DNA of 64,000 nt from Polytrichum commune (lineage: Eukaryota; Streptophyta; Polytrichopsida; Polytrichales; Polytrichaceae). Under the pieces are notes generated by a model. The model did no database searches and was not told where the DNA came from. It saw nothing but the letters and a program-made list of their open reading frames with translations. Positions 1 to 64,000 of this stretch are shown one piece after another; positions within the stretch are counted from its first letter, which is position 1, and each line of letters starts with the position of its first letter. The translations under genes and the position numbers were made by a program. Location of the stretch: the NCBI GenBank assembly GCA_950295325.1, contig OX485803.1, forward strand, positions 34,983,554 through 35,047,553. Direction: 5' to 3'.

Positions 1-122
1 ACAACCAACTCATAACATCAACGAACAACCTCGGAGAGCCTACTACAACCTTACTACAACCACCACTGGCAAATACATGGTTCACCTCTGCAAGTACTAA
101 AGATTGGGGGATAGGGAAATGG

Positions 123-1779
123 TGTGAGTGCAATGTTACGCCCACATGTGTTCTTAACCTCAAAGTTTATTAAAACCTTAGGCTAGGTAATTACATTGAA
201 TATTCAAAATATAAAAAGTTTGATGTTTTGTAACTTAGATGGGAATTGAGTTAGAGAGTGGGTTTGGGAGTTAATTAGAGCTTGAGATTGCGAAGAATGG
301 ATTTGGGAATTAGTTAAGGTTCGGTTAAGCTTAGAACCAAGCCACTAGGGCCATGTTTTATTGTTAGAAATGGGTTCCTTGCTGTTTGAATTGAGGGGGG
401 GGGGGTTTACCAAAGTGGATAATCGGGTCCACAGTTAGGAGGGGTCGGATCTCTCTCTCTCTCTCTCTTGTGGGGAATGGCGGAGCAGCCGTGCTGCGGG
501 GCGGAGTAGATACGGTTACAGGAATGTTGCCTTGGGGAGAGGATTGAATCCTTGGGTGCTGACTGGAGGTTATTGTTGGAGCAGCCAACAAGAGGCTGGA
601 GGGCGCTCCGAACTTAGTGACTACTGCAAGGAGGAAATCAACACTGAGAGGGGAAGTCGGAATCGGGTGGACTGTTCAATCCTTGCCCATCTGTGTGGGC
701 ATGAGTAGGGAGAAAACTGGGTTGCCGTGGCTGTGGCTGCCTGTAGGCGACAAGGAAGCTGGGAGAGCAAAGAAGGTGGGAGTTTCCGAGTGGTCTACAC
801 ACTGAATCTTTCCATGCTTCCAACAACCAGAAAATCAGATCGGGTGAGCTTCCGAAGAGTTGAGTGGAGATTCAAGGGCGGAAATTGCAGCTAGGCGAGA
901 GCATGTGATAATGTGTGGCGAGGGCAGTGGCATTTTGGGTTACAAACCTGGATGCCAAGTTACATTGGAAGGGAGGTGAGGTTACATGCTACTGTCAACA
1001 GTAACAGTTGACCGAGGGTGCGTTAGCACCGAAAACGAGAATGGGAGACAGAGCGCAATTGTGGCAGGACTCAGCTGCTAGCTGGGAAATTGTTGTAGGA
1101 GAAAACAGTTAGTTGCAGAGGGATTCGAATTTGCTAAGAGGTGGCCAGAGGTTGAATGCCGGTTGGAGCAATCCTCAAACTCTGAAGCCGTTTATGCTTG
1201 CCTGGTTCGGGATTCCGAGTGCTAATACACCGAATTGAGAGGGGAACGCTACTAGGGGGCAGGGCCGGAAGTACATCAACAGGGTGGATTGAGAAAACAA
1301 TCAGGGGAGGCAAAAGCTCTTCGTCGGCTCTCTACTGATTGTGGGTGAAGTGAGGAGGTTTCGGCAGCAATAAGGACCAACAATCAATGAAGTAACTGGT
1401 GGTAGGAGGAGTAGGGCAGAGCAGAAGGTTGTTGAAACCTTTATTCATTAGTGTTGGGTTTAGGTAGGAAGAGGGTTTAGTGTGGTTGATGGTTGAGGCC
1501 TTGGATAATGTGGCCTTGGAGTGGATGGACATCCATGGGTTCACAATGCATGGCCCAAGAACCATTAGGGTGGTACATCTAATTGGTTAGCTAGGGATGT
1601 TTAAGCATTTGTGAGTGCTAATGTATGCCATTATTTCAATATCAAGTGTGTGCTTGTGTGAACATCATTCACTGGTGTATTAGGCTGAATAGTGAGGAAA
1701 GGGAAAGTAGGTTGGAGTATGTGAGTCCTGAGCCTTCACCTGGACTACGACGCATAAGGGTGGAGGTTTATGGCTGACA
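123..1779 (+). mobile_element. Solo LTR, copy A, with 5-bp target duplication
   Basis: The block starts TGTGAGTGC and ends GGCTGACA, so it has the TG...CA ends of an LTR. It is flanked by a perfect 5-bp direct repeat, AATGG, at 118-122 and 1780-1784. Its start (GCCCACATGTGTT) and its end (CGACGCATAAGGGTGG followed by GTTTA and GGCT.ACA) match the reverse complement of 7609-9298, so the two are one family. The length is about 1.66 kb. No internal retrotransposon region lies beside it, so LTR-LTR recombination is the simplest origin. Its interior is richer in GC than the surroundings and the open frames in it are not genes. Copia or gypsy membership cannot be decided. Confidence 0.85.
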
Positions 1780-1852
1780 AATGGCCTAGCCTGCCCTAAG
1801 ATCTGGCTGCCTTTGTCATCTTGGCCGCGGGACCACCCTCACTTGTGATAAG

Positions 1853-1985
1853 CTCGTCGCCTCTTGTCTTGGTTGATTTGCCGCTCATTCATTTCAATAG
1901 ACTCGTTGCCCTCGTGCTTTGCTTGATTTTCCGCTCTCTCGTTTTGGTCAACTACCCTCATGTTTTGTAATCGTTGCCCTTGCTT
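1853..1985. repeat. Short minisatellite, about 52-bp unit
   Basis: Two to three degenerate copies of a unit containing CTCGTYGCC...TTGCTTGATTTKCCGCTC lie head to tail, for example at about 1871 and 1922. It runs directly into the 86-bp array that follows. Confidence 0.5.
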
Positions 1986-1987
1986 CC

Positions 1988-2220
1988 AATTGTGAAACCT
2001 CATCCAATCTGCAATTTTGATTAATCCTACCCTTTGTCACACTCTGTCTAGATCCAGCTCAGCCTGTGGGCCTAATTGTGAAGCCTAGCCAACTTGTGAT
2101 TTTCATTAGTCCTACCTTCTCTCACACTCTGCCAAGATCATGGCTCAGCCTCTTGACCTAATTGCAAAGCCTAACCAATCTGTGATTTTGATTAGTCCTA
2201 CCCTATCTCACACTCTGCCC
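1988..2220. repeat. Tandem repeat, 86-bp unit, about 2.7 copies
   Basis: The motif ATTAGTCCTACC followed by CTCACACTCTGCC recurs at 2025, 2111 and 2197, giving two exact 86-bp steps. Each unit also carries AATTGTGAAGCCTA.CCAA. No coding frame is preserved. Confidence 0.8.
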
Positions 2221-3470
2221 TAATTCACATACAAACATGCCCAAAGGTAAGTATGATCGTCAACCATTCACTACCCATGAAATTTACGCAAAGAATCAAC
2301 CTCACAGTAAAACCCTTAACCAACAACTAACCATATCACCAAAATGCCTTCATCATTCAAATTTGTCAAAACACCTATATTAGGGGTCGAGAGATGACCA
2401 CCAAATACTACCGAAATTGTGTTACTAGGACTCGTGAACCATTTGGATGCTTCATACCCATGGTCTACTTTTAGAGCACCCGACCTCCCCCTCTTCTCTC
2501 ACCCTTGGGGTGGAGCCTGCCTTGCTCCTGAATTCCTCCATACAACACTCCTCCCTCCTCCATCTCCTATAGGTGTAGTGGACTTTATTAAGGTTTCTGG
2601 AGGGTTTCTTGAGGGTTTTGGTTGGAAATGAATGGCTTTGGCTGGACGCAAGAGAGTCAACCCTTCGGTACAAATGGCAATATTCCCCTTTGAACTCACC
2701 TTGGGACTCCCCATTGGACTACCCTTTGCGATTGGCATTCATCTCATGCTTACTGTGGTTGGGGTTTCATATTTCAAAACATTCCCAAGCATATTCACAA
2801 AATAGTTGCTCCAGGGTATTAGAACAAACAAGACATTTATTATGGCCAAATGGAATCTAACAAAATGTCGGGATCTTATCCTTGTGTGATATTGTGAATT
2901 CCCACAATCTTCAAATGTTGTTTTCTCTTGGGCCGTGTCACTCACCTTGTTTTCAATTTTTCTTTCTAAATATGCTTGGTTGTGACATAGTCTTTGTGCA
3001 TCCATCTCCCATACTACCTTTTGTTTGGAATAATTGAGTTCGTGTGGGGACTCTTTTGTTACACTCTGAGATCTTGATTAGTCTTTATTTCAATATTGTC
3101 CACTTTAGTTGCTTGATGAAAGAGAATAATAATTGGTTCTTCTTCCTACGCCTCCTTAGTGGTGTGGCATGATGTAGTTCTTGCATCTATAACACAACCT
3201 ATGGGGTGGTAGTGTATGTGATCATTCATGTTAAGGACTTGCTCTATTGTCCATGTTGCTAATGTAATGTCACAAGAAATATTGATTTAGGGTTAGGGTT
3301 GTAGGAGTAGGGTTTGGACATCACATTATTAATTGTTGTCATATAATACTATTGTATTCAAGTGATTGGTTCGGATTACGCAATTTATTTCTTGCTCAAC
3401 CCCATTTTGTCAATACAAATAGTGGGGATGACGCACTTTTTAATTCTTTAAGTACTTCCAATACTTCCTA
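2221..3470. other. AT-rich intergenic stretch, nothing recognised
   Basis: I see no gene, tandem repeat or element ends here. A short telomere-like TTTAGGGTTAGGG occurs at about 3287 as an isolated motif. The stretch ends at the ATG of the coding relic at 3471. Confidence 0.5.
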
Positions 3471-6400
3471 ATGGCTACAATTCAAACACGCGGATTGTTT
3501 GTGCCATTTACTTTGCCTCTCAAGGATGACGGTTTTGTTGGTGTTTCAAAAAATCTACTTGGTTTAAGGTTTAACCTCCAAATTGGATCCATGTACGTTG
3601 AGCTTGAGATGTATTCCAAAGAAAAAGATGTCTCTAAAACAATACTAATGCATAAGACCCCAAAGGAAGATGGGACAATGTGGATTATGGGGCCAAGCTC
3701 ATTTAGGGTTATAGAAATGTTTGAGTCCCATATGCTTTCATCATCATTCTCACAAATGAAACTAGGGCATCGACAATCCAATTGCTAGCATTCCCAACCG
3801 TTGATCTAAAGCCCGTCAAAAATGATGTTTTGGTGTTATTTCATTTTGAGGGTGACATTTGTCCAACAATGGATCTATCTTACACATCGCCTTTTTTTAG
3901 AAGTACAACTCGGATTCCATTAAACCTCCAATGGATGTTGCTTAAACTCCTTACAATCCTTTTGATATGAGGTTGTCTCAACAGAGAACTTTGTCTTAAT
4001 GTCCACCACTCCACCCAATTTCATCATCTTTAGGCAATGCATTGAGATTGACAAAGTTCAATAAAAGGTTTAAATATGATCTTGCCACAACGGATTTTGA
4101 CAATAAAGATGTTCATGAAGTCAATTATTTGCCCCCATTTTATAATGGCGATTTCATGTTTGTGTTCCCCTTGTGGTATCATGTGTTCCTAGCGAATATG
4201 ATCGTTTCATGGACGACATGGACAAGATGTGCAACGAACACCCTTGGTGCACAACAAAAACAACAAATATCCAAAATGTTTTGGTTTCCCCTTTAGATGG
4301 TCTAGTTGTGCCAGTCATGTGAGTGTACAAACAAGTATTGTGATTGTTTGTATCGCAATGGAGGCATTCCATACTGAATGGATAGGATCAACTCTTACAT
4401 AAATTTTTAATAGCACTAGTAGCCCTGGATAAATCAAAATTGTAGGGTAAGGTATGTTGTTGCACACAAGTGTGCATTGCATTGTATTATGCTCGAATAA
4501 GATATGTCCATTTTGACATCTCTTGAGATGTCAATGGCATGTATACATCTTGATGTTCATGAACATCTTTTGTCCAACGGTACATATCATGAGTCACTTG
4601 ACATGGCTTACCAATGCATTGCCATGAGGTTATGAAAACATCCATTGCCAAGTATTTAGCTATTGTAATGGCAACAAATAATTTTTTTTTTCAAACTAGC
4701 TTCTGAAGTCTTCATCAAATAGTGATGTACATCACCTCAAAGGTTCACCTCTTGAGGTGGTTATGGATGAATTCAATACACTTGCCTCCCCAAATCGTTG
4801 CAACTTTAGGTCCGGTTGAAAATGTTTTGATCGTAGTGAAATGTGTACATTTAATAATATCATAGAGCTAAAAGACCGTTTGGGATTCATATGTATGTAT
4901 ATGGAAGCATGTTCCTAGGGTAGTCCAAAGACAATGTGTTTGTCTTCAAAAATGTTAGTGAACCTTCTATGGAGTGGTGTTGATCATGTGAAGCATATGC
5001 AAGTTGTTGGGGATACGAAGCATTCGTAGATAATATTTGACCATGTGAAATGTTTGAAGGATTGGACCACTATCGCGTGTTATGTGTACGATAGTAGGTA
5101 TTGTAAGGTCCTAACAATCATGTGTTATGACATATAATTTGAAGATGGTGTAGCTTAGATCTTATTATTTTAAAATAAAAAATAAAACTTGAGTCCCATC
5201 GTGGGAGACTATGGAATGTCACACGTGAATTTCAAAGGTTTCTCTGCAGACAATGCTCACGGGTATTGAAATGCAGTTAGGAAGATATAGAAAGAGGGTG
5301 ATTCAAAGTTGCCAAAGATGGGACACGAGTGCACATATCTTTTCCACTGGTTATCAAACTTGGATAAGGTGACACACAAAAATATGAAAGCTTCACTGCA
5401 ATTTCACCACAAACAACTATGCAAGGACTATAAGGACATAAATTTTTTTTTGAAGAAGTCAACAATAAATATCATGTGATTTGATCATGGTGGTTGTCAC
5501 TTGGAGTTGCCACGGGATAAGACATCATTGGACTCTCTTAGTGGTTTGGTTTCTAGCACTTTTGTTAGAGGCAATGGGGTGGTCATATGATTCTTGTAAA
5601 TGCATTACCAAATTGTATCATGCAATATGTTTTAATTTTGAATATCTAAATATATATATACATTACTACAATTTATGTGGTGTTCACATGACTTAACTAT
5701 AGATGAACATGTGGAAATGAGCACATGGAAGCTTGTAGAGACAATACACAACAAGTGACTTCAACAGTCTGGTAACAAGATGATTTGCATGTATAAAACA
5801 ACAATGGACGATATGGTTTGCACGTTCATGCAAATTGCAAATTACTTGTTGTGATTGAAAGGTAGTTCCAGATAAAGGCCCGAATTCTTTGTCCTTGAAA
5901 TTGGAAGTTGCTACTACATGTGGAGACCCCAAGTTCATGATAGATGCCATGAAGTCATATTTAGGTGCAGAAATCCTTAAAACAAGGGATTGTGCCTTGG
6001 AGGGTTTGGAGTTGTTTGGATCCACCAAACAACAACTTGATCCGCCACCAAGTGCCAATTGCTACTCACATTGACATGACAAGGTAAATTACTTCATTCA
6101 TCTCCCCAATACTAGGGCAAAAAAGACATGCATAGAAGCATCGTTGAACTTTGTAGAGCATGGTGGCTCACACCACATCAATGTTAGAGACCAATTGTGT
6201 TTCTTACGATAAGCACATTGCATGATTGCCAACCAACTTTGCCAAGAGATGTTGGTGATGCAAGCTATTACAAGGGCTTGAAGGAGTACCGCTCCACCAA
6301 CAATGTGGAGTAGAGTTTTGGTTTTGCCTTGACGACATCAAACGTTGTGTAGGTTGCAACAAGAAGAAACTTGTGTTGGATTGGCTTTTAGTACCCATCA

Positions 6401-6950
6401 CATGGCTGGTGAAGATTGGACTCAATCTATTTGATATAGATATATAGATAATGGCGCTTGAGGATGTTGGATATTAATTGTAGTAGAGGGAGGCACTTCC
6501 ACCTCATCGTAGGCTTTCAACAATTGCAACCCTCCCCCTCCCTGGGTCACATTACCATGTGCCACCAAATCCAGACACCTACCCTACTTTGAGGTTTGGA
6601 AAGATAGTGCGTCACAATTTGGGAGCACCAACTACATACCACAAAACAAAAGGAGAGCACCATTTCATTATTGTAGTTTAGAATGTTAATCAACATCGTT
6701 TCCAAGGAGGACACCGCATACCGTGTCACGCATTGCACATGCCCAAACTTCACAAAAATGTCACCGCAATCTTTGGGAAAGAAAGGGAAATGGGTGTACT
6801 GCAAACATCTTTATTATGTGTCTAGATTTTAAACAAGGTGCACTATGATAGTGAGAAGTTCATTCATGCTCCGAACTTTACCTACAATGACTTTATGCGG
6901 CTACTTGAACTTGTTGGTGTTGTAGATTGTGAGAAAATTTCCAAATGTTG
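3471..6950 (+). pseudogene. Decayed SWIM-finger transposase-like (MULE-type) gene
   Basis: Pieces of one long protein can be followed on the plus strand through many frameshifts and stops. The 105-residue N-terminal frame starts at 3471 with MATIQTRGLFVPF. A piece at 4042-4296 contains FDNKDVHEVNYLPPFYNGDF. At about 5010-5150 it reads IIFDHVKCLKDWTT...CYVYDSRYCKVLTI. At about 5225-5450 it reads VNFKGFSADNAHGY, FHWLSNLDKVT and HHKQLCKDYKDI. A frame at 5889-6074 follows, and about 6230-6440 encodes GDASYYKGLKEYRSTNNVE. The last part is a SWIM finger (6683-6835) and a tail ending EKFIHAPNFTYNDFMRLLEL (stop at 6950). The order RNase H-like core then SWIM finger is that of MULE/FAR1-type transposases. 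The family name is an inference; the continuous decayed coding character is seen. Inverted repeat ends and a target duplication were not found. The gene cannot make a functional product. Confidence 0.6.
6683..6835 (+). other. SWIM zinc-finger segment of the relic
   Basis: One open frame reads TAYRVTHCTCPNF, about 16 residues, then KWVYCKHLYYV. This fits the SWIM pattern CxC...CxH, with cysteines in CTC and the Cys/His pair in CKH. A frameshift after the stop at about 6833 leads into the tail at 6845-6950. In MULE-type transposases and FAR1 proteins this finger follows the catalytic core, which is its position here. Confidence 0.7.
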
Positions 6951-7603
6951 AGTTTGCTCGCTTGGTTAAGTATGCCAATAAGTGACTTGTACTAGTGTAG
7001 GTTGTCATAATAAAAACAACAATGGACTAATGATTTATGGAAGTAATCATCATGGTAATAACCCCCCTTCATACTTTTTCATTTAAAATGTTAATACTTT
7101 ATTTTAGACTGATTACAATAAAATGATTTCCAACTTATTGGTGTAGAGCTTAAAGCCATGAAAATTTACTAAATTGGGGTCACCGCTCTGTGAACCCTTG
7201 GAGTGGTCCACCACTCCGCGGGATCGCTTTTAGTTAGAATGTTAGTATTAAAATTCAGAATTGATAGGGAATTTAGGGAAAATTAGTTCATTTAGCAATT
7301 AGCCTAGAAGAAGGAAGGTCAGAATGAAAACTAAATAATGCTAGAAAATAGCAAGTAAAAAAAATGCTAGCTAGTAAAAACAATTAGCTAAGATTTAAGT
7401 TAGTAGATGCTAGCTAAGAAATTATTAGTTTATTAATTAATAAGGGCCACACAAGACTATTGGAGGTGTTTGGCATAAGAAGACAAAATCGACGTGAAGA
7501 CTTTTGAAAAAAATAAAAATAGCAAGGGGGCTACTTGTCCACTTGTCCCCTTACCAACTCGATGGCAAACATTTAGAAAGATTTCTAAGGTTTCCCGTCG
7601 GAG
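6951..7603. other. Host sequence left of solo LTR B, no gene seen
   Basis: AT-rich DNA with the short palindrome GGAGTGGTCCACCACTCC at about 7200-7217. It would have been contiguous with 9304 onward before the LTR at 7609-9298 arrived. Confidence 0.45.
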
Positions 7604-7608
7604 CCACC

Positions 7609-9298
7609 TGTTAGCCCTAAACCCCCACCCTTATGCGTCGGTGGTCCTAGTAAAGGAATAAGGCTCACATGTTCCCCCCCGAGTCCTCGGTCTCACCAAT
7701 TCGTCACCTTTGCTGGGACATATAACCAAATATCAATCACACTCTTTTTATTTAAGTTTTACGGGGCTTTAGTATTGAGAAATACTTATGCACCCAGGAT
7801 ACATATATCAACAACAACACACTAGGACTTGCCTTCACTCCTAAATCCCTACCTATTCCTCTATACTACTACACTAACTAACCCCCACCCCCTTTACTAG
7901 TTTGATTGGGTGTCCCCTTTCGCCTACGAGCCCATGTAAACCCCTGGGACAACCCTAACCTCTAACCGCTTCCAGCTTTCCCCGAATTCTCCCCTGGTCT
8001 GCCCAACCGGTCAGCACCGTATACCCTGGTGGTTACAACACCGGTACGCTTGAGCTCTACCTCCTTCGGTGACAGTTGGTCCCGAGGCCGTTGGCCTCCC
8101 GGCCGTCTCTATTCCTCCCCATCTTCCCATGTTTTCCCAATGGCCACTGCTCCTCCTCTTCGGGGTTGCTCCCCTTTGAATACTGACGATCGGTCTCTGG
8201 ATTGCTGCCATGGCTACCCAATCCGTCTGCAATCGGCCAGCATTCAACCCTAGAACTGTGCTGGTAGCTGCCAATCTACCCTTCTGATCTCCCGAACGCC
8301 CTGGATTCACATTGAAAACCAATGCCAGATGCTAAACTGTCTTGGCCTCATTAGTCGACTGCCTTACAATGCAGGCCACCTTTGTATTGCTGGCAGTGTT
8401 AGGTGCGGCTCAAAAACTCCAATCAATCTTTAAATCCCGTTTCCGACCCAATACCAACACAAAACATTCTGAATTGCACTTGAAATTTGACTCATCTGCA
8501 CGTCCTTCAGGTGCGCTGCCACCATTCAAGCAATACAGGAGTTCCAACGCCGACCCTCGCCGAATTTCCCTGGATGTAGCCAGTGCAGCCTCCTCCACCC
8601 GAATACAGCTCGCAACTCCTCTCAATGTAGGCCCTTCCCTTCCTCTCGGTCCGCTACCCAGAATCCAGCGCGCCACCCTGGCCGCATTGTGTTGCCCCCC
8701 GCCGTCACACTTTCGGCAGCTCGCTAAATCTCTCTTCTTCCGCAGTCGTTGCAGCTGTGTCCAATCCCTGCTGCCCAGGCAGCCTAGGATCGTCAACTCA
8801 AAAAATACCCACACCCTTGATATGAGCGGAAGGCTCCTCCTTCCGCCCTGCCGCAACTAGCCCTTCTCCTTTTCGGCCTACCTGAAAAAACCTGAAGCTC
8901 TCGATCCCAGGGGCTCTCCTTTCCTGCACCGAATCCGGAGTCTTTCTTCTAAAACCCCGAACCTCTCCCCTTAAATGGGCAGTGAGGATCCTCATTCAAA
9001 CTCTAAAACCCAGCCTCTACACTTAAATGAACACTGGTGGTACCTAAATAATTTAATTCCACACCAACCATCTCATTTAAGGCCTCAAGGCCTAAATCAA
9101 AACCATTGCACGACTTCTAGTCTCTTTCTATCCTATTTCAATCCTAAAATGTGAATCCCCTATCCTAACTTCTAACCTCAATTAGATTAGAGGTGCTCAT
9201 TCTTTTTAAGTTTTTATAAGGTATTATTAAATCCAAACTTAAACCCCATTCAATTCTAAATTTTAAAACACATGTGGGCATATATTTTTGGGCTTACA
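7609..9298 (-). mobile_element. Solo LTR, copy B, with 5-bp target duplication
   Basis: Read on the minus strand it starts TGTAAGCCC (9298) and ends GGGCTAACA (7609). The 5-bp duplication CCACC flanks it at 7604-7608 and 9299-9303. It is about 1690 bp and shares terminal sequence with copy A at 123-1779 in the opposite orientation. The interior is distinctly more GC- and CpG-rich than the flanks. The open frames of 148-172 codons inside it overlap each other on opposite strands and are not convincing genes. Confidence 0.87.
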
Positions 9299-9303
9299 CC
9301 ACC

Positions 9304-10740
9304 TTGGTGAGAGGGTCACAACCTCAACCGAGAAAACCCCCTAGACAAAATTTCGGGAAAAAGTTCGAAGAATAGAGCCGGTGGCGGAGAAATCCAACCA
9401 TTTTTTGAGAGGGTTAAAAATCCCCTCCTTCCACTTTGTTCATTCTCTCTTCTTCTAATGCTTTGGCGAAGCTCTGCTTCAATATAGTTAAGAAAACATT
9501 CTATCTTGCATTCTCAATATATTAATAGAAAGACTTAAGAAATTTTTCTATTTTCTCTCCTAGTTAGAATATGTGTTTATTAACACACCAAAAATTTAAT
9601 TTCTTTCTTTTGTAAGGATAGGTTGGATTGTAGGATTACAAGTGGAGGCATTGTAGACCTCAGCTGCTAATACCCTGAAAGCTTAGTTCATGAGCTAGAA
9701 CAAATTAATTCTCATTTTTGCCTTATAGAGATTTTCTATAGCTATTCATGGCCGTTTCCCATTTGTGATTTGGTTAAAGTGGTAATTAGTTATGAATTTT
9801 CAAAAATGAAATGAAAAAATTGGGTGGTCATTTTTTCCTAGTTAGATCTTGTTAATATCTTTCCAATGGTGTAAGAAAAGCCTAGATCTAAGTAGTAATG
9901 AATTTACCATGGATTTTTTAAGTTGGAAGTTGGATAGGTGGGTTGGAAAGATCGGTTGAATCGACCTCGCACTTCCAACCCTTATAACTTTTGCATTTTT
10001 TATCCGATTAAAGTGATTTTTAGATCGTTGGAAAGATAATTACGTGCACTAAGTAAATGCATTATGCTTAGGCCTAAATTATAGTGTAAAAGAAACAATT
10101 GATATTTTAATTGTTAACTAAGGTAAGTTTTACAATCAAACTAGTTACAAGAAATGGGGCAAGGTCGACGTCCGGGTTGTGGAGTAAGGAAGGAGGTAGC
10201 CGCTCGGCCTACATTGAGCCCAATCAACCGAGGATAATTGAGCTAAACTAACTAACTTTAGCCTTTTATTTAGGGTTGGAAGGAGCGCGGCCAAGGTATG
10301 CATCTCTAAACCTATTTACCTATCTTGTAAAGTCAAGTGGCTTGACCACTTGGCCTTAGAAAGTTCCGAGCTAAGGGGTGATGCCTATTATATAAATGTA
10401 GTGAGGTAGGATGTGCAAATGAAATTAACTAATTAAGAAAGAATTTGTGTAAAGGGTAGGACTTAGGTCAAGGTCCACAACTTAGGAAATGAAATATAAC
10501 TAAATAAAGAAATAGAAAGAATTGAATGGTATATCAAATCGTCGTTATTCCGTTCATTGAGCTAGGGTGGTATGAGTCACACCCGGTTGGTGTGTATTAG
10601 AACCATCCTAATTCACAAATTAGGATTGTGTTGGTTTTAAGGCCAGTGCGTCTGCACTAAGAATAGGTTGTAGATTAAAGTTAGAACTAGATATGAAATT
10701 GATTAGTGGAGTTTAGAGCTATAATAGTAAAAAACTAAGG
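9304..10740. other. Unassigned sequence right of solo LTR B
   Basis: This continues the sequence interrupted by the LTR. A short inverted pair, CCTAATT...AAATTAGG, sits at about 10606-10624. It may be untranslated DNA of an older element, but I found no termini and no coding frame. Confidence 0.35.
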
Positions 10741-10970
10741 TCCAACCTCCGGATGTACTACAACGCATATTTAATTTCCCTTAAAAATCTAAGTACTCAC
10801 GTTATACACCTATCATTCGGGTTCGACTTGGGCACCTGCAAGTGCAAGCCACCTTCACCAAAGGGCTTGTGTGATACTTTTGGACTCCATTGGAAGGGGG
10901 TGGCCCAAAAGTACCACACACTCACATTTTGTTATTTATTACTTATGTGTTACCGCTCACCGCTCACTAT

Positions 10971-11051
10971 TCATTGCTCATTGCTCATTGCTCATGTCAT
11001 AGCTTCCCTCGCTCCAAGGGGGTGTGTAAGACCCTCCCCACCTATATATAA
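10971..11051 (+). promoter_or_regulatory. Possible TATA box with short upstream repeats
   Basis: CTATATATAAGG at 11042-11053 has a good TATA-box form. Just upstream lies CATTGCT repeated three times (10973-10995). It stands about 110 bp before the start of the decayed coding region at about 11160, so it could be the promoter of that element. There is no evidence of activity. Confidence 0.25.
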
Positions 11052-11159
11052 GGTGGGAGGCCTGATTGAGCTCACTTTCAAACAACCCACCTCAAGTGGG
11101 ACATTAGGATCTAGCATGCCTAGCATACTTTGCCCAATGTTCAAAGAGGGTCAAAGAAA

Positions 11160-12495
11160 GTTAGAAGATTGGTAACATGGTCAAACCTTTGCCAATTTTG
11201 TCCAATTGGCTATGTCCACTCGTGCAGGCAAAGCGAAACAAATGTAAGGCCTCGGGATCATCCACTAAGGTGAAATTTTTGGAAGCTATAACAAAAGAAG
11301 GTCCACGACGCCATTATAGATTGGTATATGCGCAACAATGTGGACGGCATCAAATGAAATTTCTTAGGTATTATCCAAAAGATCAAGTGGCCAACCACAT
11401 GAAGAAATTGATTGAGGAAGTTGATTGATACGCAATGGATTGACCAAAATCTACTAAGGATCAAAATCTTGCATATTGTGACATTTGGGTGTAGAATAAG
11501 CCCCAAAATAGAGTTCACAACCTCAAGCAATTGGTTGATAATGTTTTCCCACTCCCATGAAGCGGGTGAGATGGTGACCCCTCAAGCGGCAAAAATGCAG
11601 GCGTTGCTTACATCATATGAACCTGTAGCACAAAGCAAGTTTCAAAACAACCCACAAAGTAACTTTTGGAAGGAGCATAAGTTGGAGAAGTGTGGCCTAC
11701 CCATGCCAATTACCGTGGATTTTCAATACAACAAAGGTGGTCACCTTGGAAAGCAAGAAAAAAAAATTTGGGGGGGGGGGGGGAATTGAGGGTGGCAAAT
11801 GTCTGTGTCTAGATATATATTACGTGGGCCAGAAAAATTCCAAAGATCGGCAATTTGCATAAAGCTCAAATCCAAGCTAGTGCCAAGGCATGCATTTTGA
11901 AGAACTTGCATCCTAGCTTCATCAAGTTATGGTTGATCAGCAGTGAGACCAACACAACTACACTATATGGTGGAACAAAGAAACTCTACGAGAAATGTAT
12001 ATTAAAGATAGAGGACATTGACCAAATAACAACGTCATGTTCATAGGTCCAACCGAATTGCATCAGTGGGACTAGGTTAAAAAGTTTCGAAAGAAGAGGG
12101 TAAAGTTGTCGTGAACTTTGGTATGGCTCGTGCCGGAATTGCACGATAGAAATATGTAGCACAACAATATTCTTATAGACAATGTTATGCTCCATTGGGA
12201 GTTAGACGGACGCCTAAAGATTGGACTTTATGATTGGGGGTGCACATTGCACATGGGTGAGAATGTTGAAATATTGTGGCATGCGGAAACTAAAGATGCC
12301 AAGCAAAATTTGAAGAGGGAGAAGATTCGGGTGGCATCCAAGTTGCTTAGGGATCATAGTAGGAGATATCAGGATTTGCCTAGAAATTACACCAAGTTGA
12401 GAGTTTTATGGTTGGCAAACTTGCACGGCAACATTGCCACCATGGTCATGACCCAATACTCTATGCAGGAGAAGGTTATAAATTTTGAACCATGA
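11160..12495 (+). pseudogene. Decayed gene with protein-kinase-like C-terminal part
   Basis: Frames on the plus strand join, with stops and shifts, into one coding relic. Early pieces read FLRYYPKDQVANHMKKLIEE (about 11350-11425). A long frame from about 11955 reads TIWWNKETLREMYIKDRGH, then NNNVMFIGPTELHQWD. It continues to HNNILIDN (12160-12183) and KIGLYDWG (about 12217-12240). These two motifs resemble a kinase catalytic loop (HRDxxxNNILID) and a DFG-like metal-binding motif. Downstream VASKLL and the region after LPRNYTKL sit where APE and the following DVW-type helix would be expected. The HRD aspartate is not in place and a stop precedes HNNILID, so no active kinase can be made. The N-terminal part is unidentified. 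The kinase link is an inference from motif order. Confidence 0.45.
11769..11783 (+). repeat. Poly-G tract of 15
   Basis: An uninterrupted run of G inside the decayed coding region. Similar runs occur at 395, 18552, 29139, 32109, 36366, 44331, 50639 and 51673. Confidence 0.95.
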
Positions 12496-12499
12496 CCCT

Positions 12500-12850
12500 A
12501 GACCTTGTGTGCAAAGAAACCATGGGGAATTGCATTGACTTTGCTTCCGCAAGACATTAGGTGCAAATGGACAATGTGAGGCGGGATAAGCCCGTGGACT
12601 ACTAGAGATCCAAAATCAAAGATAAAAATAAGATTGTTTAGTTCTTCCCAACTTCTTAAGGCGGGACTCCATAAACTTAATAGGCATATATTACTAACAT
12701 GAACTTGTTTGAAAAAAAATAAAAAATTATACCTTAATAAACCCTTTGTTATGATACAACATTTTTTTTCCTTTTTGAATACAAACAAGTGTTGGTTCTT
12801 CTCCCCTTTTTCATTTTATTTTTCCTAAATCCATATGCCCATTCACATAT
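12500..12850. other. AT-rich spacer, nothing recognised
   Basis: I see no gene, repeat or element end here. Confidence 0.4.
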
Positions 12851-12854
12851 GGAG

Positions 12855-13125
12855 TCGACTCCCCAATCGACTGCTAATGTGAGCAGTCGACTTAAGAAGG
12901 TCGATTGCTACTATGGAACTTGACTAGGGAGATGACTGCTCAAAAAAGCAATTGATTGCTCATGTGAGCAATCAACTAGAGAACCAATAACTTATGTGAA
13001 ATTAGCTTTGCATTCAATTTCTCCCATGAGCACTCGACTAAGTGTTGGCTGCTTATGTGTAGTTGGCTACTATAGTGGCAATTAGTTGTAGAGTCGATTG
13101 CCACCATAGCAATCGACTTTGTGCT
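12855..13125. repeat. Cluster of small hairpins built on GTCGACTGC
   Basis: Three inverted repeats of one design lie within 260 bp. 12867-12890 has 9-bp arms TCGACTGCT and AGCAGTCGA around AATGTG. 12952-12975 has arms TTGATTGCT and AGCAATCAA around CATGTG. 13092-13118 has 10-bp arms AGTCGATTGC and GCAATCGACT around a 7-nt loop. Partial copies of the arm lie between. Arm changes in the second hairpin are compensated on both sides, so pairing is kept. Confidence 0.75.
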
Positions 13126-13551
13126 GATGATGTTGGAAAACACCCTGTGGTAAATAATTTTTCTACCATAGTAATTTCTATTGGGTGTCATGCGCATACA
13201 TGATGTGACGGCCAAAGGCCGCATCACATCTATTTGCAAATCCCTACCCAAGATTCATAGGTAGCTTGGGTGACCTCTTCCATTTCCCTTGCACAAACCA
13301 ATTGTAATGCAAAGAATGGTTTCGACATTCCACTTTGGATTGGAGAAAACCGTCTTTTCGACAAGATAACCTTTATTACAAAAAAAAATTTGAACCCAAT
13401 AGTCAGCCACAACACACTATTAAGGCCCTAAAATATCATTATATGTTTTCCAATTTGATTTTTTTCCCATTGGAAAAAGAAGATTTAGGGCTTCCGTTTT
13501 GAATTGTGAATTTCCCTCTCTTTAACAAAATACCTATTTACAAAAAGAGTT

Positions 13552-14010
13552 GGACCCTAAATAGTTCGCAAAAACCTTGAGTAGGCCTTCAAAGGCATTG
13601 GGAGAGTCATTTCCAAAGAAATTTAAAATTTAAAAAAATATTTGAATTTAACTTCAATGTAACCAAAATGTTGGAAAACACACTCTTAGCACCAAGAAGG
13701 TGTTATTCAAAATTTTGAGCATTTATTAGAAGTTGTGTGAAGACTTTGGGAGGTGGTGCAAACATTATTCCTTAAGAGTTTTGAAAAACTCAATAAAATT
13801 TGCAACCAAATTCAATATCTCCAAAATGCTAGAAAACACCCTCTTGGCGCCAAGAAGGTGTTTTTCAAAATTTTGAGCATTTTTTATAAGCCTTGAAAAG
13901 ACCTTGATAAGTGTTGGGAGCATCATTTCAAAAGAATTTTGAAAAACTTAGTAGAATTTGGAACTAACTTCAATGTGTCCAAAATGTTGCGAAATGCCCT
14001 CTTGTGTAAA
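13552..14010. repeat. Tandem repeat, 158-bp unit, about 2.9 copies
   Basis: CCAAAATGYTRG starts at 13663, 13821 and 13979, two exact steps of 158 bp. Each unit also carries AAATTTTGAGCATTT and GTTGGGAG..TCATTTC. The middle unit contains a 28-bp near-palindrome at 13835-13862 centred on CTTGGCGCCAAG. A related TGTTGGAAAACACC occurs at 13128, beside the hairpin cluster. Confidence 0.85.
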
Positions 14011-14940
14011 GTGGATTTCAACGTGGTTTAGGGTTTAGACAATTAGACTGTCTATTTGAATTGAAATCTTTAACAACATCAAAATGTTTAACTTATTCAA
14101 AATTTTCACTCGAAAAAGAAGTTGGTTGTAGATAAAGTATTTGCTTACATGATAAGTAATATGCGAATTATGTAGCTCAAATATATCATTTTTTTTCTTG
14201 GAAAGGCCAAGTATAAATTAACCAAGAAAAGTAATGTGATATTGGTTGGTGCTTGAATGACTGTGTACTTACCTTGCAACGGCTACAACGCTTGATGATT
14301 TGCCGATACGAAGTAATGCCACTTGGCATCCTACATTCATTGGTCTATGTTTGCATTTGTCCTTGTTATTTATACTTGTCGAACTTGGAATGCATTGGTG
14401 TTTTAGTACTAGTGAGAAAGAGTGTTATTCCGTGTGTGCAAAAAGTCCCTCCCAAGACCAATTTAAAAACCTATGCACCATCATCTCGGCTTCCACTTCA
14501 AGAAAGAGTAGATAAGTTGTCTATAATGTCGGCATGAATGGGGTTTATTCGTCCATAATTGACCATGTATGCTTGCACGTGAGAAGGCTAATTTGAAGTG
14601 ACCATATGAGACATGGACTCGGTGTTTCCATTCTAAACACATGTCAAACCTCATACTACATTTAGATTGAATTGCACAATCAATGATGCAAAATCTTGCC
14701 CCTACTAAATTCAAAAAGAGACCTACTTATTTCATCTTTAAACACTTTGCCAAGTTCCACATTATTTGTGCAACTCTCTCCCTCTTTAGAGTGGATGATA
14801 TGGGATTATCTTTAACTTATTTGGGTGTCAAGGATGAAAGCCTTTTAGGTCATACAATAGGGAGCCATACCACAATGATTTGTGTTAAACGATTGCAAAG
14901 TAATGTATGCATGAGCTCAACCCAAATCAAGTTTTAAAAT
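14011..14940. other. AT-rich stretch, no supported gene
   Basis: Short overlapping frames occur at 14253-14537 and 14683-14937, but I recognise nothing in them and the opposite strand is equally open. Confidence 0.35.
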
Positions 14941-15297
14941 TTTTAAGAGTTAACCCTTGAAGGTCCCAAAGGCCCATGAAGGGCCTCAAGAAAGTCATAT
15001 GGGGTGGTCTAAGGTACTTATTGATAATTTATGATGAAAATGTTGACAATCAGACCACCTAAAATCTATCCAATTTTCAATTGGATTTCTTCAATCAATT
15101 AAGTATATATGATAGGAATATTGAATTGGACTCGTATAAATGATTCTAATGATTCAAATATATACCATGTATATAATCATCAGTGTTGTCACATATGTCC
15201 AAGTAAACCTTTGTTCTCATCCACTTTCTTCATGTAGTAGATTGTGCCAAATGGAATTTCAATCTCATAGATCAAGTGACCTTGATTGTTACACGTA

Positions 15298-15885
15298 GGG
15301 GTTGTTTACACCATGGACCATGAAGTCGTCAAATGACCCTGTAAAATTTCTGATTGGATGTTGAACTCGTCCCCGAACCACTTCGGTTTACACCAAGAAG
15401 AAAAATGTCAAAGTTACCATGGAATTCTAGTTCTCCAAAAGACATATTTTAAGGTCTTAATTATCCACTAACATGGTCCAATAAGTTTTGAGGTGGGAGA
15501 GACAAAAGCGGTGCTTTGGTAGAAAATGGCAAGGGCCCATGGCAGAGAAATGGTGTTATGATAATCTTTTAGTTTTATTTCTATTTTTGAAAAGTGAAGA
15601 CAACTGAAGACAAGAGAAGACAAGAGAGTGGTCAAAGTTTCATTTTTTTCTTTCAAAATAACCATTTTTGGGCATATATATTTTTTAAATCAGCACATTC
15701 ATTTTTTGGTGCATGGTCATTCCTCTTGATCCACACGTAGTGAGGGGAAAGTAAATTGAGGTGCAAAGGCTTTGTAAATTGATTTTTAAAGACACCGGAT
15801 CATGGAAGTTGGACCATGGAATCAGACCATGGAAAAAGGCCATCTTCCATGGTGAGATGTCATGGTCCATGGTGTAAACCAGCCC
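15298..15885. mobile_element. PIF/Harbinger-type MITE
   Basis: The ends are inverted repeats: GGGGTTGTTTACACCATGG on the left and CCATGGTGTAAACCAGCCC on the right, extending into GGACCATGA/TCATGGTCC. GTA (15295-15297) and TTA (15886-15888) flank it, a degenerate 3-bp TWA duplication typical of PIF/Harbinger. Its reverse complement aligns along its length with both ends of the larger element at 29870-31335. It has no transposase frame, so it is non-autonomous. An uninterrupted relative of the target site is visible near 16290-16330 in the same tandem array. Confidence 0.8.
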
Positions 15886-16063
15886 TTATTAGAGGCTCGT
15901 ACATGCAAACCATAATAAGCACATCAACATTTTTGAGGTTTAACCCCTAAGCCTCTGAGAGGCCCAAGTTGGGCTTCTCAATGCCCATATATCCAAGTCA
16001 GCTTTGATTGTTATAATCCACTTTCTTCATGTGCAGTGTATAGGGATATTTTTGAGCACAATA

Positions 16064-16217
16064 GGTCAAAATCCTAGTGTTTCCAAGTCCAACCGGTTGC
16101 TTGTTGTGATATTTGATGTTTTCTTTATTAATTTGAAGTATAGTCCGTATATTCCTCTAAATGATGGGTAATTTTGCCAAAGTCTCGAACTTCAACCGGT
16201 TCATCTATAACTAGCGC
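16064..16217 (+). repeat. Dispersed AACCGGTT repeat, single copy
   Basis: It contains GGTCAAAATCCTAGTG, TCCAAGTCCAACCGGTT, ATTCCTCTAAA and AACCGGTTCATCTATAACTA in that order. The same order is seen at 42425-42625 and 47703-47910, and in expanded form at 47985-48640. Confidence 0.75.
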
Positions 16218-17160
16218 TCCTTTCTTCCTATTCCTTTGTTTAATGTAGTAGATTGTGTTAATAGAATTTCACTCTCATAGACCAAAGTAAACCTTGAGTG
16301 TTGTATTAATGAGAGGCTCATACAAATTATCCATGCAACCTATAGAAAGTACATGAACGTCCTTAGGGTTTAACCCCCAAGCCTCCGAGAGGGCTCAATA
16401 CGGGCTTCTCAATGCACGAAAACATGTAGTTGAGCCACACATGTCCACTTGAAGTTTGTTGTGTCAGAGTGGGCCTCTCTAGAATTAAGTATTATTCAAA
16501 CACACTTTTTTAAATCGATTGAAGACCACAACGCAACTAAATACTTGGAGTGAAGCATGCAACTTGGATGCCCCTTTAATGCACACACATAACTTACTTG
16601 GTAGTTTGATTGTCATTGTCACACATGAGTATGTTCTTTATTTTCTGATTGCCACAAGACAATGAAGTAAATAAAATTAGAAACCTTTAAATACACAATT
16701 TGAGACTTAGTAAGACTTGTAGAATTTGTGTACATTATATCTGTTGGCCCTACATTAAGCCTTTTGGTCCTTTAATGGTCAAATCCTAAGTGTCTAAAGA
16801 GGCCCAATTCGGGCCATTTCAAGCACAATAGCGTGTATTTTGAGTTAAGTACTTCCATTTGTAGATCATCGCGTTAAAAGTGACCTTATTTAAAATCTAC
16901 ATCATTGTTCTAGTGCACTTTTCAAATCGAATGGATTCCTAAACACTATATATATATATATGTTAACACACGACTTGGGTGTCTTTGGACACAAAACATA
17001 TCTAGTGTTTTGATCATCAACATCACATGTGAGAATACTATTATTTTCTCCTTGTGAAAAGAGAATGCATCCATATGAAAAAAAACGTGTATGATTTTCA
17101 GACTCGGTGAGGCTTGTAGAATTGTATAAGGTCTGTGGGTGTCATTTGATTAAAAGTCTG

Positions 17161-19900
17161 AATTGCACCCCTAGATGTGATTATTGTGTGTGTAGGTGAG
17201 GATTAAAGAACAAGCACCATTAAGACACATGTTTAGAAGAGCTTGAACTACGCTTTACCAACTATCCACACCACCAACAAACATATGATCAAAGAAAAAA
17301 TCAGCACACATGCACTTCTCATAACCATAACTAAATCACGAAAGGCCCGATTCTCGATCCGATTTCGATCGATGCTTCATCGTAGATCCGCTAATCCAAC
17401 ACAAATTTTGGTTGTAGAAATCTAATGGGTAGAAATAGGAGGTCCGAATGACACCCATGTACCTTGGAGGCCGTACATTGAGCCCCTTCCTTGGTCCTTT
17501 CAAGGGTGGGAGCTACAGCAATTACAACGACAACAACTACCACGCCTGCCACCTTTACCTCCTGAGCCCAGCCCTGACTCCTCATGGAAGCTTTCCACGA
17601 CCCCTTGAAATCGAGAGCCAAATTAGGGCTTGCAAATCGGGAGCTTGGAATGTGACATGTGCATGGGCATGGCAGGCCCCATCTCCATCCTAGCTATGGC
17701 CATGGCAGGCCTTACACGTGATTAAGAAATAAATGAATGCAAATAACATCAATGTCTCTTGTACATTGATGTGAATGGGAGTCTGTTCTGCCTTATCTTG
17801 ATTATGTTTTTATCGAGTTTCAAGGTAGGGTTACTTTCTTCCTTATGAAAGGTGGGCTTTGTTGAATAACACGTGTTGCCACTGTAGAATGATTGACCAC
17901 CTGTTGGGGGTGGGTGGGTGGGTCCATGGGAGTTTCATAACACCACTGAGCAACTTTTTCCCTAAAGTAAGAGGTTGTGATTGGAATACTTTGATAAACT
18001 ATAGCTGCTTGTCCAAAAATATGTTGTTTAGAACCTACGTGTTGCCATAAATGAGGATTCCCATAATGAAAAGCGAGTTATGCTCATGTGGTACATGGTC
18101 CTGCGGAACACAACCAAGGAGATGTGTGATGTTCAATTGTTTGTTGTTGAATTTTTGTTTGTTTAGTATTCAATATGTGAGGTGTTTTATGACTATTCAT
18201 TGCATTTGTTTCATTAAGTCTATTTATCTCATTTGGAGGTAATTTGAGGTGTTCCAAAACTTGTATTGAGCGTTTGTGGATGGCACCTGTAATGCCCGCA
18301 ATATTGGTGATGAGTGAGTTGACTATTCATCCTTCCGTTCCTAATGTTTGGATGTTTGGGTTGTATTTATTGAGTATTTGTAGTGTTTGTGATAGGAAAT
18401 ATAATGTGGTTGTCAATGATTTCTATGAATTATATGATGTTTAATGGATTTGGTATAAGTGGCGATTGGTTGTCATTAGAGACACCTACCACACATAGAA
18501 TATCTAGTCTTTGCCTAGCTATACATGTGCATGATGTGTGTGTGGGGAGAAGGGGGGGGGGGTGCATGTGCATTTTAGTAACCTTACTCAATTTATTAAT
18601 GACCCATTGTTTGCCCCTTGATTTCCATCCTTCCCTTCCTCCTTCCAAGCCCCATCCCTTTCACAATCCACCCAATATCGCCCTTTATAATAATAGCCCA
18701 TGTGAGTAACTTGTCATTGTAACTTATAATTTTACCCTCCCCATTGTTCCATCTCCAACGTACTTGGTAAGGGCTTTAAAAAGGGTTGTGTCCCTTCACC
18801 GCCCCTATGTTAGTGGTACTACTAAGGTGAATGCACGGTGAGGTGGACCAATTTACATGTCACAATGCCTTGTTTTGTAAGCAGTGGTTCATTCTAGAAT
18901 TCATTCTTAGTAATACACACAACGATCTTGTTCATTGAAACTTGATGAAGGTAATAATTGTACTACCTTTGTACCTTTGTAATGTGTTTGTTTGATAAAA
19001 ACATAACAATGAAATGCCGGACTTTTAGATATCTAAATACAAAGTGTATTGTTCACAAAATTTTCATCCAAGGTCTTTGAAACGGTCCATTATAGTTTGC
19101 AAATGGTTGTAATGGATTTCAACCCCAACTTCAATTTCAATTATTTCACCTCAAGTGGAGAGAAATTCTTACTACTAAGGTAGAGGATTATACCATAATT
19201 AGATTGATGAAATTTTGAATTGTTGTTAGTAGAAGAAAGGGGATTCCTACACATCAAAGTCAAATCGTAAAAGATCTAAGAGTTCAATACTTTATTGGTA
19301 GATTATTTAAAATCATAGACAGCTCGATGTAAAGGTGGTGGGCACTTGGGAATTCATATATACCTATTGTGCAAGATTTTGAGGTGTTGGTCCTGAGTGG
19401 GGTGTTGATTTTAGCATCTTTTATTTTAAGTTCGTTTCTAGAGATTTTTTTACTTGTCAAGTTTGAAAATAATTGACAAACAATTAGTTGGTTGAAAACT
19501 ATTGTGTTGAATATTTGGGGAAAGAACAAACTCCTGCACCACATAGATGGCACTAGGTAGATGCATTGGAATACGAAAGCACCTAAAATTGGCGTAGTCA
19601 CAAATGTTAAGTGTGTTCATGCAAAACAATCTTTTTTGATTTCAGTGGGCTCACCCAAGAGAGCTCATCAAGCTATGTTTTTTAGGTCTCAGTTGCTTTG
19701 TGTGCTTGACTGGAATTGACATAAATTGGTTCAATTGTCAAAACTTTAACAATGAAAAAAGAAAACATTGTGCCAAATCTGAATCTATCGAATGGGTGAA
19801 AGTAGGTCTATCGCTCAACAAAATAATTTTTTGAACTGACATTATTTTTGTCAAATTTAAGTCATTTCATAATGTCCTCCAGTGTGCAACATGCTTACAA
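17161..19900. other. AT-rich stretch with microsatellites, no supported gene
   Basis: A GGTGGGTGGGTGGG tract lies at about 17909 and a poly-G run at 18552-18562. Many short frames exist on both strands and none resembles a protein I recognise. A copy of a short dispersed motif, AGACACATGTTTAGAAGAG, is at 17223-17241. Confidence 0.4.
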
Positions 19901-19904
19901 ACAT

Positions 19905-20140
19905 ACCATACTAAACATAAACCCTAGGATCCCAAATTTCAACCCATGGATGAATTCTAGTTAAAAATAATGGCCTACAATTTATACCTATCTACTTTGC
20001 TTGTAACGGGATAATCTACTTTCTATGGACCCTTCATTATTTGGAATTCCTTTATAGCTTTTATTCAAAATGAATTTTAATCCTCCCCATCTTATGTTGC
20101 ACATCATTTTTGAAATGCACTAAGTATCCCACCTGAAATC
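19905..20140 (+). repeat. Dispersed repeat, copy 1 (partner at 63560)
   Basis: It begins CATACCATACTAAACATA and contains CCTTCATTATTTGGAATTCC, TTTTAATCCTC and AAATGCACTAAGT. The same blocks in the same order occur at 63560-63790. No coding frame is kept. Confidence 0.8.
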
Positions 20141-21440
20141 TTTAGTGCTCACAAGGTTCAAATGACTACACGTTTTGAACGATATAATAAGGTCAACAAA
20201 ATTTACAAAATTCTCTATATTATTTTCATACTTTGGTGACACTTACAAATTTCAAACCAATCATGAAACCCCATATTTACGGCTTCTTGTAAGTTGACAC
20301 GTATTGAGGTTCCCATTTATATTTAAATAGGTTGCAATCCAATACCCAATATACTTGATTCAATGACCGTCACTATAGTTGGGTGGACTACAACGAATGA
20401 CATTAGCAATTGCTCAACAATCCTTGGAGTAAGCACATAAGTCCCAACCATTCAAGGTAGTGCCTTGACTATGACACACCATACAACAAGTCATATAAGC
20501 GTTAGTTTACACACATGACTAGTGACTATGACCATTGTCTTCTAAAATTTATGATTGGTTGAGAAACGAGTGGTGGTACCAATTTGTTTTACACAAGGTC
20601 ATCTAGCATAGAAGTGATCATAGACGAGCATGTTAAAAAATGGATGAGAAAGTGACATGAAAGTGAGATGGAATCCTACATGTTCATAAATGGATAATGT
20701 TTGGTGATCACCTGGATTTTGTGGCAAGAGGATCCAAATAGATGTCCTCGACATAATTATGGGCGACAATGTCATAAAAGAAACCATTCTATTTTTAAAT
20801 TTATTAAATTAACATGGATTTTTTGTTCGTTTCTATTTCTTTAATTTTCATTAGGAAGACTACTTCTGGGTCGAAGTCCACTTTACACTATAATGTGTGA
20901 CCAAGGCTTTTAAATTGCGACGTGAATTTCTCTTGGTTGTGATCTTCAGACCACTGACCATGACCACGATAAATCATAAATCCTTTTTTCTTGCGGTAAC
21001 TGGTCATATGTGTAAAATGGCCCTAAAGAAGAGGCACCGTCAATGTTTAGAGATTAGCAAGGCTTGCCAATACTACAAGTTGGAAGTGGGCAAACAACAT
21101 AAGATTACACAACTCCTTGGCTACAATTTGTGGGACCATGTATCACATGAGCATAATTCTCTTTTAATGTCAAGATTCCTTATATATAGGGAGCACCCAG
21201 TATGTGTATTGTGAACTTTTCAACAAGTGTTTGTTATGATCGAAAAAAATCAATCAGAGCCTTTAATTTTTTTTGAAAAGAGACCATCATCTAGCTACTT
21301 AGTAATGTTATGAAAAACATGCCCTACTCCACCAAATTCTACTTGGGTGTTGTTTGTGGCTCTGTCTCATCCTCCACTATCTCACCCTCATGCCGCATTA
21401 AGCCGAGTGAGAGGAAGATTGCAGAAGTTGCTACACCAAA
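20141..21440. other. AT-rich stretch, no recognised gene
   Basis: A 105-codon frame at 20897-21214 is open, but I recognise no motif in it and leave it unassigned. Confidence 0.35.
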
Positions 21441-21443
21441 TAT

Positions 21444-21634
21444 GATATGTAGTGTGACTTACTATTTGCATTTACATGGTGCTATGTTTTTCTACTATTG
21501 AAATCATTTTTTTACAAAATAAAGTTGTCAATGTTCTATAATGTCCAAACTACGAATTTAACATTTGTTGGTAAAATTTGAAATGTACAGTAAATATATT
21601 TTATCACTGCGTAATTCCAAATAGACTAAATATC
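21444..21634. mobile_element. Short TIR element, family with 27634
   Basis: The left end GATATGTAGTGTGACTTACT and the right end GCGTAATTCCAAATAGACTA pair as inverted repeats. The interior phrase ATGTTCTATAATGTC is shared with the copy at 27634-27830. At about 191 bp it is MITE-sized. No clear target duplication was found. Confidence 0.55.
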
Positions 21635-21821
21635 ATATTTAGTGCAGTGTTTTTAGCCTAGATGGCATTTGCAAAGCAGATCTCACATCTAATTTAGGTA
21701 AGGTTTTCAATTATATTGCAGAGCTCATTGGAAGGGTATGCCTTCTTGGAGTAGTCCCAGTGCCAAAGGCAGGCACTGCATTACTACAAGGATAACCGTA
21801 TTTGTTTAGGGTAGTGTTGGA

Positions 21822-22170
21822 GGGGCAAGTTCACATGGGTTCCAAGTCCCAAGTCCCAATTCAATAGAGGTCAATCCGTGCAATCTCAGCCATTGAGAGC
21901 ATGGAAGTTGGGGCTTCCCATATTACATGGGGTTCCAAGTCATCCGTTCCAAGTATGACATGGATGCCTACATGACAACATTTTTTGGAGGTGAGGCTTG
22001 GGACTTGTGTTAAGCTAGACCCAACTTGCAACAAAAGTCTTGAGATTTTTTGCATAAAATAATCAAGATATGAACCATACTTTTATATGTTCATGAGGCT
22101 CAAAAGTTGGGAGTTTGTCTCCATATTGGGACTTAGGACTTGGGAATTGTGACCCCATGTGCACATGCCC
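21822..22170. mobile_element. MITE with CCAAGTCCCAAGTCCCAAT inverted ends
   Basis: The left end GGGGCAAGTTCACATGGG, followed by TCCAAGTCCCAAGTCCCAAT, mirrors the right end, where TTGGGACTTAGGACTTGGG precedes CCCCATGTGCACATGCCC. The arms are about 45 bp, imperfect, and the length about 349 bp. A convincing target duplication was not found. The 64-codon frame inside is not a gene. Confidence 0.65.
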
Positions 22171-22229
22171 TAAAATAGATGTTATAGAGTGTGCTTTTCA
22201 TCAACTTTTATGATATATAACTATGAATA

Positions 22230-23250
22230 TTACTATCACGATGGACGTCAGAGGAGCAATTCATACATACCAGCAATTGCCAAAAAGTTCAAGCTCAACA
22301 TATCACCAAATGTTTGAGTGTTGTATTTCCCCTATGTGGTTGCGAGGAGGAAGTTAGTAAGTGCCTTTTATCATAATCCAATGGATTTACTGATGTGCCT
22401 CCATGCTTTACTCAAGGGTCCTTGGTGTTGTTTAATTGTAAACCAATCAAGACTAACCCCCTACCTTCTAGTTGTTTTTCACTTAGGGTTAAACATGGCC
22501 GCCTTGTACCTAAGCATGAGTTGGAGGTTAGAGTCTTCAAGGTCTATGGCCTTCACAATCCATTTGCATTAGACATTGGTCTTGATGGCCTCAGGATCCA
22601 CTTACCCAAGCCCATCACACCTATTTTCTTGCAACAACCCTTACGGCTCACCTTGGTGCGAGTCCATTACTCATTGCCATACCAAAGAACGAAGCACGAT
22701 TTTGAGAATCTTATTAAACCTCCCCATACCATAATAAAGAATGGGATGGTGGAAAACATAACATGGTTGCAACTGACCATTGTGCATGTCAAGGTGAAAT
22801 CATGGTGCTCCAATAAACTAAATTTGTAGAGTTTTTTCTGCAAAGAAATTGGCCCATGTCAAGATTATTAAGACTCAACCCAAAAGGAATGGTAGGATGT
22901 TTAGATACGTCCCCTTACACAACCCACTTCCAATCGTAACCCCAAGCCACACATGCTTGTGTATATGTTTGTTAAACGAATATGTCTAAGACTCTTCACA
23001 ATCAATCTCCATTCTTCTTGTTTCTCTAGAAATCTCAACAAGTCTCACCAACTCATCTACATATTGTTTGTTCCTCCTAACCACGACTTAAGAATCATCC
23101 GCACATTGGAATCACATTGTGCTTGTTTATGCCCAAAAGAACAACCCCTTTTAGCTTACCCTACGCCATGGATTTCTTGATGATACGAGTAAGAACCTCT
23201 CCCAAAATAAAAATAAAAGAAATGGGGCAAGTGGGCAACTGTAGCATGAA
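22230..23250 (-). pseudogene. LINE (L1-like) reverse transcriptase remnant
   Basis: Read on the minus strand from about 23230 downward, pieces appear in the order of plant L1-type ORF2: ILGEVLTRIIKKSMA (after the GCPL-type turn), GKLKGVVLLG, DWKWV then PFGLSLNNLDMGQFL, STIPFFIMVWGG, CKWIVKAIDLEDSNLQLMLR and LDWFTIKQHQG (about 22430). These cover the end of the reverse transcriptase palm, the thumb and the following region. There are several stops and frameshifts, and the catalytic FADD-type motif is not readable. On the plus strand the same DNA holds a 144-codon frame that superficially resembles a RusA resolvase; that is an antisense shadow. Confidence 0.7.
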
Positions 23251-25150
23251 TGTTTTGGCTATAGCTTGTTCCTACTAGTAACATGAAGTTAATTATTAGA
23301 AAATTGATTCTAAAGACATCCTAAAACTAAATGTATTGTAAATGAAAGGCTATAAGCGGTTGCCAGCGGGTGTCATCCTGCCGAAGAAGTCTGGCTATAA
23401 GGAGGGATGCTCTGATGAGATAGACAAATCATTTTGAATAAAGCACGAGTAAATTGAAATTGTATCGAAGCAATTGTGTTGAGTGATAAGAGGTCAAACT
23501 CAAGCCACTGGAATTCGTGAAGGTTATGGCCATGATAAAATTAGCCGCATAAGCAGCCGTGTGATCAAGAGAAATTGAGATGTTAGGACATGACCTTAAT
23601 TGCTCTGTGTTATTTGGCCATAGCGAGAGTCATGTGATACTTTAATAGGCTATAAGAGTAACAACTAAGATAAATTGGATATTAACCCAACATATTGCAA
23701 ACGAGTTAGAATATAATGGTGTAAGATTATCAGTTAAGATGTAGGCTAATAATAATCAATGAAGTTTATAGCATAAACCTAAGTAAAACAAGTAATATTT
23801 CCACAACATGATAAGGTGACTAAGTAGATCAACCATAAACAAAGAGAAATAAGTGCATAGAGAGAGAGAGAGAGAGAGAGAGGCACAAATTCACAATTAC
23901 CTTGAGAGCAGTATAAGTGAATGAGAACAATAATAAGTGAATGGGAGAACAATATAGGACCGATTGCTTAGCAAGGTTAGAGCAACTTGACCTTGTCATT
24001 TGGCTTTATGAAATTGCTTGTTGTCTGATTAATCTTAGGAGGTGATGTGATCACATATACAAATTTATGTACTATAAGGTGATGATTACATGTTTGAGAC
24101 ACCAAACTTTACCTTCATATGAAAATGGTGGCTACACTCTTTTGAGCATGTTTTGCTGAATCGTGAGTAAACTTAACTATAGCCTATTTTTCTTTGATTA
24201 CAATTCACATTTGCTAGATGTTTAATCAAACAACACACACATGAGAACACAAAGGTTAATTACAATAGAGAAAACCCAATTACAATATTATTGCTCCTGA
24301 AAAAGAGGATACAAGACTATTTGCCAAGCTTTTGAGCTTCACGATTGAGTTAAAGAATGAAATCAAAGCGATAGAAGTCCATACGCACCTAGGATGGAAA
24401 TCACACACAATAGAAGAAGCACAATCTCAGGGTGATCACACCTCCTTTCGTTTCATAACCACGTGCGATAATGGGGTATTTAATGGGAGGATATTTGTGC
24501 ACCTCTAAATATATTTTCCCTCCTTATTTCCAGATAAAAAACTACTTTGATTTTTTTTAGCACCCTATATCTATTTGTAATTGTTTAGAATAACAATTTA
24601 AAAGTGCATGAGGTGTATGCCTATGTTACACAATGATCTACAAGTTGATTAACATGCAAACAAATGACACTTAACATTAGTATGTTCAAGAATAGCTTCC
24701 ACTTGCTTACTGAAAGGCAAACATATGACACTTGCCATTAGATTACTCAATAATATCTTCCCCTTACATACTAAAACGCAAAACCAACGTCTCAAGTATC
24801 CCAATGTGCTACACTAAATGTCATAATCTAAATAATTTTTCACTTCAAAAATTTATTTATGGTGACGAATGACACAATATCATATTGGAAATTCGCCTTC
24901 GCCGACGTGGCACTTTGAGGCCTTTAGGCATCTAGTTTAGGTCCTTCGCAAACAGTGTACGTGACACTGAATACCATAAATGGCGTAGAATGGCAATGAT
25001 ATAAAAACCTCTTAATAAGGTTTCCCTTCGTGGCAAGTTGGCCATTGACTGACAAGTACAGTGCAGCTGCCTGCCATGTTGAAGGCCAGGTTGACCGTCA
25101 ATAACAAGGCTTCATAAACACAAGATCATTCAGCCTATAACAAATTGACT
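23251..25150. other. AT-rich stretch with one AG microsatellite
   Basis: No gene recognised. An (AG)12 tract lies at 23859-23882. A slightly GC-richer patch at about 24890-25120 holds no frame or inverted end that I can support. Confidence 0.4.
23859..23882 (+). repeat. (AG)n microsatellite
   Basis: Twelve uninterrupted AG dinucleotides. Confidence 0.97.
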
Positions 25151-25159
25151 ACCAATATA

Positions 25160-25575
25160 CCCTATCCTCCGTAATGTCACCTTCTCTAATGTCACCCCCT
25201 CTCTAATACCCTAAAACCCTAGGGAACGGATGTGCTCAGTCACTTCAATCACATGTTCTGTATTGTCACATTTTCCTCTCATAATTCATGGATTTCGACA
25301 TTAAAATAATCCATCATAGAAATAAAACCACACACTCGTATGTACCACATTGTCATCATTGTCATTATTGTCATAATTGCAATATCAACTATCATGTTAT
25401 TTCATAATGCCACATGCTACACTAATTCTTTATTAATGCGCATCCATGTTACATTGCAAACGCCCTTTATACCACATGCACCTTGGTTGCCACATGCGTG
25501 ATATTAGGGAGGTTAGAGTGTATTTCTAGAATATGATAACGTTGAAGATACTACAACGTAATGAAAAATCATATT
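25160..25575 (+). repeat. Dispersed repeat, copy 1 (partner at 56190)
   Basis: Blocks in order are CCCTAGGGAACGGATG, TATTGTCACATTTTCC, TTTCGACA..AAAATAA, ACATTGTCATCATTGT, GTTATTTCATA, GCTACACTA and GCGCATCCATGT. All recur in this order at 56190-56640. The following 25680-25900 also resembles 35780-36030. Confidence 0.75.
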
Positions 25576-27630
25576 GATAATCTTAGGCATCATTGTGGTG
25601 TAAGGTACATGGACCTTAAACAATCAATTTTAGCTCTAAACCCTCTTGCATAATATGAAACTTGCAGTTAGTGCTAATCATTTGTAGTCATTTTTGCCAT
25701 AATTTTTGTGGCTTGTATGAATATTTTACTCATTGCCAAAGTGAGGATTCTCTTTCTTATTGAATGATCATATAGTCCCTTTCCCCCCCCCCCCTCCCAA
25801 ATATGTTGACTATTGAGCTTAGAACGGCTTTTTTTTTTAGCAAATAATCCAATCTCTTTTTGAAACATGTCTTTATGGTGTGCGTTGAAGATGAGTAACC
25901 AAATTATGCTCTCTTATCTTAGATGCAAGTTACTAGCTTGGACCCATGGCTCGTTGCACTCTTGCGTGTGATTTAATATTCTGGATGAATCCAACCCAAA
26001 TTACCTAAATGACAAGATGCCACTAGGTCTAGAACCATGGAGGTTGTTCCAAGGGGAAACTATAGAGCAAACATTGCTTACAATAATTTCCATGCAACCA
26101 TATGACCATGCATGTATGCCCATGCCCATGCTCATGACCCACCATCATGCCCCATGGAGTGCTCAAAGATGAATTTTCTTTTCTTTTTTAGTGGTTTATC
26201 CGACTTTGTCCTACTGCCTAGCCATGTCACACCTCAGCTCCATGCCTACCACCTCTCCCTAGTTTTTATTATGCCCACCTTTCTACATTTGTAGTCCCCT
26301 ATCTTTCTACGTTTGTTACCTCTTTATTTTGTCATATGTTTGTGTTGGGGAAGAATTTTTGAAATATGGCCCTTTTTCTTTGGAACTCTAGTTGGACATG
26401 TGCCCATCTTTCGTAGACTCTTACCACCACCACGAGCTCCATTGTATATAGATATGGAAGTGGGCTATAAAACTATGTAAAGATAGGGAATGGCATGGCT
26501 AAATTGTGGTGTCTATGTAGAGTCATCCATTGGGAAGGAAAAAACATAGTGAAATATTTCATAACGTGGACATGACTACTTTGAGATGATTTAACTCTAG
26601 AAACAACATTAGATACCCCTAATTAGTCAAACGGGGTCCGAATGTAATAGTTTGGCCATCAAAATGTGGGGGATTTGCTTTCGCTCCCAAGGCTAGACTC
26701 TTCTTGGAGACCTAAATGACTCATGTGGTCGATATGAAATTAATCCCCCTATGTACAAGAAGTTTACAGAGAAAAACTAGTGTATACGTACTAACTGTAA
26801 GCTACAAAATGGACTGATGTATTTGTACTAAGCTTTAAACTTTAATGTGATAAATGCCTCCACTACATATACAACATATAAACCATGAATTAAACACACC
26901 TTTATTAGATATGAAATTTGATTTCGTTTTTCAGGATAAATTATTGAACTTCTTTTTCAACTATAGCATGTAACTCAACAATTGCATTAAGCAAACAAAG
27001 ACAAACACATATTAACTTAGCCGCAATTTAGAGAGCAAAACTCAAGGGACCCCATGAGCATTCCAAGAGCCTTCAGTTTGAAACACCTAGCTAGAACTCA
27101 ATATGTAAACCCTCACAATAATGGATAGGGTGGTCATTGAGGACTGTTACCATACGACAACGTTGAATGAAAACATGAATTGGATGAAACTATCACATCT
27201 ATTATCCAACATTTCTCTAAACCTTAGGATCCTCTTTGTATATCTACCTCTACATCATATATCTTAATAACCTTTTTGGATGCACACACTGGAGAAAAAT
27301 AATACCTCTTCATTATGTATACTATGTATGCTAATGCCTCAAATAATACCTCTTCTTACACTCATGTTAGTTGATATGTGGTATGAAGATTCCACTCCCA
27401 TACTTTCAATAGGGCCCCTTCATCCACGATAGATGAGTATATATAGATGCCACAAACCTTTAGCCAAGGGAGAGTGAAATTGTTGCATAGAAGTGTTTCA
27501 TGAATATTAGGTAAACTCATCTACAAGGACAATGAAAAGGTTGAGAGTTGTTCTAGGCAAATCTATATACTTTTGAAATATGTATTAATTATAAAAATGA
27601 CAACATAAATCCCGTATTAGTCGACACGTT
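25576..27630. other. AT-rich stretch, no supported gene
   Basis: It contains a poly-C run at about 25786-25796 and a copy of the dispersed ACATGTCTTT motif at about 25865. I recognise no protein frame or element end. Confidence 0.35.
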
Positions 27631-27633
27631 TTA

Positions 27634-27830
27634 TGATATTTAGTATCACTTACTATCTGGAGTTATCCATTGCTATAGTTATTTATGGAGAATGTAATAT
27701 TTTACCAAGAAAAGTCATCTATGTTCTATAATGTCAAAAAGACCTACTTCACTTTCCTTTATAAAAATTGAACTCATGAATAAGAAGTTATTGCTTCGCG
27801 TAGTTCCAAATAGTAGGTGATACTAAATAC
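27634..27830. mobile_element. Short TIR element with GATATTTAGTATCAC ends
   Basis: The left end GATATTTAGTATCACTTACT and the right end AGTAGGTGATACTAAATACC are inverted repeats of about 35 bp with few mismatches, continuing into ATCTGGAGTTA/TAGTTCCAAAT. The length is about 197 bp. The related copy is at 21444-21634. It has no coding capacity and its superfamily is undecided. Confidence 0.7.
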
Positions 27831-28311
27831 CCTAGACGCCATGAAGCCCAAGCTGTAGTTTGTGTCCTTTCCTTAAAGTGGAATTTTGTAAGTAAAGTTG
27901 AAGATCTACAAGCACATTCCCATTTACGCTCTTTGTACTACACAAAATTGCAATTACTGTGGGTGATTTTGCAGACCATTAGATCAACAACGTCATGAAA
28001 GTGTAATTAAGCATAATTAAGTATAGACATCCTCGTTTATGAATGGAACCAGAAATCGAAATTCAATACACCAAAGTAGGCACCCAATTATGCTTTGGCC
28101 TTGCGCTTAGTTACGTTTAATTATGCTTGATTACTTGTGAAAGGAGATGGCATTAGTTTTTATTATTAAAAAATGAATTAGCTAAAATCATCAGATTGGT
28201 TCAAGGTCAATTTTAAGATGACAAAGTCTCTTTCAAATGGTAAGTCACAAAACTCTCACCTCATTGCTAATGAGGAATGTCTCTTATTTTAAACTTTCCA
28301 AGGTAATTAGG

Positions 28312-28645
28312 CTGGGGGGTGGCAGTGTGTTAAAAAGCTAAGGATATAGGTGCGAACAACCACTATTTTATAGGGGGGTATTACTTTCAATTTTTTTTTT
28401 CACATGCTATCATTATGTAAATTTCTACTTTGGGTTAATAGAAAAATGGCTTGCATTACTTATAATTCCAAATTACTTATTATTCCATACCCTATAGTAC
28501 TTTAAAGATGTCCGTTTTCATTTTTGATACCCTATATTACTCTTAAGTCCATTTATAAAATTTTGCCCCCATGTTTTTAAAATACCCTATCATTTGTTCG
28601 CACGTATATTGCTACTCCAACCAATGACTACCCCCCTCCCCCGAG
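28312..28645. mobile_element. G/C-capped TIR element, copy 1, 8-bp duplication
   Basis: The element begins CTGGGGGGTGGCAGTG and ends CAATGACTACCCCCC followed by TCCCCCGAG. The inner arms share RTRCGTGCGAACAA and GGGTATT. A perfect 8-bp duplication, TAATTAGG, flanks it at 28304-28311 and 28646-28653, which suggests a hAT-type or, less likely, MULE-type mobiliser. Length 334 bp. It is nearly identical along its length to 29136-29489, which lies in direct orientation 824 bp away. Confidence 0.85.
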
Positions 28646-28653
28646 TAATTAGG

Positions 28654-29127
28654 TGCGTAAATAGTTATTGATGATTTCACTTCAAGAATGAGATATGTGT
28701 CAATCGCTTATTTACAAAGTGAAAATGAACAAATATATTGGATTTAGGGTCTTGAAGTTGCATTCAACATGGGTTTTGTGAACAAGGCGACCTACAAGGA
28801 TGAAAGGGCAATTGTATTTTGAATTTAGACGGGACAAGCATTGCTTTTTGGTTGGGTTCAAATACTTTGTTTGGAGGTTGTCAAAAGGCCGTGGGTTGCA
28901 AATTCTGACCCTTATTTTATGAAGGTAGATGAGGCTAATGTGGACACCTCTAGCTCTATGGAATCATTTAGCCAATGGGTTTGAGCAATAGAAGCTTGAG
29001 CATGTTAGCTTTTGCAAATCAAGAACAAAGAATTCGAAATCATTGAAATCAAAGTTGAAAAGGTGTTGATCTAGGCTGTGGAATCAAATATTTTCTACTT
29101 CCGAATGTGGTGTTATAAGGGGGGATT
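28654..29127. other. Unique spacer between two copies of one MITE
   Basis: Between the two elements a frame with few stops, around 28740-29060 on the plus strand, could be a gene fragment, but I recognise no family. Confidence 0.3.
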
Positions 29128-29135
29128 ATTGTATC

Positions 29136-29489
29136 CTCGGGGGGGGGGGGGGGGGGCGGCAGTGTGTTAAAAAGTTAAGGATATAGGTGCGAACAACCAC
29201 TATTTTATAGGGGGGTATTACTTTCAATTCTCTTCTTTTTTTCACATGCTATCATTATGTAAATTTCTACTTTGGGTTAATAGAAAAATGACTTGCATTA
29301 CTTATAATTCCAAATTACCTATTATTCCATACCCTATAGTACTTTAAAGATGTCTAGTGTCATTTTTGATACCCTATATTACTCTTAAGTCCATTTATAA
29401 TTTTTAGCCCCCATGTTTTAAAAATACCCTATCATTTGTTCGCACGTATATTGCTACTCCAACCAATGACTACCCCCCCCCCCTCTGAG
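29136..29489. mobile_element. G/C-capped TIR element, copy 2, 8-bp duplication
   Basis: It begins CTC followed by an 18-base G run (29139-29156) and GGCAGTGTG, and ends in a C run followed by TCTGAG. The flanks ATTGTATC (29128-29135) and ATTGTAGC (29490-29497) match at seven of eight positions. Length 354 bp. Most of the size difference from copy 1 comes from the terminal G run. Confidence 0.8.
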
Positions 29490-30276
29490 ATTGTAGCGTT
29501 CCATGTTGTGTAAGTGGACAACATCATTAGCAGTTTCTACATGGGTCATTTGCCCATGAAAAACGAGTTTAAATGCCAATATTCGATGTGCCGTGTCTCT
29601 AAAATGGTCACATGTAAGATAAAATGTTGCCAAATTGTTTTTCATTACAAAATACCACAATACAAGTTGGTCAACACCTCATGACCACATGCCACCTCCT
29701 AATTTTTCCTCCTTGGGCACAAAATGCAAGCATGTCATAGCTCGGTGAATAGCACTCCTTGTTATGGAGGATGGTGGGTGTAGTTTGACTTTTGCGTAGG
29801 TGACTAACCCAAAGTGTCAACAAGACAACTTCAGAGTGGCCCACATCCTCTTCACAATAGCTTTAATAAGGGCCGGTTTACACTATGGACCATGAAGTGG
29901 GGCCATGGTAGAGGGCCTTTTTCAATGGTCCGAGTTCACGGTCCAACTTCCATGGTCCGACTTCTTGAAAAATTAGTTTTGAAAGCCTTGGGCCCCTCAC
30001 TAGGTGTAAACCGAATGTGGACCAAGAAGAATGACCATGCACCAAAAAGTGAATGTGCTGATTATTTTAATACATGCCCAAAAAGGGTAGTTTTGAGAAA
30101 AAAATCAAGCATGACCATTCTCTTGTCTTCTCTTGGGCTTCACTTGTCTTCACTTCTTGTTAAATGTGTCGAAGGTGTGGCTTGCAAATCTTCTCACAAC
30201 AATTTTTACAAAAAGATGAGTGATTTAATTTGTACATGTTCGATGTAATTTACATGTGACATGTACCTTGTGTTGT

Positions 30277-30602
30277 CACTACACTAAATAAGATATTTAA
30301 TGTTTGATTATATTGAATGGTATTACCAACTTACCTTGCTCAACACTAATTTTCAATTCTTTGATAATTAGTGTTAAAGGATTTGCTAGAAGATATGTTG
30401 GAATTCTCTTTTATCATTGTTATTCTTTTTTCCATATCCTTACTAACACTCTATCAAAACATGTAACTTCCACAAATTACCATAGTAGGTAGTTAGTTTT
30501 GAGTTTACATTCAATGTTACTTACTTTCATAAGGTTATTGATATTTAGTGTATGTGTTTGTATTTAGTGTATCAAACACTAAATAACCTATTTAGTGTAG
30601 TA
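30277..30602. mobile_element. CACTA-terminated MITE nested in the Harbinger-type element
   Basis: The left end CACTACACTAAATAAG and the right end TATTTAGTGTAGTA are inverted repeats of about 30 bp, continuing into TTAATGTTTGAT/ATCAAACACTAAA. The interior matches the reverse complement of 58425-58775, for example GCTCAACACTAATTTTCAAT and CATATCCTTACTAA. The CACTA start suggests a CACTA (En/Spm) mobiliser. No target duplication is evident. Confidence 0.75.
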
Positions 30603-30615
30603 GAAAACTATACAA

Positions 30616-30652
30616 AAAAGAACCACAATCGTTTTCCCATTGTGGTTCTTTT
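30616..30652. repeat. Perfect 14-bp-arm hairpin
   Basis: AAAAGAACCACAAT and ATTGTGGTTCTTTT flank a 9-nt loop. It lies just outside the nested CACTA-like MITE. Confidence 0.9.
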
Positions 30653-30734
30653 GACCACCCTGATCTACAGTCGCTAAACGACTAAGATTTTTCTTTTTCT
30701 TTTTCCAGCAATAAAATTTAAACATTTTGGGGCG

Positions 30735-30787
30735 TGTAATATACCGTTGGAAAGGTATTTTGAAGACCTTTTCAACGGTATATTACA
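30735..30787. repeat. 22-bp-arm hairpin
   Basis: TGTAATATACCGTTGGAAAGGT and ACCTTTTCAACGGTATATTA, continuing CA, pair with one mismatch around a 9-nt loop. Confidence 0.85.
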
Positions 30788-31338
30788 AGACCCCAAATTC
30801 GAAACATTTTAGTTGGTAGACCAAAAAAAAAAATCTGCACTCAAATTCTTGATTTTTAGAAGTCCCATATTGTTTGATGAAACATGTGGGAGCAAGTTTA
30901 AGGGGTAGGGCATGGAAGAAGTAGTATGTCTCATGGGCTATGATATGATCTAGGCACATAGAGGGTGGACTTGCTTTTCAAGATTCTTTACATAATACAC
31001 ATGTTGAAAAGTGTGCCTTAGGAGTCTCCCCTAGTGGGAAGAGTTGTACATAAAGCCCCCCAAAAAATATCATTAAAAAAGTATTATAATGGCATCTCTC
31101 TGCCATAGCCCCTACCAAACCACCTCTTTTGCCTCACTCACCGCAAAACCCGTTGGACCATGTCAGTGCATTTACTAGGCTTTGAAAATTATATTTTGGG
31201 GACCTCGACCTCCATGGTCCCTCTGCCATTTTTTCCTAAGTGTAAACTGAAGGGGTCCCGGGACGAGTTTAGCAGCCAATCAACGCTCTTACTGTTCCCT
31301 AGTCTGACTTCATGGTCCATAGTGTAAACCGGCCGTAA

Positions 31339-33290
31339 GTCTCACTTGGCATGTTTGGAGATCTAATCAAAGTGTGAAATGCTCAAGCATGATGACATTG
31401 TGATTCAATTCACAATGTTTGCTATGTGGTAATTGTCGAGTCACCGTTTGCTTTGCTTACAGTTAAGCAATATAGGCATGTTGATACTAAGTTTTTTGGG
31501 TTTGTTGTGGAACGTTGGATGAGTCAGATACTACTTAGTAATTTCAGCGAGTGAGTGTGGTCCTTCAGCCTTGGAATCATGGAATGTGCAGCTTTACTTG
31601 CAGTAAAGCCATGGTCAAAAGACAGATTTCTTTAGGTCATTCTTGCTCTGTCTTGGAACACATGAAGAGTATGCATTTGTTGGCCTAGACTTACTTCACA
31701 TCCTTACAGTTCCATATTCTCCAAACCGGTGCGACTCCTCTCAAGAACTCCCTACAGCAAGTGCTTTCGCATGATCCATTATTGGAGCTCTCACCCCCCT
31801 TGAGCATTTAAACGGTAACATTTCTATGATGACGTTTTGCCAAGTTTACATGGGTTATGTTGTGTGGACCACACTAATAACGATGAAGCCATGTTGTAAA
31901 TATCGGGGATGCTATTGTTCACTTTTCAAAGACACGAAGTTTTTTTTCCAAACACTCGGTCATTTAGTTGCAATGGTTATTCAAGGATCAACTTCACGTA
32001 CCTTCAAGAAACACGTCACATCGAATTTTGATGGTCTCTCCTCGATTTCTTGGACTTAGGAAGCAAGTTTATGCTCTTTGGATTTGCACCCTTAATCACG
32101 CGTGCTGTGGGGGGGGGGGGGGAAGGGGCTACCTAGTGTTAAATTTTGCATCTATGTGCGACATCCAACATATTTTAAAGGGGCATTAAAAGAAATGGCA
32201 TACATTTTGAGAACCTTGTAATCACACAATATTGGGATTCAAGCCTTTTGATGGGATGGTATGTTAAGTATACATTTTTAGAGCTTCTATATCCATAACC
32301 ATATATATATATAGATACATATATAGATACATATATATAATTTTGAAAGCATGACTAGAAATGATAGAGGTATTATTTAACATGTCAATGCACAAAAACA
32401 TAGCAATAACCTGAAATTTATGTTAAGTATGCTTAGTTTCACTATGGGGATGGAAAGGGTCAATTGCACTATACATATGCCCACAATATTTACCATAATC
32501 AGGGTAGTCCAAATCTCATGTTCCACAAATCATTGGATAGGTCTTGAAGTGCATTATGGCATCATCATTTGTCATCAATAGGAGAGTTGAAGTATTTATT
32601 TCCAATGGTGGGTGAGCACTTCAAGAGGTTTATACATGTACAAGACCTAAGAACATCCCCACAAACATACCCCAACGCCGACCCCAATACCTAATAGTTT
32701 TAGGGCCTTTGGGGTGGCCACGTATCATTATTTAGTTGATTTTGTATTTTGGGTGGGACGGGAATAAACCATATTTTATTATGGAATTATGCTTTGTTTA
32801 TTCCCACAACAAGGCACCACATTTGGAAGATTGGTGTTGAAAAACTTTGGTGAAACAATGTACTGATGTTATCAAATTAGAACATATGATAGCACTTGAA
32901 TAATGCTATGCATAGTTTGGGAAGGGCTGCCAAGAAAAATCAAGGCCCAAGTATTCCCATTATGATGATTGGTAAGCCATTCATTATAATTGTTTACCTT
33001 CAAACAATTTTAGCATGTTCATACTAGTTGTGTATTCTCTCTTTGCATTGGATGATATAAAGTTCTCATCAAACCTTTTCCAAGTTGATTTTATGTCCAT
33101 GTGTCAAGAAAAAGAACCTTGCAGGGCAACAAGTTATCACTATGTACCGGAATATCACATCACACTCTATATTCACCTCATACGATTTTTAAATACCATA
33201 TGGTTCCAGACACTTTTAAGAGTTAAGAATTTTATAACTCAATATAAATGGGCTACAAGACGTGTTAAATACAAGAATAGCTCCCATCTA
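31339..33290. other. AT-rich stretch, no supported gene
   Basis: It contains a 14-base G run (32109-32122) and an ATATATATAGATACAT tract at about 32302-32338. The frame at 33015-33296 has no recognised motif. Confidence 0.35.
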
Positions 33291-33300
33291 TCATGAGTAC

Positions 33301-34338
33301 CAATGTCCAGGGAGAACCGGTATCTAGTGTAATGGCGGCTGGTTGGTTTTGTGAAAAGTCCAGTTGAATTGGGAAAGTGGAGGATGCGAAACCGGTGCTT
33401 TTAAAAAAACAACAGATTTCAACTGGCAACCATTTTGAGGAGGAGGATTTTTACCCGGATGAATTGTGAAATAGGCGGATTTCATCCGGTTTGATTCACC
33501 TAGGGTCGGATATCATATGGTTCTAGGGTTTAGGTTATGTGTTCGTTGTAGGCTTGTAGCGATTTGGTGAATGGCGGATAGGCAAAGCTTTTGCTTCATT
33601 ATTGCAATTCATTGTTGACGGCTAGTGTTTAGAATGTAATATTATACATGTGTCTATGGAAGATCTTCGTGGTGATCTTGATAACGTACTAATGGATGCC
33701 ATAGCTTTATGGAGGATGTTTAGATGGTTGTTTTCACATCCACAGAGATACCTTTCAGGGCATTTTCCTCTTGAAGGTGAAGATGAAACTGCTGATTTTG
33801 ACTCTAACGATTGATGAATTTCATTTTTGTATATAATATGGTATGTTAGGTTACTCTTTTATCATGTTGTGGCCTCATATCTAATATGAGGTTTTAAGAC
33901 CTAGGTATGATCCATGGCCATCAACTGGTTGATGGGTTATTTTAGATTCAACTCCTACTATGAATAAATTTTTGATCATTGTTGTTGTTTCTTGTATGTA
34001 ATGAATTGTTGATCATTGTTGTTGGATGTTCATATCATTACATATTATTGATGTATGTTGATATGTTCTTTGGACGTTGTTGTTGAATGATGTATGTTGT
34101 TTGTAGATATAATTTTGCTACATTGGAAAACCGGCTTACTTATCAATGCCCAAGTTTTTGGCCGGTTGTCATTACAATGAAGAGGAAATTAGCCGGCACT
34201 TGAAAAAAACAATATAGGATATTGGCTGGTCCAAATTAATGGCAACAAGTTTGCAACCGATCAAATCGTGAAAAAACGAGTAGAAGTTGTGAAGGGGCAG
34301 ATTTTAGCTGGTTGAGCTCAAAAACCTCCCGAACCCTG
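33301..34338 (+). mobile_element. Non-autonomous hAT element 1, 8-bp duplication
   Basis: A perfect 8-bp duplication, ATGAGTAC, lies at 33293-33300 and 34339-34346. The left end is CAATGTCCAGGGAG; the right end, read inward, is CAGGGTTCGGGAGG. The first and last few hundred bases are dense in ACCGG, GCCGG and GGCTGG motifs, as in subterminal transposase-binding regions. At about 33660-33815 it keeps a short decayed frame containing PQRYLSGHFP, which corresponds to SNPERYLFGAFD in the hAT relic at 41571-41810. The element matches 41225-42209 in ends and layout. Confidence 0.85.
33658..33816 (+). pseudogene. C-terminal scrap of a hAT transposase
   Basis: A frame reads LDNVLMDAIALWRMFRWLFS, then HPQRYLSGHFP and a stop. 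It lines up with LDNDFDDILTSALDLWKDVA and NPERYLFGAF at 41700-41800. It is only the extreme C-terminus, after the dimerisation region, so it cannot act on its own. The alignment between the two loci is seen; the hAT name is inferred from the better preserved copy and the 8-bp duplication. Confidence 0.55.
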
Positions 34339-34904
34339 ATGAGTACTAGAACTCCCACTTCCAAGTTTAGTATTTGTTGCTAATTCCATAACATTACTCA
34401 ACATGGTAAATGGAAAAGAATATTCCTCCAAATATTTTAGAATCTATTAGGGACTACTCATTACATCCAAAAACTTCAAGTTGGACTCAAAATGAAGGGC
34501 TCTCATATTCAAGGAAGGATCCAACAATGACTATTGCTCCAACACCATATCATTATAGTGTTTGACGAAGTTCCACAAAAATTAGAAAACGGAGTAAGTA
34601 GTGGTCTCTTAATACTAAATTTTTCATGGTCAATGTTGTACAAGTATCATCACATTTCATTTCATCCATGTCTATATAAATGGTTTTTTTCTTCTCTTTT
34701 CTTGATACCATTCAAGCACTTGCATATCATGAGAAAAAACACACATATTTGAGGCTAAGTACCATACAAAATTCGTGCCAAATTACACTCATATCAAGAT
34801 GGTATTGACTCCGTATTTGGTTTGTTATAAACCTCGCCCTAATTCTTATGTGGCAACTTCATATTGAATTTTGCATGCTTTGGTCTTGGTAGCAATTGTG
34901 CATG

Positions 34905-36310
34905 CTCTCACATACTAGTCCACCATACAAAGGTGTGACCCAATATACTTGCACAACACTTATAACAACAATCCTTGGTTGCATCCGCATAAATGCATTA
35001 TGGGCACAATACACACACACAAGTCAGAAATTGGAATCGGGTCTTATGATGGCAACATGCTGCCAATCTTTGCATGTTGTTATATTTTTGATACCACTCA
35101 TGTGCCATTGCACCATATCTAGGTGAAACCCTATGACACTTGCACAACACCTGTATGTATGTTCAACAAATTTCAACCACATCTATGGGAATGGAAGCAT
35201 GTCAAATTATACATTTAATAAATGGTATTGACCCAAGTTCATATGAATAAAATTTGAATATTATGAGAGGACTTAAGCAATTGATCTTTGCATGCTATTG
35301 TAACTTTTCATACCAATCATGTGTGATCTAACATAGCATTGCACCATACTTTGGTGAGACTCGATATATTGGCCCAATGTTCGTACATATGCTTGGATGC
35401 AGTAATTTCCAGTCACATCCACATGAATGGATCCATGCCAAAGTACATATGCATCAATATGGTATAGAACCAAGTATTGAAGATAATATATGACAAGAAA
35501 CCAAATTTGATATAATAGCAACAAGGTCCCATGTTATTTGAATGTCATTGTAGTATTTAATACCAAATAGTTATGTTCTAATATATTGTTGCACCATACC
35601 TAGGCGAAACCCTATACACCAATGTCACAACACCCGTATGTTCATCATACACTTGCATGCAACAATTCCAAGTTGAATCCCACGTGAATGGATCCATGCC
35701 AAATTACACACTTATCAAAATAATATCAAGGTAGACATGTGTTTTTTGGTCACTTTTTTTTCCCTTTCTCTACACCATTTCTTGTAGGATATGAAACACG
35801 CAATTAGTGCGTGATGATTAGCAAATGCAAATCTTGCATGTAGCCATTCGCCTCATAATTCATGGAGCTTCTATGAATATCTTTAAGAATTGATCAAAAT
35901 GAAGATTCCCGTGCTTATCAAGTGGTCGTATAATTCCTCCAATCACGTCGACCATCGAACCTAGAATAGTTTAGCATGTTTCCAGCATGTGGTCCAATCT
36001 TCTCAAACACATGTCTTTTTGATGTCCATTCTTAGATCGGCACCTAACCACATACCACTCAAATACAAGTGTCCACATAACTGTTGTGTTGGAATTAGGC
36101 ATATCTACCTTACCCCAAGTAGCTAGGGTAATACAAGAATTCCCTTGAATATCACGTCTGAGAACAAGGTATCCATCTTTGCATGTTATTATCGTTCTTC
36201 TACCAACCAAGTATGTTCCCACATACCGTTGCACCATACCTAGGCGAGACCCTATATACCCGCACAACACTAGCACACACGCTCACATGCAACAATTCCC
36301 GACCCCATCC
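34905..36310 (+). repeat. Diverged tandem array, about 190-250-bp unit, five copies
   Basis: TTGCACCATACCTAGG followed by RAAACCCTATA..CC and CACATGAATGGATCCATG recurs, with CACCATA at about 34921, 35109, 35340, 35591 and 36231. The first four steps are 190-250 bp. The last is 640 bp because another repeat (35745-36175) lies in between. Confidence 0.7.
35745..36175. repeat. Dispersed repeat interrupting the array
   Basis: It separates array units four and five. Its parts recur elsewhere: AACACATGTCTTT..GATGTCCATTCTT and AAATACAAGTGTCCA at about 36005-36080 match 56645-56745, and 35760-35885 matches the reverse complement of 53735-53855 and partly 47560-47665. Exact ends were not found. Confidence 0.55.
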
Positions 36311-39300
36311 ACATGAATGGATCCAATATGGCAACCAACCCCACCCCACCCCAACGGTGAGAGGTGGGGGGGGGGGTCACATGCGGCAATGGACAAGAGG
36401 GGTGGGGCCGACAACGAGATGAGCATTTGCCAGCTTCACAAAGGAAATGGTTAGCCATCAGATCTTTATTCTCAAGGACATGGGCTTCTTCGATCACAAC
36501 CATAGCCATGGTGCAGGTACCTTTCGTTGGGCTTGGACACAACACGTTTCCGGATCAACTAACATTCAGAAAACATTGTACCCTTGAGCCACCCTTTGAA
36601 AGACCAAGCTTCTCTCTCTCTCTCTCTCTCCACAGCTCGAAAAACAAACACTTGTCTTATGCGGCACCGGCATCTTAGGGTTTCGGATACTTTATACCAG
36701 GTTCGGCGACCAACAGCAGTAGTAGGAGTAGTACCATCCGGGGCCTGAATAGAGAGGTTATTGAGCGTACGTCTATAGCCGATTCCTCTCCAATGGCTTC
36801 CATAACACTAGTTTTGTTTGGGGTCTTTGAAGCTAATTCTAGTTTCAAAATAGTTGAAAATAATGACTTGTGAATTGTATATTGTTTTAGGTGTAAGAGG
36901 TACGTTGGTGTGTGATAATTTTCTCTCTCTCTTGATGGACTACCCTTTCATGGCAAAGGACTCATGGCAGCCATGGAAGTCGGAAGATGAAGACAGTAGG
37001 ATTGAGTTTTTAGCATATTTGATGCCAGAGTTATTAACATAGGTCATGGGTTAGTCTAGTGAGACTAAGTTAGGACAATCATGCCTTAATTCCAAAGGAT
37101 TAGGATGCTACCCAAACACCACACCATTCCGTAGTAAAAATGTGTCATGTAGCATTAGCATGTTAAGGCGTTCGACAATTTACATCAATTCGGGCAACCA
37201 ATAGTAGTCCAATGGGCCACCCTTAGCGAGTGACTCGTGGCAACCACATAAGTTGGAATGCGGGAATCGATGGGAACTCCTAATTGCTCCCAAAACATCG
37301 TTTATGCATATTTGACCTCCTAGTCATCAACAAGGCCTCGAATCAATCTACTAAGATTTAAGTTCAAATGCATCACAATCATCTTCAAAGTCCCCATAAA
37401 TCTCATGCTTTGGTAGGGACTTCCGTTTGTAATGTTAAGGAGCATTCGAATTGTGTCAAACCCCCCAATTTGGTGATTTGAACCAAAAATATTGGACTTT
37501 GGCCAAAAGACACTTATGTTGGTCATAAAGTTATAGTGGATGGGGAAGCCTACTACCAGAACACCACTCCATAGTCAAAAATGATGTCTTATGTAACACT
37601 AGCATCTCTGGGTTTTAGCCACTCTATACCATGTTGGATGACTAATAATAGTACTTTGCCTTTCACGGCCAAGGACCCATGGTAGCCATGCAAGTTAGAA
37701 GGTGAAAACGTTGGGAACTTCTTACAGCTCAAATTAACTTTGTTTTAGCATATTTGACCCACATTTATTGATGAAGACCTTGAAGTGGTCTAAGTAGTGG
37801 CATTAACCTCATTGGCCCGTAAGCCCATAGGGATGGATTTCTTCCGGGCCTTCTAACATGGATGCCACAAATCCCATGTCCTTTTCAATGTCCTTTGGTA
37901 ACATTCTTATATGCATGCCAAATTTTAGGTATTACCAGCAACTTTTATGGGAGGTTTATCAACATGTAAATCCATATTTCCATATGACGTTTGGGCGTAA
38001 TGAAATCGTATGCATGTAGTTCTATATGGGATCTTGTGATAGATATGACCAGAAAATGGCTTTGAATGTGGGTTATCAACATGTCTTTGTTGCATGTTTG
38101 TGATGTCGTTTGTGAAAAACACATATTTACAATGATATTTTGACTACATTACTCCTCAAAGCACACACAAATTGCTGGTTGATATTATGTTTTGATCATC
38201 CATCATTTTTTGATCCTGATTTTAGAAAAATATACCTTTCGAAGATTGAAAGTGGCAAAACTTTTTGTTTTCCTTGGATGATTTACATAGAGTGGATGAA
38301 ATGGCTGAATCAACATAATTTGATAATGGAAAATTGCACAAATTTGGGAGGGGGAGTTGGATAAATGGAGTGATAATGTCTTATCCCATGTCGGATGGTG
38401 GAGGTGATTGTTGCAATGTTGAAACCCTACATTGGGAAGACCCATCAATTACTTAAAGGAATATCAATCTCAAATCATATTACTCCAAGAAGACATTCTA
38501 GTCATTCCAGGTAGTTATAAAGTCATGATAAATGGAGACCCACTCAAGTTTGAAAGAGTCTCCCATAAGTCAATACTTGTGTTTGTGACCAAAAAATACA
38601 TTAGAGAAAAGTTAGTTTGCTCTATTATGAGACACTAGAAATTTTGTAATATCATGAGGTCTTTTCTTAACATTGATTGGATTTAGGAAACACACAAGTG
38701 TTGAGAAGAGGGAAAAGAGATGGATAGACACAAATCTCGCAAAAACAAAAAAAGGAGAGAAGACTCCTAGTTACACAATGATTAAACTTCAAGTGACTAT
38801 TAGTTGTTCCATGGCCAACTAGATAAGCAACTACAATAATGTTGTCCCGTGGCGATTGAGGCAAACTATTGTTGAAGGATTAATGTGTTTTCAAGATCCC
38901 ATTTCAACAAATGAAACATTCTGCTACAATCTCACTTTACAAAAATAAGATTTTTGAACTACAAAAATCCTCAAAAATTTCTAGAAATCCTTAAGCAATA
39001 TAATCAACGCCGATACCGCCATGGTGCTACGATAGTCGTATTTATCCCTAGTAAACTAACTACAAGGCATGCTTGCGCCTTTGAAGATCAATCATAATGT
39101 TTCATAGCAACATGCTCTTTGCATTGTGAACAAAGCAATGATGTCACTCATGGGCTCAAGCAACAAGTGCACAATATGACGATGGCCAAATGCAACCTTT
39201 GACTCCAAGAAATGAATCTCGATGCTTTCACCTCTTAAAAGTGACAAGCATGTTCCAAAACCACTCGGAGTTGACATGATCGGTTGAATACGGAATGTTG

Positions 39301-41210
39301 CATAAGATAATAGAAAGATGCCAAGTGAAGCATGCAAGTAATGATGTTGTTTCAATTTATTTATGGAGCATGCAAACATCATGTACCCAATACCAAGTCA
39401 TACGTATCCTTGGGAACCACTTAGGGTTGATTAGTAAGCCGGTGTGTATGATTGAAGCCACACCAAAATCCTCGCCGGAATCCAAATATCAATATCCCAT
39501 CATTATTGAGGTCATTGCACTCCGTTATTCTAAGAAATCGGCTTTTATGACAACATCTTGATGTACTTCTAGTCCCATAAGTCCTCGGTTCCTTGAATTT
39601 TTGAATTCATTTCATTGTGAAGTCAAGCCATATGTGTATTTAGAGGTCCAATGCAAATCATCAAATTGATTAAGGTGTTTACATACATTAAGGGTTAAAT
39701 CTTTCTAAAAGAGTTGGCCAAACAAATTTAGAATGATGAAAATGCCATATGACTTCTACTTAATTTATCGACACTTTGGGACCTAACCCTTAAAGGAGGT
39801 AGGGGCTCAATGTACAACATACAATTTGTACAAGCCTCACCAAGTATTAAAATCATTGAAAATTAAGGGGTTGAAGAATTTGTTTATTTATCTACTTGTA
39901 TTAAGTATTAAAACAAAACAACACTTATATGTGACATTAATGATCATAATACAAAGTATGCATTCATATCCACGGGCACTCAAGCTATGTCTTTGAACTT
40001 TAATCTTCAATGAGATCAAGGTCTATAACCAATTCAAAAAGTGAACTTGAAGAATAAATCAATGTCAAATGTGGGCATTTTTGACACAATTAGCTAGAAA
40101 TAAAAGTATGTAGCTTAAAATATGTATATGTATTTTTAACGCATAAAGATGCCCAATCTCAGACACTTAAAGGTTAGGTTGACATTCCATTAAAAAAATC
40201 ATAGTTAGTGTTAGTAAATGATACACCACCATTGAGCATATGCCAATTAAGATTTTGACATTATGGAACATTATGTAAAAGAACATGTTAAGAGAAGTTG
40301 AAAATAATAATGATCAATTTCAACATGTGTGTGGGACTTAAATGGATGTATTGGGCTTTACAACTACTTCTTTGAATTTACAAAACATCATATTAGTACG
40401 AGATGCTTAGTAAATCCAAATAGAAGCTATAACCATTGTCCTCATAAATGTCGGAGCTTACATGAATTGAGTTTTAAGGTAGAAGTGTCTGTCATAGTCA
40501 CTTGCGTAACCCCAAAAATAATTATCCAACATTTTATTTGGGTTAAGACTTATGTTATGCGCATAATGACATTAAGATCATATAAATCATAGCATATCTA
40601 TTTTGTTTGCAAAACTTCCAAACTCACAAGATTAATTCTTCGCTGCCATTTGACCTTCTTCAACCAATGAGTTGTGATTTTAGTCTATGAAACAATACAA
40701 TTGGTGTTAATAAGTTGCAAGCACTGTCAAGTACACAACTTCATTACGTTACATAGGTTTAAGCGAAAGTGATTCAAAACTATATACTAACTTTGAATTT
40801 TGTGAAGGAAAAAATCATAAACATTTGAAGAACACATTGATCTACAAAGCCAAGTACTTTGTGTTGCCAAGATATTTTTCAAGAAAAGTCTACACATTTT
40901 AGAAGATAATGCAAGTAGTGTACAAGTAGATATATACATGGCACCATGAGAAATAAAAATAAAAAATAAAAATCCAAGTTAAACAACACTTTGCTACTAC
41001 TTTTAGGCATTTGACCAAAAATGTTATGATTTTAGTAACCTAGAGCACTTTTCCCGTATACTTGACCGTGCTTGCTCCCCAAACATTGATATACATAGTT
41101 GTCCACTTTTAGGGGGGGAGGAAGCAAGTGTCGGAATCGGAATCACTGATGGAATTGAATGTTTCTACCAAATAAGAACACAAAATAAACACATTTGTAG
41201 CTCAAAATTA
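36311..41210. other. Long AT-rich stretch, no supported gene
   Basis: Present here are a G run at 36366-36376, a (TC)n tract at 36610-36631, and a reverse-strand relative of the 425-bp repeat at about 39770-39960. Short frames, for example 36364-36678, show no motif I recognise. Confidence 0.35.
36610..36631 (+). repeat. (TC)n microsatellite
   Basis: Eleven TC dinucleotides. Confidence 0.97.
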
Positions 41211-41224
41211 TATGTACTTGGACC

Positions 41225-42209
41225 CAATGATCGGGGAAAACCGACGGCTAGTTCATTATCAGCCGATGGATTTCCCCTCATGGCCGGTCCAAATTTCCAA
41301 CCATCGGATGGCAATCCGATTGTAATTTCAATCCTCCGGCAATTAGCCAATGAACTAGAAAATGTCCCGGAAATGTAGCCGATTCTTCTTGTGAGTTACT
41401 GGATTTCAGCCGGAAGAAGTATTCAAATATTGGCCGATACCCGGGAAATGGTAACCGATACCCTCCAGGTCATGAGCATGGGTATCTGAGTGCAGGCATG
41501 TATCGAGGGATGTAGGTCAAGGCTTCGAAGATGAACGGCAACTTGCTCCGCGGCGGCGCCTCCATCCTCCGTGAAAGGGCGTTTTCCTGTTCAAAATACT
41601 ATTAAACAAAAACTTCGTAATCGAATGTCTACATCTAACTTAGAAAGTATGATGCGTGTTGCTATAGAAGGCCTAGACAATGATTTTGATGACATTCTAA
41701 CAAGTGCTCTAGATCTTTGGAAGGATGTTGCTAAGTTTCGCTATTTGTATAGCAATCCAGAGCGCTATTTGTTTGGGGCATTTGATGATGCACTTGAGGA
41801 AGTACCCTAAACCTTAAACTTTTTGAATTATGCAACCTTTCCATGACCAAATCCAATTGCTTCTATGAAGAATTGGGGGACCCTTGGCCTTCAAGCGGTG
41901 AAGGCATTGCTAGGTTCAATTCATGCCAAGGATATTAACTCTTCAAATTTAAGATTTTGAACATGCCTTTCTTTTCACTTATTCAAGATTTTGTACTAAG
42001 AAATGATTTCTAATAACTTTTCATACATTTTTTAAACAATTAATGCCGATATGAATTCCATTTAATCGGATATTGGCCAATGAAAATATGATTGGCCGAT
42101 TGATTTTACAAAAGACCGGCTCTTGCCGATGTAAATTGGAAAAAATCCGACCCTTCGTAGCAACTACCGGCAATTAGCCACTAAGGCTTCAAAAACTTCC
42201 TGAACTCTG
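41225..42209 (+). mobile_element. Non-autonomous hAT element 2, 8-bp duplication
   Basis: A perfect 8-bp duplication, CTTGGACC, flanks it at 41217-41224 and 42210-42217. It starts CAATGATCGGGGAAAACC; its right end, read inward, is CAGAGTTCAGGAAG. The terminal 200-300 bp on each side are packed with GCCGAT, ACCGG and CCGGCAATT motifs. Inside is a transposase C-terminus at 41571-41810 and little else, so the element would depend on a transposase made elsewhere. Ends, length and content match the element at 33301-34338. Confidence 0.88.
41571..41810 (+). pseudogene. hAT transposase C-terminal fragment
   Basis: The frame reads VQNTIKQKLRNRMSTSNLES, then MMRVAIEGLDNDFDD and NPERYLFGAFDD. The block ERxFSxxNxIKxKLRNR..xxNLexLMrxaIEG is the conserved C-terminal dimerisation motif of hAT transposases. 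The codons just before it (RERAFSC) are in another frame, so a single-base shift separates ERAFS from QNTIK. No catalytic region is present. An upstream GC-rich ATG at 41531 starts a frame that ends within about 25 codons. It is a relic held inside a transposition-competent pair of ends. Confidence 0.75.
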
Positions 42210-42424
42210 CTTGGACCCCATATCACCTCCCTCAAATCCCAACATACGTCGATATTGAGGAATTCGAATGCTACCCTACAAAGAACCCTAAATCCTTAAC
42301 CATTCAATCTAGGTAGGGGAAGAGTGAAGATTATGAAAATGAACAGAAGAAGAAGAAAACGAAGATCATTTGCACGTGTAACTTACCTGTTACTCAGACC
42401 AGTGCCCGAGAAGTTTTTGGGCAT

Positions 42425-42625
42425 GTATAGTTGGTCAAGATCCTAGTGATTCTAAATCCAACCGGTTACATGTTGACATCATCTTCCGGTTTTGCTTTTA
42501 TTCATTTGAGGAGGCATATTCTCCATAGATTCCTCTAAAACGATTGCTATTTCTCCTGAAGTCTCCAACTTCCAACCGGTTATTTCTCAAATTCAGCCGG
42601 TCCATCTATAACTAATTGCCGGTTC
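42425..42625 (+). repeat. Dispersed AACCGGTT repeat, copy beside the hairpin array
   Basis: It contains GGTCAAGATCCTAGTG, AAATCCAACCGGTTACATG, CATCTTCCGGTT, GATTCCTCTAAAA, TCCTGAAGTCTCCAACTTCC and CCGGTCCATCTATAACTA, in the same order as 16064-16217 and 47703-47910. The hairpin array starts about 15 bp downstream. Confidence 0.8.
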
Positions 42626-42639
42626 AACCTGGACATACA

Positions 42640-43290
42640 CTCAGACGATTTGGGCGAACGAACCCATACACTCAGTCGATTTGGGTGAACCAACTCATAC
42701 ACTTGTTTCTTGTTGAATGCCTAAACCCTTGCCTCCAAGGAACCAATGTACAGGTTGGTTCGCCCCAGCCGACTAGACCCAGTGAATCGTACAGAAATAC
42801 GCTTAGCTTAATGCCCAAATTAAAACAATACATCAAATACTCCACCCACCACTCGTTCCGGTTCCACACCCCGGTAGGCTGGGGCGAACCAACCTGTACA
42901 GTGGTTCCTTGGATGCAAGGGTTTAGGCATCCAACAAGGAACAAGTGTATGGGTTGGTTCGCTCAAATCCACCCCGATAAGCTGGGGCGAACCAACCCGT
43001 ACAATGATTTCTTGGAGGCAAGGGTTTAGGCATCCAACAAAAAATGAGTGTATGGGTTGGTTCACCCAAATCCACCCCGGTAGGCTGGGGCGAACCAACC
43101 CGTACAGTGGTTTCTTGAAGGCAAGGGCTTAAACATCCAAGATGGAACGAGTGTATGGGTTGGTTCGTCACCCAAATCCACCCCAGTAGACTGGGACGAA
43201 CCAACCCGTACAGTGGTTCCTTGGAGGCAAGGGTTTAGACATCTAACAGGAAACGCATGTATGGGTTGGTTTGTCGCCCAAATGCACCCC
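42640..43290. repeat. Tandem array of 103-bp units, each an inverted repeat
   Basis: CGAACCAACC recurs at about 42885, 42988, 43091 and 43197, steps of 103, 103 and 106 bp, with degenerate units before and after. Within each unit, arm GGGCGAACCAACCCRTACA mirrors TGTATGGGTTGGTTCGCCC, and an inner arm GGTTCCTTG mirrors CAAGGAACR. The middle holds GAGGCAAGGGTTTAGGCATC. Because each unit is both tandem and palindromic, both strands give long, similar repetitive frames; these are not genes. A lone relative lies at 55961-56047 and a collapsed one at 49041-49077. Confidence 0.88.
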
Positions 43291-44560
43291 GGTGCCGGTG
43301 GCCACGTTAGTACCCCTACCCCACATTTACACGCACTAGCGCGGGGACGGGGTTTAGCCCGATCCGCCCGCCGGGTGGGGGGGGATGGTCAAAGGTCTTC
43401 TACAGAGGGAGGGGGGGGGGGTCTCGCACACACACACACATGGCTTGATTGGGAGTACACATTATGAGGAGCGGGGGGGGGGGGAGATAATAAAGGGGGG
43501 CCAGGGGAAACAAAAGGGGAGGGGGGTGAGGTCAGCGGATCGCGGGGGTGTCAGGCCCAAGATTTGGAGGTACGAGGGGTGTTAGTGTGGCCATGTGCCC
43601 CAGGGCTCTCCCTTTTGTCGTCTCCCTGCCTGCCCTGCCTGCCTGCCTGCCTGAATTGTACCCTGCATTGCGTTGCATTGCGTTGCGTTGTGGGGCGTTG
43701 CGGAGTCATTTCAAGCCTCCCCGGCCAATTCCCCTTCTCTTCCTTCACTTAGACCTCCTACCTAGGCTCTGAACGAACCCACCCAAGCCCCCCCACCTGT
43801 GTTGTTGGCCCTGCCATTTGTTGTACGCTCTCCCCCCTCCCATGCCCTACTAGGGCTGGCCTAGCCCCACTCATGGCTGGCTGGCTGGCTGGCTGGCTAG
43901 CTAGCTCCAGGCAGAGAGAGAGAGAGAGGGAGAGGAAGGGAGAGAGAGAGAGAGATGGATGGATTCACCGCTAATTCCCCCGTTTAAAATCGTGCGCTGT
44001 GAAATGGTACACGTGGGTGAAATGCGGCGCTGGGTTGGTGAAACATAAAGTCACCGCCCCTTATTAAACTCGTACATGAATGACGCCCCCTCCCTCCCTC
44101 GCTTTTGGTTTGGTTTGGTTTTGTTTTGTTTTGTTTTCCCTCCCCACTTGTGTTCAGTATGGGATGATGTCTCAAGAGGCATAACCCCTCATGTGATACC
44201 ACGACTAAGTTGGGGTATACATTTGGGTAACGGGCTCGCATTCATGCCAGTACAATGTACGGGCGTCTGCTTTTCTTTTTTCTTTTCTTGAGTATGGGAC
44301 GTGATGAGGTATGGAAGCGAAGCGAAGAGAGGGGGGGGGGGGGGGGGGGAGGGTGCCAAAACGGCCGCTTTGGAGCGTCGAGCGTACCACGTTAGTATCG
44401 CCACGTTTCTCAAAGTCGTGAACGGTTCTTGTGTTCGTTTCGGGTCGGGGGTTGCGATGCGAGGAGGCGGTGTCATGTTTGCGTCGCGTGTGTGAAGGTT
44501 ACGAGCGTTCAAAGTGTTCTTGGTTGATGGTCTACGACCAACATGGGAGCTTGATGTTAC
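43291..44560. other. CpG-rich, poly-G and microsatellite-rich block
   Basis: This block stands out from its AT-rich surroundings by many CG dinucleotides, for example in 43330-43380, 43530-43560 and 44350-44510. It holds G runs at about 43409-43419, 43474-43482 and 44331-44349 (19 bases), plus GCCT, GCTGG and GA repeats at 43627-43653, 43874-43900 and 43913-43955. The frames in it are low-complexity and overlap on both strands, so I call no gene. It could be an unmethylated island or a young GC-rich insertion. Confidence 0.55.
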
Positions 44561-47500
44561 GCTGGTGGACATTCTCAAAATCAACATAAACTCATTTTTG
44601 CAAGGTTTTAGGGCGTCAGTTTCGGCATTATTTACCATGTATTGTCATGTGGGGCGCACGTCCAAGTCCGTGTACATTCATGGCATGGGATCGAAGCAAA
44701 GCGAATTGAGATCTTAATCCACTTAGTGAATTTATGAATGATCCATGTGAATTCTAGATTTAGTTTGGTTTACATATGTGGACTCCTTCCACGTTTAAGG
44801 GTCTATAATATTCTAGTTAGTGCATCCCCCCTCCCCCTCCCCATATGTATGTCCCCCAAACAAGGTAAATGTTTTGGGTGTGTTGTTGTAAGCACCACAT
44901 ACTTTGGTTCATGACACCTACCATGGGGGTTGTAGGAAAGAACTTGCCACCCTAATATCGTTGTCAATCCACTCCAATAAGGTCCCAATGGACTAAATTT
45001 AGCTTTCCGACTTGGATTTAGGAGCTGGTTCATCTATAAATAAATAAATTATGGGTTTATCCAATGTTGCTCTATGTTATTGCCCTTCCTCTGGTAGGCC
45101 TCACAAAACTTTACACAAGGATCGCATACCTTACATGTCACCAAGTCTAACTTGCATGGCGAGCTACAAAAAAACGAATTGGGATTTCTTGGGCATTTTG
45201 AGGTGGCCCCGTATTGACCCATGCCCATGATGCCACATCTATGTTGATACGTGCAATTACATTGCCTTCATGAATAGGTTGCCTCTTTACCCATGCAATT
45301 TGCCTTGGGTCAAAACCAAATCACAAACCCTTATAACTTTGTATATTCATGTATAAAGCAACCACAATATTAAATTTATTATGTTCTTACCGTAGTAGTA
45401 AATATAGCATGAAATAGTGTGCAAAGTCAGTAAATCATTGAGGGCCAGCCTAATTGCAAATATTAGTGTAGGTTTCCTTGCATATGTTGATCATCCATAC
45501 TTAACATGATTCACATGTTCAAGTAAAATTTTGGGTCAACAAATCCTTGTTTTCTTTTCACAATATTAGTTTGTGAAAAACGGATTGAAGTAAGTGGGCC
45601 TAGTTCAATTATAATTGAGTGGTTGAGTGTGGATCTAAGAATGAACACCAAAAAGACACGTGTTTAAAAGAGATGGTAGTCTTTTGTGAATTTAAGAGTC
45701 AGTAGACTAATGACATGGGAAAGTCTTTGTGGCAAAGCTCGAGCAAACTATAGTACTCTTGGTGATAGTCACTAAAATCCTTCTATTTTTTTTCAAGGCT
45801 TCAACTTTGATTTATGTAATATAAACTTGGATTCGGATCCCCACCACGGAAAATTAATATTTTTCTAGGAGCCAATGACAATATGAATGTTAATCACGAT
45901 CCCTAGTTTGCATTATAACCAACTCTTTTTGATGAGCCTCACACAATATCTAGTAGGCCATGAATCATAATGTGCTTCATGTCATGTAGGATGCCACGTA
46001 GATTTTTCTAACATTCAAAATTCTTTGGTACTTCACATCTTCAATATCTAGTGTAAAGTGAACTTGGACCGTCTCCGACTTCTCGACCAATCACATATTT
46101 TGTATATCGTGGGTCACGGGCCCTCAAGTTGTTGTGTAAACTAGTCCTTTCTATATTTAGCATGTGTAAAAATAATAAGCATGCCACATGCCATCCAAAA
46201 CTTGATCAACCCATAAAGAACTCCCAAACCTTCACCTATGTGACACCCACAATTAGTATCTATAGATTGATTCTAGAAATACGCATTAAGGAAATTAAGG
46301 TAGCGGTACTTAAGTTGATGCAAGATGAAGCAGGAATATTATGAGAGTATGTTATACTTCACCGAAATAATGGAATGAATAATTGGGACCAAAGCCATAA
46401 GGAAGTGTGAGACCCCCAACCCCCAACTAAGATTGGTACTTCTAAACATTGTAAGTAGTGTGAGCCACAATAGCAAGGGTCGATTAGAGGCAACCAATTT
46501 CACCACTGAGCCAATCTCGACACCTATTCTTTTAAACATCTTGAAGTAGATAATTATGTCACAACATTATTCATAGCCATAAGTGTGTTGTTCTTTCTAA
46601 TTATGATTTTTGCATTTGGTTCGTATACATCCCCCTTTACTATCAAATGCAGATTGAGAGATGGAAGATTACCCAAGGAGTGCATTCAATGTGGGTAGCC
46701 ATGACTCCCATGATTGCATTTTAAAAGAACAACCGCCAAAGTGATTGCACATAAATTGGTCTTTATTTTGGTGTATTTTAAATTTTTGATGTCGTCAAGC
46801 AGATTTCGTCTGTATAAAAACACTAAAATAAATATCTCCCCCCCTTTTTTTTGCCTAAACTTTGACTAAGAAGTTATACATTTATTTTTAAATTTGGCAA
46901 AAGTACGTACTTACGTGAGTCATGGTCATTTTCATAACATCACTAAGAGGACATATAATGGTCTCTTTCCAAATCCAAGACAATCGTCTTATACGAAATA
47001 GAAATGGTCCAAGTTGCCAGGCGGATGACCTCAACCCTTGATCACCTTGGTCCCCCGATTCACGGTGGCAATCTTGTCGAAGCTTGGATATGGTAACTTT
47101 GTTCCCACTTTGGCAAGGTCCTCACTCATCTGTGTATTGGGAGCAATTTTGCCCCCAAGAAATAACGATACCCATTATTATGTTTGCAACCAAGTTCATG
47201 CTACAATTGGCAGCTACACTAGTTCACCCTATAAGTGTCAAGTGAGACACTTGACATTACACATGCTATATTTAGCATCGAGTCTCACAACATAAGATCC
47301 AAAGAGAATCATCCTAGCACAAATTTCCATTTTATTCACGGGCATGTATTTAGTAAACATCCTTTGTTCGGTTGCTTTTCTTCTTATTATTATTATTACT
47401 ACTAGGGCACCTACATCATCAACGCTAAGCTTACGTGGTTACCTGTACCCTCCAAGAATGGGTACCAAACAGACACGTGCTTAAATGATATTTTACTTAC

Positions 47501-47700
47501 ATGCTCATATGAGAATTCAATGCGCACAGGAATCTTCACTTTGATGATGACGATGATTAAGATATTCATACGAGCTCCAAGATATATGAGCAGAGTGGCT
47601 ATGGTCTCAATTTGAATTGTTAACCATCTCGTACTATTTGTGTTTTCTCCAGATTTTGGCATAAAATCTCTTAAGTGATAAGTTATGGGTGCCGCCTCTA
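44561..47700. other. AT-rich stretch, no supported gene
   Basis: I recognise no gene. A perfect 9-bp-arm palindrome, TGTCAAGTG/CACTTGACA, lies at about 47227-47247. The dispersed motif with AAAAAGACACGTGTTTAAAAG is near 45650 and again near 47470. Confidence 0.4.
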
Positions 47701-47702
47701 CT

Positions 47703-47910
47703 CTCTAATCGGTCGAGATCCTAGTGTTTCCAAGTCCAACCAGTTTTCCTACATGTTGACATCGTTCAGTTTTCCTTCATCAATTTGCGGCATATCCTCT
47801 CAATTCCTCATAAACTGATTGGTAGTTTTTCCTAAAGTCTGGAACTTGTGCTGGTGGTTTCATAACCTCCACCTGCTCATCTGTAAGTAGCGGCCAGTTC
47901 TCCCCATTCC
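47703..47910 (+). repeat. Dispersed AACCGGTT repeat, unexpanded copy
   Basis: It starts AATCGGTCGAGATCCTAGTG and contains CCAAGTCCAACCAGTTTTCC, GATTGGTAGTTTTTCC and CTCATCTGTAAGTAGCGGCC. It is followed by GCAGTGCCTGGGAAGATTATT, which also precedes the copy at 42425, and then by the expanded copy. Confidence 0.75.
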
Positions 47911-47984
47911 ATTGCCATGTTGCCTTCACATGGATTCATTTTGTGGCTGTCAAGCAGTGCCTGGGAAGATTATTGGGCAGCATA

Positions 47985-48640
47985 ATCGGTCGAGACCCGA
48001 GAGTGTAAATTCCCAAGCTCAACCGGCTACATCTTCCGGTTTTCCTTGATAAATTCGAGGTATACATCTTCCGGTTTAACTGATCGGTGATTATCCTGAA
48101 GTCTTCAGCTTCAACTGGCTACGTCTTCCGGTCGTCCTTGATAAATTCGAGGTATATTCTATAGATACCCTCTTTAACTGATCAGCGATCATACTGAAGT
48201 CTTCGGCTTCAACCAGCTACATCTTCCGTGGTTGTACTTGATAAATTTGAGGTGTATTCTATAGATACCCTCTTTTAACTGATCGGCGATTATCCTGAAT
48301 TCTTTGGCTTCGACCGGCTGCATCTTCCGGTTGTACTTGACAAATTCGAGGTGTATTCTATAGATACTTTCATTAATTGATCGGCGATTATCCTGAAGTC
48401 CTCGGCTTCAACCGGCTACGTCTTCCGGTTGTCCTTGATAACTTTGAGGTGTATTCTATAGGATACCTTCTTTAACTGATAAGCGATTTTCCTGAAGTCT
48501 TCGGCTTCGACCGGCCACATCTTCCGGTTGCCCTTGATAAATTTGAGGTATATTCTATAAATTCCTCTTTAACTGACGGGCGATTTTGCTGAAGTCACCG
48601 GCTGTTTTTCCCACTCCACCGGTTCATCATCTGGAGCCAG
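47985..48640 (+). repeat. Expanded copy: about six 99-bp units with paired CCGG arms
   Basis: ATCTTCC recurs at 48031, 48122, 48221, 48322, 48420 and 48519 (steps 91, 99, 101, 98, 99). Most units carry AACCGG, a 9-bp spacer close to CTACATCTT, and CCGGTTG, a 6-7-bp inverted repeat, followed by CTTGATAAATTYGAGGTRTA, TCTATAGATACC, TTAACTGATCGGCGAT and CCTGAAGTCTTCGGCTTC. The first and last parts match the ends of the single-copy relatives, so the array arose by internal expansion. Confidence 0.85.
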
Positions 48641-48796
48641 CGGTCAGTTTGCGGCACAGACTAGTTCTGGGAGCGAGGTCTGTAGAGGTTCTGGTGGACT
48701 TGAGTCCTTCTCCTGCCACAACATTCTAACATAATAGTCAAAGGGAATTCCATGCTTCCAGGCTCCAACATACAGTATATAGGTCCCCCAGGTCCC

Positions 48797-48823
48797 CCAG
48801 CCCAGCCCAGCCCAGCCCAGCCA
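48797..48823 (+). repeat. (CCCAG)n microsatellite
   Basis: Five CCCAG/CAGCC units in a row. Confidence 0.9.
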
Positions 48824-49040
48824 GGAGCCTGCCAACACCAGTTGCATTAAGTTTCGGCATTCTTGAGCCTCCAGTGAGTGGATTCCGTCGTCAAAGAACT
48901 TTTAACCCCTGCATAAAGACTTCTCAATCAGGCCTATAGAAGGAAACCCAATTGAAGCCGAGCTGTTGCTAGCAAAATGTTCTGAGCATTGTCTAGGAAG
49001 TTAAGAAACAAGTCAGGTTTGACACCACCTGTAATGAGAT

Positions 49041-49077
49041 CTGGGCAAACCAACCAGTGTACGGGTTGTTTCGCCCC
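49041..49077. repeat. Collapsed copy of the 103-bp hairpin unit
   Basis: CTGGGCAAACCAACC and GGGTTGTTTCGCCC face each other across only 7 nt (AGTGTAC), whereas the full unit has about 50 bp between the same arms. Confidence 0.7.
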
Positions 49078-49151
49078 AACCCTGTAATGACTGGTTAGGG
49101 TTTTCAAAAAACTGAATATATGATCAAACAAAGCTTGCAGATTTTCAACGA

Positions 49152-49505
49152 AACCTACACTAAATGGTCTTGATATTGTGAGCCACAGTAATTTTCTAGA
49201 GCCCACACCAACTCTCATAATGAGAATTAATGTAGGTCACATTAATTTACGCAAAATCTCTGGTTTCAATTGGTGTGGCCAATTCTTTTTCTAAAAATTT
49301 GTTGTGGATGAATTCTGTCACTTTTTTCCCCCTATAATTAACACCCATGTGTTGGGCGGGAAGTCTTCATGAAAATTTAGGGGCATACTCATGGTTTTTG
49401 ACTCACGATAATTATTTCCATCTCGACTAGAGACTTAGTGTGGCCATCATTAATTATTTCTATGATAGTTTTCTACCCACACAAATAAATATGTTTAGTG
49501 TAGTG
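49152..49505. mobile_element. Possible third CACTA-terminated MITE
   Basis: The left end ACCTACACTAAATGG and the right end ATGTTTAGTGTAGTG are short inverted repeats like those of 30277-30602 and 58425-58775. The size, about 354 bp, also fits. The interior does not resemble the other two, so it may be a separate subfamily or chance. Confidence 0.35.
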
Positions 49506-49715
49506 ATGTGGCATCCATTTTATGAAGGTTTTGTAATGTGGAGCCTCCCAAAGAGGTGTGGCAACGAGGACAAGTAATTTTTGACATTTTGGAGACATTT
49601 TTGAGTGGATTGAGCTTTAACTCTTGATTGCTCGTGCAACCCAAAATGGGTCACCCACTAATATCGTGATGGGTTGCAACCCACAAGGTGGCAATCTACA
49701 TGGATGGAAAGTATC

Positions 49716-49841
49716 TGCTAGGAAAGGTGGGTCTACATGACACACCAATCTATCACGAAGTGTCTAGAATGACACCAATTGATGTCATTCTAGACACTTC
49801 ATGCTAGATTGGCGTGTCATGTAGACCCGCCTTTCCTACTA
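49716..49841. repeat. 126-bp near-perfect palindrome without a loop
   Basis: Two arms of about 63 bp meet at CCAATTG. Mirrored blocks include TAGGAAAGGTGGGTCTACAT/ATGTAGACCCGCCTTTCCTA and GAAGTGTCTAGAATGACA/TGTCATTCTAGACACTTC. Only a few mismatches separate the arms. Confidence 0.92.
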
Positions 49842-49849
49842 GTGATATG

Positions 49850-51085
49850 ATGAGGACACCCACCTTCATTGCCTAGAACCAACACAAGATAGTTGGGTAC
49901 TAAACCCAAGATAGATCAAAGCCCAACTAGTAATGGTGCACAAAGCCACATGGCCACCTCCGTGATCCCACCCAGTTTGCTTGCATCCCGGGTACCGACC
50001 CCCTTGCATCTTGGGAACCAACCCCCTTTATGCCTAGAACCGATCCCCTTTGTGCTTTATGGGCCTACCCCCTTGGCTTTGTGAATAAAATGGCTAGAAC
50101 AGTCTCCCCTCCCCCCCTTCCCCCATGTATAGAATGGCTAGAGTAGGCATTGACAAGACACCCTTAAACCCACCTTGAACCAACCCAAGATAGAGTGGAG
50201 CCCGTTACTTGCCTTACATGAAGGTAGTGGAGGCCGCTATGAGGTGGCGCCACTAATGGCATCTCTAACTGTCACTCGATGGGCTTGGACACTCCTACAC
50301 CATGGAGAACGGTTTCAGGTAGTAGAGTGTTGGCAACTGGGAGGCATTATAGGTGTTGGTTTTAGCACCCTCTACCTTACATTAAATGATAGTTTTGAAG
50401 CCTTTACCCTATGCTTACATGGAGGCTACAAACTCATGTAGAAAGTCATTCATAAAGTTGACTAAGATTTCTTAACTCGAGTCATGGAAGTAAATCAAGT
50501 TATTTGATGTTTCTACCTATGAACCGGTCTAGAAATCAATATGTCGGGTTTGAAATAATTCTATTGGGGGTAAATGTGACTCCATATTTGACATCGCATA
50601 TTAGTTGGAATAAATTGGCCCTCAACATGTGTGTGTGTGGGGGGGGGGGCTTGTTTTCACTAGAGCCCCTTCATTCATGATAGATGAGTTTACATAGATG
50701 TCATGAACCCCAAATTTCAAATAAAATAACATAAGGTAGACATACCTAATTTTGTTATTGCGTTTATTTGGGGCACCTACTTTTGGGTCTAATTTAGTCA
50801 TTTTATGCCACTAAAAGGTCAACCCCTTCTTGAGATTGGACATAGAAGACGTGTGTTTAGAAGAGTTTGAATCACATGCTCAAAGTTTGGTAACCGTTTT
50901 AAACTCAAGTCAACATAATTGAGGGGGATCTATGTGATATTCATGTGGTTCACTTGATGTTTACTCTTATTATTTACAAGAATTTGGAGATTAGCAACCA
51001 AACTTTATGGAATCAATCATAGCTCCTCTATGTGTAGGTAGGTACAAAGGTAGGTACGTACTTATTTCATTTTTAATAGACATAT
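49850..51085. other. Mixed stretch, no supported gene
   Basis: The region 49890-50110 is rich in ACCGACCCCCTT-like and CCCCTT motifs. A G run lies at 50639-50649, and the dispersed ACGTGTGTTTAGAAGAG motif at about 50850. I recognise no protein. Confidence 0.35.
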
Positions 51086-51089
51086 TAAA

Positions 51090-51600
51090 ATCTGAACTTC
51101 ATAAAGCAAGTAATATAAGGCAACAACAACAACAACAAGACCTATCTACCTTGTATCTAAAACCAACACTAATGCACCACTATCTTGCATTTGGGGGATA
51201 CAAATGCACATCAAGGGTACATAAACAATGTTGATTTAAGAGCATGCTTGAATCGGGGTCCAAATAACATGGGGTAAGGTATGCATGTACGGGGCCACTT
51301 GAACGATATGAAGGAAGGACAAAAAGAAAACATGCCCACATAAAGATTTGAACTTGGCAAAGTGAACAATATAAGGTAACAAACACGAACGCCAACAACG
51401 CCAACAAAAAATAACCAAACAAGATCCATCTACCTTTCCCTTGCATTTGGGGCATACAACAAATGCGAGATAAAGGTACACAAATCGTGTTGCTTTAGAG
51501 TATGCCCGAATTTGGTCAAAATAACATAGGGTAAAGTATGCGTGTACGGGGCCACTTGAATGCCATCGAGCAAGGCCAAAAAGAACATGCTCGGGTGGGC
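51090..51600 (+). repeat. Tandem duplication, about 256-bp unit, two copies
   Basis: TYTGAACTT..AAAG starts at 51091 and 51346, and GTACGGGGCCACTTGAA at 51287 and 51544 (steps 255 and 257). The unit includes CTTGCATTTGGGG.ATACAA and AACATRGGGTAARGTATG. Confidence 0.85.
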
Positions 51601-51822
51601 CCCACGGGAAGCATTTCCCTCCCATCCTCCACATCAATCGCGGCCAATGGGGAGGTGGCAATTGGTGGTGGTGGGGGGGGGGGGGAGTGTTTCATGATGC
51701 ACAAAGGCAGAGGTATAAATTATTAGGGAAGAAGGCGTCGAGCTGCCGTAGTGTTGGCGTTGTTGAAAGCAAGAAGGAATTAATTGCCTTTGTTGGCCTC
51801 TTCCGCGCCCCCGGTATGATGG

Positions 51823-51900
51823 TGAGAGAGAGAGAGAGAGGGGGGGGGAAAAAAAAAAAAGAGAGAAAAGAAAGAGAGAAAGAGAGAAAGAGAAAGGGAT
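51823..51900 (+). repeat. Purine-only low-complexity tract
   Basis: GA repeats, G8, A11 and AAAGAGAG units follow each other with almost no pyrimidine on this strand. Confidence 0.9.
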
Positions 51901-51998
51901 ATCTGGAGCGGCAGGAGGGTGGAGAAATATACCCCTACGGATACGTACAAAGTTTCGAGTCCTGAGGCAAGGAGTACTACCTCAAGAGTACAATTCTT

Positions 51999-52024
51999 GG
52001 GAGGGGGAGGGGGAGGGGGAGGGG
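51999..52024 (+). repeat. (GGGGGA)n tract, G-quadruplex-type
   Basis: Five G runs of at least three, separated by single A bases, lie within 26 bp and meet the usual G3+N1-7 pattern. Confidence 0.9.
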
Positions 52025-52309
52025 CAATCAACATTGCCACCCGGCCATGAGTTGGTGTGGGTTTGGGCCACACGATCGAGGCCTTTTTGGATCCGACGGA
52101 CGAGGTCGTCGGGAGTGAGGGAGAAAACGTGAGCTTTTTTGTTGGCTGTGGGTGTGGGAAAAGCTCAATATGCTATATATGTGACCCACCGACCTTCAGG
52201 GCCATGCCTTTGTGTATTGAAGGCTTGTCTTCTTGCTCCACTTGGGTGCACTGTCGCAAGCCGTTTCAACTACCGTATGGAGCTGTGGGATTTGGCAAAT
52301 CTCCAAAAG

Positions 52310-52770
52310 CCTCCCCTCGCAACAAAAGCTATCGAGTTCCACTACCACGCCAACTCTTCACAAAAACCCTAGTGGGAGGGACACCGTAGTTGCAGAGTTC
52401 GTGAACTTTTGTATGGTGATCGGTTGTGTTGATTGGGTTTGAAGAATCAATCCCGTAGTAATGTAGAGCCTCCCGATCGCAAAAAGGCTATCGAGTTTCA
52501 CTAGAACGCCAACTATTCACAAAACCCTAGTGTGAGGGACACCATAGTTGCAAAGTTCGTGAGCTTTCGTATGTAATCGTTTGTGTTGATTGGGTTTGGA
52601 CGATTAGTCCCTATATACTATAGAGCCTCCCAATTGCAAAAAGCTGTCGAGTTTCACTAGAACGCCAACTATTCACAAAACCCTAGTGAGAGGGGCGTTG
52701 TGGTTGCAAAGTTTGTGAACTTTCTATGTAATCGTTCATGTTAATTGGATCTGGATCATTAATCCCTAGG
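52310..52770 (+). repeat. Tandem repeat, about 157-bp unit, three copies
   Basis: TCGAGTTYCACTA occurs at about 52332, 52491 and 52647 (steps 159 and 156). Each unit continues CGCCAACTMTTCACAAAA, CCCTAGTG, GTTGCARAGTTYGTGA and TGTTGATTGGGTTTG. Confidence 0.88.
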
Positions 52771-52789
52771 TAACTAATGTCTCCTTGTG

Positions 52790-53634
52790 GCCATCGAATT
52801 TTAGAGGAGTGTCGTTGTTGTTGGTTGCAACCTCACATCCAAATTTGTTGTGCATGTGTATTCGAGCATGGACAAATGGGTATTGGGAGCCATGCAAAAA
52901 AAGATTGGATCATACCATCCAAATGTGTTGCTTTCACCATGGATGAAAACATCCAAAAAAGGGTCCTTTGTTGAAATTCATTTTGTTGAGTTAAAATGTC
53001 CTATTCAAGTTTTCGGGGGTGTACAAATAGGAGTGTCAATCAATATGTTGATGCTAAGGTTTGGAAGCAAGTCCATTATATGTAGATTCACGATATGTCT
53101 GAAGATGCTGTAAAAAACATGTATCATTAAGTACATAACACACCACCAACATATCAGTCATCGGCAAGAAATATACAAGTCTACATCGTGGTAGATTTGC
53201 AGTTTTTCCAGTAACATAGGACAATTTTCCAGTGACACTTATTCGGGATCCTATGGTTATAGTGATGTGTATGTCACTACTCTTCAAAAGGTTTCATTTT
53301 TCAAAAAGGAGCTCCAACCAATGGTTGTAGGCTTGAAGGGATGGTGTGGACAACACAATGTGGTCCCCGAGATAGGACCAATTCATACAAGCCAATGGAT
53401 CGCAATCTTTTAAACCATCATAATAACGTCAACATACTTGTTATCCATCCATAAGTGCACGACACATACGTCAACAAAAGGTGTCACTCAACCCCTCAAG
53501 GACTACAAACACCTCTATTCAATATTAAAGTAGATGTGCCTAATCCAATGTATGATTTTAAATGGACACCTATATTTTGAATGCTCTACGCGCTCGGAAT
53601 CTATTACTCATTCAAGACACAATATTCAACATAA

Positions 53635-53640
<6 letters not shown>
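52790..53640 (+). pseudogene. Unidentified decayed coding tract
   Basis: One plus-strand reading with a few stops and shifts stays coding-like over about 600 bp. It includes PPTYQSSARNIQVYIV (about 53140), GLKGWCGQHNVVPEIGP (about 53332), NHHNNVNILVIHP (about 53415) and TPLFNIKVDVPNPMYDFKWT (about 53508-53568). I do not recognise the family. It ends at the (AC)n tract. The evidence is the low stop density of one strand, so it is weak. Confidence 0.3.

Positions 53641-53673
<33 letters not shown>
53641..53673 (+). repeat. (AC)n microsatellite
   Basis: Sixteen AC dinucleotides. Confidence 0.97.
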
Positions 53674-53676
<3 letters not shown>

Positions 53677-54604
53677 TAGGGAAACCTATATGATAATTTT
53701 AATAACTTATAATCTTCACTTTGCCAATGAATAGGATATTCATAGGAGCTCCAAAAATGATGAGGAAAGTGACAAAGGACATGATTTGGATTTGCTAATT
53801 ATCTTTTACTAGTTTTGTTTTTCATATCCTACAAGAAATGGGTGTAGAGAGAAAAATGTATGTTTTAAGACCCGCTTGCCTTAAGCAAAAACATATTCAC
53901 TCCATCAAGCAAAAATCATTCGTCTTGGCATTATTCACTAAAAATTCTACTCATAGCAACATTACTCACTAAAAGTACCATAACTATTCATCATGGCACT
54001 ATTCACTGACAATATATGTGTTTGCATATGAATTTTTAGCACTCTCCAGGCACCTTAGAACATACACTAATTCTCTTGAAATGTATGGTAAATGAGGATG
54101 TATTCATGAATTTAACATAATAACATCACTTAGTAAAAATTTCAACCCTCACTAATTCTAAACCTTGGCAAATTAATGCATGTTTCTAGAATTAATACGA
54201 TGCACTAATTAGTACTTTTCCAACATACAATCAAAAGCAGATGTTCAGTTGCCCTAAGGCTACAATAAGCAACATTGTGAGTTATCTTCTTCACCAGACC
54301 AGTTTAGAAGATGTTAAAATTCATAATTTACTATATAGTATATTAGTGGTGAAAATTGAATTTAGTAAGTCAACTGACATGTATTTCAGTATACTAAATA
54401 GCTTTATGAAGCTTATTTAACATTCCATAAATGGTTCCACTGATAGTATTGAGGACTGAAAAATTTACTAAAACCTCAAAAGTTGGGTTTCACTTAAATA
54501 TTTGTTGGATAATAACATTGTTCATATTGTTTGGTTGGTGTTCGAGCTTGTCAACTTGGTTGGCAAACAATGTAGCCAACATGTTGTATTTGGTTTGAAA
54601 GTGT

Positions 54605-54679
<75 letters not shown>

Positions 54680-55225
54680 CACTTTGATTATAGATGCGAG
54701 CTGAACCCATAGTGGGTTGGCTGAGCATGGATATGGGATTATAAACAAAATTAGGATCAAAGTTGATGATATACTTCCTTTTTGTTATAATCTCAGTCCC
54801 CTTCATTAACATCTATTGATTCATTATAACTATTATTAAAACCTAATTTATGGGGATGCGTGATTCTTCTTGATATGATGGTCTTTTTTTTTACTATCAA
54901 GTGTGTTGAGATATGCATGTATGTATGTAACTATTATTACATTTGAATTGCTTATTGAATATGTTGATCAACGAGAATGCTACTTGTTCATATTGTATGG
55001 ATGTGATCTAAAGTCATGATGTAAACTTATATTGATTCCAAATCAGGTTGTAAAACTTCTTTTGAATGATATGTCCCTTATAGAACGGTGTAGTGATTAT
55101 GGCCATTGGGGTTGTGGATAGTGAAATGGTGCCACTCAATTTGTAATTTTGGTTCTTAGTTTGTCTTCTTCCCGCTTTCTTCAATTGCCTATTGCATGAG
55201 ACGGACTTGGGACTCTAATGGGGAC
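53674..55225. other. AT-rich stretch with a reverse-strand dispersed repeat
   Basis: 53735-53855 matches the reverse complement of 35760-35885 (ATTCATAGGAGCTCC, CATATCCTACAAGAAATGG). I see no gene. Confidence 0.45.
54610..54676 (+). repeat. (GA)n microsatellite, 67 bp
   Basis: About 33 uninterrupted GA dinucleotides, the longest microsatellite in the window. The serine/leucine and arginine/glutamate frames across it are artefacts. Confidence 0.98.
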
Positions 55226-55228
55226 ATA

Positions 55229-55454
55229 GGAAATTATCATATACGAGCGCACCTCTCATCTATCCAACATAAATCACTTGATCCCCTATAGGTTTGATAG
55301 CGATTCGTCTCAAATGACCTCAAGTGTACTAATCTGGGGTCTTTAAAACTAATCCCGATCTCAAATCAACTAACAAAGTAACCTCCGAACTGCACACTAT
55401 ATCAAGGCTTTTCTGTTAGATGAATGAGAGGTACACTCACATACAACGATTTCC
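55229..55454. mobile_element. 226-bp MITE, copy 1
   Basis: The left end GGAAATTATCATATACGAG, then CGCACCTCTCATC, mirrors the right end GAGAGGTACACTCACATACA, then ACGATTTCC, giving arms of about 45 bp. The interior phrases CATGACCTCAAG/ATGACCTCAA and GTAACCTC are shared with 58816-59040. No clear target duplication was found. Confidence 0.8.
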
Positions 55455-55955
55455 TTCCCCCCTCTCTCTCTCCCTCCCCTTGAGACTCTAGTTGGGTGCA
55501 TGTGCGGTGTATTTAATCTCTCAACAAAACCTTCCATCTTTATACATAACCCCCTTGAGCTTCTTATAACATAACATAACATAATATAGTAACGGCCGAG
55601 GGAAACAACGGGAAGGGGAAGAAGCTAAGCTAAAGCTAGGCGTTGGGTGGGGGCCATCTTAGGTGGCCATTGGGAATGGATGCGTAGGTGGCACGGGAAA
55701 CAAGGTCCAGCTATGGAGTGGGACCCCAAGTATCCACATTAGATTGAGTTGGTGATGCTAATAACTCCGCCTCGTACATAACTTACAAAGCATGGCCTCC
55801 CTCCCTTCCCAACCAATTCATCGCCCGCTCCATGCCACCAAATCAAGCCTTGTTTGTTAAAGGCAAGACATCCGTGGTGGTGGTGGTGGTTTACTACGAA
55901 GGTAAAAATGGGGTCTTAAAATGGTTATTTTTCTCTATTTGCCCACTCTTTGTAG
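55455..55955. other. Mixed stretch with ATAAC and GGT repeats
   Basis: (CATAA)n lies at about 55568-55586 and (GGT)n at about 55874-55892. No gene recognised. Confidence 0.4.
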
Positions 55956-55960
55956 GGTTG

Positions 55961-56047
55961 GGGCAAACCAACCCATACACTGGTTCCTTGGAGGCAAGGG
56001 CATAGGCATATGTCCAACAAGGAACGAGTGTATGGGTTGGTTTGCCC
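55961..56047. repeat. Single copy of the hairpin unit of the 42.6-43.3 kb array
   Basis: GGGCAAACCAACCCATACAC, then GGTTCCTTG, mirrors CAAGGAACGAG, then TGTATGGGTTGGTTTGCCC. The middle carries GGAGGCAAGGG and TAGGCAT as in the array. Length 87 bp. Confidence 0.88.
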
Positions 56048-56189
56048 GAATCCTCCTCGTAGGACACGAAGAAAGCTTAATTGTACAAGATGGTGAGCAA
56101 ATCCAAATCGTCCCCTTAGGCACTCGACTTCGTCGTTTTTAGGGTTCATCTGAGCATCTTACTAGTCATCAAAGTGAAGGTTTTCGTGT

Positions 56190-56640
56190 TGTGAAATGGC
56201 CATACATGTACACTCTAAACTCCATAACCTCAACCTCTTTAATATCACTCCTTCTCACATATCTCGAAATCCTAGGGAATGGATGTTCTCATTTTAAATC
56301 TCACTCTTTATTGTCACGTTTCCGTCCCTTGTATAACGGGTTTCGACACCAAAATAAACCACCAATGACTTCAAACCACACACTTGCACGCATCACATTG
56401 TCATCATTGTAATGATCGTCATTATTGCAAGATTGATTTTGTGTTATTTCATATTTTCACAAGCTACACTAGTTCTCTTTTGTTACGCATCCATGTCAAC
56501 ACTACAAAACTCCTTAGTATCACGTGCATTATAGTTTCCGTAGGCATGATGATATTTGGGAATTTAGAGTGCATCCCCAATTATGTTGACTAACAAACCT
56601 ATAATGATTATCGCATTATAAGTTTGCAGTCAAATCTCCT
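56190..56640 (+). repeat. Dispersed repeat, copy 2 (partner at 25160)
   Basis: It has the same ordered blocks as 25160-25575, including CCTAGGGAATGGATG, GGTTTCGACACCAAAATAA, CACATTGTCATCATTG and GTTACGCATCCATGT. Confidence 0.75.
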
Positions 56641-56894
56641 TTGAACACATGTCTTTTAGGTATCCGTTCTTGGAGCCACACAAAACCATGTACCAACCAA
56701 ATAAAATACAAGTGTCCAGTTAAGATATGTAACTGAATTAGGCATGTGTGCCTTAATTAGCACCCACAACCCCTCCAACCTGTGCAAATTGGATTGCTTG
56801 TTCAAATTGGTGAGGTTTATTTAATGGGTTCAATACGGTTTTAAAGGGACTCACTCATCTGTATACCATTTTGTTTTACAGGAATTGAATGTAT

Positions 56895-57086
56895 ACCAAT
56901 TTGGGCAATGTTAGTTTCAAAATAAGTAGTTTATTATATTTTGCGGTGGGGGTAATTGTTCAAAAGTCTATTATGGGAAGTCACACGCACTGCCATCAAC
57001 CCTTCCCATAATACACTTTTGAACAATTACCCCCACCCCAAAATATAATGAACTGCTTATTTTAAACTAACATTGCCCAAATTGGT
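56895..57086. mobile_element. Foldback element with 86-bp arms
   Basis: The arms 56895-56980 and 57002-57086 are inverted copies (ACCAATTTGGGCAATGTTAG/CTAACATTGCCCAAATTGGT; GGGGGTAATTGTTCAAAAG/CTTTTGAACAATTACCCCC) with few mismatches and a 21-nt loop. This is the form of a foldback MITE or a very long hairpin. No target duplication was identified. Confidence 0.9.
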
Positions 57087-57089
57087 GAC

Positions 57090-58420
57090 CATGTAATTAA
57101 GCTAGAATATCTCCTAATGAATTTGGTGTGTGGTGTTCGGTGCCCATCAGTGTTCAATATTGAAGTCTCCAACACCTGTCAGATGTTGAGCATTTCATAA
57201 AAATGTCCTCTGCAAAGTTTCCACCAATCACAGTGAAGGCCTCTCCAAAAATCACATGTCACAAAATACAATGGTTGTAATTTACAAATACAAACATAGA
57301 TGGACTCCAATCTTGGCACTTTGGCAAACATTTCAAAATTCCAATAAGTCCTGCAATTACGACTCTAAAACTTCAACTCGGCACTGACTGCAACTTCGGC
57401 TTGGCAAGCACAACTATATGTGGACGTGGATTTTCCAAATAAAATTGGGTGAAGAGTGATTGTAGAAGTTGATTGAAACTTGAAACATTGAATGCATGAA
57501 TGCGAGTGTCATTATGCGGTCTTCTGATGGAAAATATGGATTGGACTAAAATTTTAAAACTTGGAAGTTGACCAAAAACCAAACGACTTTGCCTTTGGAA
57601 TTGGATGATGATTAAGTGCATTATATAGATAATCTAAATAATTCTAGTGCATCATCTTGTTGTAGGTACTTCTTCAATGTAGTGAGACATCATATTGAAT
57701 ATTTTCATATTCAATATAAAATGGCCAATATCAAATTTTCATTGGTGAAGTGGTGCAAAAAAGTTTGAAAGTTTGAGTGAAGTGTGATTATTTTGAAGCC
57801 CTTCACATTGAAATGCATGTGCACACTTCAAACTTTAACACTAGTGCCCATTGACGAGAGAGGACTCGACATGCAAGTTGATTAAAGTAGTTGGAAGGTG
57901 ATTTGTAGTCGGTATAGAATAAAGGGGGCTACGGCCATGATAAGCAATCCATTGCTTGCTTGTCACATGCGCCGAGAGTACGGTCAACCCACGCCACTTA
58001 GCTTAAGTGATGCATCCCGAATGCATTCCATTAGCTTTGGTTTTGTACGTATTCTACAATTGCACATTAGCCCTCAATAACATGACGTTGCTTGGTAATT
58101 TCAAGGCCCTCCATTTGAGATCTCCCCGTGATTGGAGATGGAGAAAGTCCAAGTCCAATTGTCCAAGCTTCTTGTAATGTTGAATATTGTCAGTCCCACA
58201 AAACGTTGTTATGAATCTGAATAATATTATGTCATTGTGGTAGAAATTAGATAAAGTAGGATTAGATTGGAAACATCCTTACAATGTAGGATAAGGAATT
58301 CTAGATGGAAGGTCAAAATGTGAGCCCCACCTTTTCATTTTTGTTTTTGTATTTTTAGTGCCACTAAGGTCATCTCAACCATGCTATTATTGGCAAATAG
58401 AGATAGTACAAGAAGCTTGA
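57090..58420. other. AT-rich stretch, no supported gene
   Basis: I recognise no gene, tandem repeat or element end in it. Confidence 0.35.
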
Positions 58421-58424
58421 CCAT

Positions 58425-58775
58425 AAGTACACAAAAAATGATATTTAGTCTTTGATACACTAAATACAAATGCATACACTTAATATCAATAACCCTATGA
58501 AAGTAAGTAACATTAAATCTAAACTTAAACACGAAATATCAATTGTGGTAATATGTGAAAGTTACATGTTTGAATTTAGTTTTAGTAAGGATATGAAAAA
58601 ATCGCAAGTCCAGTGAAATCCTTGCTTCACAGGAAGGGAGGTGGAAGTAGGGAAGGTAGCGGCACATTTATGTCTAAGACTAATTGTCAAAGAATTGAAA
58701 ATTAGTGTTGAGCAGGGTAGGGTGATAACAACATTCAAATTTGATCAAACACTAAATATGCTTTTTAGTGTAGTG
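58425..58775. mobile_element. CACTA-terminated MITE, second copy, inverted
   Basis: The right end TTTTTAGTGTAGTG and the left end AAGTACACAAAAAATGATAT, then TTAG..TTTGATACACTAAAT, correspond to the ends of 30277-30602 on the opposite strand. Shared interior blocks include AAAGAATTGAAAATTAGTGT and CCTATGAAAGTAAGTAACAT. About 351 bp; the left terminus has drifted. Confidence 0.75.
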
Positions 58776-58815
58776 GCCTTGGACGATTCTACTTGAGCTC
58801 CTCACACTTGGAAAA

Positions 58816-59040
58816 TGAAAATTATTGTATACGAGCACACCTCTCATCCATTCAACATAAAAACCTGACCCCTTACAAGTTTATTGTTGATTCATCTCAC
58901 ATGACCTCAAAGACACTAATTACGAATTTTAAAAACTAATTTTGATACCAAATTAACTAAAATTGTAACCTCTGTGTTGCACACTATTTCAAGATTCTAA
59001 TATTGAATGATGAGGGGTACACTTGTATACGATAATTCCC
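58816..59040. mobile_element. 226-bp MITE, copy 2
   Basis: The left end GAAAATTATTGTATACGAG, then CACACCTCTCATC, mirrors the right end GAGGGGTACACTTGTATACG, then ATAATTCCC. It shares its interior with 55229-55454 and lies 41 bp to the right of the CACTA-like MITE. Confidence 0.8.
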
Positions 59041-59044
59041 TATC

Positions 59045-60880
59045 TTCCTCATGCTTTGCTTGATCTAGTGCTTGTAAACCCGTTGTAGCGGCCTCTCAGT
59101 TAATAAGCTAATTGTGTTACATCAATCAAACTCTTCATCTATCCATTGGTGTTTGTGTTGTAGTATTAAACCTCCAATTCTTGTCATGGTTCATCCCTTA
59201 GTATATTTGGGTTGTTAACATTCCTCCACAATAAGTAGGTGTCAACATGTATATTGGCTTTTACCTAGGGGTTAGATTATCTCGTCATCCACCTCAAGTG
59301 ATATGTTCTTTCTTCTCCAAAAGAAACATATTCTTCCTTCTTATTCTTGTTGCAAATGCAAACCAATTGTGGCCTATAGGTACATTAATTAGAGGAAAAT
59401 ATGCTCAAAGAGGTTATGTGAGCGCATGGCGTAGATAGTGATGAAAATGTCAAATGTGCACACAACACAATGTCTATTTTGTAGTCAATAAACATGCACA
59501 ATTAGAACCACACCACACACAATTAACCATAAACTAGTCATAAACAAAACCAAATTAATCAGATTATTGCAATCCTCTAACTTGTCATTTATGTATGGGT
59601 GACGAGCAATTTGTTTACATCTATAATAAGGAGCCGATGTCATTGACTCTATTGTCATTTGTGCGACACTCTTTGCATATGAAGGCAAAACCATAAAGCT
59701 ACAAGGCAAAGCCATACTTTTCAAACAATTTGGCAGAACAAAATCATAAATGTTGAACTTCAAGTGAGCACTTTCCAAGCTATGGAGGTTTTGTTGGCAC
59801 ATGCTATGGATATATGGTAAAATCACATATCTGATTGATATCTTCTTGCCACCTTCTTAACATGCTCTCCATCAAAATCGTTGGAGGTGTCTCTGCCATA
59901 AACTAATTTAGGAGTTGGAATTTGGGTCACATAGTGGTAGTAGAATGGCATCAAACAATGTAAAGTTTTTCTCATACAAAACTAGATGGCGACCACTACA
60001 TTTGCAAGTATGAATAGACGCATGTGTCAATGTAGCCGTAAGAAGTCAAATAAATTGTCATGTCCAAGAACAATATTTCCGTGAAATGGTCTCAAAACAC
60101 ATTGCAAGTATGAGCAATATCAATATGTGTGTGCACGAGCATCAAGGATAACAAATCTAGGTGTTGCTAATGTCTTAATCATTATATTGGTTTAAAGTTC
60201 TTCTCTTTATCACCTCTCCATGGTCATTTTTTGTTCAGGAGGTGTGTGCTTGCAAACGGGGAGTGCTATCTTGTGAGTGGTAAGGAAGGCAAGACATTTG
60301 GAGGTAGGCCCACTAGTATCCTATAACCATTATATTTTTGCATGAAGAATAACAATTTCAAGGTTTAGTAATAAGAAGGGTGGGGAGGATAATCAAGAAG
60401 AATGCTAGATTATGAGCAATGAGTAGTGAGTAATGACCAACAAGGAAAAACAATGTGTACACAACTATGGGCACAAATATATATATATACACACACACAC
60501 ACACACTCATAGTTGTATTGCATTTCCTACGATCGTGAAATGGACAAAGTTGAAGTGAATGTGCTCATGATAATGATCATCATTGACATTCATAATATGA
60601 ACAAATTAAAAAAATGAAACAAAACATGTTACCAAGGATACATAATTTTGTAATAGGTCAATGATACAACACAAATAAAGATAGTGCAAAGAAGATATAA
60701 TTGGACACAAAACATGTGTAACTCCAAGTATAACATAAATAAACATACACTAAAGAAGTGATACTAATAATGAAACCTTCCGTTTCAATGCTTAAAGACA
60801 TGTGAAGAAAAAACTAAGCATCATTATAACTTGTGGTATCAAATGTTGAACACGATTCAACCTCTTAATCTATGGAACAC
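59045..60880. other. AT-rich stretch, no supported gene
   Basis: A 113-codon minus-strand frame at 59485-59826 has no motif I recognise. An (AT)n(AC)n compound tract lies at 60477-60508. Confidence 0.35.
60477..60508 (+). repeat. (AT)n(AC)n compound microsatellite
   Basis: ATATATATATAT followed by (AC)n over about 30 bp. Confidence 0.95.
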
Positions 60881-60885
60881 AAAAC

Positions 60886-62246
60886 TCACTGACCATAATG
60901 TCTAAATTTTCTATGGGTTGAAGAAGGGGAAGATTGAGTAGCAAGAATAGAAGCTATAGTCTCAACATAGATAGGGAGGCTTTGTGGGGGTGATGAACTT
61001 GCTAAAACCATTGGATCTTCAAAAAAAGGCCGCCAACGTCGGTGCCATTGTGGTATCATATTGATGGCACATGACCATATAAATGTCTTAATGATTATTG
61101 ATGTTTCCAATATGATTAAAGAAAATACATGTACAATACGCTTCAAGTAAAAATTATGAAATCATCCATATGAAGGTCCCAAACAAGATAAACAAGTAGG
61201 ACTTACTCACATTATAGATTGATGGCCTCACAATTAACAATTGGAAAATCTTTTGAGTCTTCAGAATTGGTATCTTTGCCAATAGCTAAAGGGTATTGTA
61301 GATGAAATGCTCTAGGCAGAATCAAAAACATTTTTGTCACCTTCCAATGCCAAGAGGTGACACTTCAAAATGCGGCAAGCATGTATGGAGGTCCTATCAA
61401 AGAGATTACACACAATAATAAAGAGAACAATCGATGAGAGCAAGTTAGTTGGTATTGATTTAATATTCCAAAATAATGCTAAAGTATAAATAAATTGATT
61501 TATACATGTGAATGCAGTGAGGTCTGCAATTATGACTTGAGGTTTAGACAAAGCATCAATTAAAACTTGGAAGAACAATGAATGTTTTTCCTGTGGGCCC
61601 CTCCAAGTTGTGACACCATCGTCTCTCATAAGTTGAGGAGTAGCATCCGTGAAGTTATATGAAGCATCATCATCCAAATCCATAACATTCTCCGAAAGCT
61701 CATTGTCTATATTCAATCAAAAAGACAAAGGCAAACGTTTCGATTTATTAGGTATTACTAAAAGAACAAACAAGTGAGAGCATTGTAAAATTGACTATCT
61801 GCAAAAAAAAAATTGAGTAAAATAACAAACCAATCAAAACAAAATGTACATAAACAAAAATGATTCATGAAACTAAAACAAAATTGTGAAGAAAAGGATC
61901 TTGAGACTAAACATGAGACAAACCGTTTGTTTGGATTGTGAGGATTGGCCAAACAAAGTGGGTTCACCTGAGTCCAATGTTCATGATTAACCTTGAAATT
62001 ATAAATGAAATAATAAGAAAGATTACAATTTTAATGATAATATATCTACAAAGCATCATTATCATAAAGGTATTGCATGCAAAATAAAGTTAAAATTAGA
62101 ATATATTTATTAGACTTTGCATTCCAAAAGGGTATTGAAGAAGAAGGTGTTAAAACTTCAGGTACATGATGCCCCTCTAGAATATTTTCAATAATCAAAT
62201 CAAGAGAATTTGTATAAAGGAAGCATTCTATGTGCCCAAGTTGCAA
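60886..62246 (-). pseudogene. Intron-containing methyltransferase-like gene relic
   Basis: Several exon-like pieces follow each other on the minus strand. About 62240-62105 reads LGHIECFLYTNSLDLI. About 61985-61925 reads VNHEHWTQVNPLCLANPHNP. 61725-61506 reads WRGPQEKHSLFFQVLIDALS, then KPQVIIADLTAFT. 61393-61312 reads TSIHACRILKCHLLALEGDK. About 61045-60886 reads FFEDPMVLASSSPPQSLPIY to the stop. The third and fourth pieces join across a 112-bp segment (61505-61394) that starts GTATAAAT and ends TTTGATAG, as an intron would. The joined region resembles the AdoMet-binding part of DNA methyltransferases (K..LF..LI..LS.P..VI.DL.A.TG.SI.ACR....LALEGD). The catalytic DPPY-type motif is not seen. 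The family is inferred; a shift after position 61312 breaks the frame. Confidence 0.42.
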
Positions 62247-62935
62247 ACAAATTTATTTGCAATGAGCAAACTTTTGTCAAATGGGTTGAAAGTATTATTC
62301 AACCTAAATGAATGTATTTTAAGAGGTCCACATGGAGAGGTGATTGTCGTAGGACTACGTAATATCAATTTGTACGAAACAAACTTCATCAAGGTATATG
62401 GAGGCGGATGTGGCCGATTTGGTACAACCATGGAGGAAAGATGGTGCACTTCAGTTTGGACAACGTTAGCTTGGGCAATTGAATGTAGAGTGTGTTCATG
62501 CACTTCAAAGCAAGGTGAATGACATGAACCTTAGCAAACTTTGTTATTTCACATTTTCGTCAATTTGTGAAACATATATTCAGGGGCATCAACTTATAGC
62601 GGTGTTTCCCAACAATAGGGGATAACAAGCAAATAAACCATTGGGTGTAGTACATTCAAAGGTGTTTGGCTACATGCAAGATGTTGTATCGATAGATGAC
62701 AATACAAGTAGTGGGAGTGATTTGGAAATGCCTCTATGTGGGAGAAATGAGGCTCACGTGGTGGTTGGGGTGGTTGAATCTTCCATGTCACCTTTGCTTG
62801 ATCTTGGTAAAGATATTGAGGAGCATGTGGAGCAAGTGGAAAATAACCTAGTTGCATTTCAAGCACTAAGAGGAGGATTGGCAAACAAAGAATGTTTGTT
62901 AACAATTCTAATGTTCGCCCCGAAACAATTCTAAT
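62228..62935 (+). pseudogene. Ty1/copia polyprotein fragment (GAG-pre-integrase)
   Basis: The 62232-62522 frame reads VPKLQTNLFAMSKLLSNGLK, LNECILRGPHGEVIVVGLR and NLYETNF, the segment before the integrase zinc finger in plant copia polyproteins. A shifted frame continues LGQLNVECVHALQS, SSICETYIQGHQ and KPLGVVHSKVFGY, the HHCC finger and the start of the integrase core. After about 62690 the sequence jumps to an acidic stretch, DNTSSGSDLEMPLCGRNEAH, that normally follows the integrase, so the core is deleted. No reverse transcriptase or RNase H follows. Confidence 0.72.
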
Positions 62936-62939
62936 GAGG

Positions 62940-63555
62940 GAATGCAGCCAAAATTTGGTGTTGTTGAAGAGGGGCAACCTTTAGAGGAGCAAGGATACCT
63001 CACAAGGATGCACTAGGTGTTTGAAGAATGATGAAAAAACCACTTCTGATGTAGATAAGGGGACTGGAGCATATATGAATGATTATTTGAATTTTTCTAA
63101 AACTATGTCATTTGAAAATTTGGTCATTGCAAATGATAAGAAACAATCACTATCAAGGCAAATAATATCACATTCTTTTGACACTTGCAAAGTAGGAGTA
63201 TTGAGGGTAGAGCATTAGGTTGCTCGTAGTCATAAGATGGTGTTTGTTAGAAGCACGGGTAGATCACTCTAAGGCATTTTTGTGCACCACGTGCGGCTGG
63301 GGTTTTTTTTTGTTTTGGGGCTATTTACCTTCAAGGGTTGAATTAAAGCCTCCCTATAATTACTTAAATTTCAAAAATGGCCCATTTGTTTGCACCCTTT
63401 CATTACTTATATTGTCCAAGTCACTGTTATTTTTTGTACTCTATATTCCTTTTAAGTAATAAAAGCTAATCTACTTCCTAACGCAATTGACGAGTGTTGA
63501 GGGGAAGCATAGAAACAAAGAAGGGTGCAAAAATCCCCGTGAGTCCTAAACCCAT
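62940..63555. other. Unassigned sequence after the copia fragment
   Basis: A short frame at 63021-63218 is open but unrecognised. It may belong to the same element. Confidence 0.3.
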
Positions 63556-63559
63556 TTAC

Positions 63560-63790
63560 ATACCATACTAAACATACCTTCTAGGATCCTTATCTTCAGC
63601 CCCTATATTAATTTTACAAAAAATTAATGGCCCACATTTTATGTCCATCTAACTTACTTATAATGGGATTGTCTACATTTAATGGCCCCTTCATTATTTG
63701 GAATTCCTTTATAATTTTTATTTCAAATGATTTTAATCCTCTCTATATTATGCCGCACGTCGTTTTTAAAATGCACTAAGTGATCTACCC
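63560..63790 (+). repeat. Dispersed repeat, copy 2 (partner at 19905)
   Basis: It has the same ordered blocks as 19905-20140: CATACCATACTAAACATA, AAATTAATGGCC, CTTCATTATTTGGAATTCC and AAAATGCACTAAGTG. Confidence 0.8.
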
Positions 63791-64000
63791 GTGGTTAGAA
63801 GTTTAAAAATGAATAAGATTTGAATAAATTCATATTTGTAGGAAGTGGGAGTTGAGATATCCCATATGCATTGTATGAACCAAGGAGGAAAAATACAATA
63901 AAGGGCAAGCAAGGGTTGAAAGTGATCATCTCACTCCAAGCATTGTTCACATACCTTTGTGTATGTGTATTTGTTTGTGCAATTTGGTCTCTAGTTTTAT

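Follow-up and report, generated by a model that had tools for sequence, protein, structure and literature searches.

The row of hairpins at 42.9 kb is probably a non-autonomous foldback or MITE-type element with a target duplication of 8–11 bp, which was amplified in tandem in register with its flanking repeat; on the evidence of the sequence we consider this reading the likely one. The element would be a DNA transposon of about 95–100 bp, made up almost entirely of two inverted repeats of about 37 nt and a short loop. Its family is present at three places in the 64-kb window (the whole stretch of DNA that was analysed, 64,000 nt). The first-pass annotation had proposed a MITE-like hairpin that was later tandemly amplified, and this is kept as the best reading, with the reservations that the flanks of the isolated unit agree weakly (9/11) and that the inverted unit beside the array has no notable flanking repeat.

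Layout and folding of the hairpin array

Tandem Repeats Finder reports 4.1 copies with a period of 103 bp at 42867–43293, and within this region four direct units of 103–106 bp each lie head to tail (42874–43291). The array thus consists of homologous units in tandem, as satellite DNA does, at a length that is very short for a satellite. The whole of 42640–43290 had been described as one uniform array, which holds for the four hairpin units of 42867–43293 only; the remaining part contains an inverted unit, a duplication with a period of 31 bp and a spacer. The features of this region are the following:

42634–42673, minus strand: incomplete duplicate, about 31 bp long, of the inverted unit's outer arm (Tandem Repeats Finder and nhmmer)
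42671–42773, minus strand: inverted unit, a hairpin (covariance model, 115.7 bits)
42774–42866, no strand: spacer of 93 bp from the inverted unit to the direct array (nhmmer)
42867–42875, plus strand: left outer flanking repeat of the array, CACCCCGGT (9 bp, found at both outer edges)
42874–42976, plus strand: direct unit 1 (covariance model, 121.8 bits; folding z −9.0)
42977–43079, plus strand: direct unit 2 (covariance model, 120.6 bits; folding z −5.7)
43080–43185, plus strand: direct unit 3 (covariance model, 107.6 bits; alignment)
43186–43291, plus strand: direct unit 4 (covariance model, 108 bits; alignment)
43285–43293, plus strand: right outer flanking repeat of the array, CACCCCGGT (copy of the left edge)

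The nearest relative of the inverted unit is unit 1 (91/103 identical), and the two together form a 99-nt inverted repeat, 91% complementary. The duplicated end of the inverted unit is seen by Tandem Repeats Finder as 2.3 copies of a 31-bp period at 42634–42703, and by nhmmer as a minus-strand match at 42674–42643 (E 7.2e-5). The 93-bp spacer has no second match within the window at E up to 0.1. In the alignment, units 3 and 4 carry a 3-bp insertion at the identical place of their 3' arms, as stepwise duplication predicts. Moreover, repeats of the CACCCCGGT type outnumber the hairpins of the array by one, the excess to be expected if target duplications had slipped or recombined unequally.

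Other tandem arrays are also present in the window. The segment directly preceding the hairpin array (42428–42625) is a weak relative, at about 70–75%, of a separate array at 48019–48603 with a period of 98, 6 copies and CCGGTT motifs; further weak relatives of the same array are located at 47706–47900 and 16060–16211. Two more arrays, at 52308–52768 and 13598–14004, have periods of 156 and 158, respectively, and show no mutual match of at least 40 nt in the all-against-all comparison.

The RNA folding z-scores of the four direct units are −9.0, −5.7, −5.7 and −5.2, each of them equalled by none of 200 shuffles. The isolated unit folds at −67.8 kcal/mol (z −11.6; 0 of 200 shuffles as good). 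Two copies fold less well, namely the inverted unit (z −2.9, equalled by 2 of 200 shuffles) and the loop-deleted copy (z −3.1, equalled by 1 of 200). A stem length of 14 had been given earlier, and the arms as measured are about 35–38 nt each. Inverted repeats are found at or near both ends, as in MITEs and foldback elements; in the isolated copy they are 37 nt long and 92% complementary. The ends of the element, judged by eye, are AGGGTTGGGGC / AGGATTCGGGC. Allowing up to 3 mismatches, the motif GGGCGAACCAACCC is present 18 times where 2.59 occurrences would be expected, a count that none of 100 shuffles attains; 15 of these 18 occurrences fall inside the copies of the element treated in this text.

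Further copies and their flanking repeats

Two relatives of the array units lie elsewhere in the window, and both had been recognized by the first-pass annotation:

49028–49037, plus strand: flanking direct repeat of the loop-deleted copy, CCTGTAATGA (10/10 with 49081–49090)
49043–49076, minus strand: loop-deleted hairpin copy, 34-bp core (nhmmer, covariance model and alignment)
49081–49090, plus strand: second flanking direct repeat of the loop-deleted copy, CCTGTAATGA (10/10 with 49028–49037)
55946–55956, plus strand: direct repeat on the left side of the isolated unit, CTCTTTGTAGG (9/11 with 56053–56063)
55961–56047, plus strand: isolated unit, hairpin core (covariance model, 111.4 bits over 55953–56059)
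56053–56063, plus strand: direct repeat on the right side of the isolated unit, CTCCTCGTAGG (9/11 with 55946–55956)

The lone unit is a genuine relative at the place given for it (55961–56047) by the covariance model, nhmmer and alignment alike, and it is homologous to the array units through the whole hairpin (77–84% over 103–106 positions). The loop-deleted form, which had been put at 49041–49077, is likewise a genuine relative, with its core at 49043–49076 on the minus strand. It is matched by nhmmer at 49082–49046 on the minus strand (E 3.7e-8) and by the covariance model over 49031–49084 on the minus strand (29.4 bits, E 2.5e-5), and it aligns with the isolated copy (left arm plus flank) over 43 bp at 83.7%.

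The covariance model was built from seven copies (six full units and the loop-deleted one), whose own matches are therefore there by construction. With filters off it gave 38 matches in the window, including 7 to the family and 7 to the opposite strand of those same hairpins. No further convincing copy was found in the 64-kb window, and a sequence-only nhmmer profile agrees. Six matches at 56931–57046, 49718–49840 and 30717–30806 were set aside as other palindromes, which suit any hairpin model; the 23-row nhmmer list contains none of them. The best of the six (E 2e-5, 29.8 bits) scores slightly above the loop-deleted copy. The other 18 matches have E 0.19 or worse.

Outside the window, a 15-base pattern was matched in 81 viral-contig stretches (one match each in the 80 listed), which we take as chance; BLAST of these stretches against unit 2 and the isolated unit gave a best E of 0.022 over 23 nt. 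A 25-base degenerate arm pattern was found neither in viral contigs nor in bacterial and archaeal genome contigs (0 matches each). These collections say nothing of the copy number in the source genome. Text matches to the stem sequences in two parvovirus papers were also taken as chance 13-mers.

The length of the flanking repeat varies across places. It is 10/10 at the loop-deleted copy (P 0.009), 9 bp at either end of the array (P 0.013) and 9/11 at the isolated unit (P 0.09, unconstrained), and the inverted unit shows nothing notable (P 0.23), each P being taken from 1500 random flank pairs in tests that were designed after the sequence had been seen. In the exact register of the loop-deleted copy, the flanks of the isolated unit agree at 2/10, and one base off that register at 8/10; random pairs reach 8 in 0.8% of cases as the best of seven shifts and in 0.4% as the best of three.

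When the flanks are compared as 10-mers, the agreement within one place is 10/10 (loop-deleted copy) and 8/10 (isolated copy), and between places it is 1–7 of 10. Framed in this way, over 10 bases, the left and right edges of the array agree at only 7/10, no better than the top value between places, and the five array 10-mers agree among themselves at 6–10 of 10. The flank sequence of the loop-deleted copy differs from that of the array (1–4 of 10 against the array 10-mers). The right flank of the isolated copy agrees at 7/10 with linkers 1 and 3, compared with 8/10 for its own left flank. AGG, or a variant of it, closes every flanking 10-mer except the last array edge, which means that the element itself may supply part of the flanking repeat.

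From these comparisons, the flanking repeats suggest target duplications, and with them insertion, at the loop-deleted copy and at the array. The first-pass annotation had made its proposal depend on isolated copies with insertion-like boundaries; the loop-deleted copy has such boundaries, and the isolated unit answers the point weakly, with 9/11 or, allowing for seven shifts, 8/10.

Eight further elements of the window, foldback or duplicated, served as a control: the flanking repeat was 9 bp in one of them, 6 bp in another and 5 bp in two, and the remaining four had none as long as 5 bp. An element of about 333 bp is present in two copies (28314–28641 and 29151–29483; 94% identical) whose ends are runs of G and C. 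A 9-bp direct repeat, GTAATTAGG, stands on both sides of the first copy, and the second has a flanking repeat of only 6 bp; the left junction of this element is AGGCTGGGG, as in the hairpin array. The palindrome at 49719–49838 has two 60-nt arms that are 92% complementary and no loop between them; its flanks (20 bp outside, 6 inside) hold no direct repeat of at least 5 bp. The foldback-like element at 56883–57098, of about 216 bp with arms 85–92% complementary, also has no direct repeat of at least 5 bp in the flanks inspected. A domain search of ten open frames up to E 0.1 gave two matches, Pol_BBD (Pol polyprotein, E 0.00036) and TraX (E 0.03), both under the curated cut-off. Together with the general look of the sequence, the first of these matches suggests that the DNA is from a plant.

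Order of events and alternative explanations

Among all copies the isolated one has the most symmetric hairpin, its arms being alike at 33/38, while the arms of the five array units (the inverted one counted) are alike at 25–28/38 within a unit. Between array units the 5' arms agree at 33–36/38, far above the match of a 5' arm with the 3' arm of its own unit. The clear signal for the order of events is in the 5' arm, and the 3' arms separate less cleanly: they agree at 27–34/39 between array units (units 3 and 4 at 34/42), and the 3' arm of unit 4 agrees at 27–28/39 with those of the inverted unit and units 1–2, against 25/38 with its own 5' arm. Since the 5' arms of the array units agree better mutually than with their own 3' arms, the duplication probably came after the hairpin's origin and followed its decay, and the array most likely grew from a single unit whose arms had already drifted apart. 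Identity is 82–88% inside the array and 77–84% between the array and the isolated unit. A possible alternative to decay in the array is that the arms of the isolated copy were evened out later.

Under the foldback explanation, copies would have inserted at three places in the window, each probably with a target duplication of 8–11 bp; flanking repeats are seen at two places and are weak at the third, and we infer that they originate from a transposase. At 42.9 kb, mutation would first have reduced the symmetry of the arms, and the copy would then have multiplied in place, in register with CACCCCGGT, presumably through replication slippage or unequal recombination between short repeats. The outcome would be four hairpins with shared copies of the repeat between them, one unit having also been duplicated in inverted orientation. 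Another copy would have lost its loop, and afterwards the units would have decayed as neutral sequence does. We propose no function for them beyond possible incidental small RNA.

The ends of the element and the repeat length (8–11) point to no single superfamily. Ends of the hAT type and of the Mutator type were tried by eye on the flanks, and neither suits all three places. hAT elements make a target duplication of 8 bp, and Mutator elements one of 9 bp (8–11). Repeats of 8–11 bp would fit either hAT elements or Mutator-like elements, the latter by the range given in an excerpt of PMC5907723.

The same copies might also represent a minor satellite or minisatellite with a palindromic monomer, in which case the isolated copy and the loop-deleted one would be leftovers of such arrays or escapes from them rather than insertions. 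All copies are confined to 42.6–56.1 kb of the 64-kb window, and because its right flank resembles an array linker (7/10), the isolated copy could be a stray monomer from the array. However, the flanks of the loop-deleted copy match each other completely and the array 10-mers at just 1–4 of 10, the isolated copy has the most symmetric arms, unlike a degraded monomer, and a near-perfect stem of 37 nt is what one would expect to see in a foldback element rather than in a random satellite, so that we regard a satellite origin as unlikely. Separate copies might instead have inserted repeatedly into a single preferred target, without any duplication, a course that has a precedent in the preferred-target arrays of unrelated elements described for guayule SaTar in part of PMC5907723. 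In the present array, however, the units share their arm asymmetry and their differences from the isolated copy, which would be unexpected unless they came from one decayed source; repeated independent insertion was rejected as the main explanation on these grounds and is hardly credible.

The strong folding of the hairpins would also be in keeping with clustered genes for microRNA or siRNA precursors, in which the hairpins are transcribed and diced and the array serves as a polycistronic precursor, and miRNA genes have been reported to derive from MITEs in rice (excerpt of PMC3237417). A permissive Rfam search gave 7 matches for the isolated unit (six miRNA models and one ribozyme model), the best being mir-3914 with E 8e-7, and 2 matches for the array, both miRNA models (E 0.1 and 0.25). 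However, no Rfam match was found in the window at gathering scores. The match to mir-3914 has 36 bits where 97 are asked, and the permissive miRNA matches as a whole have 19–36 bits where their families require 78–100. They fall on several unlike models, two of which match the isolated unit on both strands, as a near-palindrome would make them do, and we read them as what any near-perfect hairpin yields. Pairing in the array is kept no more than by chance: 9 unit-by-pair cells are off consensus, among which 5 keep a standard pair and 4 break it, against 4.1 ± 1.3 kept by chance (P 0.38; 60% transitions assumed, small sample). The covariation term of RNAalifold is about zero (0.03), with double change(s) in 5 of 37 pairs. 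With column limits set by the analyst, array units are 92% identical to one another in the 5' arm and 83% in the 3' arm, values not clearly above that of the loop (86%). In this small sample, stem changes, covariation and Rfam give no sign of a conserved RNA. The negative Rfam result, the weak permissive matches and the chance level of pairing led us to reject microRNA as the main explanation, and a small-RNA precursor cluster is very improbable. It would be slightly less probable still that the row is transcribed as a precursor with several hairpins, which arose when a foldback element was amplified in tandem and which yields a family of slightly different small RNAs.

Comparison with known systems

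Foldback 'Hairpin' elements of plants, and MITEs in general, comprise elements that are little more than long inverted repeats, as the present element is, a likeness by description. The first-pass annotation knew of no named family with this design, and on this point it is corrected by the CMITEs of corals, a case of full-size MITEs of about 100 bp in tandem arrays (excerpt of PMC2872659); the design of the array is not new. CMITE elements of Acropora are about 100 bp long and form tandem arrays of full-size elements, for which the authors suggest replication slippage. They share with the present element this size, the inverted termini, isolated copies with target duplications, full-size arrays and spacers that are alike, and they differ in being piggyBac-related, with TTAA duplications and inverted repeats of 13–14 bp (all from the same excerpt of PMC2872659). 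The arms of about 37 nt, which fill nearly all of the present element, and its flanking repeats of 8–11 bp set it apart from CMITEs by description.

Tetris of Drosophila virilis, in the part of PMC4079207 drawn on here, is also a foldback element with target duplications of 8–10 bp, and it gave rise to tandem repeats and the TIR-220 satellite. Its terminal inverted repeats, however, are up to 1,735 bp long, and its tandem unit is a part of the inverted repeat rather than the whole element. The SaTar elements of guayule, rice and sorghum, which are non-autonomous and Mutator-like, resemble the present element in occurring in plants, having inverted ends and being clustered; their target duplications are 8–11 bp (10 bp in most guayule families). 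They differ in their length of 233–1050 bp and in forming arrays of unrelated elements at microsatellites (excerpt of PMC5907723).

More generally, tandem repeats derived from MITEs and foldback elements have been reviewed, including MITE-derived satellites such as rye D1100 (excerpt of PMC9659126), and so have the mechanisms proposed for them (excerpt of PMC12628747). In the present family the single, the shortened and the multiplied form lie within a span of 14 kb. It would illustrate in a small space how a foldback element becomes a tandem repeat in register with its flanking repeats, and would be a small test case for the transposon origin of tandem repeats by a route already described in other organisms.
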